Shown: positions 1 through 64,000 of the stretch, piece by piece | Layout: each line of letters opens with the position of its first letter | Position numbering within the stretch: position 1 is the first letter of the stretch | DNA from: Candidatus Woesearchaeota archaeon | Lineage (GTDB): Archaea > Nanobdellota > Nanobdellia > Woesearchaeales > GW2011-AR9 | Length of the DNA: 64,000 bases | Direction of reading: 5' to 3' | Assembly: GCA_018676855.1 (NCBI GenBank) | Contig: JABHDY010000003.1 | Location: 633,907 to 697,906 of the forward strand | Notes under the pieces: model-generated | What the model saw: the letters and a program-made list of their open reading frames with translations, nothing else | Told to the model about the DNA's origin: nothing | Databases searched by the model: none | Position numbers and translations under genes: made by a program

Positions 1-1
1 T

Positions 2-70
2 ACAACGGATATTGGTGTATTCAAAGAAAGAAAAATTAATCCTCAAGATTATTTGGTTCGGTTTACGTAA
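2..70 (+). CDS. C-terminal end of a truncated CDS (…TTDIGVFKERKINPQDYLVRFT*), unknown product
   Basis: Open frame from the window edge to a TAA at 68-70; too short to assign. Confidence 0.4.
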   Translation, partial: TTDIGVFKERKINPQDYLVRFT

Positions 71-115
71 ATATATTTTTTTGAGAAAGATTTTGCAAAT
101 AATATAAGAACTTTT

Positions 116-631
116 TTATAACTTATACTCCATAAACACAATCCTTGCCTCGTCAGCATTATCAAAAAATATTATGTTTTTACAATTTCTAAAAAATGTG
201 AAGGCTGCACCTTTGTTACTTTTTATACGTTTTTCATGAATTTCTCTTGCATTAAATCCCTGGCCGTTTTGTTGAACACCAACAACAAACCCTTTCGTCC
301 CTAACCATATTCGGAATGCGTGTGGTGCACCAAACTCTGAATAATTTAACGTGTTTGATCCTGCTTCATTCAAAAAGTATGATACTTCATCATTCTCATT
401 ATAATGTAACCAATTGTATAAATCAAACTTATCTGATAATACGTGGCTGTATTGCGCATTTAAAAGGTCAACAACGTTCCATTTAGAATTTCCATATTGG
501 GTAATCATCATGTTGAGCATATGTTCTTGTAATGGAATCTCATTTTCATGGACAATGAATTCGTGATACTCACCATTATGTCCTATAGATTGTAATGCTT
601 CTGGGAGTGTTTTTGCAAAATGTAATGTCAT
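116..631 (-). CDS. hypothetical protein
   Basis: 171-aa ORF, ATG start, no recognised motif. Confidence 0.6.
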   Translation of the reverse strand: MTLHFAKTLPEALQSIGHNGEYHEFIVHENEIPLQEHMLNMMITQYGNSKWNVVDLLNAQYSHVLSDKFDLYNWLHYNENDEVSYFLNEAGSNTLNYSEFGAPHAFRIWLGTKGFVVGVQQNGQGFNAREIHEKRIKSNKGAAFTFFRNCKNIIFFDNADEARIVFMEYKL

Positions 632-713
632 AGTACTCTTTAATTGAGCCTATTTTTAAGATTTACTCTTCCAATACACAAATCTTTTAAAACAGCATTC
701 TTCTGAACACACT

Positions 714-1847
714 ATGTTTTCCTTTACTATTACACATCAAGAAACGAATTGCAATGCACGAACAGGAATTATTCAAACATCACATGGTTCCCTAAAAACA
801 CCGGCATTCATTCCCGTTGCGACACAAGCAACAATAAAAGCTCTTTCTTCTGAACAATTAGGAGAAATCGGGTTTGAAGCCGCGTTGTGCAATACGTATC
901 ATTTATACCTTCAACCAGGAGAAAATATTGTAGAAAAATGTGGTGGGTTACATGGGTTTATGAATTTTAATAAACCATTATTTACCGATTCTGGCGGATT
1001 TCAAGTGTTCAGTCTAAACAACTTATTTTGTAAAGTTGATGATGATAAAGTAACATTTACGTCACACATTGACAATTCAAAACATATTTTTACGCCAGAA
1101 AAGTCTATGCAGATACAACGCAAGTTAGGTGCAGATATGATCTTCGCATTTGATCAATGTTTAGACATTAACGCTGATTATGAAACAACTAAGAAATCTT
1201 TAGAAAGAACACACGAATGGGAATTGCGTAGCCTGAAAGAATTTCAAAAATTAAACAAAGATAAAAAACAAGCATTGTATGGAATAGTTCAAGGTGGTCG
1301 ATTTACTGAACTGCGGGAGGAAAGTGCAAAGTATATCGCGTCATTACCTTTTGATGGAATGAGTATAGGAAGTATATTTGGAGACCCAAAAGAAGAAAGT
1401 AAAAATCTTGTTGAACATGCAATACAATTCTTACCACACGATAAACCATTACACATGTTAGGTATTGGCAGTGTTGACGATTTGTTTACGTACGTAGAGC
1501 TAGGAGCAGATACGTTTGATTGTGTTCTACCAACTAGATTAGCACGTATGGGCTATGCTTTTATTGGACCAGAAAGTGGTGGGAATATACAAAATAAATT
1601 CAGAATGAAAATTACAAAAGCTACCTATAAAGAAGATCTTTCACCATTAGACAAAAATTGTACGTGTTCTGTTTGTACAAATTATTCTAACGCATACCTG
1701 TACCATTTGTATAAAGCAAAAGAACTTTTATTTTATTCATTAATGACTTTTCACAATTTACATTTCTTTGCACGATTAATGGAAGAGATTCGACAGTCTA
1801 TCGAATCGGATACTTTTAAAGAATTGAAAAAAAAGTGGATTAATTAA
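714..1847 (+). CDS. tgt: queuine tRNA-ribosyltransferase, bacterial-type (TGT)
   Basis: TDSGGFQVFSL, GADMIFAFDQC, GIVQGG, DCVLPTRLARMG and Zn site CTCSVCxxYSNAYLYHLxKAKE…HNLHF; 377 aa with no PUA extension. Confidence 0.92.
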   Translation: MFSFTITHQETNCNARTGIIQTSHGSLKTPAFIPVATQATIKALSSEQLGEIGFEAALCNTYHLYLQPGENIVEKCGGLHGFMNFNKPLFTDSGGFQVFSLNNLFCKVDDDKVTFTSHIDNSKHIFTPEKSMQIQRKLGADMIFAFDQCLDINADYETTKKSLERTHEWELRSLKEFQKLNKDKKQALYGIVQGGRFTELREESAKYIASLPFDGMSIGSIFGDPKEESKNLVEHAIQFLPHDKPLHMLGIGSVDDLFTYVELGADTFDCVLPTRLARMGYAFIGPESGGNIQNKFRMKITKATYKEDLSPLDKNCTCSVCTNYSNAYLYHLYKAKELLFYSLMTFHNLHFFARLMEEIRQSIESDTFKELKKKWIN

Positions 1848-3142
1848 GGTTTATACCGTTCCATTGTTCTTGGGAAGGGGATAGTATCTTTAATATTATC
1901 TAATTTACAAATCCATTTAATGACACGTTCAACACCCAGACCGAACCCTGCATGTGGAACACTTCCATATTTACGAGTGTCAAGATAAAATTCGTACTCT
2001 TCTAATTTCTCACCATCGTCACGTAACCGCTTCTTAATTTTGTCAATGTCAGGTTCTCTGTGTGATCCACCAATAATCTCTCCATGTCCTTCTGGCGCTA
2101 AGAAATCACATCCCCATACAACTTTTGAATTGTCTGGGTCTTCTGTCATATAAAACGCCTTGACCTCTTTTGGATAATGTGTTACAATAACGGGAACATT
2201 GTACAATTTTGTTAATTTTTCTTCTTCAACAGTTCTCAAATCTTTTCCCCATTGAACTGTCATTTTACATTTATCTTTAAGAATTTTGAGTGCGTCATCG
2301 TACGTCATTCTAATGAAAGGTTTTTTGATAGTTGGTTCCAACTCTTTTGGATCTCTTCCTAACGATTCTAATTCTTTTGTATTACTTTCAACAACTTTTT
2401 TGATAATATGTTTTAATAATCCTTCTCCATAATTTATCATCTCATCAAATGTTGCCCATGCAATTTCCATTTCTGCGTGCCAGTATTCTGTTAAGTGTCG
2501 ACTTGTTTTACTTTTTTCTGCTCTGAAACTTGGAGATATAGTATAAATTTTTTCAAGACCAAAAATTGCAGGTTCTGCATACAGTTGCCATGTTTGTCCT
2601 AAAAAAACATCTTTCTTGCCAAAATAATCTACTGAGAAAAGGTCTGCACCACCTTCACACTGGACAGCTTGAAATATTGGTGAATGGTACTCATAGAATC
2701 CTTCTTTTTTGAAATATTCATCAATAGCGCCAAAGACAGTACTTCGAATTTTAAGAATGGCAATCATTTTAAGACTTCGTAACCATAAATGTCTATTGTC
2801 AGCAAGGAACTCTACTGATTGATCTTTACTGATAGGAAATTTGTCACTTTTACCAACTATTTGAAAATCTGTAACGTGCAACTCGTATCCTGTAGGTGCT
2901 CTCTTTTCTTTTTTTATTTCACCAGTAAGCATGATTGACGATTCAACCTGTAAATGATCAATATCTCCCCACAGTTTTTCAAAATTTTGTCGTTCAAAAA
3001 TGCATTGAATAACATTTGAAGAATCTCGTAATGTAATGAATTTAAGCTTGTTACTACCTCTCTCTCTGTGTACCCAGCCTCTTATAGATACTTTTCCTGA
3101 ACCTTTGTCCATAGCTTTCTGTATTGAAATGTATTGTGTCAT
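1844..3142 (-). CDS. asnS: asparagine--tRNA ligase
   Basis: Class II aaRS with OB-fold anticodon domain (VSIRGWVHRERGSNKLKFITLRD) and C-terminal GFGLGVERVIKWICKLDNIKDTIPFPR. Start placed at internal ATG MTQYISIQ. Confidence 0.92.
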   Translation of the reverse strand: MTQYISIQKAMDKGSGKVSIRGWVHRERGSNKLKFITLRDSSNVIQCIFERQNFEKLWGDIDHLQVESSIMLTGEIKKEKRAPTGYELHVTDFQIVGKSDKFPISKDQSVEFLADNRHLWLRSLKMIAILKIRSTVFGAIDEYFKKEGFYEYHSPIFQAVQCEGGADLFSVDYFGKKDVFLGQTWQLYAEPAIFGLEKIYTISPSFRAEKSKTSRHLTEYWHAEMEIAWATFDEMINYGEGLLKHIIKKVVESNTKELESLGRDPKELEPTIKKPFIRMTYDDALKILKDKCKMTVQWGKDLRTVEEEKLTKLYNVPVIVTHYPKEVKAFYMTEDPDNSKVVWGCDFLAPEGHGEIIGGSHREPDIDKIKKRLRDDGEKLEEYEFYLDTRKYGSVPHAGFGLGVERVIKWICKLDNIKDTIPFPRTMERYKP

Positions 3143-3235
3143 TTTGGTGTGTGAGTGGAGAGTGATATAAAAATGTTTCTGGAGATTAATTCTCAGTAAA
3201 AACATTATTAAATATGAGCGAAAATGTTCTCATAT

Positions 3236-3341
3236 GGACCCGTGGCCTAGTCTGGATATGGCACAACCCTCCTAACGACAGAATCAGAGATTATGTTGCG
3301 CAGAGAGGTTGGGAACGTGAGTTCGAATCTCACCGGGTCCG
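3236..3341 (+). tRNA. tRNA-Arg(CCT) with a ~31-nt intron (3275-3305) at canonical position 37/38
   Basis: Acceptor GGACCCG/CGGGTCC, D-arm GCCTAGTCTGGATATGGC, anticodon stem CAACC/GGTTG, anticodon CCT, T-arm GTGAG-TTCGAAT-CTCAC, discriminator G. Confidence 0.9.
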
Positions 3342-3394
3342 CTTTATTCTCCTATTCAGTTAAGTTTTAATACTAGTTCATTCTTAAGATATGC

Positions 3395-3850
3395 ATGTCT
3401 GTATGTGAGATGTGTGGAAAAGAGGGAAATATCATTAAAGCTGATGTTGAGGGTGTTGAATTGAACCTCTGTTCTGGCTGTTCTAAATATGGAGAAATTA
3501 AAAAGGTAGGATATGCTCAAGTGTCGCGATCCTTCACAAGACACGAATCAAAAACACAACCATCATTTCATCTCGTTTCAAATTTTGCAGAACTAATTCG
3601 ATCTTATCGAGAACGTAACGATATGAAGCATGAAGATTTTGCAAAGTTCTTAAATGAGAGAGAAAGTGTTGTTTCTAAATGGGAATCTGGTTCTCTTAAA
3701 CCGAGAATTGATAAAGCCAGATGGTTGGGTAGGAAGTTAAACTTACGTTTTGTTGAAAGAGATGTTGAGATGAAACCTTTTGATGTAAAGAAGAAAGTAG
3801 CAAACGAATTTACTCTTGGAGATTTTATTAAAATTAGGAAGAGAAAATAA
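3395..3850 (+). CDS. MBF1-like transcription factor (zinc ribbon + HTH)
   Basis: CEMCGKEG…CSGC N-terminal zinc ribbon; HTH region FAELIRSYRERNDMKHEDFAKFLNERESVVSKWESG. Confidence 0.85.
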   Translation: MSVCEMCGKEGNIIKADVEGVELNLCSGCSKYGEIKKVGYAQVSRSFTRHESKTQPSFHLVSNFAELIRSYRERNDMKHEDFAKFLNERESVVSKWESGSLKPRIDKARWLGRKLNLRFVERDVEMKPFDVKKKVANEFTLGDFIKIRKRK

Positions 3851-3851
3851 A

Positions 3852-4310
3852 TTAAAACAACAATAAACTTAACCAGTACGTAAATCCACCAAGAATCATA
3901 CCTGCAAGTAAATCTTTCCAATCATGTTTCTTTAAATGAATTCTTGAATATAATACAAGTATAGATATTTTCGCAATGATGATGGTAAAATAAATGTTTG
4001 CAACTGTCAACGCAAATACCACAAAAAGAAACGTTACACGGGCAGCATGTAAACTAGGAAACGATGATGCGTCAATACGTTCAACAAAATTTGTATGTTG
4101 CTGTTTTCGTGGCCGGTTCTTGAAATATATCATACGTATAACAACCACGCCTAATAACGTTACAAAAAAACCAAACAACAATTGCCAAAAAAGTTGTATC
4201 TCTTGAAATGCCAGTACAAACAATAACAGAAAAACATAAAAAACTAAACTGCCGAACCGCGTAATATCCTTAATAACTTCATCTATCACGTACTTAACTG
4301 TCTTATGCAT
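3852..4310 (-). CDS. PAP2-family membrane phosphatase-like protein
   Basis: KNRPRKQ, SFPSLHAARVTF and RIHLKKHDWKDLLAG resemble PAP2 motifs; several TM segments. Start set at MHKTVKYVI. Confidence 0.75.
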   Translation of the reverse strand: MHKTVKYVIDEVIKDITRFGSLVFYVFLLLFVLAFQEIQLFWQLLFGFFVTLLGVVVIRMIYFKNRPRKQQHTNFVERIDASSFPSLHAARVTFLFVVFALTVANIYFTIIIAKISILVLYSRIHLKKHDWKDLLAGMILGGFTYWLSLLLF

Positions 4311-4359
4311 TTTTTTAGTAGGGATAGATTTATATATAAATCTTTGTTTAAGACGCTTG

Positions 4360-4725
4360 ATGAATACGAATAAAGTATGGGTTATAGTAAACATTTCTTT
4401 GGTATTCGTTGCAGCATTATTGTTTCTTACCCTTATTGATGTTAACATTCCTACATTAGGAAATGCATTATATGAAATTGATGGTACTGAAAATGTTTGT
4501 ATTGCACACTACAAAGGTCAAATGTCCATTATTCAAGACACTGACAGGTGTTGCCTTCAAATGCAGCAGCAAGTCATAAAAGGAGAAGCAGTTACAGAAC
4601 CAGTTAATGTTGACGGAACATCATTTGATATTCAAAAAACATATTATACATCTGAAAGTGTTATTAGTTACTTTGTTAATATGAAAACATACAGGTATTG
4701 TAAAAATAACGGATTTTGGATTTAA
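4360..4725 (+). CDS. small membrane-anchored/secreted hypothetical protein
   Basis: N-terminal hydrophobic segment, conserved-looking cysteines. Confidence 0.55.
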   Translation: MNTNKVWVIVNISLVFVAALLFLTLIDVNIPTLGNALYEIDGTENVCIAHYKGQMSIIQDTDRCCLQMQQQVIKGEAVTEPVNVDGTSFDIQKTYYTSESVISYFVNMKTYRYCKNNGFWI

Positions 4726-4736
4726 AAAAGAGAACC

Positions 4737-5852
4737 ATGAAAAAAAGAGGTGTACAGAGTAAAAAGAAACAGTTGCCGCGCAAGGCTAGTCTTTACATAT
4801 TTCTTATTCTTATAACACTTAACATTGTTTTGGCAGGCCTTAATATTGCACGCACACAGGGAGTTTTTATTCCGCGTCAACCACAACCTATTGTTGTTGA
4901 TGGTGTTATTGACCTTGACGATCTTTCGATAGAACAAAAAATTGCACAGATGATGGTTGTTCTTGGAATCAGATATAATGAAAATGTGTTCAAGAAAATG
5001 CAACTTGGTGGGATACATCTTCATGCAATGAAAGGTGAAGATGAAATGAGGGAAGTTGTTAGGTCGTTCCAAGAAGGTCTTGAAGTTCCGTTCTTTGTAA
5101 CTGTTGATTTGGAAGGGTGTGTTAGCCCATTTGCGTATTTTAAAGAGTTTCAATCAGTAAATAATGTTACATCGTTAGGTGAAGCATTTGAAAAAGGAAA
5201 ACTGGAGGGAAAGTATTTATCAGATTTGGGCGTCAGCGTTAATTTTGCTCCCGTTGTCGATTTACATGACGAAATATGGAACTGTCGAAGTTTTCAGGGC
5301 GAGAAAGAAGACGTTTCTGAACTTGCAAATGCATACATATTAGGAATTCAAGATGAAGGAATACTTGCAACCGCAAAACATTATCCAGGAAAAACTCTTG
5401 TTATTCGTGATCCTCACAAATTCTTAGCAGCAGCAGAAATCACGACCGACGATTTGTTTCCTTATCAAGACTTGATTGATAAGGATTCTGTACAAGCGAT
5501 TATGGTAAGTCATTTAATAACATTCGGCGAAGTGAATTCTGAAGGAAAACCCTCTGACGCATCCCAGAAGATAATTACAAATTTACGAGACAATTTTGAC
5601 GGTCTTATCATCACGGACGAAATTAACATGCTTGGTTTAAAGAACTTTTATGATTCACTTGACGAAATGTATATTGACGTGTTTAAAGCTGGTTCTGACA
5701 TTGTATTAAATTTTCAAAATGATCCAAATGAAGTGTATAGGACCATTACAATAATACGGGACGCTGTTGATGATGGTATAATCTCAGAAGATAGAATTGA
5801 TGCGTCTGTCCGTAAGATTCTTACTACAAAAGGATTTATTGTAAAAGATTAA
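4737..5852 (+). CDS. membrane-anchored glycoside hydrolase family 3 (NagZ-like beta-N-acetylhexosaminidase)
   Basis: LSIEQKIAQMMVVLGI, VTVDLEGC, VNFAPVVDLH, ATAKHYPGKT…RDPH, VMVSHL, LIITDEINMLGL; N-terminal TM helix. Confidence 0.8.
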   Translation: MKKRGVQSKKKQLPRKASLYIFLILITLNIVLAGLNIARTQGVFIPRQPQPIVVDGVIDLDDLSIEQKIAQMMVVLGIRYNENVFKKMQLGGIHLHAMKGEDEMREVVRSFQEGLEVPFFVTVDLEGCVSPFAYFKEFQSVNNVTSLGEAFEKGKLEGKYLSDLGVSVNFAPVVDLHDEIWNCRSFQGEKEDVSELANAYILGIQDEGILATAKHYPGKTLVIRDPHKFLAAAEITTDDLFPYQDLIDKDSVQAIMVSHLITFGEVNSEGKPSDASQKIITNLRDNFDGLIITDEINMLGLKNFYDSLDEMYIDVFKAGSDIVLNFQNDPNEVYRTITIIRDAVDDGIISEDRIDASVRKILTTKGFIVKD

Positions 5853-5882
5853 ATCACATGTATATTTATTTGATTACTATAC

Positions 5883-6578
5883 TTATTGTATTACATTACA
5901 TTCTTTAGGAATTTCTTTCCCTATCGCTCTAAATTCATTACATATAGATTCCATAAGTTCACGTACGGGCGTGTTCCCCTGAAAGACAGTATCTCCTACG
6001 ATAACGGACGGAAATTGTTGAATATTATATGATGTTAATAAGATGTTAATCATCGGTTCTTGTTGAAAATTTGAATCAAACGAAAATACTAATACTTTAC
6101 TTCCAAACAATTTCTTAAGATAATCAAGTACTTTTCCTTGTGTATCATCAGCATTTTCATCATAAAAATAGATGACTTTAACATTATCATTTCCACATTT
6201 ATTATCAATTTCGTTCGAAACAAAAAGGAACTGAATTTCTGTTAAGAAATAATCTCGTAATTCTAAATCAAATTCTTCTTCGCTAAAGACTGACGTTTTT
6301 TCATAATCAATAATGATTGCAATCTTTTTTGCAAGTTCGTTTATATTAGCTTCTAAAATATGGTTAAGAGCGTTACATTCAGCAATTCCTAAATCAATGT
6401 ATTCCTTCTGTAATTGAAGGCTTCGCAAATTAACTTTCTCACTAAGCGTAATTTGTTTTGTATCTTTTAATCGTGCATCTTCCAGCATTACTCCGGCAAC
6501 TATGCCTCCCAAAAAGATTATAATAGTAAGTATGAGTGCTAATACATACTTTTTTGTGCTTAGTTTACGTTGTGCCAT
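5883..6578 (-). CDS. membrane-anchored thioredoxin-fold-like protein
   Basis: N-terminal TM helix, KVIYFYDENAD…QFPSVIVGDTVFQG resembles a thioredoxin fold with cis-Pro; no CxxC. Confidence 0.55.
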   Translation of the reverse strand: MAQRKLSTKKYVLALILTIIIFLGGIVAGVMLEDARLKDTKQITLSEKVNLRSLQLQKEYIDLGIAECNALNHILEANINELAKKIAIIIDYEKTSVFSEEEFDLELRDYFLTEIQFLFVSNEIDNKCGNDNVKVIYFYDENADDTQGKVLDYLKKLFGSKVLVFSFDSNFQQEPMINILLTSYNIQQFPSVIVGDTVFQGNTPVRELMESICNEFRAIGKEIPKECNVIQ

Positions 6579-6613
6579 CGTGTAAAATGCAGAAAAATAA
6601 GACTATTTAAAGT

Positions 6614-7879
6614 TTATGCCCACCGGTTCTTTTTGTGTGATACGAACATAAACGCGATATACATCCATACAAATGTTATAAACAACCCATACAAAAAGAG
6701 GTATGAAATCATTGAAACTAATGTTCTTCCATGATTTCTAATTTTTTCTTTAATAACTCTATACGAATAAACCATAATAAAGAAACTTATTCCAAAAAGA
6801 GTTGCAGCAATGATAAGTTTAAAGAACGGCAAACTTAAGAAATTGAAATCGAACGTATAATTCTTTATCAGCGTTATGATATCAAAATTTATGGCCCTAA
6901 GTGCATGAAACCATTGAATAGACTTAATAAAAATTTCTCGTAATAACGTAATGGCAACCGTAATTGCAATAACTCCCGAAAGAATAATTGTTGGCATTCT
7001 TAAAAAGCCGAAGTCACCATATTCCTTATTGAACATAATTTTTCTATAATTGATAGTGTTATCAACAGATCCTTTGTACCACCGTATACGTTGTTTGAAA
7101 AGTGTTCTTAACGAATTTGGAGCTACAGTTTCAACAACAGCATCAAACGTTTGAACAAGCTTATAATGATGTTTCTGTAACCGTATAGCAATCTCTAAAT
7201 CTTCAGTAATGGTTTTTTCATCATATCCACCAAGATCTTTGATAATTTTTGTTCTGTAGACACTGAATGGTCCAGGTGTAACATGAATACAATCAATCTT
7301 TGAATTAAGTAATTTGTAAAACATATTAACAAGGTACTCTGTCCATTGTACTTTTTGTAGGACACTTCCCGGTTTTCGTACTTTAAGAAGTGGACACACA
7401 GAGGCAACATTTTCGTCAGCTTGAAAATATGGAAGCATTTCTTTAATAGCATTCGGTGAGATAAACGAGTCGGCATCTAAGCATGCATAGTATTCTCCAC
7501 GTGCAATTTCTAATCCAACATTAAGCGCATGTCCTTTTCCTTGGTTATTTTGATTTATCAGTCTAATATCATTTCCTGGGTTCTCTGCAATAAACTCTTC
7601 AACAAGATGTTGAGTTGTATCTGTTGATCCATCATTTACAACAATAACTTCAATCTTATCTTTTGGATAATCGAGTTTTATAATGGATACAAGAGTTTCC
7701 ACTATTGACTTTTCTTCATTATATGCGGGGACGATAACTGTAAAGAACGGCGTTCCTACAATTTTTTTCTTTTTGTTTTCATTCTCAGGAAAAAATAATA
7801 CTAAAAGCCAGAATATTGCAAAAAAAAGTAGAAGGAAGTACGTGCCAAAAAGTACAACATCAAGGAATTTAACTATCAT
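6614..7879 (-). CDS. glycosyltransferase family 2, membrane-bound
   Basis: VIVPAYNEEKSIVETL, VVNDGSTD, CLDADSF, TEDLEIAIRLQ, QRIRWYKG; C-terminal TM helices. Confidence 0.9.
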   Translation of the reverse strand: MIVKFLDVVLFGTYFLLLFFAIFWLLVLFFPENENKKKKIVGTPFFTVIVPAYNEEKSIVETLVSIIKLDYPKDKIEVIVVNDGSTDTTQHLVEEFIAENPGNDIRLINQNNQGKGHALNVGLEIARGEYYACLDADSFISPNAIKEMLPYFQADENVASVCPLLKVRKPGSVLQKVQWTEYLVNMFYKLLNSKIDCIHVTPGPFSVYRTKIIKDLGGYDEKTITEDLEIAIRLQKHHYKLVQTFDAVVETVAPNSLRTLFKQRIRWYKGSVDNTINYRKIMFNKEYGDFGFLRMPTIILSGVIAITVAITLLREIFIKSIQWFHALRAINFDIITLIKNYTFDFNFLSLPFFKLIIAATLFGISFFIMVYSYRVIKEKIRNHGRTLVSMISYLFLYGLFITFVWMYIAFMFVSHKKNRWA

Positions 7880-7905
7880 AACTCACCAATTTTGTGGGAC
7901 TTTCC

Positions 7906-9345
7906 TTATGATGTTTGGAAAGTATCGCCATCTATAAACGTCCACACCTCACTTCCTTCGTGAGAGTGTGTTAATTTAAATCTTTCGTTTTTGAGAAGAA
8001 ACAAGAATCCTTGGTTCTCTTCCAGTCTTTCTTTCATATTCTGGTTTATATATATTAGAGTAATATCATTCTCTTCAAGAATTGGAAATAAGTCCTGAAT
8101 ATATGTAGCATTTAATATTGAAACAGACGCGTCTCTGGCAAGTGTATTGTGAGAACGTGAACTGAAAGGTTCTCTATCTGCAATATGCCGTATATAATCA
8201 CTATTTTCTTCTATTGAAAAAATTATTGTGTCCTGTGGTGTATTTGTTTTTATCCACGTAAGAACTTCATTATCGGCATTTGAGAGTCCAATTTGGTCAA
8301 TACGATCAATGTACGTTAATGTTGAAAATGCTAATCCTAGAAAAAAAACAAAAAATGTTATCTTTTTTACGTCGTGCAAAGTCCATGTTCGTTCAAACGT
8401 TTTCATGAATGCCACCGTTGCAAAGAAACAAATAATAATGGACATGAAAAAAATGCTATGTGTCCGTATACTGTATGATATGATGCAAAATAATGCCATT
8501 ATGTAAATTGGATGGCGTTTCATTTTCCAAAGGAGTGCAGTTCCTATTATTGAAAGAAGAATGAGAAAGAAACTCACGCCACTTATTCCTCCCAAATCTG
8601 AAACTAAATCTGGAATTATTTGTTCTGTATGGAACGGCCCAACAATAAACGGTTGTTGAAAAAATATGTTCATAATAAAGAGTATACTAAGAATAATGAA
8701 TAGGGTGGTATATACCCATTTTTTCTTTTTTACTTTTGTAATATAATACATAAAAATACTAAAAAGAAGAATGAATGTACTAAAAATATCGACAGTTGTT
8801 GCAAGAATGAATGGAACAAATGCTACTATCTTGAGGTATGTTTTAGTATGTGTTACCAAAACAAACCCTATAAGAAATAGGAATGTGTACATCGCGTACG
8901 CAGAAATTGTACTGAACGTGTATATAAACGCAGGGGAGATAATAAAAAATAATGTAAAGAAGAAAATGTACTTTTGTTGTATCTTAAATTTTTTCTGTAA
9001 ACGATATACAAGGAGAAGTGAACACATTGCAAGCACCAGGGGGATAAGTGATGCCCATTGACCTGGAAGGAACGTTGTCAAGATAGAAATTGGAACAACA
9101 TATGCATTATGAACATTAATATTTTCAGATTCGTGTAAATGGTAATAACTTTCTGCACCCATGATTGACATATTACCGCCAAGTTGATTCATAAGTACTG
9201 GAAGAAGTAAAATAATTGTCATAAGCGCAAATAGTATTATCTTGTAATGACGTAAACAAAACGTATAATATACGTTCTTCTTTGTAAGTATTTCTTGTTT
9301 CATTGTATCTTTTTTTTCATATTTCATTCTATTGTTACTGTACAT
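7906..9345 (-). CDS. polytopic membrane protein, GT-C / STT3-like
   Basis: Multiple TM helices, ESYYHLHES acidic loop near the N-terminus, soluble C-terminal segment. Confidence 0.6.
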   Translation of the reverse strand: MYSNNRMKYEKKDTMKQEILTKKNVYYTFCLRHYKIILFALMTIILLLPVLMNQLGGNMSIMGAESYYHLHESENINVHNAYVVPISILTTFLPGQWASLIPLVLAMCSLLLVYRLQKKFKIQQKYIFFFTLFFIISPAFIYTFSTISAYAMYTFLFLIGFVLVTHTKTYLKIVAFVPFILATTVDIFSTFILLFSIFMYYITKVKKKKWVYTTLFIILSILFIMNIFFQQPFIVGPFHTEQIIPDLVSDLGGISGVSFFLILLSIIGTALLWKMKRHPIYIMALFCIISYSIRTHSIFFMSIIICFFATVAFMKTFERTWTLHDVKKITFFVFFLGLAFSTLTYIDRIDQIGLSNADNEVLTWIKTNTPQDTIIFSIEENSDYIRHIADREPFSSRSHNTLARDASVSILNATYIQDLFPILEENDITLIYINQNMKERLEENQGFLFLLKNERFKLTHSHEGSEVWTFIDGDTFQTS

Positions 9346-10802
9346 AACTTTTTGTACACTTTTGCATTTTTATTATACACTAATTCAAAACAATCATCTG
9401 AAAGAAATCTAAATTCTTCCATTTCATATTTCTGCTGTGCACGGCTTGTAAGGATAATGTATTGTATATTATTTTTATCAAGTATATCTAAAACGTGCGT
9501 TTCAAACGAACTTGTAAACACTGAGCTAAGATCTTTAAATTTTTCTTCAATTTCATTCACAAGAGCAAAGTTTGTATCCATCATATTCCTTCTTTTACTA
9601 TAGTATGAAACGATATGTCCCTCTTCAATTAAAGCAAGTATTCCTCCATTACTTTCAGTATTTCTTTCTATCCATATAAACGCTTCAATATCGGTATGCA
9701 TTGGCGTTTCTTGATTTAATGCAGTTGTCACGGCAGGAAATATCATTGTAATACCAATAAGAATAACAACAAATACGAGAAAAACTCTTTTAAGAGATGG
9801 AAATTTTGTTCTTGTTAGATATTCAATTATATCTTTATAGAATAGGGCAAACAAGATTGCTAACGTGACCCCTAAGAAAGATAAAGATAATCGTGAGGGG
9901 ATAAGTCGTAACCATGAAAGTAATGTTGTTGAAATAACAAGACTAATAAGAAAAAACGTTTTTTTATTTTTTGTTTTAAATAATGACGTGTATACAACAA
10001 AAATTCCTGCTAAAAATGGTATGGCACTCACAAGGATAACAGCTTCAGGTATTGACAATAAAGGAAAATATTCTAGTATAATCTGTGGCGGAATATTTTG
10101 CCAGACAAACGAAATTCCTTCTTTCAGTAGAACATTTTTGAAGAAAAGAAATTGTACCCATATGTAAAAGAATATTGATGATAATATTAATTCTGTTTCT
10201 GCACGCCGTATTTTCTTTCCTTCAACAAACGAAAGGAGCGAATAAATCCCAAATCCCGTTATGAGAAGGAATGTTGCAGGATGAAGTATTGATAAAAGCA
10301 AGAACGAAATCATGTATATATACAATGAATTCTTTTTGTCTATATTAAGAAATGAATAAATGGCAACGAACATTAATGGTAAAAAAAGCGTTTCTGGAGA
10401 AAATGTGTTCGTTGTAAATATTATTGGAAGAAGTCCCGCTATTGATGCTGCAAAAAGAGACGCAGTTTCATTCTTACTTATTTTCCGGCTAATGACATAA
10501 ACTAGTATTGTTAATGATGCAAGAAAAATGTTTGGCAATATTTTTGCAACAAGTTCAATGGGAAGAACTGTACTAAAAAGTGCAGCAGTATAATGAAATA
10601 AAGGAAGGAAAAATAGTTGTCGTCCACCGTACGATAATGGATCATTATATTGTGGGAACCCATTTTCTGTAATGTGATTAACTTGTTCAATATGGAAATA
10701 AGAATCGTACGTAAAGTTTGGAACTGTAAATGCAAGGACTAAACGTGTTATCAACGTTATACAAAATATAGCAGTGATTATGTATTTATGTTTCCTTTCC
10801 AT
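9324..10802 (-). CDS. polytopic membrane protein, GT-C / STT3-like (likely paralogue of the neighbour)
   Basis: DSYFHIEQ motif after TM1, many TM helices, soluble C-terminal segment; overlaps the neighbouring gene. Confidence 0.6.
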   Translation of the reverse strand: MERKHKYIITAIFCITLITRLVLAFTVPNFTYDSYFHIEQVNHITENGFPQYNDPLSYGGRQLFFLPLFHYTAALFSTVLPIELVAKILPNIFLASLTILVYVISRKISKNETASLFAASIAGLLPIIFTTNTFSPETLFLPLMFVAIYSFLNIDKKNSLYIYMISFLLLSILHPATFLLITGFGIYSLLSFVEGKKIRRAETELILSSIFFYIWVQFLFFKNVLLKEGISFVWQNIPPQIILEYFPLLSIPEAVILVSAIPFLAGIFVVYTSLFKTKNKKTFFLISLVISTTLLSWLRLIPSRLSLSFLGVTLAILFALFYKDIIEYLTRTKFPSLKRVFLVFVVILIGITMIFPAVTTALNQETPMHTDIEAFIWIERNTESNGGILALIEEGHIVSYYSKRRNMMDTNFALVNEIEEKFKDLSSVFTSSFETHVLDILDKNNIQYIILTSRAQQKYEMEEFRFLSDDCFELVYNKNAKVYKKLCTVTIE

Positions 10803-10879
10803 CTTTTTGTTGATAATATGTTTTGTTTTATAAATTTGTAGGGGAAATGTTTATAATCTTACTATACAAAATTTATGAG

Positions 10880-11554
10880 ATGGGGAAAGTTTCAACGGGT
10901 GTAGAATTCTTGAACACATTTTTACATGGCGGGTATGATAATAATGTTGTGACAACTATTTATGGTCCGTCTGGAACAGGGAAGACCAACATGTGTTTAA
11001 TTGCTGCCGTACGGGTAGCAGAATCTGGCAAAAAAGTTATATTTATTGATAGTGAGGGCGGTATTGCGGTAGAACGGATACGACAATTAACAAACGAGTA
11101 TGAACATGTTCTTAGAAACATTATTTTTTTTAATCCAATGACGTTTGTGGAACAAAAAGAAGTGTTTGAAACGTTACGTGGTATGATTAATGATACTGTT
11201 GGTATGGTTGTTGTTGATTCTATTTCAATGTTGTATAGATTAGAATTAAGTAAAAGTGATGAAGTGTACGAAGTTAACTCTGCATTAGGAAAACAAATAG
11301 CAACATTAGTTGAAATAACTCGTAGACGAAATATTCCCGTTCTTATTACTAACCAAGTCTATTCAGATTTTGACAATCGTGATATGGTGAAGATGGTTGG
11401 CGGTGACCTTTTAAAGTATGGGTCTAAATGTTTGATTGAACTACGAAAATTTCGTACGTGTCATGGTTTAATTCTGAGAAAGCATCGATCTCTTCCAGAA
11501 GGAAATGAAGCAAAATTTGCAATTGTACAGACTGGATTGGAAGAGGTTATCTAA
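10880..11554 (+). CDS. radB: DNA repair and recombination protein RadB
   Basis: Walker A GPSGTGKTN, VVVDSIS, ITNQVYSD; short RecA-core protein without N-terminal HhH. ATG at 10880. Confidence 0.87.
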   Translation: MGKVSTGVEFLNTFLHGGYDNNVVTTIYGPSGTGKTNMCLIAAVRVAESGKKVIFIDSEGGIAVERIRQLTNEYEHVLRNIIFFNPMTFVEQKEVFETLRGMINDTVGMVVVDSISMLYRLELSKSDEVYEVNSALGKQIATLVEITRRRNIPVLITNQVYSDFDNRDMVKMVGGDLLKYGSKCLIELRKFRTCHGLILRKHRSLPEGNEAKFAIVQTGLEEVI

Positions 11555-11691
11555 ATCTCTCGAAACCTTTATAAAACACATTCATAATTAGGGTAGTATA
11601 GCCAACTCGTATCCACTATAGGGTGCGAAATGCTGCATGAGGCAAAAAATACTGCAGATAAGATTAATTCTTATTTGTTGATAATTAAACT

Positions 11692-12309
11692 ATGAGGAAA
11701 ATAATAATGGCAGAACAAGAAAACCTATTAATTGAATCAAATGAGTACCTTAAGTCAGGTATCCATATTGGAACTAAATTTAAAACTAAATACATGGCAA
11801 ATTTCATCTATAAAACACGTCCTGACGGATTAAGTGTTCTTAACCTTAAGAAGATTGATGAACGAATTGCAATAGCTATAAAATTTCTTTCTCAGTACGA
11901 ACCAAAAGACATTTTGGTTCTTTGCCGGAGAGAAAATGGATGGAAAGCTCTTAAAATATTCAATAAGCTTACAGGAATAAACGTTATCATTGGACGATAT
12001 CCACCAGGAATATTAACAAACCCTAACTTGGATACGTTTACAGAACCTAAAGTAATTTTTGTATGTGATCCATGGCCCGACAAGAACGTTGTAGAAGATG
12101 CAAACAAGATTGGTATTCCCGTAATAGCATTATGTGATACAAACAATCAGTCAAACAAACTTGATCTTGTGATTCCATGTAATAACAAGGGAAAAAAGTC
12201 TGTTGGTTTAGTATTCTATCTTATTGCACGTGAGTACATGCGAAATAAAGGAATGCTTAAAGGAAACGAAGAACTTCCTGCTAAGTTAGAAGACTTTATT
12301 GAAGAATAA
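11692..12309 (+). CDS. rps2: 30S ribosomal protein S2
   Basis: YLKSGIHIGTKFKTKYMANFIYKTRPDGLSVLN, GRYPPGILTNP, VIFVCDPWPDKNVVEDANKIGIPVIALCDTNN. Confidence 0.95.
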   Translation: MRKIIMAEQENLLIESNEYLKSGIHIGTKFKTKYMANFIYKTRPDGLSVLNLKKIDERIAIAIKFLSQYEPKDILVLCRRENGWKALKIFNKLTGINVIIGRYPPGILTNPNLDTFTEPKVIFVCDPWPDKNVVEDANKIGIPVIALCDTNNQSNKLDLVIPCNNKGKKSVGLVFYLIAREYMRNKGMLKGNEELPAKLEDFIEE

Positions 12310-12406
12310 ACTTTTATTTTTCTTACTTTTTTTAATTTCTTTAACCTCAAGTACATACCCCTCTTCCACAATCCTTAAAAACTCTTTCTTAGCTCTTTGT
12401 CTTGTA

Positions 12407-13381
12407 ATGAAAAAAGTTGTGGTTCTGGGCGGCGGTACAGGTAATTTTACAGTTCTGAGAGGTCTTAAGAATTATAATCTTGACTTGAGTGCAGTCGTTT
12501 CCATGGCAGACGATGGTGGTAGTACGGGTATCCTTCGTGATGAGTTGGGCGTCCTTCCACCAGGAGATGTACGGCAATGTTTAGTTGCCTTGTCAGGTTC
12601 AGGCAGGTTAATGCGTGGCCTTATGAACTATCGTTTTGAAAATGGATGTCTTGAAGGACACAGTTTTGGCAACATTTTTCTTTCTGCACTTGAAAAAGTT
12701 ACGGGAAGTTTTGAAAAAGCTGTTGATGAAGTTGGAAAAATTCTCTCTATTCAGGGAAAGGTTATCCCCATTACAACAAACCAAGTTCGGTTAAAGATGA
12801 TTCTTAACAATGGCAAAGTTCTTGGTGGTGAGGGAGAAATTTATATGTCGAATGAACTTGAACAGGGTTTTAGAAGTATTTTCCTTGAACCAATTCCTAA
12901 AGTGAATAACCGTGCGATTGACGAAATAATGAACGCTGATCTTGTCGTTCTTGGTCCAGGTGGTATGTACAGTTCATTAATTCCTATATTGCTTGTTGAT
13001 GGTGTGAGTAAAGCACTTCGTGAAACGAAAGCAGAAAAAGTGTTTGTTGTTAATTTAATGAATAAGAAAGGTCAAACGACAGGATTTACTGTTAATGATT
13101 ATCGTAAGGAAATTGTTAGGTTCATTGGAAAAGACATTTTTGATTTCCTTATTGTTAATAATGGTACTCCATCTAAAGAATTGGTTGACATGTACGCAGT
13201 AGAGGGCGGTTTGGTTACAAACGACTTAGAAAGTGATGAAAGAATTGTTGCTGCAGATTTACTTGATAGTACAAAGTCCGATTATAGTAAGACCGACGTT
13301 CTTTCAAAACATCGTGCATTGATTAGACACGATAGTAAAAAGTTAGCTCAAGTTCTTATGGGGATTATCAATGAACTCTAA
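12407..13381 (+). CDS. YvcK/CofD-like family protein (putative gluconeogenesis factor)
   Basis: MKKVVVLGGGTGNFTVLRGLK, SMADDGGSTGILRDELGVLPPGDVRQCLVALS. Start set at ATG 12407. Confidence 0.88.
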   Translation: MKKVVVLGGGTGNFTVLRGLKNYNLDLSAVVSMADDGGSTGILRDELGVLPPGDVRQCLVALSGSGRLMRGLMNYRFENGCLEGHSFGNIFLSALEKVTGSFEKAVDEVGKILSIQGKVIPITTNQVRLKMILNNGKVLGGEGEIYMSNELEQGFRSIFLEPIPKVNNRAIDEIMNADLVVLGPGGMYSSLIPILLVDGVSKALRETKAEKVFVVNLMNKKGQTTGFTVNDYRKEIVRFIGKDIFDFLIVNNGTPSKELVDMYAVEGGLVTNDLESDERIVAADLLDSTKSDYSKTDVLSKHRALIRHDSKKLAQVLMGIINEL

Positions 13382-13859
13382 GTTACTCATTTTTGATTTG
13401 GATGATACATTATTTGTTCGTGATAGATCCATCAAAAAGAATGAGGATTGGGAACATGTTACGTCTGCAGAACCGTCTTCTGGCGTTCTGGATTTTTTAC
13501 ATAATTTTTCTGCAAAGAAGATATTAGTAACAAAAGAAACATATCCCTACTTACAAAATAAAAAAATAGACTTACTAGGCATAAGAGAATTCTTTGACAA
13601 AATATATATTTGTCATAAAAATGAAGAAAAGAAAGAATTGTTTTCTAAAATAATAGCCGAAAATCCAGATCACGAAATTTGGGTTATGGGTGATAGAATT
13701 GATTCAGAAATTAGGTACGGAAATGAATTGGGTTTGATAACCGTTTTGATAAAACAGGGAGAATATAAAAATTTAAAAGCAAAGGACAATTTCGAAATAC
13801 CTCATCATGAAATATTTCATTTTACAGAATTGGAGAATGTATTAGAATGCAAGCAGTAA
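13371..13859 (+). CDS. HAD-superfamily hydrolase
   Basis: LLIFDLDDTLFVRD motif I, VTKE motif II, WVMGDRIDSEIRYGNELGL motif IV. Confidence 0.8.
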   Translation: MNSKLLIFDLDDTLFVRDRSIKKNEDWEHVTSAEPSSGVLDFLHNFSAKKILVTKETYPYLQNKKIDLLGIREFFDKIYICHKNEEKKELFSKIIAENPDHEIWVMGDRIDSEIRYGNELGLITVLIKQGEYKNLKAKDNFEIPHHEIFHFTELENVLECKQ

Positions 13860-14983
13860 TTCTTGCAGCGGGAAAGGGAACTCGAATTTATCCCATGGGA
13901 TTAAAAAAGCCGAAACCTCTTATTGAAGTAGCGAATAAACCTGTTCTTGAACATAACCTTGACCAAATGGTAGGTTTTATTGACGAGGCAATTATTATTG
14001 TTGGGTATAAGAAAGATATGATCATGAACCATTTGGGAGATAATTATCGTGGAATTAAAATGACGTACGTTGTTCAGGAAGAACAGTTAGGGACGGGCCA
14101 CGCAGTTCTTCTTGCAGAGAAACATGTCCATGGTAAATTTTTAGTATTAAACGGCGACGATTTATTTTCAAAGAAAGATATGGTTTCAATATCTCAATGT
14201 AATAATTGTTTGCTTGTACAGTACAAAGATGATCCGTCTGCCTTCGGTTCAGTCGTTATTAAAAACAATTTTGTCCAGGACGTTGTTGAGAAATCAGATA
14301 CGTTCGTTTCACATTATGTTAATACGGGGATGTATTGTTTCATGCCGGACGTTTTTCAGGTTCTTCATACAATTCCATTATCTGCTCGAGGAGAATATGA
14401 ACTGACGGACGCAGTAAAAGAATTAGCAAAACAGGGCAGGATGCACGCAGAAGAAGTTACGGGACATTGGATCCCCGTCGGATATCCATGGCACATTCTT
14501 GAAGCATCAGAAGCATTATTAAACGAAAATGAAGAAATATCTATACGTGGTTCTTTAGGAGAAAATGTTACTATTAGTGGTTCTTTAGATGTTGGTGAAG
14601 GGTCAACAGTGGGAGAGGGTGTTGTTCTCCGGGGTAATATTGTTATTGGAAAAAATTGTTCTATTGGAAAAAATGTTATTGTAACAGGATTTACTGCTCT
14701 TGGTAACAATACTATTGTTGAAGATGGTGCACATTTACATAACGTTATCATAGGTGCTGGTGCAACATTAAAAGAAGAATGTGTTGTTAAAGATTCTGTT
14801 CTTGGTGAGGGTTCTGTTTTGAGTAAGGGTGTTCGCATTGCTAACATTTCCAAAGATGCCACTGTAAAAGTCAAGTCTAATGGAAAAATATACGATTCTG
14901 GAAAAGAAAAGTTGGGCGCGTTTGTTGGAGACGAATGTGTTGTTGACGATGAGTTAGACGGTGGAGATTGTATTGGAGATTAA
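13847..14983 (+). CDS. sugar-1-phosphate nucleotidyltransferase (GlmU-like, left-handed beta-helix C-terminus)
   Basis: MQAVILAAGKGTRIYPMGLKKPKPLIEVANKPVLEH; hexapeptide repeats (VTISGSLDVGEGSTVGEGVVLRG). Confidence 0.87.
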   Translation: MQAVILAAGKGTRIYPMGLKKPKPLIEVANKPVLEHNLDQMVGFIDEAIIIVGYKKDMIMNHLGDNYRGIKMTYVVQEEQLGTGHAVLLAEKHVHGKFLVLNGDDLFSKKDMVSISQCNNCLLVQYKDDPSAFGSVVIKNNFVQDVVEKSDTFVSHYVNTGMYCFMPDVFQVLHTIPLSARGEYELTDAVKELAKQGRMHAEEVTGHWIPVGYPWHILEASEALLNENEEISIRGSLGENVTISGSLDVGEGSTVGEGVVLRGNIVIGKNCSIGKNVIVTGFTALGNNTIVEDGAHLHNVIIGAGATLKEECVVKDSVLGEGSVLSKGVRIANISKDATVKVKSNGKIYDSGKEKLGAFVGDECVVDDELDGGDCIGD

Positions 14984-14985
14984 GA

Positions 14986-16182
14986 ATGTATCAACCTGCA
15001 GAAGATTCTTATTTGTTACAAAAATATGTTGAAAAGCATTCATTTGGCCGTGTTTTAGATATGGGAACTGGTTCTGGTATTCAAGCGTTAACTGCCCAAG
15101 ATACTAAAAACGTGAAAGAAGTTATTGCAGTAGATATTGATAGTGGTGTTGTCAAACAACTACAAAAAAAATTGAGTAAAAAACTATTCAAAAAAATCAC
15201 TGTTATTCAAAGCGATTTGTTTGAAAATGTTGAAGGACAATTTAATATTATTATTTTTAATCCACCATATTTACCACAAGATAAAGGAATAGAAGATAAG
15301 GCATTATATGGTGGAAAGAAAGGGTGGGAGGTATCTGAACGGTTCTTTGTAGATGTGTCAAAGTTTCTCCTTCCAGACGGAAAAATTTTGTTTTTATTCT
15401 CTTCATTAACAAATAAAACGAAAATTGATACTATCATTAAAGAAAATGCGTTTACTGCAAGGTTATTAGAACAGCAAAAAATGCCGATGTTTGAAGAATT
15501 ATATGTGTATGAAATTACAAAAACATCGTTGTTACGTAATCTTGAACGAAAAGGTATTGAAAGAGTACATTATTTTACACAAGGAAAACGTGGTATGATT
15601 CTTACTGGTATGTTTGATAAAAACAAATTTGTCAAAACACACTTTCCTCAAAAAGATATGATAAAAGTTGCTATAAAGACAACGTTAGAAGAAAGTGAAG
15701 CAGAAGGAAGGATTGAAAATGAAATCGCATGGTTAAAAATATTGAACAAAAAAAATATTGGTCCGCATATGTTATTTCATGGGAAAGATTATTTTGTGTA
15801 CGAATTTGTTGACGGAGAATTTATACTGGATTGGATTCAGAAAAACGATAAAGAAACAATACGGAACGTTTTAAAGAATGTTTTTGAACAATGTTTTGTT
15901 CTTGATACATTAGGAATTAATAAAGAAGAAATGCATCATCCGTTAAAACATATTCTTGTTGATAGTACAAACGTTCCAACTCTTATTGATTTTGAACGAT
16001 GTTATAAGACTGATGTTCCTCACAATGTTACGCAGTTTGTTGAGTTTATGAGTAGAATCAAACACGAATTGGATAAAAATGGTTTTACAATTGATGTTGA
16101 AAAACTGAGAAATCTTGCAAAAGAGTATAAGAAAGAAAGAACGAAAGAAAATTTAGATAAAATATTACAGAAAATTCAATAA
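14986..16182 (+). CDS. fusion: HemK/PrmC-like methyltransferase + COG2112-like Ser/Thr kinase
   Basis: N-terminal VLDMGTGSGIQAL…FNPPYLP; C-terminal KVAIKTTLEESEAEGRIENEIAWLKIL…YEFVDGEFI…HHPLKHILVDSTNVPTLIDFERC. Confidence 0.78.
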   Translation: MYQPAEDSYLLQKYVEKHSFGRVLDMGTGSGIQALTAQDTKNVKEVIAVDIDSGVVKQLQKKLSKKLFKKITVIQSDLFENVEGQFNIIIFNPPYLPQDKGIEDKALYGGKKGWEVSERFFVDVSKFLLPDGKILFLFSSLTNKTKIDTIIKENAFTARLLEQQKMPMFEELYVYEITKTSLLRNLERKGIERVHYFTQGKRGMILTGMFDKNKFVKTHFPQKDMIKVAIKTTLEESEAEGRIENEIAWLKILNKKNIGPHMLFHGKDYFVYEFVDGEFILDWIQKNDKETIRNVLKNVFEQCFVLDTLGINKEEMHHPLKHILVDSTNVPTLIDFERCYKTDVPHNVTQFVEFMSRIKHELDKNGFTIDVEKLRNLAKEYKKERTKENLDKILQKIQ

Positions 16183-16820
16183 AACTTTATTTCTAAATTA
16201 TGGTGTATGCCTTGTTTCAATTCTACTGGTCGCCATGTGTCCTGAACAAGCTCAGCACCGAGCCATTCTGCAAGTTCTTTCGGATTTCCAATGGTTGCAG
16301 ATAAACCAATAATTTGTGGTTTAATAAGCGTTTTCAGTAAAGTAAGAATGACCTCTAATGTTGGTCCTCTTCGTGGATCATTTAACAAATGGATCTCGTC
16401 AACAATAACAGTTTTTACGTCAGCTAACCAGGGAACATGGTGTCGTAACAATGAATCAAGTTTTTCTGTGGTAAGAATCAAGACATCATATTTTGATAAA
16501 TAACCTGACTCGGAATCAATGTCTCCCGTTGCCATTATAACAGAATAATCTGTTCCTTCAAACAATGCTTTGTATTCTTTATATTTCTCGTTTGCAAGTG
16601 CTTTGAGCGGAACAAGGTAAATAGCTTTTCCTTTCGGAAGTGTGTTTACTATTGCCATTGTTGCAACAAGCGTTTTTCCTGATGCTGTTGGTGCACTTAC
16701 AAGAAGAGTTTTTGTGTCAAGTAATCCTGCCTGAACAGACTTTTCTTGTATTGGCGTAAGAGAGGGATACGCATATTTACTCGTAAAATAGTCTGGAAGT
16801 TGAATGTCTTGAATTTTCAT
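16176..16820 (-). CDS. N-terminal (RecA1) half of a Hel308/Ski2-like SF2 helicase; truncated or remnant
   Basis: PTASGKT, PLKALANEKY, TTEKLDSLLR, DEIHLL, LSATIGNPKELAEWL present; stop just after WRPVELKQGI, no motifs IV-VI downstream. Confidence 0.75.
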   Translation of the reverse strand: MKIQDIQLPDYFTSKYAYPSLTPIQEKSVQAGLLDTKTLLVSAPTASGKTLVATMAIVNTLPKGKAIYLVPLKALANEKYKEYKALFEGTDYSVIMATGDIDSESGYLSKYDVLILTTEKLDSLLRHHVPWLADVKTVIVDEIHLLNDPRRGPTLEVILTLLKTLIKPQIIGLSATIGNPKELAEWLGAELVQDTWRPVELKQGIHHNLEIKFY

Positions 16821-16903
16821 TATATCAGCAAATAAAGGCCAAATTTATATTATTTTGCATTATATAGAACAAATATGTCGTGGATAAATACTTTGAAGCA
16901 CGT

Positions 16904-16922
16904 TATAGAACTATGTTCTATA
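16904..16922. repeat. perfect inverted repeat TATAGAAC-TAT-GTTCTATA
   Basis: Seen directly; an extra half-site TATAGAAC lies at 16863-16870. Confidence 0.7.
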
Positions 16923-17226
16923 TTTAGTCTTTTATCATTTCTGAATGATGAACAGCTAAAACTACAAAATTTTTAAGCATCACCTCTTTAGACACAAAAA
17001 TCCATTTTCGTAGTCGTTATTTTTTCGAAAGACTTATAAATTGATTTTTGGTATTCTGAGATAACACATTCGGTTATACGTCGGTTGTACCGTCGTAGAA
17101 ATTGGATAGGGGTTTGTCTCTAAAATCGAAAAGAGGTGTCTCTTGTTGAGGTGCTGTTCGTAATTTTTGTGAGGCAAGCTCAAAAAACAAAAAAAAAGAT
17201 ATTTAAACACGGAGGTTGTGTTAAAA

Positions 17227-19836
17227 ATGGAAGTTAAAAAAATGGTGAAGCGCTTATTTGCGGTAGGTACCGGAGTAGCAATGCTTGGTGCAACAGCAAT
17301 GGGAGCGTTAGCAGCAGACTTGTCAAATTATCCTGACATGTTCGTGACTGACGGAACTTTTAATGGGTTATTCGTTGTGGGCGAAAGTGCACAAGCAGTT
17401 GATAACTTAGCAATGACAGATATTGCAACACAGATGAAGTATGCAGGATCTGGCGCATCTACAACAACTAGCGTTGCTGGCGATGCATGGATGGTTGGAA
17501 CCAGTTCTAAGTTTTTAGAAATGGCGAACAATGATGGATCGTCTTCTTCAACACAAACAGGAGAAACATTTAGAAATATTTCAACATTTATCGGTGATGA
17601 AGAATTAGGTGCTCTTGCAGATGGTACTTTTAATACCAATGAAAATGAGTACACATATCAGCAATTTTTGTTCTTTGACGAAATTGCAACATCAGTTCTT
17701 GATGCACAAAGTAGAATGGTCAAGTACACTGAAGATGATGCTGATGTGACGGCCGACTTTTTCTTCATTGGAAATGGTGACCAGATTGGTCGATACAAGT
17801 TAGAATTTGGTTCTGCGGCATCAACTGACGTGACAGATAATTCTGGAACAGCAGACACTGCTGGTACATACCTTGATGACTTTGAAAATCGAGAAATTTC
17901 TCTTATGGGAAAAACGTACACCATTGTTATGGCACGGAGAACAACTTCTTTAACTGATGCATATCAAAATGGTATGAAGTTAACGTTAATGGCTGGTGCA
18001 ACAACAGATACTCTTCTTGAAGGAGAATCTAAAACGTACACCGTAGCTGGTGTTGACTATGATGTAACGTTAAGTTATGTTGACGAAACAAACGCTAAAT
18101 TTATTGTAAATGGAGAATCAAGCAATAAACTTTCTGCTGGTGAAACGTATGTTCTTGCTGATAAGTCAGAAATTGGTGTTAGTGAAGTATTATACCAAGC
18201 ATATGCTGGTGGTATCCATTCTGCAACATTCTTCGTAGGAGCACAGAAGATGGTTATTCAGGATGATAACATTACTGGTCAGGCAGAAGGTGCATATAAC
18301 TTAAAAGTTGGATCTGAAGACATTGATGGAACTATCGGATGGATAACTGGTACTGACAACAACGTGACAGCAACAATCAATACGATTGAGGTTAACATGA
18401 GTGCAGAAGACGACTACTTTGTTCCTTCCGGTAGTAAGTTAAGTGATGTAATTGCAGCAGCTGGTGAAGAAAAGGAAGTACTTATGGGAAATACGTTTGA
18501 TCTTGAGTACGCTGGTCTTACGGGCGAAGCAACCCATGACATCCGTTTAAAAACATCTTCATCACGACGATATAAGCTTGGTTTGTTCGATGGTGATGGG
18601 AATCCTGTAGATATTCCTATTGCGTATGCAAACGCAGAGTTTAACCTTACGTTGGGAGAAGAAAGTGGTGCTTATGACTCAGATGCAGCAAATAACGTTA
18701 AAAGATTAGTTCATTATGAGGGTAATGACGTCTACAAAGACGATTACTTTATCCTTACTTCTGGAACTGCTGCCGATGGATCTGCAAAGTCCTATCTACT
18801 ACAGTACAAGGGTGCTGATAAGACAACAAAAACAAGCCCAAAGATTAAGTTTAAGAATATGGGTAGTGGTGAAACGCTTGAATATGCAGTAACTGGGAAC
18901 TCTTCAGCAGCAGCTTTGGCAGCTACTATAAAACTCGGTGGATATTCATTTGCTGTAAACTTTGCATCTCCAGAAGTTGCAGATGATTACCAAGTTGATG
19001 TTGACTTTGATGGCGGAGGTACTGTTGGTACAACTGAAGTTAACTTCGTTGACTACTATGGGTCTGAGTGGCAAATTATAAACAGTACTAACGTTACTCT
19101 TGCTGCGGATGGTCAATCGTCTGTTCAACTTACTGGTGGATATCCTAATGCAGACAAGTATGACAACTATGCTCCAACAAATGTTTCGTTAAACATTACT
19201 GCAACATCAGGTCCAGAATTGCGAGCTACATTCCTTACTTCTTTTGGTCAGGATGGCGCTGTAACTGGTTTAACATTGTTAACACCTGACGGCGAAACTG
19301 AAGTAAGCTATGGATACGATTCCTTGGGAGCGTTCTACACGTTTAATGAACCTGCAAGCGACCCTGACGAATTAACCATTGCGTACCCTGAGAACCAACG
19401 GTTACCACAAGTATACCTTACGTCTGGTTCAACGACAAAAGCAACATCCTCAAGTGGAAACATGATGGCTGTTGAAGTTGTTGACGCAACGAAACTTGAT
19501 AGTGAAGTAGCAAGTGTTACTGCACAGAATCTTATCGTTGTTGGTGGACCATGTGTTAACAGTGTGGCATCCGAGCTACTAGGTAGCCCAGCAGATTGTG
19601 CTGAAGGATTTACCGCAGGAAAAGCACGGGTTAAACTGTTCGAACATGCAAACGGTAACATGGCTATGTTAGTTGCAGGTTACATGGGAGCAGACACACG
19701 GCTTGCTGGTAAAGTTGTTGCGCACAGATCCGCTGAGTTAAGTGGAATGGAAGTTGAGATCGAAGGTACAACGTACAGCGATGCAACAATCGGCGCTCCA
19801 ACAACAGTGGTTGAAGAAGTAGTGGTTGTTGAGTAA
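17227..19836 (+). CDS. S-layer-like secreted surface protein
   Basis: Signal peptide (KRLFAVGTGVAMLGATAMGALAA|D), ~870 aa, acidic, beta-rich, low Cys. ATG 17227 preceded by GGAGG. Confidence 0.75.
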   Translation: MEVKKMVKRLFAVGTGVAMLGATAMGALAADLSNYPDMFVTDGTFNGLFVVGESAQAVDNLAMTDIATQMKYAGSGASTTTSVAGDAWMVGTSSKFLEMANNDGSSSSTQTGETFRNISTFIGDEELGALADGTFNTNENEYTYQQFLFFDEIATSVLDAQSRMVKYTEDDADVTADFFFIGNGDQIGRYKLEFGSAASTDVTDNSGTADTAGTYLDDFENREISLMGKTYTIVMARRTTSLTDAYQNGMKLTLMAGATTDTLLEGESKTYTVAGVDYDVTLSYVDETNAKFIVNGESSNKLSAGETYVLADKSEIGVSEVLYQAYAGGIHSATFFVGAQKMVIQDDNITGQAEGAYNLKVGSEDIDGTIGWITGTDNNVTATINTIEVNMSAEDDYFVPSGSKLSDVIAAAGEEKEVLMGNTFDLEYAGLTGEATHDIRLKTSSSRRYKLGLFDGDGNPVDIPIAYANAEFNLTLGEESGAYDSDAANNVKRLVHYEGNDVYKDDYFILTSGTAADGSAKSYLLQYKGADKTTKTSPKIKFKNMGSGETLEYAVTGNSSAAALAATIKLGGYSFAVNFASPEVADDYQVDVDFDGGGTVGTTEVNFVDYYGSEWQIINSTNVTLAADGQSSVQLTGGYPNADKYDNYAPTNVSLNITATSGPELRATFLTSFGQDGAVTGLTLLTPDGETEVSYGYDSLGAFYTFNEPASDPDELTIAYPENQRLPQVYLTSGSTTKATSSSGNMMAVEVVDATKLDSEVASVTAQNLIVVGGPCVNSVASELLGSPADCAEGFTAGKARVKLFEHANGNMAMLVAGYMGADTRLAGKVVAHRSAELSGMEVEIEGTTYSDATIGAPTTVVEEVVVVE

Positions 19837-19847
19837 ACCTCAAAACT

Positions 19848-19874
19848 ATTTTTTTCTTTTTTTTTCTTTTTTTC
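19848..19874 (+). terminator. T-rich archaeal-type terminator after the S-layer-like gene
   Basis: ctatttttttcttttttttttctttttttc immediately downstream of the TAA. Confidence 0.55.
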
Positions 19875-19962
19875 TTACACGCTTTTTTTGAATAGGATTA
19901 TTTATTGAATAGATGTTTCAGGAAAAGCTTTTATAGAGTACAATATTACTATGGTATGAACA

Positions 19963-21000
19963 ATGGTCCTTTATAAGAATTATATCCCTCTGGGAATTTT
20001 GGCTGTGTTAATAGTTGCTTCTATTTTTGTTATTAAACCGTTCGGACTAGCAATATTTTTCGGTGCGTTACTTGCATACATGTCTTCCTCATTATATAAA
20101 ATTATTTTGAAAAAGTTTAATCATAAAACTATTTCTGCGCTTGTTGTTTGTGTGGTAGTTTTGTTAGTATTAAGTACTTTGGGCGGTTTGTTTGTTAATA
20201 CCCTTGTTCGAGAATCGTTTTCTTTGTTTGCACTTGGAAAACAACGGTTAGCAACAGGTTTGTTTGTTGGATGTGAAAACAGTTTTTGTGAGAAATTGCA
20301 TGAGTTTAGCCTTGATCAGGACGTACGATACCATACACAACAAACCTTGAAAGCTGTTACTAATTGGATTATAGACCGTGGATCAAACTTTCTTATAAGT
20401 GTACCAAGAATAGTTCTTAATTTGTTCGTTATATTCTTTACCATGTTCTACTTTTTACGTGATGGAAACAAAATAATTGCAAAATTGAACGATTTTCTGA
20501 GCATGAACCGGAAGAAATATTCATTTGTAATTCATCGTTTGAAAGAAATACTTCACGGTGTCGTGTACGGATATCTGATAGTTGCGTTAATACAGGGAGC
20601 GTTAGGAGCACTCGGTTTCTTTCTCTTTGGAGTACCATCTCCACTGTTCTGGGGCGTTGTCATGGGCTTATCAGCGTTAATACCATTCTTAGGAACGTGG
20701 CTTGTATGGCTTCCAGCATCATTAATACTGTTCTTGAATGGAATGTTTCAAGATTCAACACCATTAATCCTTAAGGGTATTGGATTATTTGCATACTCAC
20801 TTATTTTTGTAAGTACTATTGACAATTTCTTACGGCCAAAGATGATGGGAGAAAAAGCAAAGACACATCCTGCAGTTATCATGCTTGGCATTTTTGGCGG
20901 CATTTTGGTATTTGGACCTGCAGGCGTTTTAATAGGGCCAATAATTCTTGCATTAACATTTGTATTCTTAGATGTATATGTAAAGAAACAAGCAGAATAA
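19963..21000 (+). CDS. AI-2E (PerM/YdiK) family transporter
   Basis: Polytopic; GVPSPLFWGVVMGLSALIPFLGTWLVWLPASLILFLNG and DNFLRPKMMGEKAKTHPAVIMLGIFGGILVFGPAGVLIGPIILAL. Confidence 0.85.
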   Translation: MVLYKNYIPLGILAVLIVASIFVIKPFGLAIFFGALLAYMSSSLYKIILKKFNHKTISALVVCVVVLLVLSTLGGLFVNTLVRESFSLFALGKQRLATGLFVGCENSFCEKLHEFSLDQDVRYHTQQTLKAVTNWIIDRGSNFLISVPRIVLNLFVIFFTMFYFLRDGNKIIAKLNDFLSMNRKKYSFVIHRLKEILHGVVYGYLIVALIQGALGALGFFLFGVPSPLFWGVVMGLSALIPFLGTWLVWLPASLILFLNGMFQDSTPLILKGIGLFAYSLIFVSTIDNFLRPKMMGEKAKTHPAVIMLGIFGGILVFGPAGVLIGPIILALTFVFLDVYVKKQAE

Positions 21001-21039
21001 TTCTTTCAATATTTTATTACTATAATTATATAACTAATT

Positions 21040-21516
21040 CTAATGTAATTTATAGAAACTAATAAACTCTTCTTCAGAAATAGGTAATCCTGCGTCTAAA
21101 AGTAATTTTGCAAGTTTAAATCCGTCCTTTGCAATATCTTGCGTTCTTGCAAATTTTTTGATATTATTAACCGTATGGTTGCAGAGATATCCTTCATTAA
21201 GTTTGACAACAACATGTTTCTTTTTCTTTTGTAGGGTTAAACTCTTTGGCAAAAATACTACTGTATCAAGTTTTAAATGACTTCCTTGTTGCGAAAAACC
21301 GTTCTTATCTAACTCTTTCGTGATAAGCTGTTGAAGAAAATCTGTCTTATTCTTTGCAGTAATCACACTTTTATTGATGTTATTACTTTTTGTTGTTTCG
21401 TATACTCTTCCAAGATACTGTTTAACCTTTTGTCTTGGTCCCTTAGCAGTTTTAGTACTTTCTACAACATAGGCATATGAGTTCTTGTTAATATTTTTTG
21501 TTCGTATGTATGCCAT
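21040..21516 (-). CDS. conserved hypothetical protein with a MAYIR…GPRQKVKQYLGRV N-terminus
   Basis: The N-terminus resembles that of IS1634-type transposases; the remainder does not. Confidence 0.5.
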   Translation of the reverse strand: MAYIRTKNINKNSYAYVVESTKTAKGPRQKVKQYLGRVYETTKSNNINKSVITAKNKTDFLQQLITKELDKNGFSQQGSHLKLDTVVFLPKSLTLQKKKKHVVVKLNEGYLCNHTVNNIKKFARTQDIAKDGFKLAKLLLDAGLPISEEEFISFYKLH

Positions 21517-21544
21517 GATAATAAGTAAAAGATATATTGTTTTC

Positions 21545-23011
21545 TTAACACGTAATACCTATTGCTGCAAGTTCTTTCTCAACAAGACATGTTTTAAGTG
21601 CATTACAGAATGGGGAATACTTTTCATTTTTGTTTAGTTCGAACCCTTGAAGAACATATTTTGATGGAAGAACATACACCTCTTCGTTACTATGCGCTTT
21701 TCGTAGGGAATTACATGTTGGACTTTTCATTACAGATTCAAAACTTTTCCAATTAGTAAATTTTGCACCGACATCAAACGGTGGAAGGTAATCACATGGT
21801 TCTTGCGCCTCAACAAATGTATGTTTTCCATTTATTTTAACTACGTGGTACGAAGCACTATTCTCACCGTCCTGAACCTGGACACACATATGTATCTTAT
21901 CAACCTTATCGTAGAACACATTATTTTCAATATTTTTTTCAAGAACGGATTTCATAGACGTTGACAATTCTGCTTCAGTTTGAAAATAAATTGCGTGGCC
22001 AGTCGTCACACCTTTAATAATAAAGAAAGCACCAATAATGATAAGGATACTAAATACGGCAATTACAGCAACTTTTTTCTTATCAATTCCTTGTTGTGGT
22101 GTTGACGTTGAACGTCTTTGTGTTTGAGTTGTTTGAGAAGTTTTTCCACTTCGTTGTAAATACTGTTGATAATTATGTTTTAATGTGGATTTGTATGCAT
22201 GTTCTATTTCTGGTTCTGACCATCCTGCTTTCAGAAGAGCATTTTTTATGGTAGGATATTTCTGACCCTGCTTAATATGTTGTGTGATATAATTGACAAT
22301 TTTTGGTTTTGTTGATTTTGAAGATCCTTTCCTTGTAATATAATAAACTCCACCTATTCCTGCAATAAGAATAACAATAAAAAGGAGAATATATGCTATT
22401 GTTCTCGTTGTATTTGCACTTTCTTCAACAGAAATAATGTCAGACTGTGTTGTTTCAACGTCTAGTTGAAGGCCCGCCAGTCCAGTTGAAATGTCGTTAA
22501 TATTACCTGACAAATCTTGTTGAATTTGTGACTGGATCGTATTAATACTCTCGACGTTTGTATTTAACGAATTCATTTGTGTAAGCAGAGTTGAAACACT
22601 TTGTTCAAGCGTTGCTAATCGTTGTTGTGTTGCGGTTCCATTTCCCTGTAATGAGGTTATTTGTTGTTGAAGTTCTGTTATTGTTTCTTCATATACTGTT
22701 GAAACCGCGATCGTTTCTACTGTTTCATTTGTAATATTAGTTTCTATAGTTGCATTGACGTCTGGTACTGTTACATTAACAACACTATCAACAGGTTCAG
22801 TGGTAGCACTTTCAGCTTCAGGATCCCATATACATAAACCAGCTTCATTACAGTAACATATTCCTTCATCAAGATAGTTTAATTCACAAAATGATTCACA
22901 TTCCTCATTCGCAGTACACGATTCTTCCAAATCAATAGGTGCTGAATATACAGAAAAAGCTAACACTACAACTAGAAGTACAAGTATCACTACGATATGT
23001 TTACTTTTCAT
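21545..23011 (-). CDS. secreted/membrane protein with coiled coil and two TM segments
   Basis: Signal peptide, Cys cluster (CTANEECESFCELNYLDEGICYC), coiled-coil ITELQQQITSLQG, two hydrophobic segments. Confidence 0.6.
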   Translation of the reverse strand: MKSKHIVVILVLLVVVLAFSVYSAPIDLEESCTANEECESFCELNYLDEGICYCNEAGLCIWDPEAESATTEPVDSVVNVTVPDVNATIETNITNETVETIAVSTVYEETITELQQQITSLQGNGTATQQRLATLEQSVSTLLTQMNSLNTNVESINTIQSQIQQDLSGNINDISTGLAGLQLDVETTQSDIISVEESANTTRTIAYILLFIVILIAGIGGVYYITRKGSSKSTKPKIVNYITQHIKQGQKYPTIKNALLKAGWSEPEIEHAYKSTLKHNYQQYLQRSGKTSQTTQTQRRSTSTPQQGIDKKKVAVIAVFSILIIIGAFFIIKGVTTGHAIYFQTEAELSTSMKSVLEKNIENNVFYDKVDKIHMCVQVQDGENSASYHVVKINGKHTFVEAQEPCDYLPPFDVGAKFTNWKSFESVMKSPTCNSLRKAHSNEEVYVLPSKYVLQGFELNKNEKYSPFCNALKTCLVEKELAAIGITC

Positions 23012-23136
23012 CGTCCTCTTTTCAGTATAAGTAGTATTTCATTGTTTATATATTTAATTGTTTATGAGAAGATTTTTTGAGTACTATACGCACTATAACA
23101 ATTAATTTTAAATAATCCAGCCAATTCAACCCCACA

Positions 23137-24429
23137 ATGCTTGATATAAAATTTGTACGGGAACATAAAGATATTGTAAAAGCGTCTGAGAAAAAACGTG
23201 GTCATGATCAAAAAATGGTTGATACTGTCCTATCACTTGATGAAGCCTGGAAAAAAGAAGTTAAAAAGATGCAGGAACTTAACCATAAACGGAATGTTGT
23301 TTCTGAAGAAATTAACGCTGCAAAAAAGGCTGGTAAGAACGATATAGCACAAAAAAAGATTGAAGAAATGCGTAAAGTTATTGATACTATAAAAAAACAA
23401 GAAGATACGGCAGAATCTGCTATGAAAGAAAGGAATGATACATTACAAAATGTTGGAAATGTGTTACATGAATCTGTCCCTCAAGGAAAAGACGATTCTG
23501 AAAATGTTGAACTGAAAAAAGTTGGTAAAATACCAGAATTCGATTTTCCTCTTAAAGACCATATTGAATTAGGATTGGATTTAGATCTTATTGATTTGGA
23601 AACAGCTGCCATGACGTCAGGTGCACGTTTTTATTATTTGAAAAATGAAGCTGTATTGTTAGACATGGCACTTCAACGGTTTGCTATTGACAAACTTATT
23701 GCGAAGGGGTTTACAATGCATCTTGTACCGTTCATGCTTAACAGAGCAGCGTTAGAGGGTGGCGTGAACTTATCAGAATTTAAGGATACGATTTATAAGA
23801 TTGAAGATGAAGATTTGTATTTAATTGGAACGTCTGAACATCCTTTAGTAGCGTTACGGAAAGATTCCGTTATACAAGACAAAGAATTGCCAATGTTAAT
23901 TGGTGGCGTGAGTACATGTTTTAGAAAAGAATTGGGGTCTCATGGACGTGACGACAAAGGAATATTTAGGGTTCATCAATTCAATAAAGTTGAACAAGTA
24001 GTGTATTGTAAACCTGAAGAATCGTACAAATTCTTTGACGAATTACAAAAGAATGCGGAAGAACTGTTTACAGAATTAGGCATTCCGTTTAGAGTAGTAA
24101 ACATTTGTACGGGAGATTTAGGAAACAAACAAGCTCTTCAATATGACATTGAAGCATGGATGCCTGGACAGAAAGAGGGCAAGGGCGCATATAGAGAAGT
24201 AACGTCATGTAGTAATGTAACGAGTTATCAAGCAGTAACTCTCAACACAAAATATTTGAAACAGGATGGTACTCGTGAGTACGTTCATATGCTTAACAAT
24301 ACTGCTCTGGCAACGTCAAGAGTTATTGTTGCAATCTTAGAAAACTTCCAAACAAAGAATGGTACTGTAAAGATTCCTAAAGCGTTATGGCCGTACATGA
24401 GTGGAATTAAAGAGATTAAAGGAAAATAA
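23137..24429 (+). CDS. serS: serine--tRNA ligase
   Basis: MLDIKFVREHKDIVKASEKKRG; coiled-coil arm; GTSEHPL, FRKELGSHGRDDKGIFRVHQFNKVEQ, NNTALATSRVIVAILENFQ. Confidence 0.95.
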   Translation: MLDIKFVREHKDIVKASEKKRGHDQKMVDTVLSLDEAWKKEVKKMQELNHKRNVVSEEINAAKKAGKNDIAQKKIEEMRKVIDTIKKQEDTAESAMKERNDTLQNVGNVLHESVPQGKDDSENVELKKVGKIPEFDFPLKDHIELGLDLDLIDLETAAMTSGARFYYLKNEAVLLDMALQRFAIDKLIAKGFTMHLVPFMLNRAALEGGVNLSEFKDTIYKIEDEDLYLIGTSEHPLVALRKDSVIQDKELPMLIGGVSTCFRKELGSHGRDDKGIFRVHQFNKVEQVVYCKPEESYKFFDELQKNAEELFTELGIPFRVVNICTGDLGNKQALQYDIEAWMPGQKEGKGAYREVTSCSNVTSYQAVTLNTKYLKQDGTREYVHMLNNTALATSRVIVAILENFQTKNGTVKIPKALWPYMSGIKEIKGK

Positions 24430-24431
24430 AA

Positions 24432-25166
24432 ATGAACATAATAAAATTAGGCGGGTCAATTGTGAACCCAGACGGAAAATATGATGATAGTGCTATTCAA
24501 GAATTTATTGATTTAGTAAAAGACACTTCAGACAAATTTATTTTTATTGTTGGTGGTGGAAAGTTGTGTCGGTTTGTTCAAGATGCATCTGCACCATCTC
24601 TTAACGACGCACTTGGTGATGAAAATAGTGTTAATAGGGCACGTGATTGGGTTGGTATTGCAACAACAAACATTAACGCTGAATATGTACTTAACAAATT
24701 TGTAGAAACTTTTAATGATGAAGTGTATCCTCAATTATTACTTGATCCAACACAAAAACTAAATACAGACAAACGAATTTTCTTTACAGGTGGCTGGAAA
24801 CCTGGTAGTAGTACAGATAAAGATATGATGCTCCTTGCAGAAACGTTTAATGCAGATAATGTTTTTAAGATAAGTGATTTTAAGATTGTTAAAGATATTA
24901 AACCAACAGAATTTGCAAAAGTTCCTAAAGAAGAGAAAGAAAAAGTTTTATCAGAGGCCAATGATATTCATGAAATGACATGGAAAGACTTACATGCCCT
25001 TGTTGGAGATGAATGGATACCTGGTCTAAGTACACCGTTTGATTCAAAAGCTGTTCAAATAGGTCTTACAATGAAATCTACATTAACATTATACATTGGT
25101 AGAAAGGAAGAAGTTCCTAAAATGTTAGCTGGAGAAAAGTTTGTAGGAACTATTGTGAAAGGATGA
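24432..25166 (+). CDS. pyrH: uridylate kinase, archaeal type
   Basis: IIKLGGSIV, FIVGGGKLCRFVQ, GWKPGSSTDKDMMLLAE; amino-acid-kinase fold. Confidence 0.82.
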   Translation: MNIIKLGGSIVNPDGKYDDSAIQEFIDLVKDTSDKFIFIVGGGKLCRFVQDASAPSLNDALGDENSVNRARDWVGIATTNINAEYVLNKFVETFNDEVYPQLLLDPTQKLNTDKRIFFTGGWKPGSSTDKDMMLLAETFNADNVFKISDFKIVKDIKPTEFAKVPKEEKEKVLSEANDIHEMTWKDLHALVGDEWIPGLSTPFDSKAVQIGLTMKSTLTLYIGRKEEVPKMLAGEKFVGTIVKG

Positions 25167-25861
25167 TTCTAGATTCCATACAAAAAGACTTGCACATATT
25201 ACAAAATACTGAGAAAGCTAAACTTCTTTCAGGATTTTTTAAAACCGGTCCTGGTCAGTATGGTGAGGGTGACGTTTTCTTAGGATTAACAATGCCTCAA
25301 ACTCGAACCATTGCAAAAAAATATTTTAAAGATGTTAGTATGTCTGAAGTGCAAGAATTAGTAAAAAGCAAATTTCATGAGTGTAGAATGTGTGCACTTG
25401 TCATGTTAGTGTACAAATATGAAAAATCTGATAATGAAAGAAAAGAGATTTATGATTTCTTTTTACGTAATACAAAATATATTAACAATTGGGATTTGGT
25501 TGATGTAACCGTTCCAAGAACTGTTGGTTTCTATTTGGTTGATAAAGATCGAAGCATTTTATACACATTAGCAAAATCTTCTGATTTATGGGAACGACGA
25601 ATAGCTGTCTTGGCAACGTTTGCGTTCATTCGTCATAACGATTTTAAAGATTCTTTAGCAATTGCAGAAATATTGTTACAAGATACACACGATTTGATTC
25701 ATAAAGCTGTTGGATGGATGTTACGCGAAATTGGAAAAAGAAATCAAGATGTTGAAGAAGAATTCTTACAAAATCATTACAAAACTATGCCTAGAACAAT
25801 GCTTCGGTATGCGATAGAAAAGTTTGATGATGATACAAGAAAGCATTACATGAAAAAATAA
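25163..25861 (+). CDS. DNA alkylation repair protein (AlkD-like)
   Basis: FFKTGPGQYGEGDVFLGLTMPQTRTIAKKY, NNWDLVDVTVPRTVG, AVGWMLREIGKR. Confidence 0.88.
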   Translation: MILDSIQKDLHILQNTEKAKLLSGFFKTGPGQYGEGDVFLGLTMPQTRTIAKKYFKDVSMSEVQELVKSKFHECRMCALVMLVYKYEKSDNERKEIYDFFLRNTKYINNWDLVDVTVPRTVGFYLVDKDRSILYTLAKSSDLWERRIAVLATFAFIRHNDFKDSLAIAEILLQDTHDLIHKAVGWMLREIGKRNQDVEEEFLQNHYKTMPRTMLRYAIEKFDDDTRKHYMKK

Positions 25862-25942
25862 ATAATAGGGTAAACGAATAAACTGAAACCCGTATTCTTT
25901 AAGAACAAAAACAATATAAACAACTGAGAGTTATTCAATTGA

Positions 25943-27010
25943 ATGTCCTTATTCAAAGATATGTTACAAAGTGGCGAATCACTGTTTCGAGATACAATCT
26001 TTTTAAGTTACGATTTTCATCCAAAAATACTGTTTGGTCGGGAAAATGAACAGAAACAGTTCGCAATTGCCATTAGACCACTTTTACAGAATCATGATGG
26101 ACGAAACCTTTTCGTGTGCGGTGCTCCAGGTATTGGGAAAACAACTGCATGTAAACATGTTCTGAGAGAATTGGAAGAAGAAAGTAATGACGTTGTACCT
26201 TTTTATATTAATTGTTGGAAAGAAAATACGACGTACAAAATCTTTTCAAAGATGTGTATGGAATTAGGGTTTAAATTTATTCAGAACAAAAAAACGAGTG
26301 AATTATTTACATTAATTAAAGATACATTGAACAAAAAATCTGCTGTGTTTGTCTTTGATGAGATTGATAAGCTTGAAGATACAGACTTTTTGTATACTAT
26401 ACTGGAAGACATTTATCGAAAATCAATTTTTTGTATAACAAATTATAGGGACAGTTATTCAGAACTTGATGAAAGAATACGAAGTAGGCTAAATCCAGAA
26501 TTTGTGTTATTTCGACCATATTCAGAATCTGAGATTGCATCTATTTTACAACAACGGCGTGAGTATGCGTTCGTGCAGGGATGTTGGGCAGACGATGCAT
26601 TTAAAGAAATTGTTGAAAAGTGTGCAGAAACGAAAGATATTCGTGTCGGTTTATATTTAATGAAAGAAGCTGGCCAAATTGCAGAAGAAAAAAGTAGTAA
26701 AACCATTTCTGTTGAACATGTCGCATCAGCAATACATAAAGTTGATGATTTTCATATTAAACCTAAAGAAGGTTTAGATGATGAATTAAAACATGTACTT
26801 GACATTGTTCGTGATTGTAACGGTCAGAAAATCGGTGATGTGTTTAATTCCTATGTTGAAAAGGGTGGGGAGTTAAGTTATAAAAGTTTTCAACGGAGAA
26901 TTACGAAACTTGACGAAGCACGGTTCTTATCAACTGAAAAGATTTCTGGCAAAGAAGGAAATTCAACACGATTACATTATGCGTCACATAGAAAGTTAAC
27001 AGATTTTTAG
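25943..27010 (+). CDS. Orc1/Cdc6-type initiator AAA+ ATPase
   Basis: GRENEQKQFAIAIRPLL, VCGAPGIGKTTACKHV, VFVFDEIDKLED, RIRSRLNPE; C-terminal winged helix. Confidence 0.85.
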   Translation: MSLFKDMLQSGESLFRDTIFLSYDFHPKILFGRENEQKQFAIAIRPLLQNHDGRNLFVCGAPGIGKTTACKHVLRELEEESNDVVPFYINCWKENTTYKIFSKMCMELGFKFIQNKKTSELFTLIKDTLNKKSAVFVFDEIDKLEDTDFLYTILEDIYRKSIFCITNYRDSYSELDERIRSRLNPEFVLFRPYSESEIASILQQRREYAFVQGCWADDAFKEIVEKCAETKDIRVGLYLMKEAGQIAEEKSSKTISVEHVASAIHKVDDFHIKPKEGLDDELKHVLDIVRDCNGQKIGDVFNSYVEKGGELSYKSFQRRITKLDEARFLSTEKISGKEGNSTRLHYASHRKLTDF

Positions 27011-27039
27011 AATTTTTATTATTCTTATATTCTTTTTAT

Positions 27040-27657
27040 TTATTTGGGCAATCCAATATCAACCACAACAACATTATCTTTACTTTCTAATCCTTTCTTA
27101 ACATCATGGAAACATATAATAAGATCAACATCACATTGTTTATCTGACATCTTGCCAGTATCCGCATTTAATCCGGAGGGAACATCAACAGCAACTTTTA
27201 TTCCGGATAAAGAATTAAAATAGTCTATCCCAAGGGATACCGGTTCACGTATGTTTCCTTGTATTCCAGTTCCAAGTAATGCATCTATTAAAATCAAATC
27301 AACATTATTTTGAACACGGAATTTACTTAATTCTTCTTTAGTTGTTATAGGGATTATAGAAATTGTATCTTTAATTTTATCATAACTTTCCTTTGCTTCT
27401 TTTGTAAGGTTATCTTCCCAACCAAAGAATAAGATAGTTACAAAACATTCTTCTGCAAAATGTCGTGCAGCAACAAATCCGTCACCACCATTATTACCAT
27501 GGCTAGAAAATATAATTATATGTTTTTCTTCAATATCATACTTTTGTTTTATAGAATCAAAAACTTTCCTTCCAGCATTTCCCATAAGCTGAGAAATAGA
27601 AATACCCTGCTGTACTGCATCATGTTCCAACGCTTTAATTTCCTGCGCAGTTATCAT
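27040..27657 (-). CDS. nnrE: NAD(P)H-hydrate epimerase (YjeF N-terminal domain only)
   Basis: MGNAGRKVFDSI, GNNGGDGFVAARHF, DALLGTGIQGNIREP, VDVPSGLNADTG. Confidence 0.87.
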   Translation of the reverse strand: MITAQEIKALEHDAVQQGISISQLMGNAGRKVFDSIKQKYDIEEKHIIIFSSHGNNGGDGFVAARHFAEECFVTILFFGWEDNLTKEAKESYDKIKDTISIIPITTKEELSKFRVQNNVDLILIDALLGTGIQGNIREPVSLGIDYFNSLSGIKVAVDVPSGLNADTGKMSDKQCDVDLIICFHDVKKGLESKDNVVVVDIGLPK

Positions 27658-27712
27658 AATAATATGTCATGGAAAGCAACTTTTATAAACTTTCTTATAC
27701 TCCACAACAATC

Positions 27713-29530
27713 GTGAAAACAAAGAAAAAAGAGTGGATAAGAGAAATTGATATGAAGTATAACGTAAAAGTACTTTGGAGTTTTATTAAAAAGTATAAAC
27801 TCTGGGCATATAGTATTGTCTTTGTAACATTTTGTATTGAATTGGTAGTTTTTCTTGACAACTTTATTTTTAAATATCTTATAGATAAAGGAACAGCATT
27901 TAATGCTGGAGATCTTTCGGCAGAACTCTTTGGCAAAATAATATTATTTACAGTTCTAATATATTTTGGTGCACATTTCCTAGAATCAGTATTTTGGTTT
28001 ATGAGGATACGGTTCCTTAATGTCCTTGATGCAAAAGTTATGAGTGACCTTGAAAAGAAATCGTTCTGGCACATAATGAATCTTTCATATAAGTATCATA
28101 GTGATAAAAAAACAGGGTCAATAATTTCACAATTTACTAGAGGTGTAAATAAAGTTGAATCTTTTATTGACGCGTTTATGTTTCATTTCTTTCCAATAGT
28201 TTTTAGATTATTACTTTCAATAGGTATTATTTTATATTTTGATGTAAAGACAGCAATAGTACTTACCATAATGGCTACTGTTTACCTTATTGTTGGCATA
28301 ACCATTACAAATATACAAAAAGTACCGCAAGCAGTTGCAAATTATCGTGAAGATATTCTTAAACAGAATCTAAGTGACGTTTTCTTAAATGTTGAAACTG
28401 TAAAGTATTTTGCAAAGGAAAAAAGGACATTTAGGTACTTTAGTAATTTATCTAATATATTGCGAGATGCACGAAAAAACTTTTGGGATTACTTCTCGTG
28501 GCATGCAGGTATTCAAACAACAGTAATAGGATTAGGAATTGGTGGTATACTTTACTTTAGTTTTAATGGATTCTTACGAGGAGAATTGACATTAGGTACA
28601 ATTACGTTAATTTATGCAGCTGTTTGGAAACTAATTCCTGTTTTATTTGGTTTCATACATGGATATAGACAATTCATAAGGAGTACTGTTGATGTTGACG
28701 CATTGTTTGCAATGTTTAAAGAAGAAAATGAAGTTAAAGATAAAGAAAATGCAAAAAAGTTACAAGTTAAAGATGCAGTTATTAAGTTTGAGAATGTTTC
28801 ATTTGCATATCCTAAAGGTAAACAGAAAATATCTTCAATGGCAGTGTTAAAAGATTTTAATCTTACCATTAAAAAGAATACTAAAGTTGCACTTGTTGGC
28901 CCTTCAGGCAGTGGAAAAACAACAGTTGTACGTTTATTGTATAGGTTATTTGATATTGATGAAGGAAAAATCATCATTGACGATCAAGATATCTCGTTAG
29001 TGACACAGAAATCGTTACGTCAAAGTTTGAGTGTTGTAACACAGGAACCATTATTGTTTGATAATACATTATATTTTAACATTGCATATGCTAATCCAAC
29101 AGCAACCAAGAAGCAGGTATGGAAAGCTATTAGGTTTGCACAGCTTGACAAGTTTATTGCACGTCTTCCATACAAAGAAAATACGGTAGTTGGTGAGCGT
29201 GGAGTTAAATTGTCTGGTGGTGAGAAACAGAGAGTGTCTATAGCACGAGCTTTACTTGCTAATAAAAAGATTTTAGTATTGGACGAAGCAACATCAGCTT
29301 TAGACTCAGAAACTGAAAAGGATATTCAGAAAGCTCTCGTTAAGTTAATGAACAATAGGACAAGTATTATAATTGCACATCGTTTATCTACTATCATGAA
29401 AGCAGACATTATTGTTGTTATGGATAAAGGAAAGATTGTTGAAGTTGGTTCACACAAAGAACTTGCAAATAAACGTGGTGGACTCTATAAACGGTTATGG
29501 GACTTACAACAAGGTGGCGGGTTGGGATAA
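27713..29530 (+). CDS. ABC transporter, fused permease-ATPase (ATM1/HMT-like)
   Basis: Six TM segments; Walker A GPSGSGKTT, LSGGEKQRVSIARALL signature, LVLDEATSALD; GTG start. Confidence 0.9.
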   Translation: MKTKKKEWIREIDMKYNVKVLWSFIKKYKLWAYSIVFVTFCIELVVFLDNFIFKYLIDKGTAFNAGDLSAELFGKIILFTVLIYFGAHFLESVFWFMRIRFLNVLDAKVMSDLEKKSFWHIMNLSYKYHSDKKTGSIISQFTRGVNKVESFIDAFMFHFFPIVFRLLLSIGIILYFDVKTAIVLTIMATVYLIVGITITNIQKVPQAVANYREDILKQNLSDVFLNVETVKYFAKEKRTFRYFSNLSNILRDARKNFWDYFSWHAGIQTTVIGLGIGGILYFSFNGFLRGELTLGTITLIYAAVWKLIPVLFGFIHGYRQFIRSTVDVDALFAMFKEENEVKDKENAKKLQVKDAVIKFENVSFAYPKGKQKISSMAVLKDFNLTIKKNTKVALVGPSGSGKTTVVRLLYRLFDIDEGKIIIDDQDISLVTQKSLRQSLSVVTQEPLLFDNTLYFNIAYANPTATKKQVWKAIRFAQLDKFIARLPYKENTVVGERGVKLSGGEKQRVSIARALLANKKILVLDEATSALDSETEKDIQKALVKLMNNRTSIIIAHRLSTIMKADIIVVMDKGKIVEVGSHKELANKRGGLYKRLWDLQQGGGLG

Positions 29531-29566
29531 AAACACATATAAACATTACAAACTTCCTTTTTATTT

Positions 29567-30430
29567 ATGGATGATATGAAACTTTTCTTACGCTCACAGA
29601 AAAACGAGATTACTGAGTACCATATTTATTCTCATTTATCAAAACGAATTAAAGATAAACATAATAGCAAAATTCTCAAACATATTGCAAATGATGAAAT
29701 GCGGCATTATACAATGTTTAAAGCAGTTACAAAGAAAGATGTTACACCGAACATGTTTAAAGTATACTTTTATCTTATCTTATCGTTTGTATTTGGTCTT
29801 TCATTTAGCCTTAAACTAATGGAAAAGGGAGAACATATGGCACAAAAAGTGTACAAAAAACTTCCTCACAAATTAAGTTCAAAATTATTGGTTGATGAAC
29901 ATCGTCATGAAAAAGAATTGTTAGATATGCTCCAAGAACAAAAGTTAGAGTATGCAGGTTCTATTGTTCTCGGTTTGAATGATGCACTTGTTGAATTAAC
30001 GGGAGTCCTTGCAGGCTTAACATTTGCGTTACAAAATAGCCATTTGATTGCAGGTATTGGATTCATTACAGGGTTTGCTGCTGCTTTATCTATGGGGGCA
30101 TCGGAATATCTTTCATCAAAGGAAGAAGATCATAAAGATTCAACAAAAAGTCCATTACGGGCAGCAATTTATACAGGAATGACGTATCTAATTACCGTTG
30201 CAATACTTATCTCTCCTTATTTTATTTTTAGTAATGTATTTGTTGCATTAGGCGTTATGATCTCATTAACGATTTTTATTATCGCATTTTATACATTTTA
30301 TATTACAACTGCAAAGAATCAAAAATTCTGGAAAAGATTTGCTGAGATGGCACTTATTTCTCTAAGCGTTGCTATTATCAGTTTTGGTATTGGATTACTT
30401 GTCAGAATATATTTCGGCGTGGACATGTAG
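29567..30430 (+). CDS. VIT1/CCC1-family transporter with N-terminal ferritin-like domain (MbfA-like)
   Basis: Diiron-type NEITEYHIY…ANDEMRHY…VDEHRHEKELL; VLGLNDALVELTGVLAGLTFAL…GASEYLSSKEE. Confidence 0.85.
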   Translation: MDDMKLFLRSQKNEITEYHIYSHLSKRIKDKHNSKILKHIANDEMRHYTMFKAVTKKDVTPNMFKVYFYLILSFVFGLSFSLKLMEKGEHMAQKVYKKLPHKLSSKLLVDEHRHEKELLDMLQEQKLEYAGSIVLGLNDALVELTGVLAGLTFALQNSHLIAGIGFITGFAAALSMGASEYLSSKEEDHKDSTKSPLRAAIYTGMTYLITVAILISPYFIFSNVFVALGVMISLTIFIIAFYTFYITTAKNQKFWKRFAEMALISLSVAIISFGIGLLVRIYFGVDM

Positions 30431-30447
30431 GGGTTTGTTGAGCTTCG

Positions 30448-30690
30448 TTATTTGAAGTTATTTTCTACATATTCTATGATTTCATCCGATTCTCCAATAA
30501 ACTTTCCATCAATTTCAAGCACGGGAACGGTATGGACTCCACTTTTATTTAACAACTCTTTCCGTATTGGATCTTCTCTGTCATGAGGAACATTAACTTT
30601 TTCGTACTCTATCTCTAACTCATCTAACTTTGCACGAACCTTAGCACAGTACGGACATTGTTCAAATTGATATAATTTTATTGTTGCCAT
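30448..30690 (-). CDS. glutaredoxin-family protein
   Basis: LYQFEQCPYCAKVRAKLDELEIEYEKVNV…HTVPVLEIDGKFIGESDEIIEYV. Confidence 0.88.
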   Translation of the reverse strand: MATIKLYQFEQCPYCAKVRAKLDELEIEYEKVNVPHDREDPIRKELLNKSGVHTVPVLEIDGKFIGESDEIIEYVENNFK

Positions 30691-30693
30691 TTT

Positions 30694-31104
30694 TTATAAA
30701 AAGTAGTGGACAAGTACAGAAACTACAAATCCTATAACTGCACCAACAAAAACTTGTAATGGTGTATGACCCATTGCATAATGAAACTTTGATTTAATTT
30801 TGTGCATCTTAAACAACTTTTCAATTGCCTTACCTTCTCTTCCAACACTTCGTCGTACGCCAAAAGAATCTCTTAGTACAATAAATGCAAGTACAAGACT
30901 TACAGCGAATACTGTTGACACCCCCTCTTGTAAATAAATGATGGTTGAGAGCGAGATTACGAACGCTGCATGCGATGATGGCATGCCACCGGTAACTATA
31001 ATATCATTGAGCGATAATGTTTTGTGTGTAAACCATAAAACGATGATTTTGATAAGTTGTGCACCGAACCCTGCAAAGATAATGGCAATAAGTATCTTAT
31101 TCAT
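30694..31104 (-). CDS. divergent PAP2-family membrane protein
   Basis: TGGMPSSHAAFVISLSTIIYL, RDSFGVRRSVGREG, MGHTPLQVFVGAVIGF. Confidence 0.87.
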   Translation of the reverse strand: MNKILIAIIFAGFGAQLIKIIVLWFTHKTLSLNDIIVTGGMPSSHAAFVISLSTIIYLQEGVSTVFAVSLVLAFIVLRDSFGVRRSVGREGKAIEKLFKMHKIKSKFHYAMGHTPLQVFVGAVIGFVVSVLVHYFL

Positions 31105-31179
31105 AGTCTGGAAGGATTATTTTTGAGTTTATATGTTTTTTGGGTTACAACAATTCTTATAAACATCACTCTCTCAGAA

Positions 31180-32985
31180 ATGTGTATGAAAGAGATAACT
31201 GTTCTTGATGAAGATTTGATAAATAAAATAGCTGCTGGAGAAGTTATTGAACGGCCAGCGTCTGTTGTGAAAGAACTTATTGAAAATTCGTTAGATGCAG
31301 GCGCAACAAGGATTAGTATTGACATTGAAGATTCTGGTCAGAAACGTATTAGGATATCGGATAATGGTCACGGGATGGATGAGGAAAATGCACGGAAATG
31401 TATCTTGCCTCACGCAACAAGCAAAATAAGGTCTGTTGACGATCTTTTCTCTATTAAAACATTAGGATTTCGTGGAGAAGCATTAGCCAGCATTGCGGCA
31501 GTATCACAAGTATCTATTATAACAAAACAAGATAATCAACTAGAGGGATTTAATTTAGTTGTTGAATCTGGCTCTGTAATAAGTTCAGGATCCGTTGCAT
31601 CTGAAAAAGGTACAACAATTGATATCCAAAATTTGTTTTTTAACACTCCTGCTCGAAAGAAATTTCTTAAAACTGATGCTGTTGAATTACGTCATATTAT
31701 TGACGTTGTTACACAATACGCACTTCTTCATCCTTCAGTTTTGTTTATTTTACATCATGAAGGTCGCGAATTGCTTACATCACCACAGGTTGATGATATG
31801 AAAAATAATATTGCATCTTTGTACGGGTCAACCATCGCTAAAGATTTAATAGAGGTAAAGTATGAAAATGAACTTGTTACAATTTATGGTTTTATAGGAA
31901 AACCACATCAGTCACGGAATGATAAAAATCAGCAAGCATTATTTGTTAACGATAGATGGATACGAAATAATGATATTACAAAAGCAGTGTATGATGGATA
32001 CCATTCATTATTGTTTCATCATAAACATCCTGTGTTTGTGTTACATATTACTGTTGATCCTCATAAAATTGATGTTAACATTCATCCACAAAAAAAAGAG
32101 GTTAAAATTGAACATATAAAAGAGGTATGTGCAGCAATTTCTCATGCTGTTCATGAAACTCTAAAGGAACATAATCTTGTTCCCGTTCTTGATGTTGAAT
32201 TTGAACAACAAAAAACGTTTGGCGCGCCAAAACCTGTTGAACCACAAAAAAAAGAGTACATGTTTGAACAAAGTGAACAAACAATATTTCCAGAGAAAGA
32301 ACAAGAACAAGATGGGGCACATACAACAATTGTTGAAGAATATACGACGCCCGAATCTGACGTTTTCATTTCTGAACATAAAAAAGAGTTCGTTATTCCA
32401 GAAACGGCAAAACTTCCAGAAATGAAATTGTTAGGCCAGATACATAAAACGTTCTTTGTTGCGGAAACTCCTGGCGGTCTTTTGTTAATAGATCAGCATG
32501 TTGTTCAGGAACGAGTTTTGTATGAACGGTTTATGAACCAGTTTATGAACAAGAACGTTGCTGTACAGGAATTGTTACGTGGTGAGTTGCTTGAGTTTAC
32601 AGCTGCCGAAGGTGTTATTGTACATGACAATAGTAGTTTGTTACACAATTTTGGTTTTACGTTGGAAGAATTCGAAGGAACATCTTATTTATTGAAAACT
32701 GTGCCGACTATTTTTGGTAGGCAACAATCTACTGATTTGGTGTATGAAGTATTACATTTCTTAAGTGAAGGAAGAAATAAAGTTGAAGAAATTCAAGAAG
32801 ATATCATAACGAGGATGGCATGTCGAGCATCAGTTAAAGCTGGTGATGTACTTTCCATTCCTGAGATGCAGAAATTGCTTGCTGAATTGGAGGGGTGTGT
32901 TCTACCTTATACCTGTCCTCATGGTAGATCAATTTTTATCAAAGTGCCTGTTGATGAGCTTGAGAAGAAGTTTAGAAGGAAATGA
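31180..32985 (+). CDS. mutL: DNA mismatch repair protein MutL (endonuclease-type C-terminus)
   Basis: LDEDLINKIAAGEVIERPASVVKELIENSLDAGAT; DNGHGM; GFRGEALASI; C-terminal DQHVVQERVLYE, ACRASVKAG and CPHGR. Confidence 0.93.
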   Translation: MCMKEITVLDEDLINKIAAGEVIERPASVVKELIENSLDAGATRISIDIEDSGQKRIRISDNGHGMDEENARKCILPHATSKIRSVDDLFSIKTLGFRGEALASIAAVSQVSIITKQDNQLEGFNLVVESGSVISSGSVASEKGTTIDIQNLFFNTPARKKFLKTDAVELRHIIDVVTQYALLHPSVLFILHHEGRELLTSPQVDDMKNNIASLYGSTIAKDLIEVKYENELVTIYGFIGKPHQSRNDKNQQALFVNDRWIRNNDITKAVYDGYHSLLFHHKHPVFVLHITVDPHKIDVNIHPQKKEVKIEHIKEVCAAISHAVHETLKEHNLVPVLDVEFEQQKTFGAPKPVEPQKKEYMFEQSEQTIFPEKEQEQDGAHTTIVEEYTTPESDVFISEHKKEFVIPETAKLPEMKLLGQIHKTFFVAETPGGLLLIDQHVVQERVLYERFMNQFMNKNVAVQELLRGELLEFTAAEGVIVHDNSSLLHNFGFTLEEFEGTSYLLKTVPTIFGRQQSTDLVYEVLHFLSEGRNKVEEIQEDIITRMACRASVKAGDVLSIPEMQKLLAELEGCVLPYTCPHGRSIFIKVPVDELEKKFRRK

Positions 32986-33067
32986 ATACTTTACGAAACA
33001 TTTAAAAGTATGGTTATATTTAGTTATTAAAAGATGAGGTCGATAGAACATTTCTAGGTGTTTAACT

Positions 33068-33697
33068 ATGGAAAATAAACTAAAAACAGGTACAACAACG
33101 GTAGGTATTGCGTGCAAAGATGGTGTCGTTTTGGCAGCTGATAAACGTGCAACTGCCGGAACAATGATAGTTGACAAGTATGCACAAAAAGTTCATATTG
33201 TTAGTGACGATTTTGCAGTTACATGGGCAGGAACAGTATCAGAAGCTCAATTAATAACAAAATTGGTGCGGGCAGAACTTAAACTGAAAGAAGTTCGGAC
33301 AAATAAAAGTCCTACGGTGAAAGATGCTGCAAACCTTTTAGGTGGATTATTATATTCAACAATACGAAGACCAACAATGCTTCCAGGAATTGCACATTTC
33401 TTATTAGCAGGAAAGGATCAAAGTGGCGTATTCCTTTACGACCTTTTTCCTGATGGAAGTGTGACAAAAATTAGAGATTATGTCTCTTCTGGTTCAGGTA
33501 GTGTTTTCGCATACGGTGTTTTAGAAACACAGTACAAACCAGGTATGAGTACAGCAGAAGGTGTTAAACTTGTTGTAAAAGCGGTTAATACTGCACTTCA
33601 ACGAGATAGTTGTTCAGGAAACGGTATTGACGTTATTGTCGTATCAAATAAGGACATTAAACGGGTGATGCACAAAGAAGTCGCAATGACGTTATAA
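33068..33697 (+). CDS. psmB: proteasome subunit beta
   Basis: Short propeptide MENKLKTG|TTTVGIACKDGVVLAADKRATAG; YVSSGSGSVFAYGVLE. Confidence 0.94.
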   Translation: MENKLKTGTTTVGIACKDGVVLAADKRATAGTMIVDKYAQKVHIVSDDFAVTWAGTVSEAQLITKLVRAELKLKEVRTNKSPTVKDAANLLGGLLYSTIRRPTMLPGIAHFLLAGKDQSGVFLYDLFPDGSVTKIRDYVSSGSGSVFAYGVLETQYKPGMSTAEGVKLVVKAVNTALQRDSCSGNGIDVIVVSNKDIKRVMHKEVAMTL

Positions 33698-33776
33698 AAC
33701 AACGTTCTTACATTTTATTTTTTTATTATTAACTTTAACATTTACATTTTAACATAAACTATATGAGACATTTACA

Positions 33777-35660
33777 ATGGCAGACATTTTGAAAGAAATA
33801 CAGAAAGTATTACCTGAAGGTAAAGTTTCTGATGCAGCATTTGAGGGAGCGAACATTGTCCTCTACACTAAAGATAAAGAGTACTTCTTAGATAATAAAG
33901 GAACGATTCTTAAAGCAGTTAAAGAATTTAAGAAACGTATTGAACTGCGACCAGATCCGTCAATGTGTATGGAAATGGAAAAAGCTGAGAAAGAAATTAA
34001 AAAGTTAATTTCTGATGAAGCAGGTATTCAACAATTCATTTTTGACCCTCCGCGATCACAAGTTATTATTCACGCTGATAAGCCAGGATTGGTTATTGGT
34101 AAACAGGGAGAATTTTTACGATTAATTAGTGGAAAAACATTTTGGGTTCCTCATGTTAAAAGAGTTCCTCCTATGAGATCAAAACTTATTGAAAGTATTC
34201 GCTCAGTTCTGTATGAAAATGCTGATTATAGAAAAAAGTTTCTTGACAAAACTGGTCATAGAATCTATGATGGTTGGATAAGAGAAAAAAAACATGAATG
34301 GGTACGATTATCGTGCCTCGGCGCATCTCGACAAGTTGGAAGAACATGTTTCTTATTACAGACACCAGAATCACGAATATTGATTGATTGTGGTATTGAT
34401 CCAAGTGAAGATGGAACAGAATCCTACCCCTATTTAGATGCTCCAGAGTTTAACGTGAGCGATATTGATGCTATTATTGTTACTCATTCACATTTAGATC
34501 ATAGTGGTCTTGTTCCATACTTGTTTAAGTTTGGCTATCGTGGACCTGTTTATTGTACTCTTCCTACACGTGACGTTATGTCATTATTGCAGTTAGACAT
34601 GGTTAAAATTCAGCGGAATGAAGGAAAAGAACCGATTTATAACAGTGAAGAAGTACGACAAACAGTTCTTCACACAATTTGTTTAGAATATGATGAAGTT
34701 GCAGACATCACACCTGATATACGAATAACATTTTACAATGCGGGACATATCCTTGGCAGTTCAATTGTTCATTTTAATATTGGAAATGGTTTACACAACT
34801 TTGCGTACACGGGAGATTTGAAGTACGGCAGAACAAACGTTCTTGAAGCTGCAAATACACAATTTCCACGGTTAGAAACGTTAATGATAGAATCAACGTA
34901 CGGTGGAAAAGATAATGTTATGGCGGAAGAAGCTGCTGACGAGTATATGGTAAAAATCATCAAAGAAACATTTCAACGTGGCGGAAAAGTTCTCATGCCC
35001 GTTCTTGGATCTGGAAGGGCCCAAGAAGTTATGGTCATTGTTGAACGACTTATCCGTGAAAAGAAAATTCCTGAGGCACCAATTTATGTCGACGGTATGT
35101 TAGGAGACATTACTGCAATTCATACGGCCTATCCTGAATTTTTGAATCGTAATCTTCGACAACAAATTTTTCACAAAGAACAGAATCCCTTCTTATCTCC
35201 GATTTTTAAAAAAATTGGGTCTCATAAAGAACGGCAACAAGTTATCTTAGAAGAAGGTCCCTGTTTAATACTTGCAACGTCTGGTATGTTACAGGGTGGT
35301 CCGTCTGTTGAATATCTAAAAAATCTTGCTGAAAACAAAAAACATTCGATTGTCTTTAGTTGTTATCAACCTCACGGTTCTTTAGGTCATAGAATTCGTT
35401 CTGGAGAAACAGAAATAATGATTCCTGGACAAAAACAGCCAGTTAGAATGAATATTGAGGTTCATAAGATAGAAATTACGAACCATTCTGATAGACGGCA
35501 GTTAATGAATTTTGTCAAGAGATGTAATCCTTCTCCACGGAAAGTTATTACTGTACACGGTGAATCTTCTCGATGTTTAGATTTGGCATCATCTTTACAT
35601 AAAGCGTATAGGATAGAAACGATTGCACCTAAGAATCTTGAAGTTATTAGGATTAAATAG
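33777..35660 (+). CDS. KH-domain beta-CASP ribonuclease (aCPSF1 family)
   Basis: KH motif ADKPGLVIGKQGEFL; HSHLDHSG; TGDLKYGRT; beta-CASP MLQGGPSVEY and VHGESSRC. Confidence 0.93.
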   Translation: MADILKEIQKVLPEGKVSDAAFEGANIVLYTKDKEYFLDNKGTILKAVKEFKKRIELRPDPSMCMEMEKAEKEIKKLISDEAGIQQFIFDPPRSQVIIHADKPGLVIGKQGEFLRLISGKTFWVPHVKRVPPMRSKLIESIRSVLYENADYRKKFLDKTGHRIYDGWIREKKHEWVRLSCLGASRQVGRTCFLLQTPESRILIDCGIDPSEDGTESYPYLDAPEFNVSDIDAIIVTHSHLDHSGLVPYLFKFGYRGPVYCTLPTRDVMSLLQLDMVKIQRNEGKEPIYNSEEVRQTVLHTICLEYDEVADITPDIRITFYNAGHILGSSIVHFNIGNGLHNFAYTGDLKYGRTNVLEAANTQFPRLETLMIESTYGGKDNVMAEEAADEYMVKIIKETFQRGGKVLMPVLGSGRAQEVMVIVERLIREKKIPEAPIYVDGMLGDITAIHTAYPEFLNRNLRQQIFHKEQNPFLSPIFKKIGSHKERQQVILEEGPCLILATSGMLQGGPSVEYLKNLAENKKHSIVFSCYQPHGSLGHRIRSGETEIMIPGQKQPVRMNIEVHKIEITNHSDRRQLMNFVKRCNPSPRKVITVHGESSRCLDLASSLHKAYRIETIAPKNLEVIRIK

Positions 35661-35712
35661 TTTTTTCTTTTACCTAAACTTTTATAAACAACCTTTATTA
35701 TTTTCTTTATGT

Positions 35713-35831
35713 GCCAGCGTCGCATAGTCCGGTATTGCGCAAGCCTGGAAACTTGCTTAGGGCAAGTCCCGAATGCAAGTGAGGATAGCTTGTCCCTTCT
35801 GGGATCCCCGGTTCAAATCCGGGCGCTGGCG
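35713..35831 (+). tRNA. tRNA-Ser(GGA) with a ~36-nt intron (35751-35786) at canonical position 37/38
   Basis: Acceptor GCCAGCG/CGCTGGC, anticodon stem CAAGC/GCTTG, anticodon GGA, long variable arm TCCCTTCTGGGATC, T-arm CCCGG-TTCAAAT-CCGGG, discriminator G. Confidence 0.85.
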
Positions 35832-35967
35832 CTCTTTTTTACTATATTTTGATTTAATTCCTCAATTTCTATAACGAAAACAAGAGAAACACGCAATATT
35901 CTAAACAATGTTACTTATACTTCTATGCCTCTGTAATATTTAGAGATAAACACGGAGGCAATTAAAA

Positions 35968-36399
35968 ATGAAAAAATTAACAATATGTTCACTCGTTGGA
36001 GGATTACTTTTAAGCGCAGCAGTTGCAAGAGGAAACCCAACATATGACGTAAATAAAAGTGCAAATCAACCACCTCAACAAGATCAAGTTACAGAAACAT
36101 TTTCAGGAATTGACAGAATGATGATGGCAGATTACACCGGAATGGCAGAAGTAGGAGTAGAATCTGAAGAACCAACAGGTCCTCAAGTAGGATATGACAT
36201 TGTTTCTCTTCCAGGTGGAGAGTATAATGTCTTTCTAACTCAGGACGGTCAAAGAGTAGGAGCTCCTGCACAACTTGACCATCAACAATTATATGATCAG
36301 GGTGGCCAAATCAGACCTGAAGCAAAAGACATGGTATGGGAACAACCAGGAAATGTTGATTATGCTACTGCATTTACAATTGACGCAATGACACTATAA
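35968..36399 (+). CDS. small secreted protein, unknown function
   Basis: Signal peptide (MKKLTICSLVGGLLLSAAVARG), Gln/Pro/Met-rich mature region, GGAGG upstream of ATG. Confidence 0.65.
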   Translation: MKKLTICSLVGGLLLSAAVARGNPTYDVNKSANQPPQQDQVTETFSGIDRMMMADYTGMAEVGVESEEPTGPQVGYDIVSLPGGEYNVFLTQDGQRVGAPAQLDHQQLYDQGGQIRPEAKDMVWEQPGNVDYATAFTIDAMTL

Positions 36400-36432
36400 A
36401 CATTTTTAAAATAGCGTCATTTTTTTCTTTTT

Positions 36433-37500
36433 ATGTCTTATAACCCAAACAAATTCATTCACGTTAATGATATTACAATCCAAGAAGAAACTAAAGAATT
36501 ACTTACACAAGCAGAAAGTATCTATTGGCAAAATTTCAATGGAAAAACGTGGTACGGAAGATGTATTTTTATTAGTTGGTATTGTTCAGTTGGAGACTGC
36601 AAATTCTGTTTTCGGTCAACACAGAAACATAAAATTCAACATCCAGAACATTCTAAACGATCAATTGGATCAATTTTATTAGAAGCACTATTCTGTAAAG
36701 TATTTAACTGGCGAATAGAATTTCTTACTGGTGGGTATGGTATAATGCCATTTCCTCAACTATTTGAAATTATTAAGAATGTCTCTCTTGTGTATGGTGA
36801 AAAGATATGGCTTAACCTTGGTGTTATATCAAATGACCATGTAGAAGAAATTAGACCATATGTGAAGGGTATTTGTTCATCAATGGAAACGTTAACACCA
36901 GAATTGCACAAGTATGTTTGTCCTAATAAACCAATAGAACCATATGATACAATGTTTTCCCATCTTGAAGGATTTCAGAAAAGTATTGCAATCATTGTTG
37001 GTTTAGGAGATACGGTTGAAGATATGAAATATTTGTTTGATTTTATTACAAAACATAATTTAGATAGGATAACTGTCTATGCATTAAAACCTGTTCTTGG
37101 AACGGAATATACTGAAGGTCCATCTCCAGACGAGTTTGTACAGTGGCTTGCACGGTTGAGAATACAATTCCCAAAACTAGAAATAATTGCAGGAACAAAC
37201 CTACGGAGAAGCGAAGAATGTGGATATTTGATGAAAGCGGGCGCAAATGCAATGACAAAATTTCCTGCTACGAAACAGTTTGCAACAAAGAAAGCAAAGT
37301 TGGTCGAAAAATTAATACAAAAAGAAAAACGCGATTTCATAAGTACATTATCTGTGCTTCCTGAGATTGATTGGAACAACAAGATTGACGAACTTCCAAT
37401 TGAACAACAGTATAAAGATGCAATGAAAGATAAGTTGGCTCCATATTTAGAAAAGTTTCAAAATCCTGTTGACATTGATACGGACACTACCGTCTTTTAG
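36433..37500 (+). CDS. radical-SAM-like protein with CX4CX2C motif
   Basis: WYCSVGDCKFCFRS; LTGGYG; IAIIVGLGDTVEDM; TVYALKPVLGTEY (BioB-like ordering). Confidence 0.75.
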   Translation: MSYNPNKFIHVNDITIQEETKELLTQAESIYWQNFNGKTWYGRCIFISWYCSVGDCKFCFRSTQKHKIQHPEHSKRSIGSILLEALFCKVFNWRIEFLTGGYGIMPFPQLFEIIKNVSLVYGEKIWLNLGVISNDHVEEIRPYVKGICSSMETLTPELHKYVCPNKPIEPYDTMFSHLEGFQKSIAIIVGLGDTVEDMKYLFDFITKHNLDRITVYALKPVLGTEYTEGPSPDEFVQWLARLRIQFPKLEIIAGTNLRRSEECGYLMKAGANAMTKFPATKQFATKKAKLVEKLIQKEKRDFISTLSVLPEIDWNNKIDELPIEQQYKDAMKDKLAPYLEKFQNPVDIDTDTTVF

Positions 37501-37861
37501 CACTTTTTTTGTTCGCACGATTAACTTTATGTTGTAACCTTTTTTCTTTTACTTTATTCTTTACCCTGCCACCCACTTGTTTTGTTTTTGTGACAACTTT
37601 TCTTGTCCCTTTTCTCAGAGAGGACGTATAAAATTTATAAGAAAAATATTTACGAACAGCTTCTGCATATTCTTGTCCAATCCACCAAATTCCTAGAAAA
37701 AATGGAATCCAGGAAAGAACATATGTCGCAATTGCAATCCAACGTATAACAATATCGTCTAAATATAAAAAAAACACTAACTGAGATCCTTTTCCTATAA
37801 GAAAACTAAAGAAAAGTAGTCCTATCCCTCCATAAAACCGTGGTGAAAAACGTAATTTCAT
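37487..37861 (-). CDS. small membrane protein with basic C-terminal tail
   Basis: Two TM segments then Lys/Arg-rich tail. Confidence 0.5.
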   Translation of the reverse strand: MKLRFSPRFYGGIGLLFFSFLIGKGSQLVFFLYLDDIVIRWIAIATYVLSWIPFFLGIWWIGQEYAEAVRKYFSYKFYTSSLRKGTRKVVTKTKQVGGRVKNKVKEKRLQHKVNRANKKSAKRR

Positions 37862-37879
37862 TTTTGTATACTAATCTCC

Positions 37880-38170
37880 TTATAACAGATCTTGAATTGA
37901 TATTTTGCCTTCAGTAATCCAATCTGTTTTGTTACAGTACGGGCATATTGAAGTATGTGAGCTGAATTTATAATTGCATCGTTCACAATACATCTTTCTT
38001 TTAACTCGCGTCTCAGTTTCAAGTCTCCATCGAAACGGTTTATTTCCTTTATAACATGAAAAACATTCATATCGCGGTTTATTACTAAGGTTTTCTACTG
38101 ATCGAGCTTCTGCTTTATCAACTGGTTTATGACATCGAAAGCACGTTACATGTATACGAAGGACGCCCAT
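37880..38170 (-). CDS. zinc-ribbon protein
   Basis: CFRC…CFSC and CERC…CPYC pairs. Confidence 0.65.
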   Translation of the reverse strand: MGVLRIHVTCFRCHKPVDKAEARSVENLSNKPRYECFSCYKGNKPFRWRLETETRVKRKMYCERCNYKFSSHTSICPYCNKTDWITEGKISIQDLL

Positions 38171-38257
38171 TCATATTGATAATCTTACATTATTTAAAAA
38201 TCTGTGTTACCCCTAAGTCTCAATAAATTTATATAGTTATATATATTATAATAAAGT

Positions 38258-39523
38258 ATGGGTAGTGTTACAAAACAGGCTTTGGAAAGAATAAAACCAT
38301 CGAATGAAGAAAAGAGTTTATTTAATAATATTACATCTTCATTTATTACTCAACTTAACAAAAAACTATCTGGTGCAAAAGCTATACTTGGTGGTAGTGG
38401 AGCAAAGGATACATGGTTATCAAAGAATCATGATATAGATGTGTTTGTTAAGTATGATTATACACAATATAAAGATAAATCCTCACAATTGTCAGAGATT
38501 GCAGAAAAGTCATTAAAAAAAGCATTTCCAAAACTTACACATAAGCGATTACATGGAAGTAGAGATTATTTTCAGGTTGTGTATAAAACGTATGTGTTTG
38601 AAGTTGTTCCCATACTTACGATTACAAAATCTGAGAAAGCTGTTAATATTACTGACATTTCCCCATTACATGCAGGATGGGTTAACAAACATGCAAAAAC
38701 TGTAAAGGACGATATTCGTCTTGCAAAAAAATTTATGCGTGCGAATAGATTGTATGGTGCTGAATCATATATTGGCGGGTTTAGTGGGTATGTTCTAGAA
38801 ATCCTAACTGTCTATTACGGTTCTTTTGATAAATTATTACAATCATGTTTAAAATGGAAATCAAAAGAAATTGTTGATCCATCAAAATTTTATAAAGGAA
38901 AATCAGCACTGTTTCATTTAAACAAATCAAAAACTCAATCTCCATTAATTGTTGTTGACCCTGTCGATAAATCGAGAAACGCGGCTGCTGCATTATCAGA
39001 AGAAAGTGTGACCAAATTAAAAGAAATTGTACGTAAGTATGTGCGGAAACCAGATATTTCGTTTTTTGAAAGGAAAGAAATTGTTCTCGCTGATCTTACA
39101 CAAGAGGCACAGAAAAAGAAACAGCACGTTGTTGCTATCCAATTTGTACCTCGAGGAGACAAAACTGATGTTGCGGGAAGTAAATTGGTAAAAGTATTCA
39201 ACTTCTGTAAAAAAGAGTTACAACCATTTGGCATTAAGAAATTTGGTTGGGACTGGAATACTCATGATAGGGCAACAATATATTTCTTTGTCTCTCTAAA
39301 TAAAAGAGAAAAGTACGAAGTGCGAATTGGTCCACCATTAAAAATGAAAGATGCAGTTATTAATTTTAAGAAGAAAAATAAATCTACGTTTATGGAAAAG
39401 GGTAAGATTAAAACAAAAGTTACAGTTCAGTATCCTCAATTAGATGATTTTGTACGAAATATGGTGAAAGAGAAATATGTTACAGAGAAAGTTACAAAAA
39501 TAAAAGTTGTAAAAATTATTTAA
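38258..39523 (+). CDS. cca: CCA-adding enzyme (class I tRNA nucleotidyltransferase)
   Basis: ILGGSGAKDTWLSKNHDIDVFVKYD; LAKKFMRANRLYGAESYIGGFSGYVLEILTVYYGSF; VVDPVDKSRNAAAALS. Confidence 0.93.
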   Translation: MGSVTKQALERIKPSNEEKSLFNNITSSFITQLNKKLSGAKAILGGSGAKDTWLSKNHDIDVFVKYDYTQYKDKSSQLSEIAEKSLKKAFPKLTHKRLHGSRDYFQVVYKTYVFEVVPILTITKSEKAVNITDISPLHAGWVNKHAKTVKDDIRLAKKFMRANRLYGAESYIGGFSGYVLEILTVYYGSFDKLLQSCLKWKSKEIVDPSKFYKGKSALFHLNKSKTQSPLIVVDPVDKSRNAAAALSEESVTKLKEIVRKYVRKPDISFFERKEIVLADLTQEAQKKKQHVVAIQFVPRGDKTDVAGSKLVKVFNFCKKELQPFGIKKFGWDWNTHDRATIYFFVSLNKREKYEVRIGPPLKMKDAVINFKKKNKSTFMEKGKIKTKVTVQYPQLDDFVRNMVKEKYVTEKVTKIKVVKII

Positions 39524-40446
39524 GTCTCTTCTTCTAACTTCTTTTTTTTCTTAGGCAGTTTAGTTCCACAATTCATACAATATTGTGCTTGTTTATCGTG
39601 TTCTTGTAACCCACATTTTGTACATTTTAATATTGTTTTTGATGCAGATTGGAACAATATCTTAACCAACTTACCTAACTGCCATGGAATTACTGCAATT
39701 CCTGATAAGATCATAGCCACAGTAACTACTTTACCCCAGGGTGATAATGGTGTTACGTCACCATATCCAACAGTAGCTAAAGTGACAATTGAGAAATACA
39801 TTGCGTCCCAAAGTGTTCCATACCCTGGATTAATCTTAGATTCTATAAACCAAATCATACCGGATGATACAAAAATGATTGTGAAAACAGTAAGAACAAT
39901 TCTAATAATGATCAGTTTTGTATCACTTAACTGACCAAACATTGTGTCCTTCTGTTTGAATATTCTCTGGAACCGCAATACCCGTAACATTCTAAATAAT
40001 CGGAGGATACGGAATATTCTGAAAAATGCGAGATTTCCGAAGTTAGCAAGTATTGGAATTATTGAAAGTAAATCTATTATACTATAAATGCTAAAGAAAT
40101 GTTTGACTTTCTTTTCAGCGACCCACATTCTTGCAACATATTCAATGATGAAGAAACCAACCAATACAAATTCTCCCATAACTAAATATCCATGGGCAGT
40201 TTCTCCAATATTATGTGTGTCAATAACGAATAACACAATTGCTAAAAAGTTTAGGAAGAACATTGTTCCTTCAATTCTTCTTCCATGTGTTGAACTATAA
40301 TTGTCAATATGAAGATGTAAGAAGGAATAAACTTTCTTAAGTATACTATCCTCTAATTTTGCTCCTTTAACCATTACCTTTTCAGATATTTTATCTTCAT
40401 CAGTAATTTTGATTGATTTCTTTTTTTTCTTTTGAGGTCTCTTCAT
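39520..40446 (-). CDS. voltage-gated-type K+ channel with C-terminal zinc ribbon
   Basis: Selectivity filter TLATVGYGDVTP; S4 FFRIFRILRLFRMLRVLRFQRIF; C-terminal CTKCGLQ…CMNCG. Confidence 0.9.
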   Translation of the reverse strand: MKRPQKKKKKSIKITDEDKISEKVMVKGAKLEDSILKKVYSFLHLHIDNYSSTHGRRIEGTMFFLNFLAIVLFVIDTHNIGETAHGYLVMGEFVLVGFFIIEYVARMWVAEKKVKHFFSIYSIIDLLSIIPILANFGNLAFFRIFRILRLFRMLRVLRFQRIFKQKDTMFGQLSDTKLIIIRIVLTVFTIIFVSSGMIWFIESKINPGYGTLWDAMYFSIVTLATVGYGDVTPLSPWGKVVTVAMILSGIAVIPWQLGKLVKILFQSASKTILKCTKCGLQEHDKQAQYCMNCGTKLPKKKKKLEEET

Positions 40447-40536
40447 ATTATTCAGTAATCTTTTTTTATTTTTAAACGTTTGTTTTTAGAAAGAGTTAAA
40501 TATGATAAATTATTACTTTAATTAAAAGAGGTAGAT

Positions 40537-42876
40537 ATGGCTAGAAGAAAATCAAGTAAATTAGATGGAATTGTACAATTACTTATTCCACCTTCTTTAG
40601 TTCTTCTTCTTGTAGTTACTATCATTGAACTTTTTTATGGTGTCGGACCAGTATTGGCAATTCTTATTGACATATTTGATATTTATGTCATTGCAATATT
40701 TGCAATTGATCTTTATTTCAGATGGTTTGAAACACCACACTTTTTTCCCTACGTGAAAAAACATATTTTAGACATAATTGCAACTATTCCGTTCAACTTA
40801 ATTTTCTTAGGAATTGAGGGATTGGTATTAATTCGTGCATTGCGTGGTGTTAAAATAATTGCACGAATAGCACGATTTGCACGGTTTGCACGGTACGGCC
40901 GATTACTTCGGTTAGTGCGTTTCGGAGCAAGAGCACCGAGGTTTCTGCGAGTACGAAAACATGTAAAGAAAGCAAAGATCAGAAAAGTTCAACCACACGA
41001 AAAGACAATGAAGAAAACGTTAAGTTTCAAAGTTATCCTATTAATTACAATCAATTCAATCATGGGAACAGGTATTTGGTTCCTTACATCTGCTGGAGCT
41101 AAGCATGCAGGTCCTGCATCGTTAGTATCATGGGGAATTCTTTCACTTATATCAGTGTATATCGCAATGTGCTTTGGAGAATTGGTATCTATGTTTCCTA
41201 AAGCTGGTGGGGTATATGAATTCGCAAAACAATCATATGGAAGGTTCTGGTCGTTTGTTATCGGATGGACAACATCCATTGCAGGAAGTGTTACCATTGC
41301 CATGCTTTTGTTAGGGGCATTACAATATCTTATTCCTATACAATATTCATTTACGTATGTCCCAATCGCAATTCTGTTGATTATTCTTTTCAGTTTCGTT
41401 GCATTCCGTGGTATGCAAACATCAACGTATGTTCTTGTTACCTTCGCATTAATTACATTAACTGCTGTTGTTGCTATTATTATTCCAGGAATAATTAATT
41501 TTCAACCAGGAAACTTTGATCCGTTTTTTGTATTTCCAACAATGAACATTCTCCTTGCCATTTTCTTCATTGCAGAAACGTTCTTTGGCTGGGAAAGTGC
41601 CATATTCTTATCAGCAGAAACGAAGAACCCTTCAAAAGTTATGCCAAAGGCGTTAATTTATGGAACACTTGTTATTGCAATCTTATCTTTCCTTCTTGCA
41701 TTTACTGCAATGGGATCTATTCCCTGGGCAGAGTTTTCAGCATCAGTTGCTCCATTAAAAGATTTAGGTGGAGTACATTTTGGAAATGTTGGCGGGATTA
41801 TATTTTCAATATTAATTTTCATATCTGTTATTGGTGCAACTGCAGGTTGGATAGTAACAGCACCAAGGTTGTTAATGTCAATAGCAGAAGATAAATTGTT
41901 CTTTACACAATTTGCAAAGATTCATCCTAAACATAAAAGTCCGTACGTTTCTATTATATTTCAAGCCATCGTTGTTTCTGCGTTGGTAATAGTTGGGGCA
42001 GGTTCTTATGAAACATTATTGCATATGCTTATTCCATTAATCCTTATAGTGTATTCTGCTGTATTGTTAAGTGTCATTATCTTACGTTTCAAGAGGCCAG
42101 AATTAAAAAGACCATACAAAGTTATTTTTGGTAGGGTTGGTCCATTTGTCACTATTTTATTCATGATATTCTTGCTTGTCATGTTCATTAAGGAAACTCA
42201 TAGCGCATTAGACATACTTCGTATCTCTGGTGGATTAATGGCATTTGGTATACCTGCATACTTTGCTATTGAATTGTTTTACGATAAGAAATATGTTACT
42301 TTACGAAGGAACTTACTTGCTCACATTTCGCACCATGTACATAAATTTCCTATCCCTAAACCAACATTTAACAAAATAATCTCTTTGGTAGGACCGTTCA
42401 CAAAGAAAAAGAACGTAATGGTGTACAATTCTCCGATGGGAAGTTTTACTCGTGGAGTTGTTAAAGGACATATTCCATTCAATAAAATATATGTTGCGAA
42501 TCAATCAAAAGAAGAAATTCGAATATTTAAAAAGAAAATCCCTGCTCGTTATAAAAATAAAATTAGTGTTCACCTTCTCCGAACGTTAAACATTCCGTCA
42601 AAAGTTAGTAAAGTAGATTCATTTATTTCATTTAATGATCTTGGTCATGTTAAAGATGTCCAAGTCTTTGTCAGAGATATGAAGAAAGTTCTGAGTAAGA
42701 ACGGTAAGTTCTGCTTCTATGTTCAACATAATATGGTTAACATGACTCCGAACGCGTTATTGGTTGATGATAAGAAAAAAATGGTAGCATTATTCAAGAA
42801 AGAAAAGTTAAAAGTAACATATTCCAGAAAAAGACGATTGTTTAAAACACGAATCTTTATCTATGGTAGAAAGTGA
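40537..42876 (+). CDS. fusion: voltage-sensor-like S1-S4 + APC-family amino-acid permease + degenerate methyltransferase-like domain
   Basis: S4-like RALRGVKIIARIARFARFARYGRLLRLVR; APC core TINSIMGTGIWFL…GELVSMFPKAGGVYEFAKQSYG; C-terminal Rossmann-like VDSFISFNDLGHVKDVQVFVRDMKKVLSKNGKFCFYV. Single uninterrupted 779-aa ORF. Confidence 0.8.
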   Translation: MARRKSSKLDGIVQLLIPPSLVLLLVVTIIELFYGVGPVLAILIDIFDIYVIAIFAIDLYFRWFETPHFFPYVKKHILDIIATIPFNLIFLGIEGLVLIRALRGVKIIARIARFARFARYGRLLRLVRFGARAPRFLRVRKHVKKAKIRKVQPHEKTMKKTLSFKVILLITINSIMGTGIWFLTSAGAKHAGPASLVSWGILSLISVYIAMCFGELVSMFPKAGGVYEFAKQSYGRFWSFVIGWTTSIAGSVTIAMLLLGALQYLIPIQYSFTYVPIAILLIILFSFVAFRGMQTSTYVLVTFALITLTAVVAIIIPGIINFQPGNFDPFFVFPTMNILLAIFFIAETFFGWESAIFLSAETKNPSKVMPKALIYGTLVIAILSFLLAFTAMGSIPWAEFSASVAPLKDLGGVHFGNVGGIIFSILIFISVIGATAGWIVTAPRLLMSIAEDKLFFTQFAKIHPKHKSPYVSIIFQAIVVSALVIVGAGSYETLLHMLIPLILIVYSAVLLSVIILRFKRPELKRPYKVIFGRVGPFVTILFMIFLLVMFIKETHSALDILRISGGLMAFGIPAYFAIELFYDKKYVTLRRNLLAHISHHVHKFPIPKPTFNKIISLVGPFTKKKNVMVYNSPMGSFTRGVVKGHIPFNKIYVANQSKEEIRIFKKKIPARYKNKISVHLLRTLNIPSKVSKVDSFISFNDLGHVKDVQVFVRDMKKVLSKNGKFCFYVQHNMVNMTPNALLVDDKKKMVALFKKEKLKVTYSRKRRLFKTRIFIYGRK

Positions 42877-42925
42877 TGTTTAGTTAATCCAAAACTATAA
42901 ATATTCCCTCTTATTTCTATTCTAT

Positions 42926-43321
42926 ATGATTTCAGTTAAAGTTACGTGTAGAGTCTGTAAAGGGTCTCATCCTGCAGACGATTTTAAGCTCCATTATGAG
43001 TTTAGGCAGATGGTCTGTCCTAACTGTTACAGTGGAAAGACACAGAAGTTGAAGGAAAAAGAGGAACTGGCTAAGAAAGAAGTTCCTCAGAAACCTGCTG
43101 GTTGGGATCAAGTTGATGATTATTTAGAAAAAGCTGCAAGAACGAAGAAACAGGATGAACAGAAAGCACAGTTTACAAAAATTCCTGGAACTGATCAAGT
43201 TAAGTGTAAATGTTTATCATGTAAATTTTCATTCAAATATAACCCGTTTAGAAAACTTCCTAGAACATGTCCCTTCTGTAATGCTGACATTCCTAAATTA
43301 AGAACTTTTAGTTTATTATAA
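42926..43321 (+). CDS. double zinc-ribbon protein
   Basis: CRVC…CPNC and CLSC…CPFC pairs. Confidence 0.65.
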   Translation: MISVKVTCRVCKGSHPADDFKLHYEFRQMVCPNCYSGKTQKLKEKEELAKKEVPQKPAGWDQVDDYLEKAARTKKQDEQKAQFTKIPGTDQVKCKCLSCKFSFKYNPFRKLPRTCPFCNADIPKLRTFSLL

Positions 43322-43338
43322 TGGGTTAATTCAAGAAC

Positions 43339-43680
43339 ATGTCAAAAACAGAAGTAATGAAATGTTTACAGTGTGGCATTTGTTGTAAACTCTTTGTTAT
43401 TAATCTTAATGAAGAGGAGTATAATTCTAAGAGATATAAAACTGTTTTTCAGGAATTTAGCCATTTTGATTGGGAGGAAGCAGAACTAATTGGCGCTAAT
43501 TTACTTATGCAAAAAGAAGATGGAAAGACGTGTATTTACTTAGAGAATACAAAATGTTCAATTCATCTAAGTCGTCCTAAAGCATGTCAGGCATTTTTCT
43601 GTGAATCTAAAGAAGAATGGTGCCAAGACATGGTTAGAATAATAAACAAAGAAAAAGAAACTAATTTCATTTTGACATAG
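43339..43680 (+). CDS. YkgJ-family cysteine cluster protein
   Basis: CLQCGICCKLF…CIYLENTKCSIHLSRPKACQAFFC. Confidence 0.82.
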   Translation: MSKTEVMKCLQCGICCKLFVINLNEEEYNSKRYKTVFQEFSHFDWEEAELIGANLLMQKEDGKTCIYLENTKCSIHLSRPKACQAFFCESKEEWCQDMVRIINKEKETNFILT

Positions 43681-43741
43681 AAAACTTTATATACTTTGTT
43701 GTGCAACAATGCATTATATTAATGCAATGCATCAACGCACA

Positions 43742-43936
43742 ATGGATAAAAAAGAGTTAGTTATTAGATTATTGAAAAAGAACACTGATGGACTTACCAT
43801 TATTGAGATTGCTAAAGAACTGAAAGTTTCTCGTAATACTGTTCCTGTTATTCTTGCAGAATTGAAAGGAGCAGGTTTGATAAGAATTCGACCAGTAGGC
43901 AAAGCTAAGTTACATTATTGGGGAGGAAGAAAGTGA
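43742..43936 (+). CDS. small winged-helix/HTH DNA-binding protein
   Basis: MDKKELVIRLLKKNTDGLTIIEIAKELKVSRNTVPVILAELKGAGLIRIRPVGKAKLHYW. Start set at ATG 43742. Confidence 0.75.
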   Translation: MDKKELVIRLLKKNTDGLTIIEIAKELKVSRNTVPVILAELKGAGLIRIRPVGKAKLHYWGGRK

Positions 43937-46900
43937 AACATGTGAAAAGACGTAGAAAGGAGAGTCTTATCATAGTTTCAAGTATAATGATATTTGTCAT
44001 GGGGTTATTTTTTCTTAATAACATTATTAACCCAGTTGATTCTACTAGTCTGCTTACAGGTGCGGTTATTGGTATTCCTGGAGAAGATGTTGCTAATGAT
44101 ACTATTGTTGATCCAATTCCCGAGATTTTATCTGAAATAGAAAACATAACAGAAAGTAATGAAACCTTTCTCATTGAAATAGAACCAGAATTGAATGAAA
44201 GTCTTGTAGAAGAATCTATTGCACTTCCTATTGATATTCCTGTAGAAGAGGATTTTGTTGAAGAACCTATATTTGAACCCGAAATCATCGAAGAACCAGA
44301 AGTTGTTATAGAAATTCCTGAAGAACCTGATAATTCAATAACTGGGGGCGTAACTGTTGGGATTCCAGAAGATATTATCGATGAACCAGTAGAAGAAATA
44401 GAAGAAGAACCTGTTATAGAAGAACCTATACTTGATGTTCCTATTGAAGAACCAATAATAAATGAAACGAATATAACATTTGAAAAACCTGTATTTCCAG
44501 TTATTATTGAACCAATATTTGAAGAGAATAGTACAAACAAAACAGAAACTCTAAACCAAACAACAATATTTATAGAAAATAATATAATTGTACAAGCTCA
44601 GCCACAGATAAGTTTAGATATCATTTATCCTTTAGAATCAATTAATGTTACACTTGACGATTTTTTCAACATTTCTGTTAATGTAACTTGTTCTGACGCA
44701 GATTGTGGAGAAGTTAATGTTAGTTTAGATCCCGATACGACAATTTATAATTTCTCGAATTGTAATAACTCTGGAAGGTTAGGGCCAAGTTTAACTAACT
44801 GTACTTCTTTTTATAATGATACAACTTTAGAGGATTTGGTTGGAGTCGTCAGCGGAATTCAAAATTGGACAGTTCCAGCAACCGGAACGTATACTATTGA
44901 AGCTGGTGGTGCAAGGGGTGGTAACAGTACACAAGCAGTAGCAGGAGTAGGTGGAAATGGTTCAAAAATGAGTGGTAGTTTTGACTTAACTGCAGGAGAA
45001 GTAATATTTATTGTAATTGGTCAAATGGGAGAAGATTCAAGAAATCCAGGTGGTGGTGGTGCGTCATATGTTTATAGAGATGCAGATGATACTCTTCCAT
45101 TAATTGTTGCTGGTGGTGGTGGAGGAGGTAGTTATTCAGGTTCATTAGGTGGAAACTCTCCAGTTACAGAAAATGGAACGAACGGTTTTGGTATGACTAC
45201 TGGAAAAGGAGTTAGTGGGCATGGAGCTATCAAACCAACAAGTGTTGGAAATAGTAATTTTGCGGGTGGTGGTGCCGGTTGGCTTTCTGACGGGATTGAT
45301 GGTTTACATACTTGTACTAGATTAACTGAGGGAGGTTATTCTCCACGAAATGGCAGTAATGGTGGTTTAGGAAATGCTGCTGCCGCTACTACGGGTGAGG
45401 GTGGTTTTGGTGGCGGCGGAGGCGGACAAGCTAGATGTGGAGCAGTTGGTGGCGGAGGAGGTGGTGGATACTCGGGAGGAGGTTCTGGTGGAGAAGAAGC
45501 TGGTGGCTATCAAGCAGGTGGAGCCGGTGGATCATACAATGGTGGAACAAGTCAAAATAATTCTGCTGGAATAAATGATATCAATGGTTACGTTACAATA
45601 ACTTCAACTGCTTCTGTTAAAGGTGGACTTGTTTCAACGAACACTTCAAAAACACCATTCTACACAAATACCACTAACCCTTACAATCTTACTCTTAATC
45701 AAGACGAATCACAAGTTATTACTTGGTGGGTTAATGCCACTGGAAGTTTAAATGATTATATTTTTTATGTTTATGCGAACACAACAAGTAATATGAGTAA
45801 TAGTAATATAACAGATACGTGGAATGTTACTATTAAAGATAAAAAGTCTCCAATTATAAATATAACTTATCCGGACTCTATCACATACAATGTATCTATA
45901 ACTGATTTAAATTATACTTATTTTGATAAAATAGGTTCTGGAAGTTGTTGGTACAGTATTGATAGTGGTGCAACTAATCAAAGTGTTAGTTCTTCTGGAA
46001 CGAACTTTACAGGATTAAGCACTTCTGATGGAAGTAATACTTGGGACGTTTATTGTAATGATAGTTCTAACAATTTTGGCTCAAGCTCTATAACTTTTAC
46101 AAGCTCAGTTCCCTCAATTTCATTGACCATAGTTTCTCCTAGTCAAAATATTAATGTTACTCAGAATGAATCATTTGAAGTTTCAGTTACTGTTAGTTGT
46201 ACCAACAATGATTGTGGTGATGTTAATGTCAGTTTAGATCCATTTCCAGTATCAGATGAACAAAAGATCATAAAAGAATATGAAGAAAAAATTGAGAATG
46301 ATGTGATCACCCAAAGTGCTATTACTCTCCTTGACAATAAAAGTTTTTCGTACGATATTCAAGATGGTTGCGAATTAAATGATGGACAATCCGACGTTTT
46401 TGATGGGGGTATATTTTTATACATTAATAATTCAGTTTTTAATGGTGCAAGAAGTTCCACTGAAGATGATGGAAGAGAAGCGTACTGTACTGGTACGACC
46501 ATGTCTTCATTAAATATTAGTAGAAAAGTGTATGTTCCTCACACTGCTAATTGGTCTCGTTATTTAGAAGTTTTACACAATACTGGAAGTGATGAAGCGT
46601 GTGTTAATGTTAAGATATATTCTAATATGGGTTCTGATGGTTCCGATTTCATTAATACTTCTGATTATAATATTACTTGGGAAATTATAGACCATTGGTT
46701 AATGTGGGACGATACAAGTATTACTGCTGGCGATGATGCTGCAGGTTTTGTATATCAACAAGATGGTGCTACCGAAACTATTGATTCTGTTAATCCGACT
46801 AGTGTTGCCGACGGCACCCAATATAATGGATTAAACGAATGGATTTGGAACGATGTTTGTGTTCCTGCAGGTGATACCAAAATCTTAATGCATTTCTTTA

Positions 46901-49755
46901 CACAGATGGACACAAGAGCAGAATCAGAAGCCGAGGCAAATGATATTTACATTAACTTTGAGGATGATGAACATTTAAATGGAATGAGCGATGATGAAAA
47001 GGATCAAGTTGTTAATTGGGTTTTAAGTGGTGCAACTAAATCTGGGTTGATTTCTATGGACACAACAGCAACCCCCTTTTATACAACAACACAAAACCCT
47101 TACAATACTTCTCTATCTAATGGAGAATCTGAAACAATAACATGGACAGTTAATGCTACTGGTGACATCAACACAACTCATGAATTTTATATTTTTGCAA
47201 ATCAAACATTTAACATGTCAGTGAGTGATGAAACGGCTTTCTGGAATGTAACAATTTCAAACAGCACAACTCAATTAGCTCCCATAGTAACTATATCAAC
47301 TCCATCCGATAATACTTTCACATTAAAAACAGATTCAAACATAACGTACACCCTTTCTGGTTCAACAGCTAACTCTTGTTGGTACGGGTATAACAGTGTT
47401 AATAAAAGTCTGGAGGGATGTGCTAATATAACTTCTTTAACGTGGAGCGAAGGCGAACATATAGTTACAATTTATGCTAATGATTCTAATAATAATGTTG
47501 GGAGTAGCTCAGTAACATTTACTGTTGATTTAACAATTCCACTAATAGATATTGCTTTTCCAACAAATAATACTGTTTCTTCAAACACAACATTAAATGT
47601 TAATTATACTGTAATAGATACCAATGTAAATTCTTGTTGGTACAGTAATGATAGTATGTCAATAAATACAACACTTGCAAGTTGTGCAAATATAACAACA
47701 GTTACGTGGTCAGAGGGTCAACACAACGTTACTGTTTGGGTAAATGATAGCGCTACTAATCAAAACAGTACAGGAATATCTTTTACTATTGATACAACAG
47801 CTCCAACTATTACTATCACTTCTCCAACAAATATATCTAATGTTACAGACCCTAGTAAGGATATTATTTATTCTGTTTCTGATAATGTTGAAATTAGTTC
47901 TTGTTGGTATGCTAACGATACTATGAGTATTAATACGACATTAGTTGGTTGTACAAACCTTACTACGGCCTTATGGCCGTTAGGTGAACATAATGTGACT
48001 ATCTGGGTAAACGACACATCAGGAAATATCAATAGTACAAGTGTAACATTTACATATTTACTTGATGCTGATAATGATAATCTTCCAGATACAGAAGATA
48101 CATTACTGTATAACGAATCTAATGTAACAAAATCTGGTGTTACACGTTTAAATATAACTGTTGGTGGTAATAAGACCAATGGAACATTTACTGGGCGTCA
48201 AGAATTTAAATTCTATGATGAAAATACGCTATTATTTAACTTTACTCACAATTTCAGTCAAGCAACGTTTGATTTAAGCAACGTCACAATTATTAAAGAT
48301 TCAAATTATATGATCATTAACCTTTCTGGCCAATTATTGTCAAACAAAACATTATACTTAACTGATAACAGTTTCATTACATTGTGTGTTAAGGACATGG
48401 ATGTGGGAACTATTAGTGAAGTAAGTTCTACATGTACCGGTACGAATGAAACAGACTTTACAGATTGTTTAGGAAACAGTACAGGAATAACAATTAACGG
48501 AACAACATGTATTGATGAAGGTACTACAATTAGCGTAAGTAACTTACAATATTCTGCAGTTAAAGGGACAGTTTCAGCAAGTAGTTCTGATGAATCCTCT
48601 GCAAGTGGTGGAAGTGGAGGTTCTGGTACTGGTGGTGGTGGTTCAGGCGCTGGCGGTTTACTCGTTGATTATGAATGTTCTTTTGATTCCGATTGTGGAG
48701 AAGAGTATGTTTGTTATGAACATCAATGTGTTAAGTTGTTTGATGTTAAGATTATTGAAATAGATTCACCGATAGGAGATGATGGATATTTAGATTTCAC
48801 TTATTTCATTAAAGGAATGGCAAACATTAATAGTGACGTCATTGTTAATTTTTGGTTAGAAAAAGATTCTGAAATTATTAGTTCTGGTCAAGATACAATA
48901 TATTTGGGTTCATTTGAAGAAAAAACTGAAACAACACAAATTTATGTGCCTCAAAATTTAGATAATGGATCTTATCAATTTCATGTGCAAGTAGATCATG
49001 AGAATTATCAAGCAGTGTCTTTCAGAACAGTTTATGTAGAAAGAGATGAAGAAACGAGCGTTGTGTTAGTACAAGAAAAAGCAGAAATAAGTGTCTCCAA
49101 CATGTATCTCTTTACAACATTTACGTTCTTAATATTAATGATATTACTTCTATTGATATTACACTTTAAAAGAAATAAGTCGTCTTCTAAGATGTTTACA
49201 ATGAAAAAGATTAAACTTCCAAAAATGGTAACAATCTCTCAACGATCTAAACTACCTAAACTACCAAATTTACCTAAATTACCTAAACTGTCTAAGCTAC
49301 CTAAACTACTTGGAATTCCTCCAATACACTCCACTTTTTTCAAAAAATCGTGGAATAATATCTTAACAATAATCTTGAATGTTGTTGGTTTTATTGTTAC
49401 TCTATTCAGAAGATCATTCAAGAAGGTTCACGATATTATCAAAGAAAGAAAAGTTCAAATTTTTCTAGTAAATAAGGTAGATCAAATACAAAAAATGATC
49501 CCTCAAGATATAATCCCTAAGAAGCCAAAGAAAAAGAAACTTAAAAAAATCAAACAAAAGGAAATAAAAGATTCAGAAGAAATTCCTATTGATACAGAAG
49601 AAGCATACAAAAGAAAGTTCATTGCTGGAATTCTTAAAGCAGTACTGAGCAAGAAAAAAGAAACAAATACCGATTCTGTTGGAGCAGAAAATCAAGAACA
49701 ACAAGAACAGGGACTTGATGAATCAAACATAAAGAAAGATTCTTCAATTCCTTAG
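43933..49755 (+). CDS. giant surface glycoprotein-like protein: glycine-rich (ALK/LTK-like) domain, Ig-like SCWY repeats, TM, basic cytoplasmic tail
   Basis: GGGGGGGYSGGGSGG…GGAGGSYNGGTSQNN…NGYVTIT; repeated SCWY…NITxxxWxxGxHxVTxxxNDS; many N-x-S/T sequons; TM MYLFTTFTFLILMILLLLIL near the C-terminus. GTG 43933 overlaps the upstream TGA. Confidence 0.75.
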   Translation: MKHVKRRRKESLIIVSSIMIFVMGLFFLNNIINPVDSTSLLTGAVIGIPGEDVANDTIVDPIPEILSEIENITESNETFLIEIEPELNESLVEESIALPIDIPVEEDFVEEPIFEPEIIEEPEVVIEIPEEPDNSITGGVTVGIPEDIIDEPVEEIEEEPVIEEPILDVPIEEPIINETNITFEKPVFPVIIEPIFEENSTNKTETLNQTTIFIENNIIVQAQPQISLDIIYPLESINVTLDDFFNISVNVTCSDADCGEVNVSLDPDTTIYNFSNCNNSGRLGPSLTNCTSFYNDTTLEDLVGVVSGIQNWTVPATGTYTIEAGGARGGNSTQAVAGVGGNGSKMSGSFDLTAGEVIFIVIGQMGEDSRNPGGGGASYVYRDADDTLPLIVAGGGGGGSYSGSLGGNSPVTENGTNGFGMTTGKGVSGHGAIKPTSVGNSNFAGGGAGWLSDGIDGLHTCTRLTEGGYSPRNGSNGGLGNAAAATTGEGGFGGGGGGQARCGAVGGGGGGGYSGGGSGGEEAGGYQAGGAGGSYNGGTSQNNSAGINDINGYVTITSTASVKGGLVSTNTSKTPFYTNTTNPYNLTLNQDESQVITWWVNATGSLNDYIFYVYANTTSNMSNSNITDTWNVTIKDKKSPIINITYPDSITYNVSITDLNYTYFDKIGSGSCWYSIDSGATNQSVSSSGTNFTGLSTSDGSNTWDVYCNDSSNNFGSSSITFTSSVPSISLTIVSPSQNINVTQNESFEVSVTVSCTNNDCGDVNVSLDPFPVSDEQKIIKEYEEKIENDVITQSAITLLDNKSFSYDIQDGCELNDGQSDVFDGGIFLYINNSVFNGARSSTEDDGREAYCTGTTMSSLNISRKVYVPHTANWSRYLEVLHNTGSDEACVNVKIYSNMGSDGSDFINTSDYNITWEIIDHWLMWDDTSITAGDDAAGFVYQQDGATETIDSVNPTSVADGTQYNGLNEWIWNDVCVPAGDTKILMHFFTQMDTRAESEAEANDIYINFEDDEHLNGMSDDEKDQVVNWVLSGATKSGLISMDTTATPFYTTTQNPYNTSLSNGESETITWTVNATGDINTTHEFYIFANQTFNMSVSDETAFWNVTISNSTTQLAPIVTISTPSDNTFTLKTDSNITYTLSGSTANSCWYGYNSVNKSLEGCANITSLTWSEGEHIVTIYANDSNNNVGSSSVTFTVDLTIPLIDIAFPTNNTVSSNTTLNVNYTVIDTNVNSCWYSNDSMSINTTLASCANITTVTWSEGQHNVTVWVNDSATNQNSTGISFTIDTTAPTITITSPTNISNVTDPSKDIIYSVSDNVEISSCWYANDTMSINTTLVGCTNLTTALWPLGEHNVTIWVNDTSGNINSTSVTFTYLLDADNDNLPDTEDTLLYNESNVTKSGVTRLNITVGGNKTNGTFTGRQEFKFYDENTLLFNFTHNFSQATFDLSNVTIIKDSNYMIINLSGQLLSNKTLYLTDNSFITLCVKDMDVGTISEVSSTCTGTNETDFTDCLGNSTGITINGTTCIDEGTTISVSNLQYSAVKGTVSASSSDESSASGGSGGSGTGGGGSGAGGLLVDYECSFDSDCGEEYVCYEHQCVKLFDVKIIEIDSPIGDDGYLDFTYFIKGMANINSDVIVNFWLEKDSEIISSGQDTIYLGSFEEKTETTQIYVPQNLDNGSYQFHVQVDHENYQAVSFRTVYVERDEETSVVLVQEKAEISVSNMYLFTTFTFLILMILLLLILHFKRNKSSSKMFTMKKIKLPKMVTISQRSKLPKLPNLPKLPKLSKLPKLLGIPPIHSTFFKKSWNNILTIILNVVGFIVTLFRRSFKKVHDIIKERKVQIFLVNKVDQIQKMIPQDIIPKKPKKKKLKKIKQKEIKDSEEIPIDTEEAYKRKFIAGILKAVLSKKKETNTDSVGAENQEQQEQGLDESNIKKDSSIP
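49250..49311. repeat. short tandem repeat encoding (K-L-P)n (KLPKLPNLPKLPKLSKLPKLLG)
   Basis: Degenerate taaactacc / taaattacc units seen directly. Confidence 0.7.
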
Positions 49756-49765
49756 AATTGATACA

Positions 49766-51481
49766 TTATTTCTCAAACATATCCTTAACTTCCTCGGAAG
49801 TAGTTGCCTGTTCAGCTTTCTTATCATCTCTGAAGTGTAAGAATCGTGGAAATCGTAATGCTAGACCGGACGCACAACTATGGAACGGACTTTTGGTAAT
49901 CTCTGCTGCAAGAACTTCAACAATGATGGTTGGAGTGAACCATACGTCAGGTTCCATTTCTTTTTTTGCTATTACTCTTGCCGGTTTTATCTTAACTTTA
50001 TCTCCATCCAATTTTCCTGGAAGGGATGCAAGCATTTCATCAGTTAGTCCTGTTCCCAACTTACAGATGGTTTCAAACGTATCATTTTTTGTATTATACG
50101 TAGCACATAATAAAGCTCCATATGTTCCATGTCTTTTCCCTCTACCATAAAATGCGCCAATAACAACCAAATCAAACGTATCAATCATATCTTGAGAATA
50201 ATCTTTTTTCCATTTTATCCAATTCCATCCACGTGTTCCCGCTTGATACACGCCCTCAAGAGATTTTATCATGATACCCTCTTGTTTATCATCAAGCATC
50301 TCGCTAAAGAACTTTTTTAATTCTTCAACATCATCAGTTATGATTCTATCTGCTGTTGTAAGGTGTTTTCCTTTCTTCACAATTTTTTCTATTTGTTTAA
50401 TACGCTCTTTGTATGATTCGTTAAGATAGGACTTTCCATCAAGATATAATAATTCAAATATCTTGGCTTGAACTGGTATTTTTTTGATATATTCTTCAAT
50501 GTCATACTTCCGTCGTCGTTGCATCAAAGTCTGAAATGGTAAATGTTTTCCTTCTTTATCAATAGCGAGAATCTCAGCTTCAATAATGAATTCCTTTGCA
50601 TTAATCTGTTTTTGTATATATTCAACTAAATCTGGAAATTGGTCAGTAATATTTTCTAATCGGCGTGAGAATAACATGATCTCACCACTTTTCGTCTTAT
50701 GGGCCTGAACACGTTCACCATCATACTTACCTTCTGCTGCAAGCGTACCAGGAATCTTTTTAACAACTTCTTCCCATTCCTTCACACGTTGCGCTAACAT
50801 CATCTTTATCGGTCTGCTAACATGAACCTGAATCTTTTCTAATCCCTTTAAACCGTCTCTGGCAAGCGTTTCTGCAATGACACCAACATCTGGACAGATA
50901 TTATAAGCTCGTTCAAGATGTTCTTTATTCTTTTTTTCACCAGTAAATGCTATTGCTAACGAATCAATAACTGTCATATCTCCCGCACCCATACGTAATG
51001 TTCCAAGGACTATACGAGAGAGATATTTTGCACCCTTTGATGACGCTTTCTGAAGTACAGAAACAAGTAATTGCGTTTTTTTATCCTGTGAACCTGTTCC
51101 AGAAAGTTTTACAATTTTATGTAATGTGTCAAACAAATCATGTATTGTTAATTTTCCAATAGGAATAAGCGTTTGTGGTTTCTTTTGAAGGACTTTCTCT
51201 GCAGTTAATCCAACATCACCCTTTGAATGCATAATTTCTTTGACTTTTTTAATGGATATAGCGCCAGCAGATGCAATGGCTTTAAGAACGGTCTTTTCTG
51301 CTAATCCAAGAACTGCACTTTCAAATTCAGACGAAATTTGTCCTAGGGTTAAATATGAAACTAATGCAATATCATCTTTAGGAACTGTCTTAAAAAAATC
51401 TGAAAGAATTTCCCGCATTTGGTTTCCAGAGGATGTTTTTTCTAACTCTTCATACACATCTACAAGTTTATCAAAGTCCAT
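49766..51481 (-). CDS. lig: ATP-dependent DNA ligase
   Basis: AEGKYDGERVQAHK (KxDG), FSRRLENITDQFPD, EAEILAID, EGIMIKSLEGVYQAGTRGWNWIKWKKDY. Confidence 0.95.
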   Translation of the reverse strand: MDFDKLVDVYEELEKTSSGNQMREILSDFFKTVPKDDIALVSYLTLGQISSEFESAVLGLAEKTVLKAIASAGAISIKKVKEIMHSKGDVGLTAEKVLQKKPQTLIPIGKLTIHDLFDTLHKIVKLSGTGSQDKKTQLLVSVLQKASSKGAKYLSRIVLGTLRMGAGDMTVIDSLAIAFTGEKKNKEHLERAYNICPDVGVIAETLARDGLKGLEKIQVHVSRPIKMMLAQRVKEWEEVVKKIPGTLAAEGKYDGERVQAHKTKSGEIMLFSRRLENITDQFPDLVEYIQKQINAKEFIIEAEILAIDKEGKHLPFQTLMQRRRKYDIEEYIKKIPVQAKIFELLYLDGKSYLNESYKERIKQIEKIVKKGKHLTTADRIITDDVEELKKFFSEMLDDKQEGIMIKSLEGVYQAGTRGWNWIKWKKDYSQDMIDTFDLVVIGAFYGRGKRHGTYGALLCATYNTKNDTFETICKLGTGLTDEMLASLPGKLDGDKVKIKPARVIAKKEMEPDVWFTPTIIVEVLAAEITKSPFHSCASGLALRFPRFLHFRDDKKAEQATTSEEVKDMFEK

Positions 51482-51514
51482 AATCTAAATAGAATGTGTG
51501 AGTTTTTAAAGGTT

Positions 51515-51566
51515 ATCGAAATTTAGTGCAACAAATTTCGATCCCGAAAATCACTATAGATTTTCG
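51515..51566. repeat. two tandem perfect inverted repeats between lig and pcm
   Basis: ATCGAAATTT-AGTGCAAC-AAATTTCGAT (51515-51542) and CGAAAATC-ACTATA-GATTTTCG (51545-51566). Confidence 0.75.
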
Positions 51567-51626
51567 TTATTGTGCATAAAATCAAAAAGCAAATGTATAA
51601 ATACCTTCACATATATAGTAATCAAC

Positions 51627-52286
51627 ATGTCCACAAAAGAAAATCTCATTCATTTCTGGAAAGAGAAAAATATTGTGAATAATCCTCTTCTTATTGATGC
51701 GTTTAGGTCTGTTCCTCGTGAAATTTTTATTGCGCCAAATCTTTACCATCTGGCATATGTTGATAAGCCCCTTCCTACAATACGAAATCAGTCAATATCA
51801 CAACCAACAACAATAATGATTATGTTAGAAGCACTTGAAATTGAGATGGGACATAACGTGTTTGAGTTAGGTGCAGGCGTTGGATATCAAGCAGCATTAT
51901 TGTCAAAAGTTGTTGGTTCTGAAGGAAAGTGTACAACTACCGACATAATTCCAGAATTAATTCATGCAACAAACAAAAATCTTACAACACTAGGTATTAC
52001 AAATACAGATATTATTGAAATGGATGGTGGTGAGGGACATAATGAAAATGCTCCCTATGATAGGATTATAATTACTGCTGCATGTCCTGTTATTCCACAA
52101 CCATTAATTGATCAATTGAAAGAAGGTGGAATACTTATCGCTCCCGTTGGTAATCTACGAGGTCAAACAATTGTCAAAGGTATTAAAGAAAATGGTCGTT
52201 TAGAACTAGATTATCTTGGTCAGTTTGCGTTTGTTCCCCTTCGAGGTAAGTATGGGTTTAAAGAATTAGAAAATATTCACGAATAA
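51627..52286 (+). CDS. pcm: protein-L-isoaspartate O-methyltransferase
   Basis: SISQPTTIMIMLEALE, VFELGAGVGYQAALLSKVVG, YDRIIITAACPVIPQPLIDQLKEGGILIAPVG. Confidence 0.93.
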   Translation: MSTKENLIHFWKEKNIVNNPLLIDAFRSVPREIFIAPNLYHLAYVDKPLPTIRNQSISQPTTIMIMLEALEIEMGHNVFELGAGVGYQAALLSKVVGSEGKCTTTDIIPELIHATNKNLTTLGITNTDIIEMDGGEGHNENAPYDRIIITAACPVIPQPLIDQLKEGGILIAPVGNLRGQTIVKGIKENGRLELDYLGQFAFVPLRGKYGFKELENIHE

Positions 52287-52862
52287 TTACACACGTTCCA
52301 TCTGCTCTATCATTCTTATAAGATTATCAAACGAAAATTCTTTTAATGGAATAACTCTAAAATGTTCTTGGTTCTTAGGACTATACAACCTTTTAGATTG
52401 TTCCATTGCAGTAATCAATTCCTGCTTTGAAATAATACCATAAAATTTTGTAAATCCGTCAGTATGATTACATACAATATGGTGGTCCGCAATTTTATCT
52501 TGTTCTTCCCTGAAACGGTCATCTGGGTATGCAACAGATCGCCATCGTTCAAGTGATTCAGGTGCGACACTTCGTAAACCAATCGTAACTTCCTGGCTAT
52601 CAATTTTTACTGTAAAGTCTGCTCCTGCACCTTGTGAATCCCCAAAATATAATCCTCGGTTTCTGAACCATATGCCCTTCTTAATAAGTACTTGTTTGAA
52701 CGCTTCTTCTGTTGTCCAACAATGGACAAAATTTTGAATCTTGACATCAACATTTCTGCCCTGTTTTCCCCATCCTTCAACTTCAATCTTTTGTTCTGCC
52801 TGTTTCTGGAAGAATGTTAAGAGGTCTTGCGGTACGTGATGTTCAATAAATGGGTCGTTCAT
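52287..52862 (-). CDS. putative type II restriction endonuclease partner of the adjacent methyltransferase
   Basis: 4-nt overlap with a DNA MTase gene; candidate nuclease-core strand region GAGADFTVKIDSQEVTIGLRSV. Confidence 0.5.
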   Translation of the reverse strand: MNDPFIEHHVPQDLLTFFQKQAEQKIEVEGWGKQGRNVDVKIQNFVHCWTTEEAFKQVLIKKGIWFRNRGLYFGDSQGAGADFTVKIDSQEVTIGLRSVAPESLERWRSVAYPDDRFREEQDKIADHHIVCNHTDGFTKFYGIISKQELITAMEQSKRLYSPKNQEHFRVIPLKEFSFDNLIRMIEQMERV

Positions 52863-53728
52863 TTGTTAACCTCATCAATCTTTACCTCTTCAATTTTCTT
52901 AAATATCAAACAATAATGGTGGTGTACATTAGGAACAAAACTGTACTTGTATCCATACGGAAATAATGTTTTATTATCTTGACACCATATTCTTTCACCA
53001 CGTAACTGGTAATGTTTGGCCATCTCCCTTGCGAAATCCCATGCAAGCATTTTATATTCACCCTTATGCATATAATTTTGTAATATAACTGCAAGGTATG
53101 CACCATCTTTAACGTACGGTTTTAACTTTACAAAAATGGATGTAAGTTTTATCAGAAAATCGTCATAGTCCTTTGCATTTCCTAAATCTTCTGGATCATC
53201 ACTATATTTTGTATCAAGACCTTTATTCTCTCTTTCTTTTGCTGCAAGACCTTTCTTGTTAAGCATTGGTCCGTAGGGGGGAGAAGTCATAACAAGATCT
53301 ATTTGTGGTAAGGCATATTGTTGCCATATATAATCTAAGCTTGAAGAGTTTCCTTCAAGAACAAGTTGTTTACATGGTTTCTCAACTCCTCTATCTGTAA
53401 GTTGTGTCTGGCCCTCAACCCGTGTTATTCGCTCTTTTGCAATGTCTGCATACTTCTTTTGAAGTTCAATGCCGATACCGTTTCGTTGTGTATTATAACA
53501 CGCAACAAGTGTACTTCCCGTTCCAAGGAACGGATCAAACACTACTGCATCACGTTTTGTGAAGAACTTAATAAAATCTTCAATGAGGTTCTCTGGATAT
53601 TTTGCTGGGTGAAGCATCTCATCTTTTTTTCTTGGTGGCGGATTATGAACAAACCATGTTTTGGTAAAAGGTAACCATTCTTTTGCAGTAAGTTCGTTTA
53701 ATCTATTATACGGAGAAACTTCAGCCAT
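52859..53728 (-). CDS. site-specific DNA methyltransferase (N4-cytosine / N6-adenine type)
   Basis: HPAKYPENLIEDFI, VFDPFLGTGSTLVACYNTQRNGIGIE, DLVMTSPPYGPML. Confidence 0.88.
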   Translation of the reverse strand: MAEVSPYNRLNELTAKEWLPFTKTWFVHNPPPRKKDEMLHPAKYPENLIEDFIKFFTKRDAVVFDPFLGTGSTLVACYNTQRNGIGIELQKKYADIAKERITRVEGQTQLTDRGVEKPCKQLVLEGNSSSLDYIWQQYALPQIDLVMTSPPYGPMLNKKGLAAKERENKGLDTKYSDDPEDLGNAKDYDDFLIKLTSIFVKLKPYVKDGAYLAVILQNYMHKGEYKMLAWDFAREMAKHYQLRGERIWCQDNKTLFPYGYKYSFVPNVHHHYCLIFKKIEEVKIDEVNK

Positions 53729-53806
53729 CTAATAAATAATGAATTGATGTATATAAAATTATAGGAATGTGAGAATATAATTAAAAAAAATAAAATAAAA
53801 AAATGT

Positions 53807-54256
53807 TTATCTTTTTCTTTTCTTAGCAGGTTTCTTTTTAGCCGCTTTTCTTTTAACTGTTTTTTTCTTTACAACTTTCTTCTTAACCGCCTTTTTCTTA
53901 GCAGGTTTCTTTTTAGTTGCTTTTTTCTTCACAGCTTTCTTTTTAACAGTTTTTTTCTTTGCAACTTTTCGTTTAGCAACCTTTTTCTTGACTGCCTTCT
54001 TCTTAACTGCTTTCTTTTTTCCACGTTTCCTGCCACGAGCCATTTTTGCTCGACAAACATTTCCCTTCTTATCGATGAAGTATAGATAGCCGCTTTCTTT
54101 CTTTACACCAACTTTTGCAACAACCTGTTTCTTCGCTCGTCCCTTTTTTCTTCCTGCTCTGCTCATTTGAGCTCGAGAGACGTTTCCGTTTTTATCGATA
54201 AAATAGAGATAACCGCTTTCCTTCTTAACTCCAACTTTTGCTACAACTTGTGCCAT
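53807..54256 (-). CDS. chromatin-like basic protein: duplicated VVAKVGVKKESGYLYFIDKxGNV module + Lys/Ala/Pro-rich tail
   Basis: Two near-identical modules, then (K/R)KKxxxKKK repeats like bacterial histone H1-like tails. GAGGTG 8 nt before ATG 54256. Confidence 0.7.
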   Translation of the reverse strand: MAQVVAKVGVKKESGYLYFIDKNGNVSRAQMSRAGRKKGRAKKQVVAKVGVKKESGYLYFIDKKGNVCRAKMARGRKRGKKKAVKKKAVKKKVAKRKVAKKKTVKKKAVKKKATKKKPAKKKAVKKKVVKKKTVKRKAAKKKPAKKRKR

Positions 54257-54372
54257 AGTCATCCCACCTCTTTATTTTTGTTTTTTAAGTTTGAAAACTT
54301 GTGGTTTTCTGGTCGTAAAGAAACAACATAAGTATTTAAACCTTTCTTTTTCTTCGTCGAGAATAGTGCCCA

Positions 54373-55116
54373 TTATCCTCTATTAAGAATACTATCTTTA
54401 CTCAGAATTGTGTTTGCGTGTAAAGAATCATTGAGGTTAAGAACACTTTTCTGGAACATATTATGGTCGTCAAAACCTATCCTTGGACATGCAGTATTGA
54501 CCCATATATCAATAAATGGGAAGTTTTCAAGCTGGTCAAATGAAATATTGTTGTCAATAAAGTAGTAGAGTTTCTTGTCAGGGTATGTCTTTTCCAATTC
54601 TAAAGAGTGTTTGTACTGTTCCTGGCCCGGTTTTATGGTTATAATAACGCCGATCTTTGTTGCAGATATGAATTTTATCAATGATCCTTTGTATTTCTTA
54701 AGATTTTTAATTATATCATTAGTCGTGAGAATGGTCATTGTCTTTGCAATAGGGTCATTACATACAACTTCAATAGTTTTTTTGTTATCCTTTTGAGCAT
54801 AGACAAGTGCAAGTGGATGAAATTTGCCATCACCAATGTAGAGGTAACAATCAACATCTTCTTCAGTATTAAGTGAATCCTTGTAACAATCACATCCAAG
54901 TAATTGTTTTTGACATTGTGCTCTCTTTGGTTGTGATGAGATTATTGTAATTCCTAGATCTTCTAACTGCTTCTCTATAGTCTGAAGATTGTTACAGAAT
55001 TGAACAGATGCATAAAGAGCAATCTTAGTATATTTCTTCTCTTTAAGATAATCACATGTTTCTTTAGACAATTCTATATCCTTTTCATACGGTGCTTCTA
55101 CAAAGAGTGTTTCCAT
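54373..55116 (-). CDS. dph2: diphthamide biosynthesis protein Dph2, domains 2+3 (split-gene 3' part)
   Basis: LLGCDCYKDS (2nd Cys region), YIGDGKFHPLALV, GVIITIKPGQEQY, WVNTACPRIGFDD (3rd Cys). ATG 55116 overlaps the stop of the upstream ORF (TAATG). Confidence 0.78.
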   Translation of the reverse strand: METLFVEAPYEKDIELSKETCDYLKEKKYTKIALYASVQFCNNLQTIEKQLEDLGITIISSQPKRAQCQKQLLGCDCYKDSLNTEEDVDCYLYIGDGKFHPLALVYAQKDNKKTIEVVCNDPIAKTMTILTTNDIIKNLKKYKGSLIKFISATKIGVIITIKPGQEQYKHSLELEKTYPDKKLYYFIDNNISFDQLENFPFIDIWVNTACPRIGFDDHNMFQKSVLNLNDSLHANTILSKDSILNRG

Positions 55117-55379
55117 TACCAACCATCCTCTCTCTGAAATTTGTTATGACCCCAACTAATGAGAAGATCAACATGTAAGTTTTTCAAGCCAAGGGGAACG
55201 TCACACGCACCAAAATTGCTTCCTAACCATATGAGTACACGAGCTCCCGTTTCCTTCACGATAGACTCTTCAATAACGTCTGCCTTAGGCTTCATACCAT
55301 CAGGTAACTGGATGCAAACAGTCTTTGCATTTGATTCTTTAATCTTTGCAATTACTCTTTCTAATTCTAAATTGTACAT
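55116..55379 (-). CDS. dph2: diphthamide biosynthesis protein Dph2, domain 1 (split-gene 5' part)
   Basis: KTVCIQLPDGMKPKADVIEESI…WLGSNFGACDVPLG (1st Cys)…VDLLISWGHNKF, then stop. Confidence 0.78.
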   Translation of the reverse strand: MYNLELERVIAKIKESNAKTVCIQLPDGMKPKADVIEESIVKETGARVLIWLGSNFGACDVPLGLKNLHVDLLISWGHNKFQREDGW

Positions 55380-55434
55380 GGTAGTGTATTTTGTATGGTT
55401 TTTTATATATATTTCCGTGTATATATTTGAGAAA

Positions 55435-55953
55435 TTAAAATTTACTTTTATTGACGCCTAGCCAGTATCCAATATGGTTCACAGCTATGTGAAGAAGAGG
55501 ACTTCCAACAACTAGTACAAGCATAACTTCTGCTTTTGGCACGTACATAAAGAACGAGAATAATAATCCACCAATAACGAAATCTAATTGGTCAAACGGA
55601 ATCCATTTCTCACCAGGTGGGATGTTTGCTTTTCTTTTATAGTAACTTTCTATAAGGTCTCCTATGATGGCTCCAAATCCGAGAAGAAATCCTAACCAAA
55701 CTGAAAAATGGGCATAATCAATAATTGCTAATTCTGTAAATCCTGCATTGAACGCTATTTTCTGTAACCAGAATATTAACATACCTATCAATGGTGCAAT
55801 GATAAGTCCTCGCCACGTTTTGTTCTTTCCAAATAGTTTCTCACTGATAGAAATGTTAAAGAAAGGTAATTTCTTGAATAATACTGGTGCCATATTGGCA
55901 ATATATGCTGGCAAAAAGAAATACAAGCTCTTTAAGATAAGTGTCCAGACCAT
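55435..55953 (-). CDS. carS: CDP-archaeol synthase
   Basis: LPAYIANMAPVLFKK, FGKNKTWRGLIIAPLIGM, GFGAIIGDLIESYYKRKANIPPGEKWIPFDQLDFVIGGLLF. Confidence 0.92.
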   Translation of the reverse strand: MVWTLILKSLYFFLPAYIANMAPVLFKKLPFFNISISEKLFGKNKTWRGLIIAPLIGMLIFWLQKIAFNAGFTELAIIDYAHFSVWLGFLLGFGAIIGDLIESYYKRKANIPPGEKWIPFDQLDFVIGGLLFSFFMYVPKAEVMLVLVVGSPLLHIAVNHIGYWLGVNKSKF

Positions 55954-56084
55954 ACTAAAAAGGAAATCATTCCATTATTTAAAAGTGTTTATTTGATAAT
56001 CATTCCACATTATTCTCCTCCAATATATATTCTCTAGAACTAAAATATATTTAAACGAACGGAATTTCTGTAATGAACAGGAAA

Positions 56085-56100
56085 ACACTATATCTGTTGG
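56085..56100. promoter_or_regulatory. candidate NrdR box 1 (ACACTATATCTGTTGG)
   Basis: Left half matches the NrdR-box form ACACWATATATWGTGT; right half degenerate. Confidence 0.5.
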
Positions 56101-56114
56101 AATGTTTATCTTCA

Positions 56115-56130
56115 ACACTACATATAGTGT
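56115..56130. promoter_or_regulatory. candidate NrdR box 2 (ACACTACATATAGTGT)
   Basis: Near-perfect palindrome matching the NrdR-box form; 30 bp start-to-start from box 1; just upstream of nrdR. Confidence 0.72.
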
Positions 56131-56160
56131 TTTACTACAGTTGAATAAAAAAGAGGTGTA

Positions 56161-56595
56161 ATGATGTTTTGTCCTTTTTGCTCACATGAAGATACAAAAG
56201 TATTGGAAAGTCGTGTACTAGACAGTTCTATGAGACGTCGTCGTGAATGTATTAAGTGTAAGAACAGATTTACAACGTATGAAAAAGCAGACTTTCAATT
56301 AACAGTTCTTAAAAAAAGTGGAAAAATACAGCCTTTTGATTCTAATAAAATTCTACAGAGCATTCAAAGAGCATTAGGAAAAGTTGACGATACAATCATA
56401 AACTCACTTTCATTAAAAGTAGAGAGAAAAGTTCTCAAAAAGAAAACAAATCCCGTTCCTACATCATATATCGGAAAATGTGTCTTAACAGAGTTAAGAA
56501 AAATGAATAAGATTGCGTACTTAAGATTTGCGTCAGTTCATAAAGAAATTGAAGATCCAAAAATGTTTGAAAAAGAGTTACAGACAGTAGTATAA
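56161..56595 (+). CDS. nrdR: transcriptional repressor NrdR
   Basis: FCPFCSHEDTKVLESRVLDSSMRRRRECIKCKNRFTTYEKAD zinc ribbon, then ATP cone (KIQPFDSNKILQSIQRAL). Confidence 0.94.
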   Translation: MMFCPFCSHEDTKVLESRVLDSSMRRRRECIKCKNRFTTYEKADFQLTVLKKSGKIQPFDSNKILQSIQRALGKVDDTIINSLSLKVERKVLKKKTNPVPTSYIGKCVLTELRKMNKIAYLRFASVHKEIEDPKMFEKELQTVV

Positions 56596-56617
56596 TAATA
56601 AAAGAAGGTGGTTACAG

Positions 56618-58630
56618 ATGGATAATAATGATTTATACGAAAAACAACGAGAAATTATGGAAGGAAGGACAACAGACCTTCCTTTTAGTTTGAATGCTCT
56701 TCAAGTAGTGGCAAAAAGGTACCTTGTCAGAGATGAAGAGGGTAATATTACAGAAAGTCCAGAAGAAATGTTTGAACGTGTTTCGAAAGCGTTAGCAGAC
56801 GTTGAACTTCGTTACGGAAAAAGTCAGGAGGAAGTTGAAAAAGTTAGATCACAATTTTTTGATGTCCTTACAAGTTTTACGTTCTCACCAGCTGGAAGGA
56901 CACTTGCAAATGCTGGTGGTCCAACACGACTTGTATCAAACTGTATTGTTCTTAATATTCAAGATAGTATGGAGTCCATTTTTCAAACACTTAAAGATGC
57001 TTCATTGTTACAACAAGCAGGTTCTGGGTTAGGATTTCCTTTACATCTTATGCGACCTGCTGGGTATAGAACCATTAAGTCAAGAGGAATGGCGTCAGGG
57101 CCAGTAAGTTTCTTACGTGTATTTAATTCTGCATTTGGTGTTATTAAACAACAAAACAGACATGGTGCAAATATGGCAGTAATGCGTGTTGATCATCCAG
57201 ACATACTTGAATTTGTTCACAGTAAAAAAATTGAAGGTGATATTCGCAACTTTAATGTTTCTGTTGGTTTAACAAGTGAGTTTATGCAACAAGTTAAATG
57301 GAACAGTTCAGAACCATGGTACTGTAATTGGAATGGTACGAAGATGAAACCAAGACGAGTTGTACGAAACGATAATTTTAGTTTTGTCAGTGCAGAAGAA
57401 GTAACGATGACTGCTCGTGAACTATTTCAAGAGATTATTGAATGTGCATGGAAAAATGGTGAACCTGGCTGTGTTTTCCTTGATACGGTGAATGATTCAA
57501 ACCCTATCCCAGAATTAGGAAGACTAGAGGCCTGCAATCCATGCGGCGAACAATTCCTTCATGATGGTGATGTATGCAATCTCGGTTCCATAAATCTTGA
57601 AAAATTTGCAAAAGACGATGGAAATATTGATTATGAAAAGTTACGAAACGTAACACGGATAGCAACACGAATGTTAGACAATGTTATTGACCTTTCAGAC
57701 TTTCCAGTAGAAAAAATCAATAATGTTTTTCGTGGAAATAGGCGTATCGGTCTAGGTATCATGGGGTTTGCAGATCTTTTATACAAAATACGTGTTCCAT
57801 ACAATTCAATGGAAGGTTTTGACATTGCAGAAAAAATCATGGGATGTATTCAACGATCTTCACATGAAATGTCACATGAATTGGCTGAAGAGAAAGGGAT
57901 GTTTCCAAATTGGGAAAAGAGTGTCTATAAACAACGTGGAATTTCAATGCGTAACGCTGCCCTAACAAACATTGCGCCTACGGGAACCATCAGTATGGTA
58001 TATGATGTTTCTGGCGGTGTTGAACCATACTTTGCACTTGCGTACCACTATCAAAACATTCTTGGTGGAGATGTTGAACTGTATTATATGAATAAACATC
58101 TTAGAGCTGAGCTGGAACGATTAGGGTTGTATACTGAAGACATAATGGAACGTATTTCAAACGAAGGAACTTTACAAAACATTCCTGAGATTCCTGAAGA
58201 AACAAAAAGGATATTTGTAACGTCTATGGACATTTCTGCTGCAGATCATACACGGATGCAAGCAGCGTTCCAACGACATATTGATAATGCTATCTCTAAA
58301 ACGATAAATTTTCCAAATGGAGCAACACAAGAAGATGTCCTTCAAGGATATATCCTTGCGTGGGAATTAGGATGTAAGGGATGTACAGTGTATCGTGACG
58401 GAAGTAGAAATGAACAAATTCTTAACATTAAGAAAACTGAAGATGCAAAGCAAGGTACTAATGGCAAGGATGAAAATGAAATGGTTGTTGTAACAGAACA
58501 GAATGATGATCCTCACGGAAAACATGAAGTGATAAAGTCTGGCAAATGTCCTGATTGTGAAGCGCCATTGACAATTTCGGAAGGATGTTATACATGTGTT
58601 CAATGTGGTTCATCGGCATGTAGTATTTAG
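56618..58630 (+). CDS. nrdJ: class II (adenosylcobalamin-dependent) ribonucleotide reductase, no N-terminal ATP cone, with C-terminal Cys/zinc-ribbon tail
   Basis: SNCIVLNIQDSMESIFQT, ACNPCGEQ, VCNLGSINL, NIAPTGTISMVYDVSGGVEP; tail CPDCEAPLTISEGCYTCVQCGSSAC. Confidence 0.92.
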   Translation: MDNNDLYEKQREIMEGRTTDLPFSLNALQVVAKRYLVRDEEGNITESPEEMFERVSKALADVELRYGKSQEEVEKVRSQFFDVLTSFTFSPAGRTLANAGGPTRLVSNCIVLNIQDSMESIFQTLKDASLLQQAGSGLGFPLHLMRPAGYRTIKSRGMASGPVSFLRVFNSAFGVIKQQNRHGANMAVMRVDHPDILEFVHSKKIEGDIRNFNVSVGLTSEFMQQVKWNSSEPWYCNWNGTKMKPRRVVRNDNFSFVSAEEVTMTARELFQEIIECAWKNGEPGCVFLDTVNDSNPIPELGRLEACNPCGEQFLHDGDVCNLGSINLEKFAKDDGNIDYEKLRNVTRIATRMLDNVIDLSDFPVEKINNVFRGNRRIGLGIMGFADLLYKIRVPYNSMEGFDIAEKIMGCIQRSSHEMSHELAEEKGMFPNWEKSVYKQRGISMRNAALTNIAPTGTISMVYDVSGGVEPYFALAYHYQNILGGDVELYYMNKHLRAELERLGLYTEDIMERISNEGTLQNIPEIPEETKRIFVTSMDISAADHTRMQAAFQRHIDNAISKTINFPNGATQEDVLQGYILAWELGCKGCTVYRDGSRNEQILNIKKTEDAKQGTNGKDENEMVVVTEQNDDPHGKHEVIKSGKCPDCEAPLTISEGCYTCVQCGSSACSI

Positions 58631-58696
58631 AGATAATATTAACAAGTTGAGACCCAACGGAAACAATTAAAAGCTTTACTACCTTTTACATTACTA

Positions 58697-60769
58697 ATGG
58701 AATCATCACAACATAATATCGCTACAACGGACATTAAAATAAAAAGTGTTATGACGCACGATGATAATATTGTTGACTTCAGTTTCCAAAAAATCATTGC
58801 ATCTATTTTTGAGGCTGCACAGCTTGCGGGCGGAGACGACCGAGATTTAGCAACAAGACTGGCATATAACGTGTATACATTTCTTGAAGAGTTATATCTT
58901 AACAAAGTTCCTACCGTTGACCAAATTCAAGATGCTATTGAAAAAGTTTTGATAGAGAAAGGTCATGCACGAACAGCTAAAGCTTTTATACTTAATCGCC
59001 ATAGAAAAAATGAAGAAAAAAAACGGAAAGAGCTCATTACGGGTACACGTGGAAATAAGGATAATTTATTATTTTCTAATCAGGCACTGACCATACTTAA
59101 ACGACGGTATCTTCTTAAAGATTTTGAAGGAAACCTTATTGAAACACCAAGTGAAATGTTACGGAGAGTTGCAAAGAACGTTGCCCGTGCAGATCTTTTG
59201 TATGGGGGAAATACTGAAACTGTGCAACAAACTGAAGATACGTTTTATCATTTGATGAGCGATTTACGATTTCTTCCAAATTCTCCAACTCTTGTTAATG
59301 CTGGCAAGAAAAAACCACAATTAAGTTCGTGCGTTGTTCTTCCAATTGAAGATACTATGCAGGGCGTCTTTGGAACGTTACGTGAAGCTGCTCTTATTCA
59401 TCAACGAGGAAGCGGCACAGGATTTTCATTCTCTAGGTTAAGACCAAAGGGTGGTCCCGTTGGCGGAAATTTGGGAGTTGCGTCCGGCCCAATTGCATTC
59501 TTGCGTGTGTACGATAGTGCACTTGAAACAATTAAACAAGGTGGTGTACGGCCAGGTGCAAACATGGCCGTTTTACGTGTAGATCATCCAGACATTATTC
59601 GTTTTATTGAACTTAAACGTGATAGACAGTCTCTTAAGAATTTTAACATTTCTGTCGCGGTAACGGACAGATTCATGAAAGCTGTTGAAGGTGATAAAGA
59701 ATATTATTTAACAAATCCTAATACTGAAAAATATGTTGGTCGTTTACGTGCACGAGACGTCTTTGCAATGATTACACAAAATGCATGGAAAACTGGCGAT
59801 CCTGGTTTAGTGTTTATTGATGAAATTAACAGAAAACATCCTGCAAAACATCTTGGTGAGATTGAAACAACGAATCAGTGTGGAGAAGCACCACTTCTTC
59901 CAAACGAGGGATGTATTCTCGGTTCAGTTAATCTTAACAAATTTGTAGGTGAGAATAATGAAGTACTTTGGGATGACCTAACAGAAACTGTACATGCGGC
60001 AGTTCATTTCCTTGACAATGTAATTGACATGAACAGTTATCTTAAAATTGATATTGAAAGACAAACAAAAAAGACACGAAAATTTGGTCTAGGTATCATG
60101 GGATTTGCAGACATGTTATGTAAAATGAAGATAAAATATGATTCTGAAGAGGGTCTTGTGTTTGCAGAAAAGATCATGTCGTTTATTAAAGATGCGACAT
60201 ATGCAAAGTCGGAAGAGCTTGCAAATAAACGTGGTGTGTGTGATGCGTGGGAAGGATCTGATCATCACCGTGTTGACAGAAAAATGAGAAATATATCTTG
60301 TCTATCCATTGCGCCAACGGGAACCATAAGTTTATTGGCAGATGCATCGTCTGGTTGCGAACCGTTGTTTGCAATTTCGTATCAACGAACTGTTCTTGGT
60401 GACACAGACTTTTTATACCTTAACAAAGCGTTTGAAAAAGTGGCACGAGATCGAGGATTTTATTCTCCCGAATTAATTATCAAGATTGCACGAATGGGAA
60501 AAATTCAAGATTTTAAAGAGATTCCAAAAGATGTTCGAGACATTTTCGTTACAGCGCAAGAGATTGCACCTGAATGGCATATTCGAATGCAGTCAACATT
60601 ACAAAAGTATATTGACAATTCAATTTCAAAAACGATTAACTTTCCAAGAACAGCATCTATAAAAAATGTTGAAGAAGCGTACATGCTTGCATGGAAATCT
60701 AAATGTAAGGGAATAACAATTTATCGTGATGGAAGTTATGAAGAACAAGTATTAAGTATTGGCGAATAA
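58697..60769 (+). CDS. nrdJ: class II ribonucleotide reductase paralogue, N-terminal ATP cone, no C-terminal Cys tail
   Basis: ATP cone IVDFSFQKIIASIFEAAQLAGG; SSCVVLPIEDTMQGVFGT, TTNQCGEAPL, GCILGSVNL, SIAPTGTISLLADASSGCEP; ends …YEEQVLSIGE. Confidence 0.92.
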   Translation: MESSQHNIATTDIKIKSVMTHDDNIVDFSFQKIIASIFEAAQLAGGDDRDLATRLAYNVYTFLEELYLNKVPTVDQIQDAIEKVLIEKGHARTAKAFILNRHRKNEEKKRKELITGTRGNKDNLLFSNQALTILKRRYLLKDFEGNLIETPSEMLRRVAKNVARADLLYGGNTETVQQTEDTFYHLMSDLRFLPNSPTLVNAGKKKPQLSSCVVLPIEDTMQGVFGTLREAALIHQRGSGTGFSFSRLRPKGGPVGGNLGVASGPIAFLRVYDSALETIKQGGVRPGANMAVLRVDHPDIIRFIELKRDRQSLKNFNISVAVTDRFMKAVEGDKEYYLTNPNTEKYVGRLRARDVFAMITQNAWKTGDPGLVFIDEINRKHPAKHLGEIETTNQCGEAPLLPNEGCILGSVNLNKFVGENNEVLWDDLTETVHAAVHFLDNVIDMNSYLKIDIERQTKKTRKFGLGIMGFADMLCKMKIKYDSEEGLVFAEKIMSFIKDATYAKSEELANKRGVCDAWEGSDHHRVDRKMRNISCLSIAPTGTISLLADASSGCEPLFAISYQRTVLGDTDFLYLNKAFEKVARDRGFYSPELIIKIARMGKIQDFKEIPKDVRDIFVTAQEIAPEWHIRMQSTLQKYIDNSISKTINFPRTASIKNVEEAYMLAWKSKCKGITIYRDGSYEEQVLSIGE

Positions 60770-60806
60770 TCACGTTTTAGAAATAATTAAATTTGGTGAA
60801 TGAGGG

Positions 60807-61361
60807 ATGAAAATTTATACAAAAGTTGGTGATGAAGGAAAGACAGCTTTTTTTGGCTGTGGCATGGTCGCAAAGGATGATCCAAGGATAGAAGCTCTTG
60901 GCGCTCTTGACGAGATCAATTCTGTCATTGGCGTTACACTTTGTTTTGTTGAAAATGAAAACTTGCGAGATATGTTACAGAAAATTCAGAACGATTTGTT
61001 TCAGGTTGGCTCTGACTTATCAGGAAGTAGCATTGAAGAGACATCCGTCCCCAGAATGAAAGATGGCCATGTTGCCGAGATAGAATCGCATATTGATGAG
61101 TTAGAAGAAAAGTTGGGAATGCCACAGAAATTTATTCTTCCTGGTGGAACGGTTGCGAGTTCATTTTTACATATGTGTCGTACTATCACACGGCGTGCTG
61201 AAAGGGAATTAGTAAAAACAAAAAGTGTCATTGATCTTAATCCTGCAATGTTACGATATATTAATAGGTTAAGTGACTTGTTGTTTGTTCTTGCTCGAGA
61301 TGCAAATAAAGAATTAGATGTGAAGGAACAGCAACCAATCTATAAGTATTTTGAGAAATGA
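60807..61361 (+). CDS. PduO-type ATP:cob(I)alamin adenosyltransferase
   Basis: MKIYTKVGDEGKTAFFGCGMVAKDDPRIEALGALDEINSVIG, FILPGGTVASSFLHMCRTITRRAERELV, YINRLSDLLFVLARDAN. Confidence 0.93.
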   Translation: MKIYTKVGDEGKTAFFGCGMVAKDDPRIEALGALDEINSVIGVTLCFVENENLRDMLQKIQNDLFQVGSDLSGSSIEETSVPRMKDGHVAEIESHIDELEEKLGMPQKFILPGGTVASSFLHMCRTITRRAERELVKTKSVIDLNPAMLRYINRLSDLLFVLARDANKELDVKEQQPIYKYFEK

Positions 61362-61366
61362 ATTTT

Positions 61367-62251
61367 TTATCTTTTTTCTTTCTTCAATTCTTCTACTAAT
61401 AATGGTGTTATATCAATCTTATTTGTTTTATGTTCAATACAATTGGTTGTAATGATTTTTGTTACTCCCGCTTTCTTGAGTTTATCAATCCCGTTCTCTA
61501 CAAACAATCCATGAACACCAATGGTAGATATGGTCTTTGCGCCCATTTTTCGTGCAGCTTTTGCCGCTTCTGCTATTGTATGTCCAGTAGAAATGATATC
61601 ATCAACAATAATAACGTTCTTTCCTTTTATTGGAACTTTTGTAACCATTTTCACTTTAACATGTCGTGATGAGAACCGTGTTTTCTTAAGGACTGTTGCA
61701 TCAATGTTGATATGTTTTGCAATGGCTTCTGCCCACTGGTACGATTCCCAATCTGGACCCATAATCACATCGTTCTTGAAATTTTTTTGAATATAATCTG
61801 CAATAAGAAAATTTGCAGTAAGTCTCTTTGCTGGAATTGTAAAAATATCTTTAAGAGATTTGTACCGGTGAATGTGCGGATCAATGGTAATTATTTTGTC
61901 AATGGAGTTATTGAGAAGTTTTGCCATAACTTTACTTGAGATACATTCTCCTGCATTAAACCGTTTATCTTGTCGCATGTACGCAAGGTATGGTGCAGCA
62001 AGGATAACCTTCTTCGCTCCTAAACTCTTCGCAGTTTCGGCAGCAAAGACAATATCGAATAATGCCATGTCGGAATGTGGTTGAAATGATTGAACAATTA
62101 CCACTTTTTTTCCTTTCAAGTTTGTGTTAAATTTGAGATAAATGTCTCCGTCAGGAAATGAAGAAATAGTTAATGGAGAATATTTTACTTTTAGTTTTGA
62201 CGCTATTCTTTTTGCTATTTTTTCAGAATTGCCACAACTAGTTATTATCAT
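61367..62251 (-). CDS. prs: ribose-phosphate pyrophosphokinase
   Basis: SSFPDGDIYLKF, YLAYMRQDKRFNAGECISSKVMAKLL, IITIDPHIHR, VIIVDDIISTGHTIAEAAKAARKMGA. Confidence 0.94.
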   Translation of the reverse strand: MIITSCGNSEKIAKRIASKLKVKYSPLTISSFPDGDIYLKFNTNLKGKKVVIVQSFQPHSDMALFDIVFAAETAKSLGAKKVILAAPYLAYMRQDKRFNAGECISSKVMAKLLNNSIDKIITIDPHIHRYKSLKDIFTIPAKRLTANFLIADYIQKNFKNDVIMGPDWESYQWAEAIAKHINIDATVLKKTRFSSRHVKVKMVTKVPIKGKNVIIVDDIISTGHTIAEAAKAARKMGAKTISTIGVHGLFVENGIDKLKKAGVTKIITTNCIEHKTNKIDITPLLVEELKKEKR

Positions 62252-62340
62252 AAGTGTACCTCTTTTTTGTAAAGGAGATTTTTATTATTTATAAACATAC
62301 CGAGGAAATCTTTATATAATAACTTCATTTGTAGAAAGAC

Positions 62341-63909
62341 ATGGCGTCAGAGAAAAATGCTGCTCATTGGGCAGACAATTATGCAGATCAGATTATTCGT
62401 ATGAAATGTGATAGAAAAACGTACGTTGTTGAGTCTGGTATTACGCCGAGTGGTATGATCCATGCAGGTAATTTTAGAGAAGTTATTACGTGTGATTTAA
62501 TCAGACGAGCATTAGAACGAAAGGGTAAGAAGGTTAATTTCCTATACGTTTGGGACGATTATGATGTTTTACGGAAAGTTCCCGTGAATCTTCCTAATCA
62601 GGAAATGATTACAGAAAATCTACGAAAACCAGTATTTAAAGTTCCTGATCCGTTCGGATGTCATGATAGTTATGCAGAACATTTTGAAAAAGTGTTCGAG
62701 GAAGAAAGTAAACGTGTCGGTATTGACGCAATGTTTGTATACAACCATAAAAATTATCTCAAGAACGAATTTGCAAAGGAAATTAAGATTGCGCTTGAAC
62801 ATACACAAGACATTAAAGATATTCTTAATCAGTATAGAAGAGAACCCCTTGTTGATAGTTGGTTACCAATATTTGTTTTTTGTGAAAAGTGTGAAAAAGA
62901 TACAATTAAAGATCTGAAATGGAACGGAGACACCACGGTAACGTATACTTGTGAATGTAGTCATACAAATACTGTTGACTTTAGTAAGAAGGGTGTGGTA
63001 ACATTACGGTGGCGTGTTGATTGGCCAATGCGATGGCATCATAATCATGTAGATTTTGAAAGTGCAGGTAAAGACCATTTTGCAGCTGGTGGTAGTGTTG
63101 ATACTGGAAGACAGATTCAAACAAAAGTGTATGGAACAGAACCACCGTTTGGTTTTGCGTACGAATGGATTGGTGTTAAGGGTAAGGGACAATTTTCATC
63201 GTCAAAAGGGAACGTTGTCACAATAACAGAACTGCTTGAGATTTATGAACCTGAAATTGTACGATATTTATTTGCGGGAACACGACCAAACAGAGAATTT
63301 TCTATAAGTTTTGATACGGACGTTCTTGCAGTGTATGAAGAGTTTGACAGATGCGAACGAATTTATTTTGGGTTAGAAGAAGTTAATGATAAAGTACGTG
63401 AAAGAAATACTGTTGCGTACGAATTAAGTAATTTTGAAAAGATTCCAAAAACCATTCCGTACCAGCCAGGATTTCGTCATTTAACAACATTATTACAAAT
63501 ACATAATTTTGATGTTGATAAGGTCATTGGATACTTTGAAAAAGAGTTGAAAAATGAATATGATAAGAAACGGTTACGTGTTCGTGCAGAATGTGCAGCT
63601 AATTGGGTTAAGAAATATGCGCCAGACGATTTTAAATTTATTGTCCAAGAAAAATTTAAAGGAAAATTAAATAAGAAAGAGAAAGAAATATTGAATGAGT
63701 TAGCTTCTAAACTTTTAGAAAAAGAATGGACTGATAAAGAACTGCATGAAGAGATGTATGTCCTTTGTACAAATCATGAAATTCCTCCAAAAGACTTCTT
63801 TAAAATTGCGTATACTGTGTTAATTGGAAAGGAGAAAGGTCCTCGGTTAGCAAGTTTTATTCTTGAGATTGGGAGAAAAGAAGTTGCTGAATTGTTTAAG
63901 GGCGTTTAA
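62341..63909 (+). CDS. lysS: lysine--tRNA ligase, class I
   Basis: VVESGITPSGMIHAGNFREVITCDLIRRAL; FLYVWDDYDVLRKVP; KGKGQFSSSKGNVVTI. Confidence 0.95.
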   Translation: MASEKNAAHWADNYADQIIRMKCDRKTYVVESGITPSGMIHAGNFREVITCDLIRRALERKGKKVNFLYVWDDYDVLRKVPVNLPNQEMITENLRKPVFKVPDPFGCHDSYAEHFEKVFEEESKRVGIDAMFVYNHKNYLKNEFAKEIKIALEHTQDIKDILNQYRREPLVDSWLPIFVFCEKCEKDTIKDLKWNGDTTVTYTCECSHTNTVDFSKKGVVTLRWRVDWPMRWHHNHVDFESAGKDHFAAGGSVDTGRQIQTKVYGTEPPFGFAYEWIGVKGKGQFSSSKGNVVTITELLEIYEPEIVRYLFAGTRPNREFSISFDTDVLAVYEEFDRCERIYFGLEEVNDKVRERNTVAYELSNFEKIPKTIPYQPGFRHLTTLLQIHNFDVDKVIGYFEKELKNEYDKKRLRVRAECAANWVKKYAPDDFKFIVQEKFKGKLNKKEKEILNELASKLLEKEWTDKELHEEMYVLCTNHEIPPKDFFKIAYTVLIGKEKGPRLASFILEIGRKEVAELFKGV

Positions 63910-64000
63910 TTTTCTTAATTAGTAAATGTATTTTTTCGTCAAAAGATTCACCATTTATACTACTTTCACTGAAACCGTATTGTTCATATAAATCGGCTTC
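63896..64000 (-). CDS. C-terminal end of a truncated CDS (…EADLYEQYGFSESSINGESFDEKIHLLIKKIKRP*), possibly GNAT-like
   Basis: Open frame from the window edge to a stop at 63896-63898; YEQYGF resembles a GNAT C-terminal motif. Overlaps the lysS 3' end. Confidence 0.35.
   Translation of the reverse strand, partial: EADLYEQYGFSESSINGESFDEKIHLLIKKIKRP

Follow-up and report, generated by a model that had tools for sequence, protein, structure and literature searches.

The dph2 gene of this Candidatus Woesearchaeota archaeon is carried on two adjoining open reading frames (ORFs), and we conclude, with a probability of roughly 0.88, that their products are the subunits of a functional, two-chain archaeal Dph2 with one [4Fe-4S] cluster between them. 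Both ORFs lie in the window, that is, the whole 64,000-nucleotide stretch of DNA that was analysed. For this reading, the sequence features, conservation, co-inheritance, fold and rest of the pathway were computed, whereas the complex, cluster assembly, activity and coupling are what we infer. The two-chain enzyme would act as the 3-amino-3-carboxypropyl transferase with which diphthamide synthesis on EF-2 begins: the small subunit, corresponding to domain 1, would supply one cysteine, the large subunit, corresponding to domains 2 and 3, would supply two cysteines and the SAM pocket, and the chains would associate to hold the single cluster between them. Because known archaeal Dph2 is a homodimer, the quaternary form is probably an (N+C)2 heterotetramer.

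The layout of the locus is given in Table 1. The first-pass annotation had described an 87-codon ORF that carries the FGACD cysteine and stops at TAA, a TAATG overlap with the next ORF, and GCDC and NTACPR cysteine regions on the latter; all of these were confirmed. The upstream ORF (ORF1) starts with ATG and runs for 87 codons to a TAA at 55118-55116 (span including the stop 55379-55116, minus strand), and the downstream ORF (ORF2) provides the cluster ligands Cys75 (LLGCDC) and Cys210 (NTACPR). Judging from this arrangement, the two are probably transcribed into one mRNA and translated by stop-start coupling. A promoter and terminator scan of the locus gave signal no higher than that of shuffles; its models are bacterial (sigma-70 promoters) and unsuited to archaea. 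Searching the genome (944 kb, 92.8% complete) revealed no Dph2 match beyond the two pieces. The gene directly downstream of the pair (53807-54262, minus strand) encodes a protein of 151 aa, in which a 'VAKVGVKKESGYLYFIDK.GNV.RA' unit occurs in duplicate and the long, Lys-rich tail, of the KKAVKKKA type with tandem repeats, is histone-H1-like.

Table 1. Features of the split dph2 locus (positions within the window).
Feature	Coordinates	Strand	Description
Dph2 N-subunit gene	55119..55379	-	domain 1, 87 aa; cluster ligand Cys59 (FGACD); C-terminal ...QREDGW
Dph2 C-subunit gene	54373..55116	-	domains 2 and 3, 247 aa; start ATG at 55116
TAATG stop-start overlap of N and C cistrons	55114..55118	-	one shared base, 55116
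AGAGAGAGG, Shine-Dalgarno-like candidate	55127..55135	-	10 nt 5' of C-subunit ATG; predicted from sequence
ATATATATAAAA, TATA-box-like candidate	55401..55412	-	~22-33 nt 5' of N-subunit ATG; predicted from sequence

The two pieces cover the Dph2 family models in a complementary fashion. In HMM searches ORF1 and ORF2 matched positions 1-58 and 64-285 of PF01866, and positions 1-82 (E 8e-18) and 90-315 of TIGR00322; ORF2 also matched TIGR03682 (E 2e-40). Both exceed the PF01866 gathering threshold of 33.2 (36.0 and 131.4, respectively), and each, scored alone, falls below the TIGR03682 equivalog cut-off of 202.8 bits (50.6 and 138.8), as expected of parts of one protein. Where these models (TIGR03682/PF01866) describe archaeal Dph2 as one polypeptide, the three domains are here distributed over two ORFs. 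Aligned with Dph2 of M. smithii (6q2d), ORF1 covers residues 6-85 and ORF2 residues 93-309, and the 6q2d linker between the aligned parts is about as long as the ORF1 tail and ORF2 start together; thus almost nothing is missing, in agreement with what had been surmised at first pass.

The residues expected of the enzyme are also in place, with one cluster cysteine per domain (C59 on the N-subunit, C75 and C210 on the C-subunit). In alignments of split and single-chain genomes together these cysteines are invariant (Cys1 91/91, Cys2 91/91, Cys3 90/90, with one row incomplete), and they correspond to Cys59, Cys163 and Cys287, the cluster cysteines of PhDph2 (PMC11048331). The SAM contacts of CmnDph2 are Gly158, His180, Gln237, Arg285, Asp289 and Asp290 (PMC10669111), for which the counterparts in ORF2, matched by reading alignments, are G74, H100, Q165, R212, D216 and D217. 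The G, H, Q and R of this pocket are invariant in all split rows that have letters there, the D216 position is D or E, and the D217 position is incompletely conserved (D in 52 of 72 split rows). AlphaFold models reached a mean pLDDT of 93.2 and a pTM of 0.86 for the C-subunit, and 82.7 and 0.73 for the N-subunit; for both models the Foldseek matches ranked 1-15 against the PDB are all Dph2 structures, the best being archaeal Dph2.

Both pieces are under purifying selection, with dN 0.114 and dS 1.79 for the N piece and dN 0.170 and dS 1.27 for the C piece against the congeneric genome (NG86, dS being near saturation). Pairwise distances of N and C are correlated in linked pairs (Spearman 0.87) and in unlinked pairs (0.58, which partly reflects shared species history), with none of 500 permutations as high in either case. 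The window's family has two Dph2 types, and the divergent N and divergent C occur in the same genomes even though their genes are unlinked. This genome also encodes Dph5, Dph6 and an EF-2 with a LHEDAIHRGPAQ loop, the His of its HRG being the diphthamide position of the family. It could be argued that the pair has degenerated in a reduced genome and that diphthamide is no longer made, since DPANN genomes are reduced, some archaea are without Dph2, and one genome of the phylum survey (G135) has no match. The low dN/dS, the invariant cysteines, the SAM pocket, the intact EF-2 target loop, and the presence of Dph5 and Dph6 all speak against this explanation, which we consider improbable. As for G135 itself, which is 95% complete, either diphthamide synthesis has been lost or a contig is missing.

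Less probable again is that the proteins are ACP transferase subunits for another substrate, or that the N-subunit has an additional role independent of the C-subunit. Unlinked genes would leave the small subunit free for other partners, and at least one genome (G112) has a single-chain Dph2 beside the split pair; however, a further Dph2 gene is rare among the split genomes surveyed, and the genome studied here has the remaining diphthamide pathway.

The first-pass annotation had left the choice between a genuine two-subunit Dph2 and a recent frameshift or sequencing error to be settled in part by relatives, in which either the same split or an intact dph2 might be found. Here we observed the split. 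In a near survey of this genome and its 60 nearest genomes, all 61 had a Dph2 match, as N and/or C pieces, and a single-chain dph2 was found in none of the 60 neighbours. The cut falls at the same position in split genomes across the phylum, and in relatives the pieces start with ATG and measure about 80-102 aa (N) and 204-262 aa (C). The junction of a congeneric genome (G001/L098) is the identical TAATG with its -1 overlap, and the closest named relative of the C-part, from Candidatus Woesearchaeota CG10_36_11, is 73% identical. Named relatives are mostly Woesearchaeota and Pacearchaeota, and the single-chain gene was found in none of them; dph2 as two genes in DPANN archaea is what this genome's group displays. 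Two records titled Methanosarcinales and Aminicenantes (L169, L171) hold a woesearchaeal-type split dph2 C-part, and are probably mis-binned contigs.

The arrangement of the pieces varies. Linked relatives have N-C spacings of anywhere between -7 and +1372 bases and use all three stop codons, and some of them have an unrelated ORF, about 160-260 aa long, between N and C (one such ORF, with a GINPGRFGAG motif, resembles SMUG-type uracil-DNA glycosylases). Among the 72 genomes of the aligned split set, all with both pieces, N and C are unlinked in 42, a count that includes pairs on different contigs of draft genomes, for which distance is unproven; on single contigs the separations are 238 kb (G050), 289 kb (G056), 62 kb (G112) and 12 kb, on opposite strands (G004). 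Given the varied spacing, the intervening genes and the far-apart pieces, the split cannot be explained by frameshifting, readthrough or a recent break. A conserved residue marks the end of the N-subunit as well: in linked relatives its tail reads ...(K)EGW or ...EEW, where Trp is the final residue in 44 of 49 and is trailed by a few more in the other five; its alignment column shows no variation across 50 sequences. As the Trp is kept even when another gene follows, it is a feature of the protein.

These observations weigh on two further explanations. Programmed frameshifting or stop-codon readthrough would yield one full-length chain, as might be suspected from the overlap of the ORFs and from relatives in which the pieces share one frame with a single stop between (G010, G014, G016, G022, G083). 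Yet the junction spacing and relative frame vary freely, no shared slippery sequence was seen, some relatives have other genes between the halves and others have the halves on different contigs or far apart, and the residue before the stop is the conserved Trp. A programmed-frameshift gene would have a conserved overlap and a shift signal, and as spacing and frame vary and the halves are often unlinked we rejected this candidate as highly improbable. We likewise rejected the idea of a single dph2 gene broken by faulty sequencing or assembly or by a recent frameshift, the chance of which is close to nil: one indel near the junction, plausibly in the AGAGAGAGG stretch, would join the frames, but the congener and all linked relatives have two ORFs, the same cut is found phylum-wide, and the pieces, often unlinked, are both under selection. 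Of the two possibilities raised at first pass, the genuine two-subunit Dph2 is strongly supported by the congener's TAATG, the common cut and the often distant pieces, which at the same time refute the other.

This raises the question of how often the split arose. In a tree of the C-part rooted on three PDB Dph2 sequences (all trees being quick ones), a branch with an SH-aLRT of 95 parts 74/74 split rows from 22/22 single-chain rows. When N and C were joined, two single chains on long branches (G164, G071) were placed close to the base of the split rows; a topology uniting the split rows is 25 log units better than the free-search tree (p-AU 0.80), and without these two the split branch has a support of 100. 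The N-only tree has 80 columns, too few to resolve. A single origin is thus the reading that these trees favour, although it is not proof. Neighbouring N-C pairs, the window's type, make up a single derived clade plus G209, an exception being G058, which sits inside that clade; the branches of unlinked pairs lie outside. By parsimony the linked pair may be a later reunion of separate genes, but linkage is more easily lost than gained.

Single-chain dph2 was found in at least 18 of the 197 genomes of the phylum survey. Seventeen of the single chains form a clade of their own whose members occur in several scattered families, a pattern suggestive of either lateral transfer or an ancient second gene. 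At the SAM-pocket His, members of this clade of nanoarchaeal Dph2 (L178-L194) read GNxFHS/A instead of GSGxFHP. G112 has both forms in one genome, a single-chain Dph2 together with split N and C genes (L186, L196, L226). G071 is a single-contig genome of 490,885 bp with a 303-aa single-chain Dph2-like ORF that has the three cysteines (L202). In N. equitans, DPH2 is given as absent (Podar, 2013, PMC3655853, Table 1).

The conserved Trp may reflect how the subunits meet. In the AlphaFold model of the isolated N-subunit, residues 81-87 score below 50, leaving the tail without a confident position; if the tail folds only on its partner, as we suggest from the model, such low confidence would be expected. 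A more extended proposal, which we hold tentatively and consider rather unlikely as a whole, is that in the class-wide two-chain Dph2 one [4Fe-4S] cluster is shared across separately encoded chains, that in the linked clade the Trp serves as a docking lock, and that the linked pair is a secondary reunion of scattered genes. On this proposal, cluster assembly would depend on subunit association.

If the two chains do work together, they would form a natural Fe-S cluster with ligands from two separately encoded proteins; in the other known forms of this enzyme all ligands of a cluster are on one chain. The gene split, being class-wide and old, is useful for DPANN systematics, and pipelines that seek a full-length dph2 may score split genomes as being without diphthamide synthesis.

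A split Dph1/2 is already in the literature for Woesearchaeota and Pacearchaeota: a passage of Dombrowski (2019, PMC6349945), citing Narrowe (2018), gives it for some Parvarchaeota, Pacearchaeota, Woesearchaeota and Altiarchaeota, and this genome belongs to the group of DPANN archaea so described. For this group the present analysis describes the cut position, the linkage of the pieces, their origin and how well residues are conserved. What may go beyond the prior reports is the single origin, the Trp conserved at the C-terminus of the N-subunit, and the grouping of linked pairs as a derived clade. In the nanoarchaeon Nst1, a hyperthermophile compared here by gene count alone, Dph2 is likewise divided between two genes, 222 and 440 (Podar, 2013, PMC3655853, Table 1). 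With the archaeal enzymes of known structure (P. horikoshii, 3LZC/3LZD; M. smithii, 6Q2D; Ca. Methanoperedens, 6BXM-O) the pair has in common the three-domain fold, the cluster cysteines and the SAM-pocket residues, the last by comparison with CmnDph2 (PMC10669111). It differs in that the single-chain archaeal Dph2 has three cysteines on one chain and forms a homodimer, whereas here domain 1 is a separate protein. The eukaryotic Dph1-Dph2 heterodimer is likewise a diphthamide enzyme built from different subunits, but there Dph1 and Dph2 each have a complete cysteine set and their own cluster, whereas here two chains would share one.
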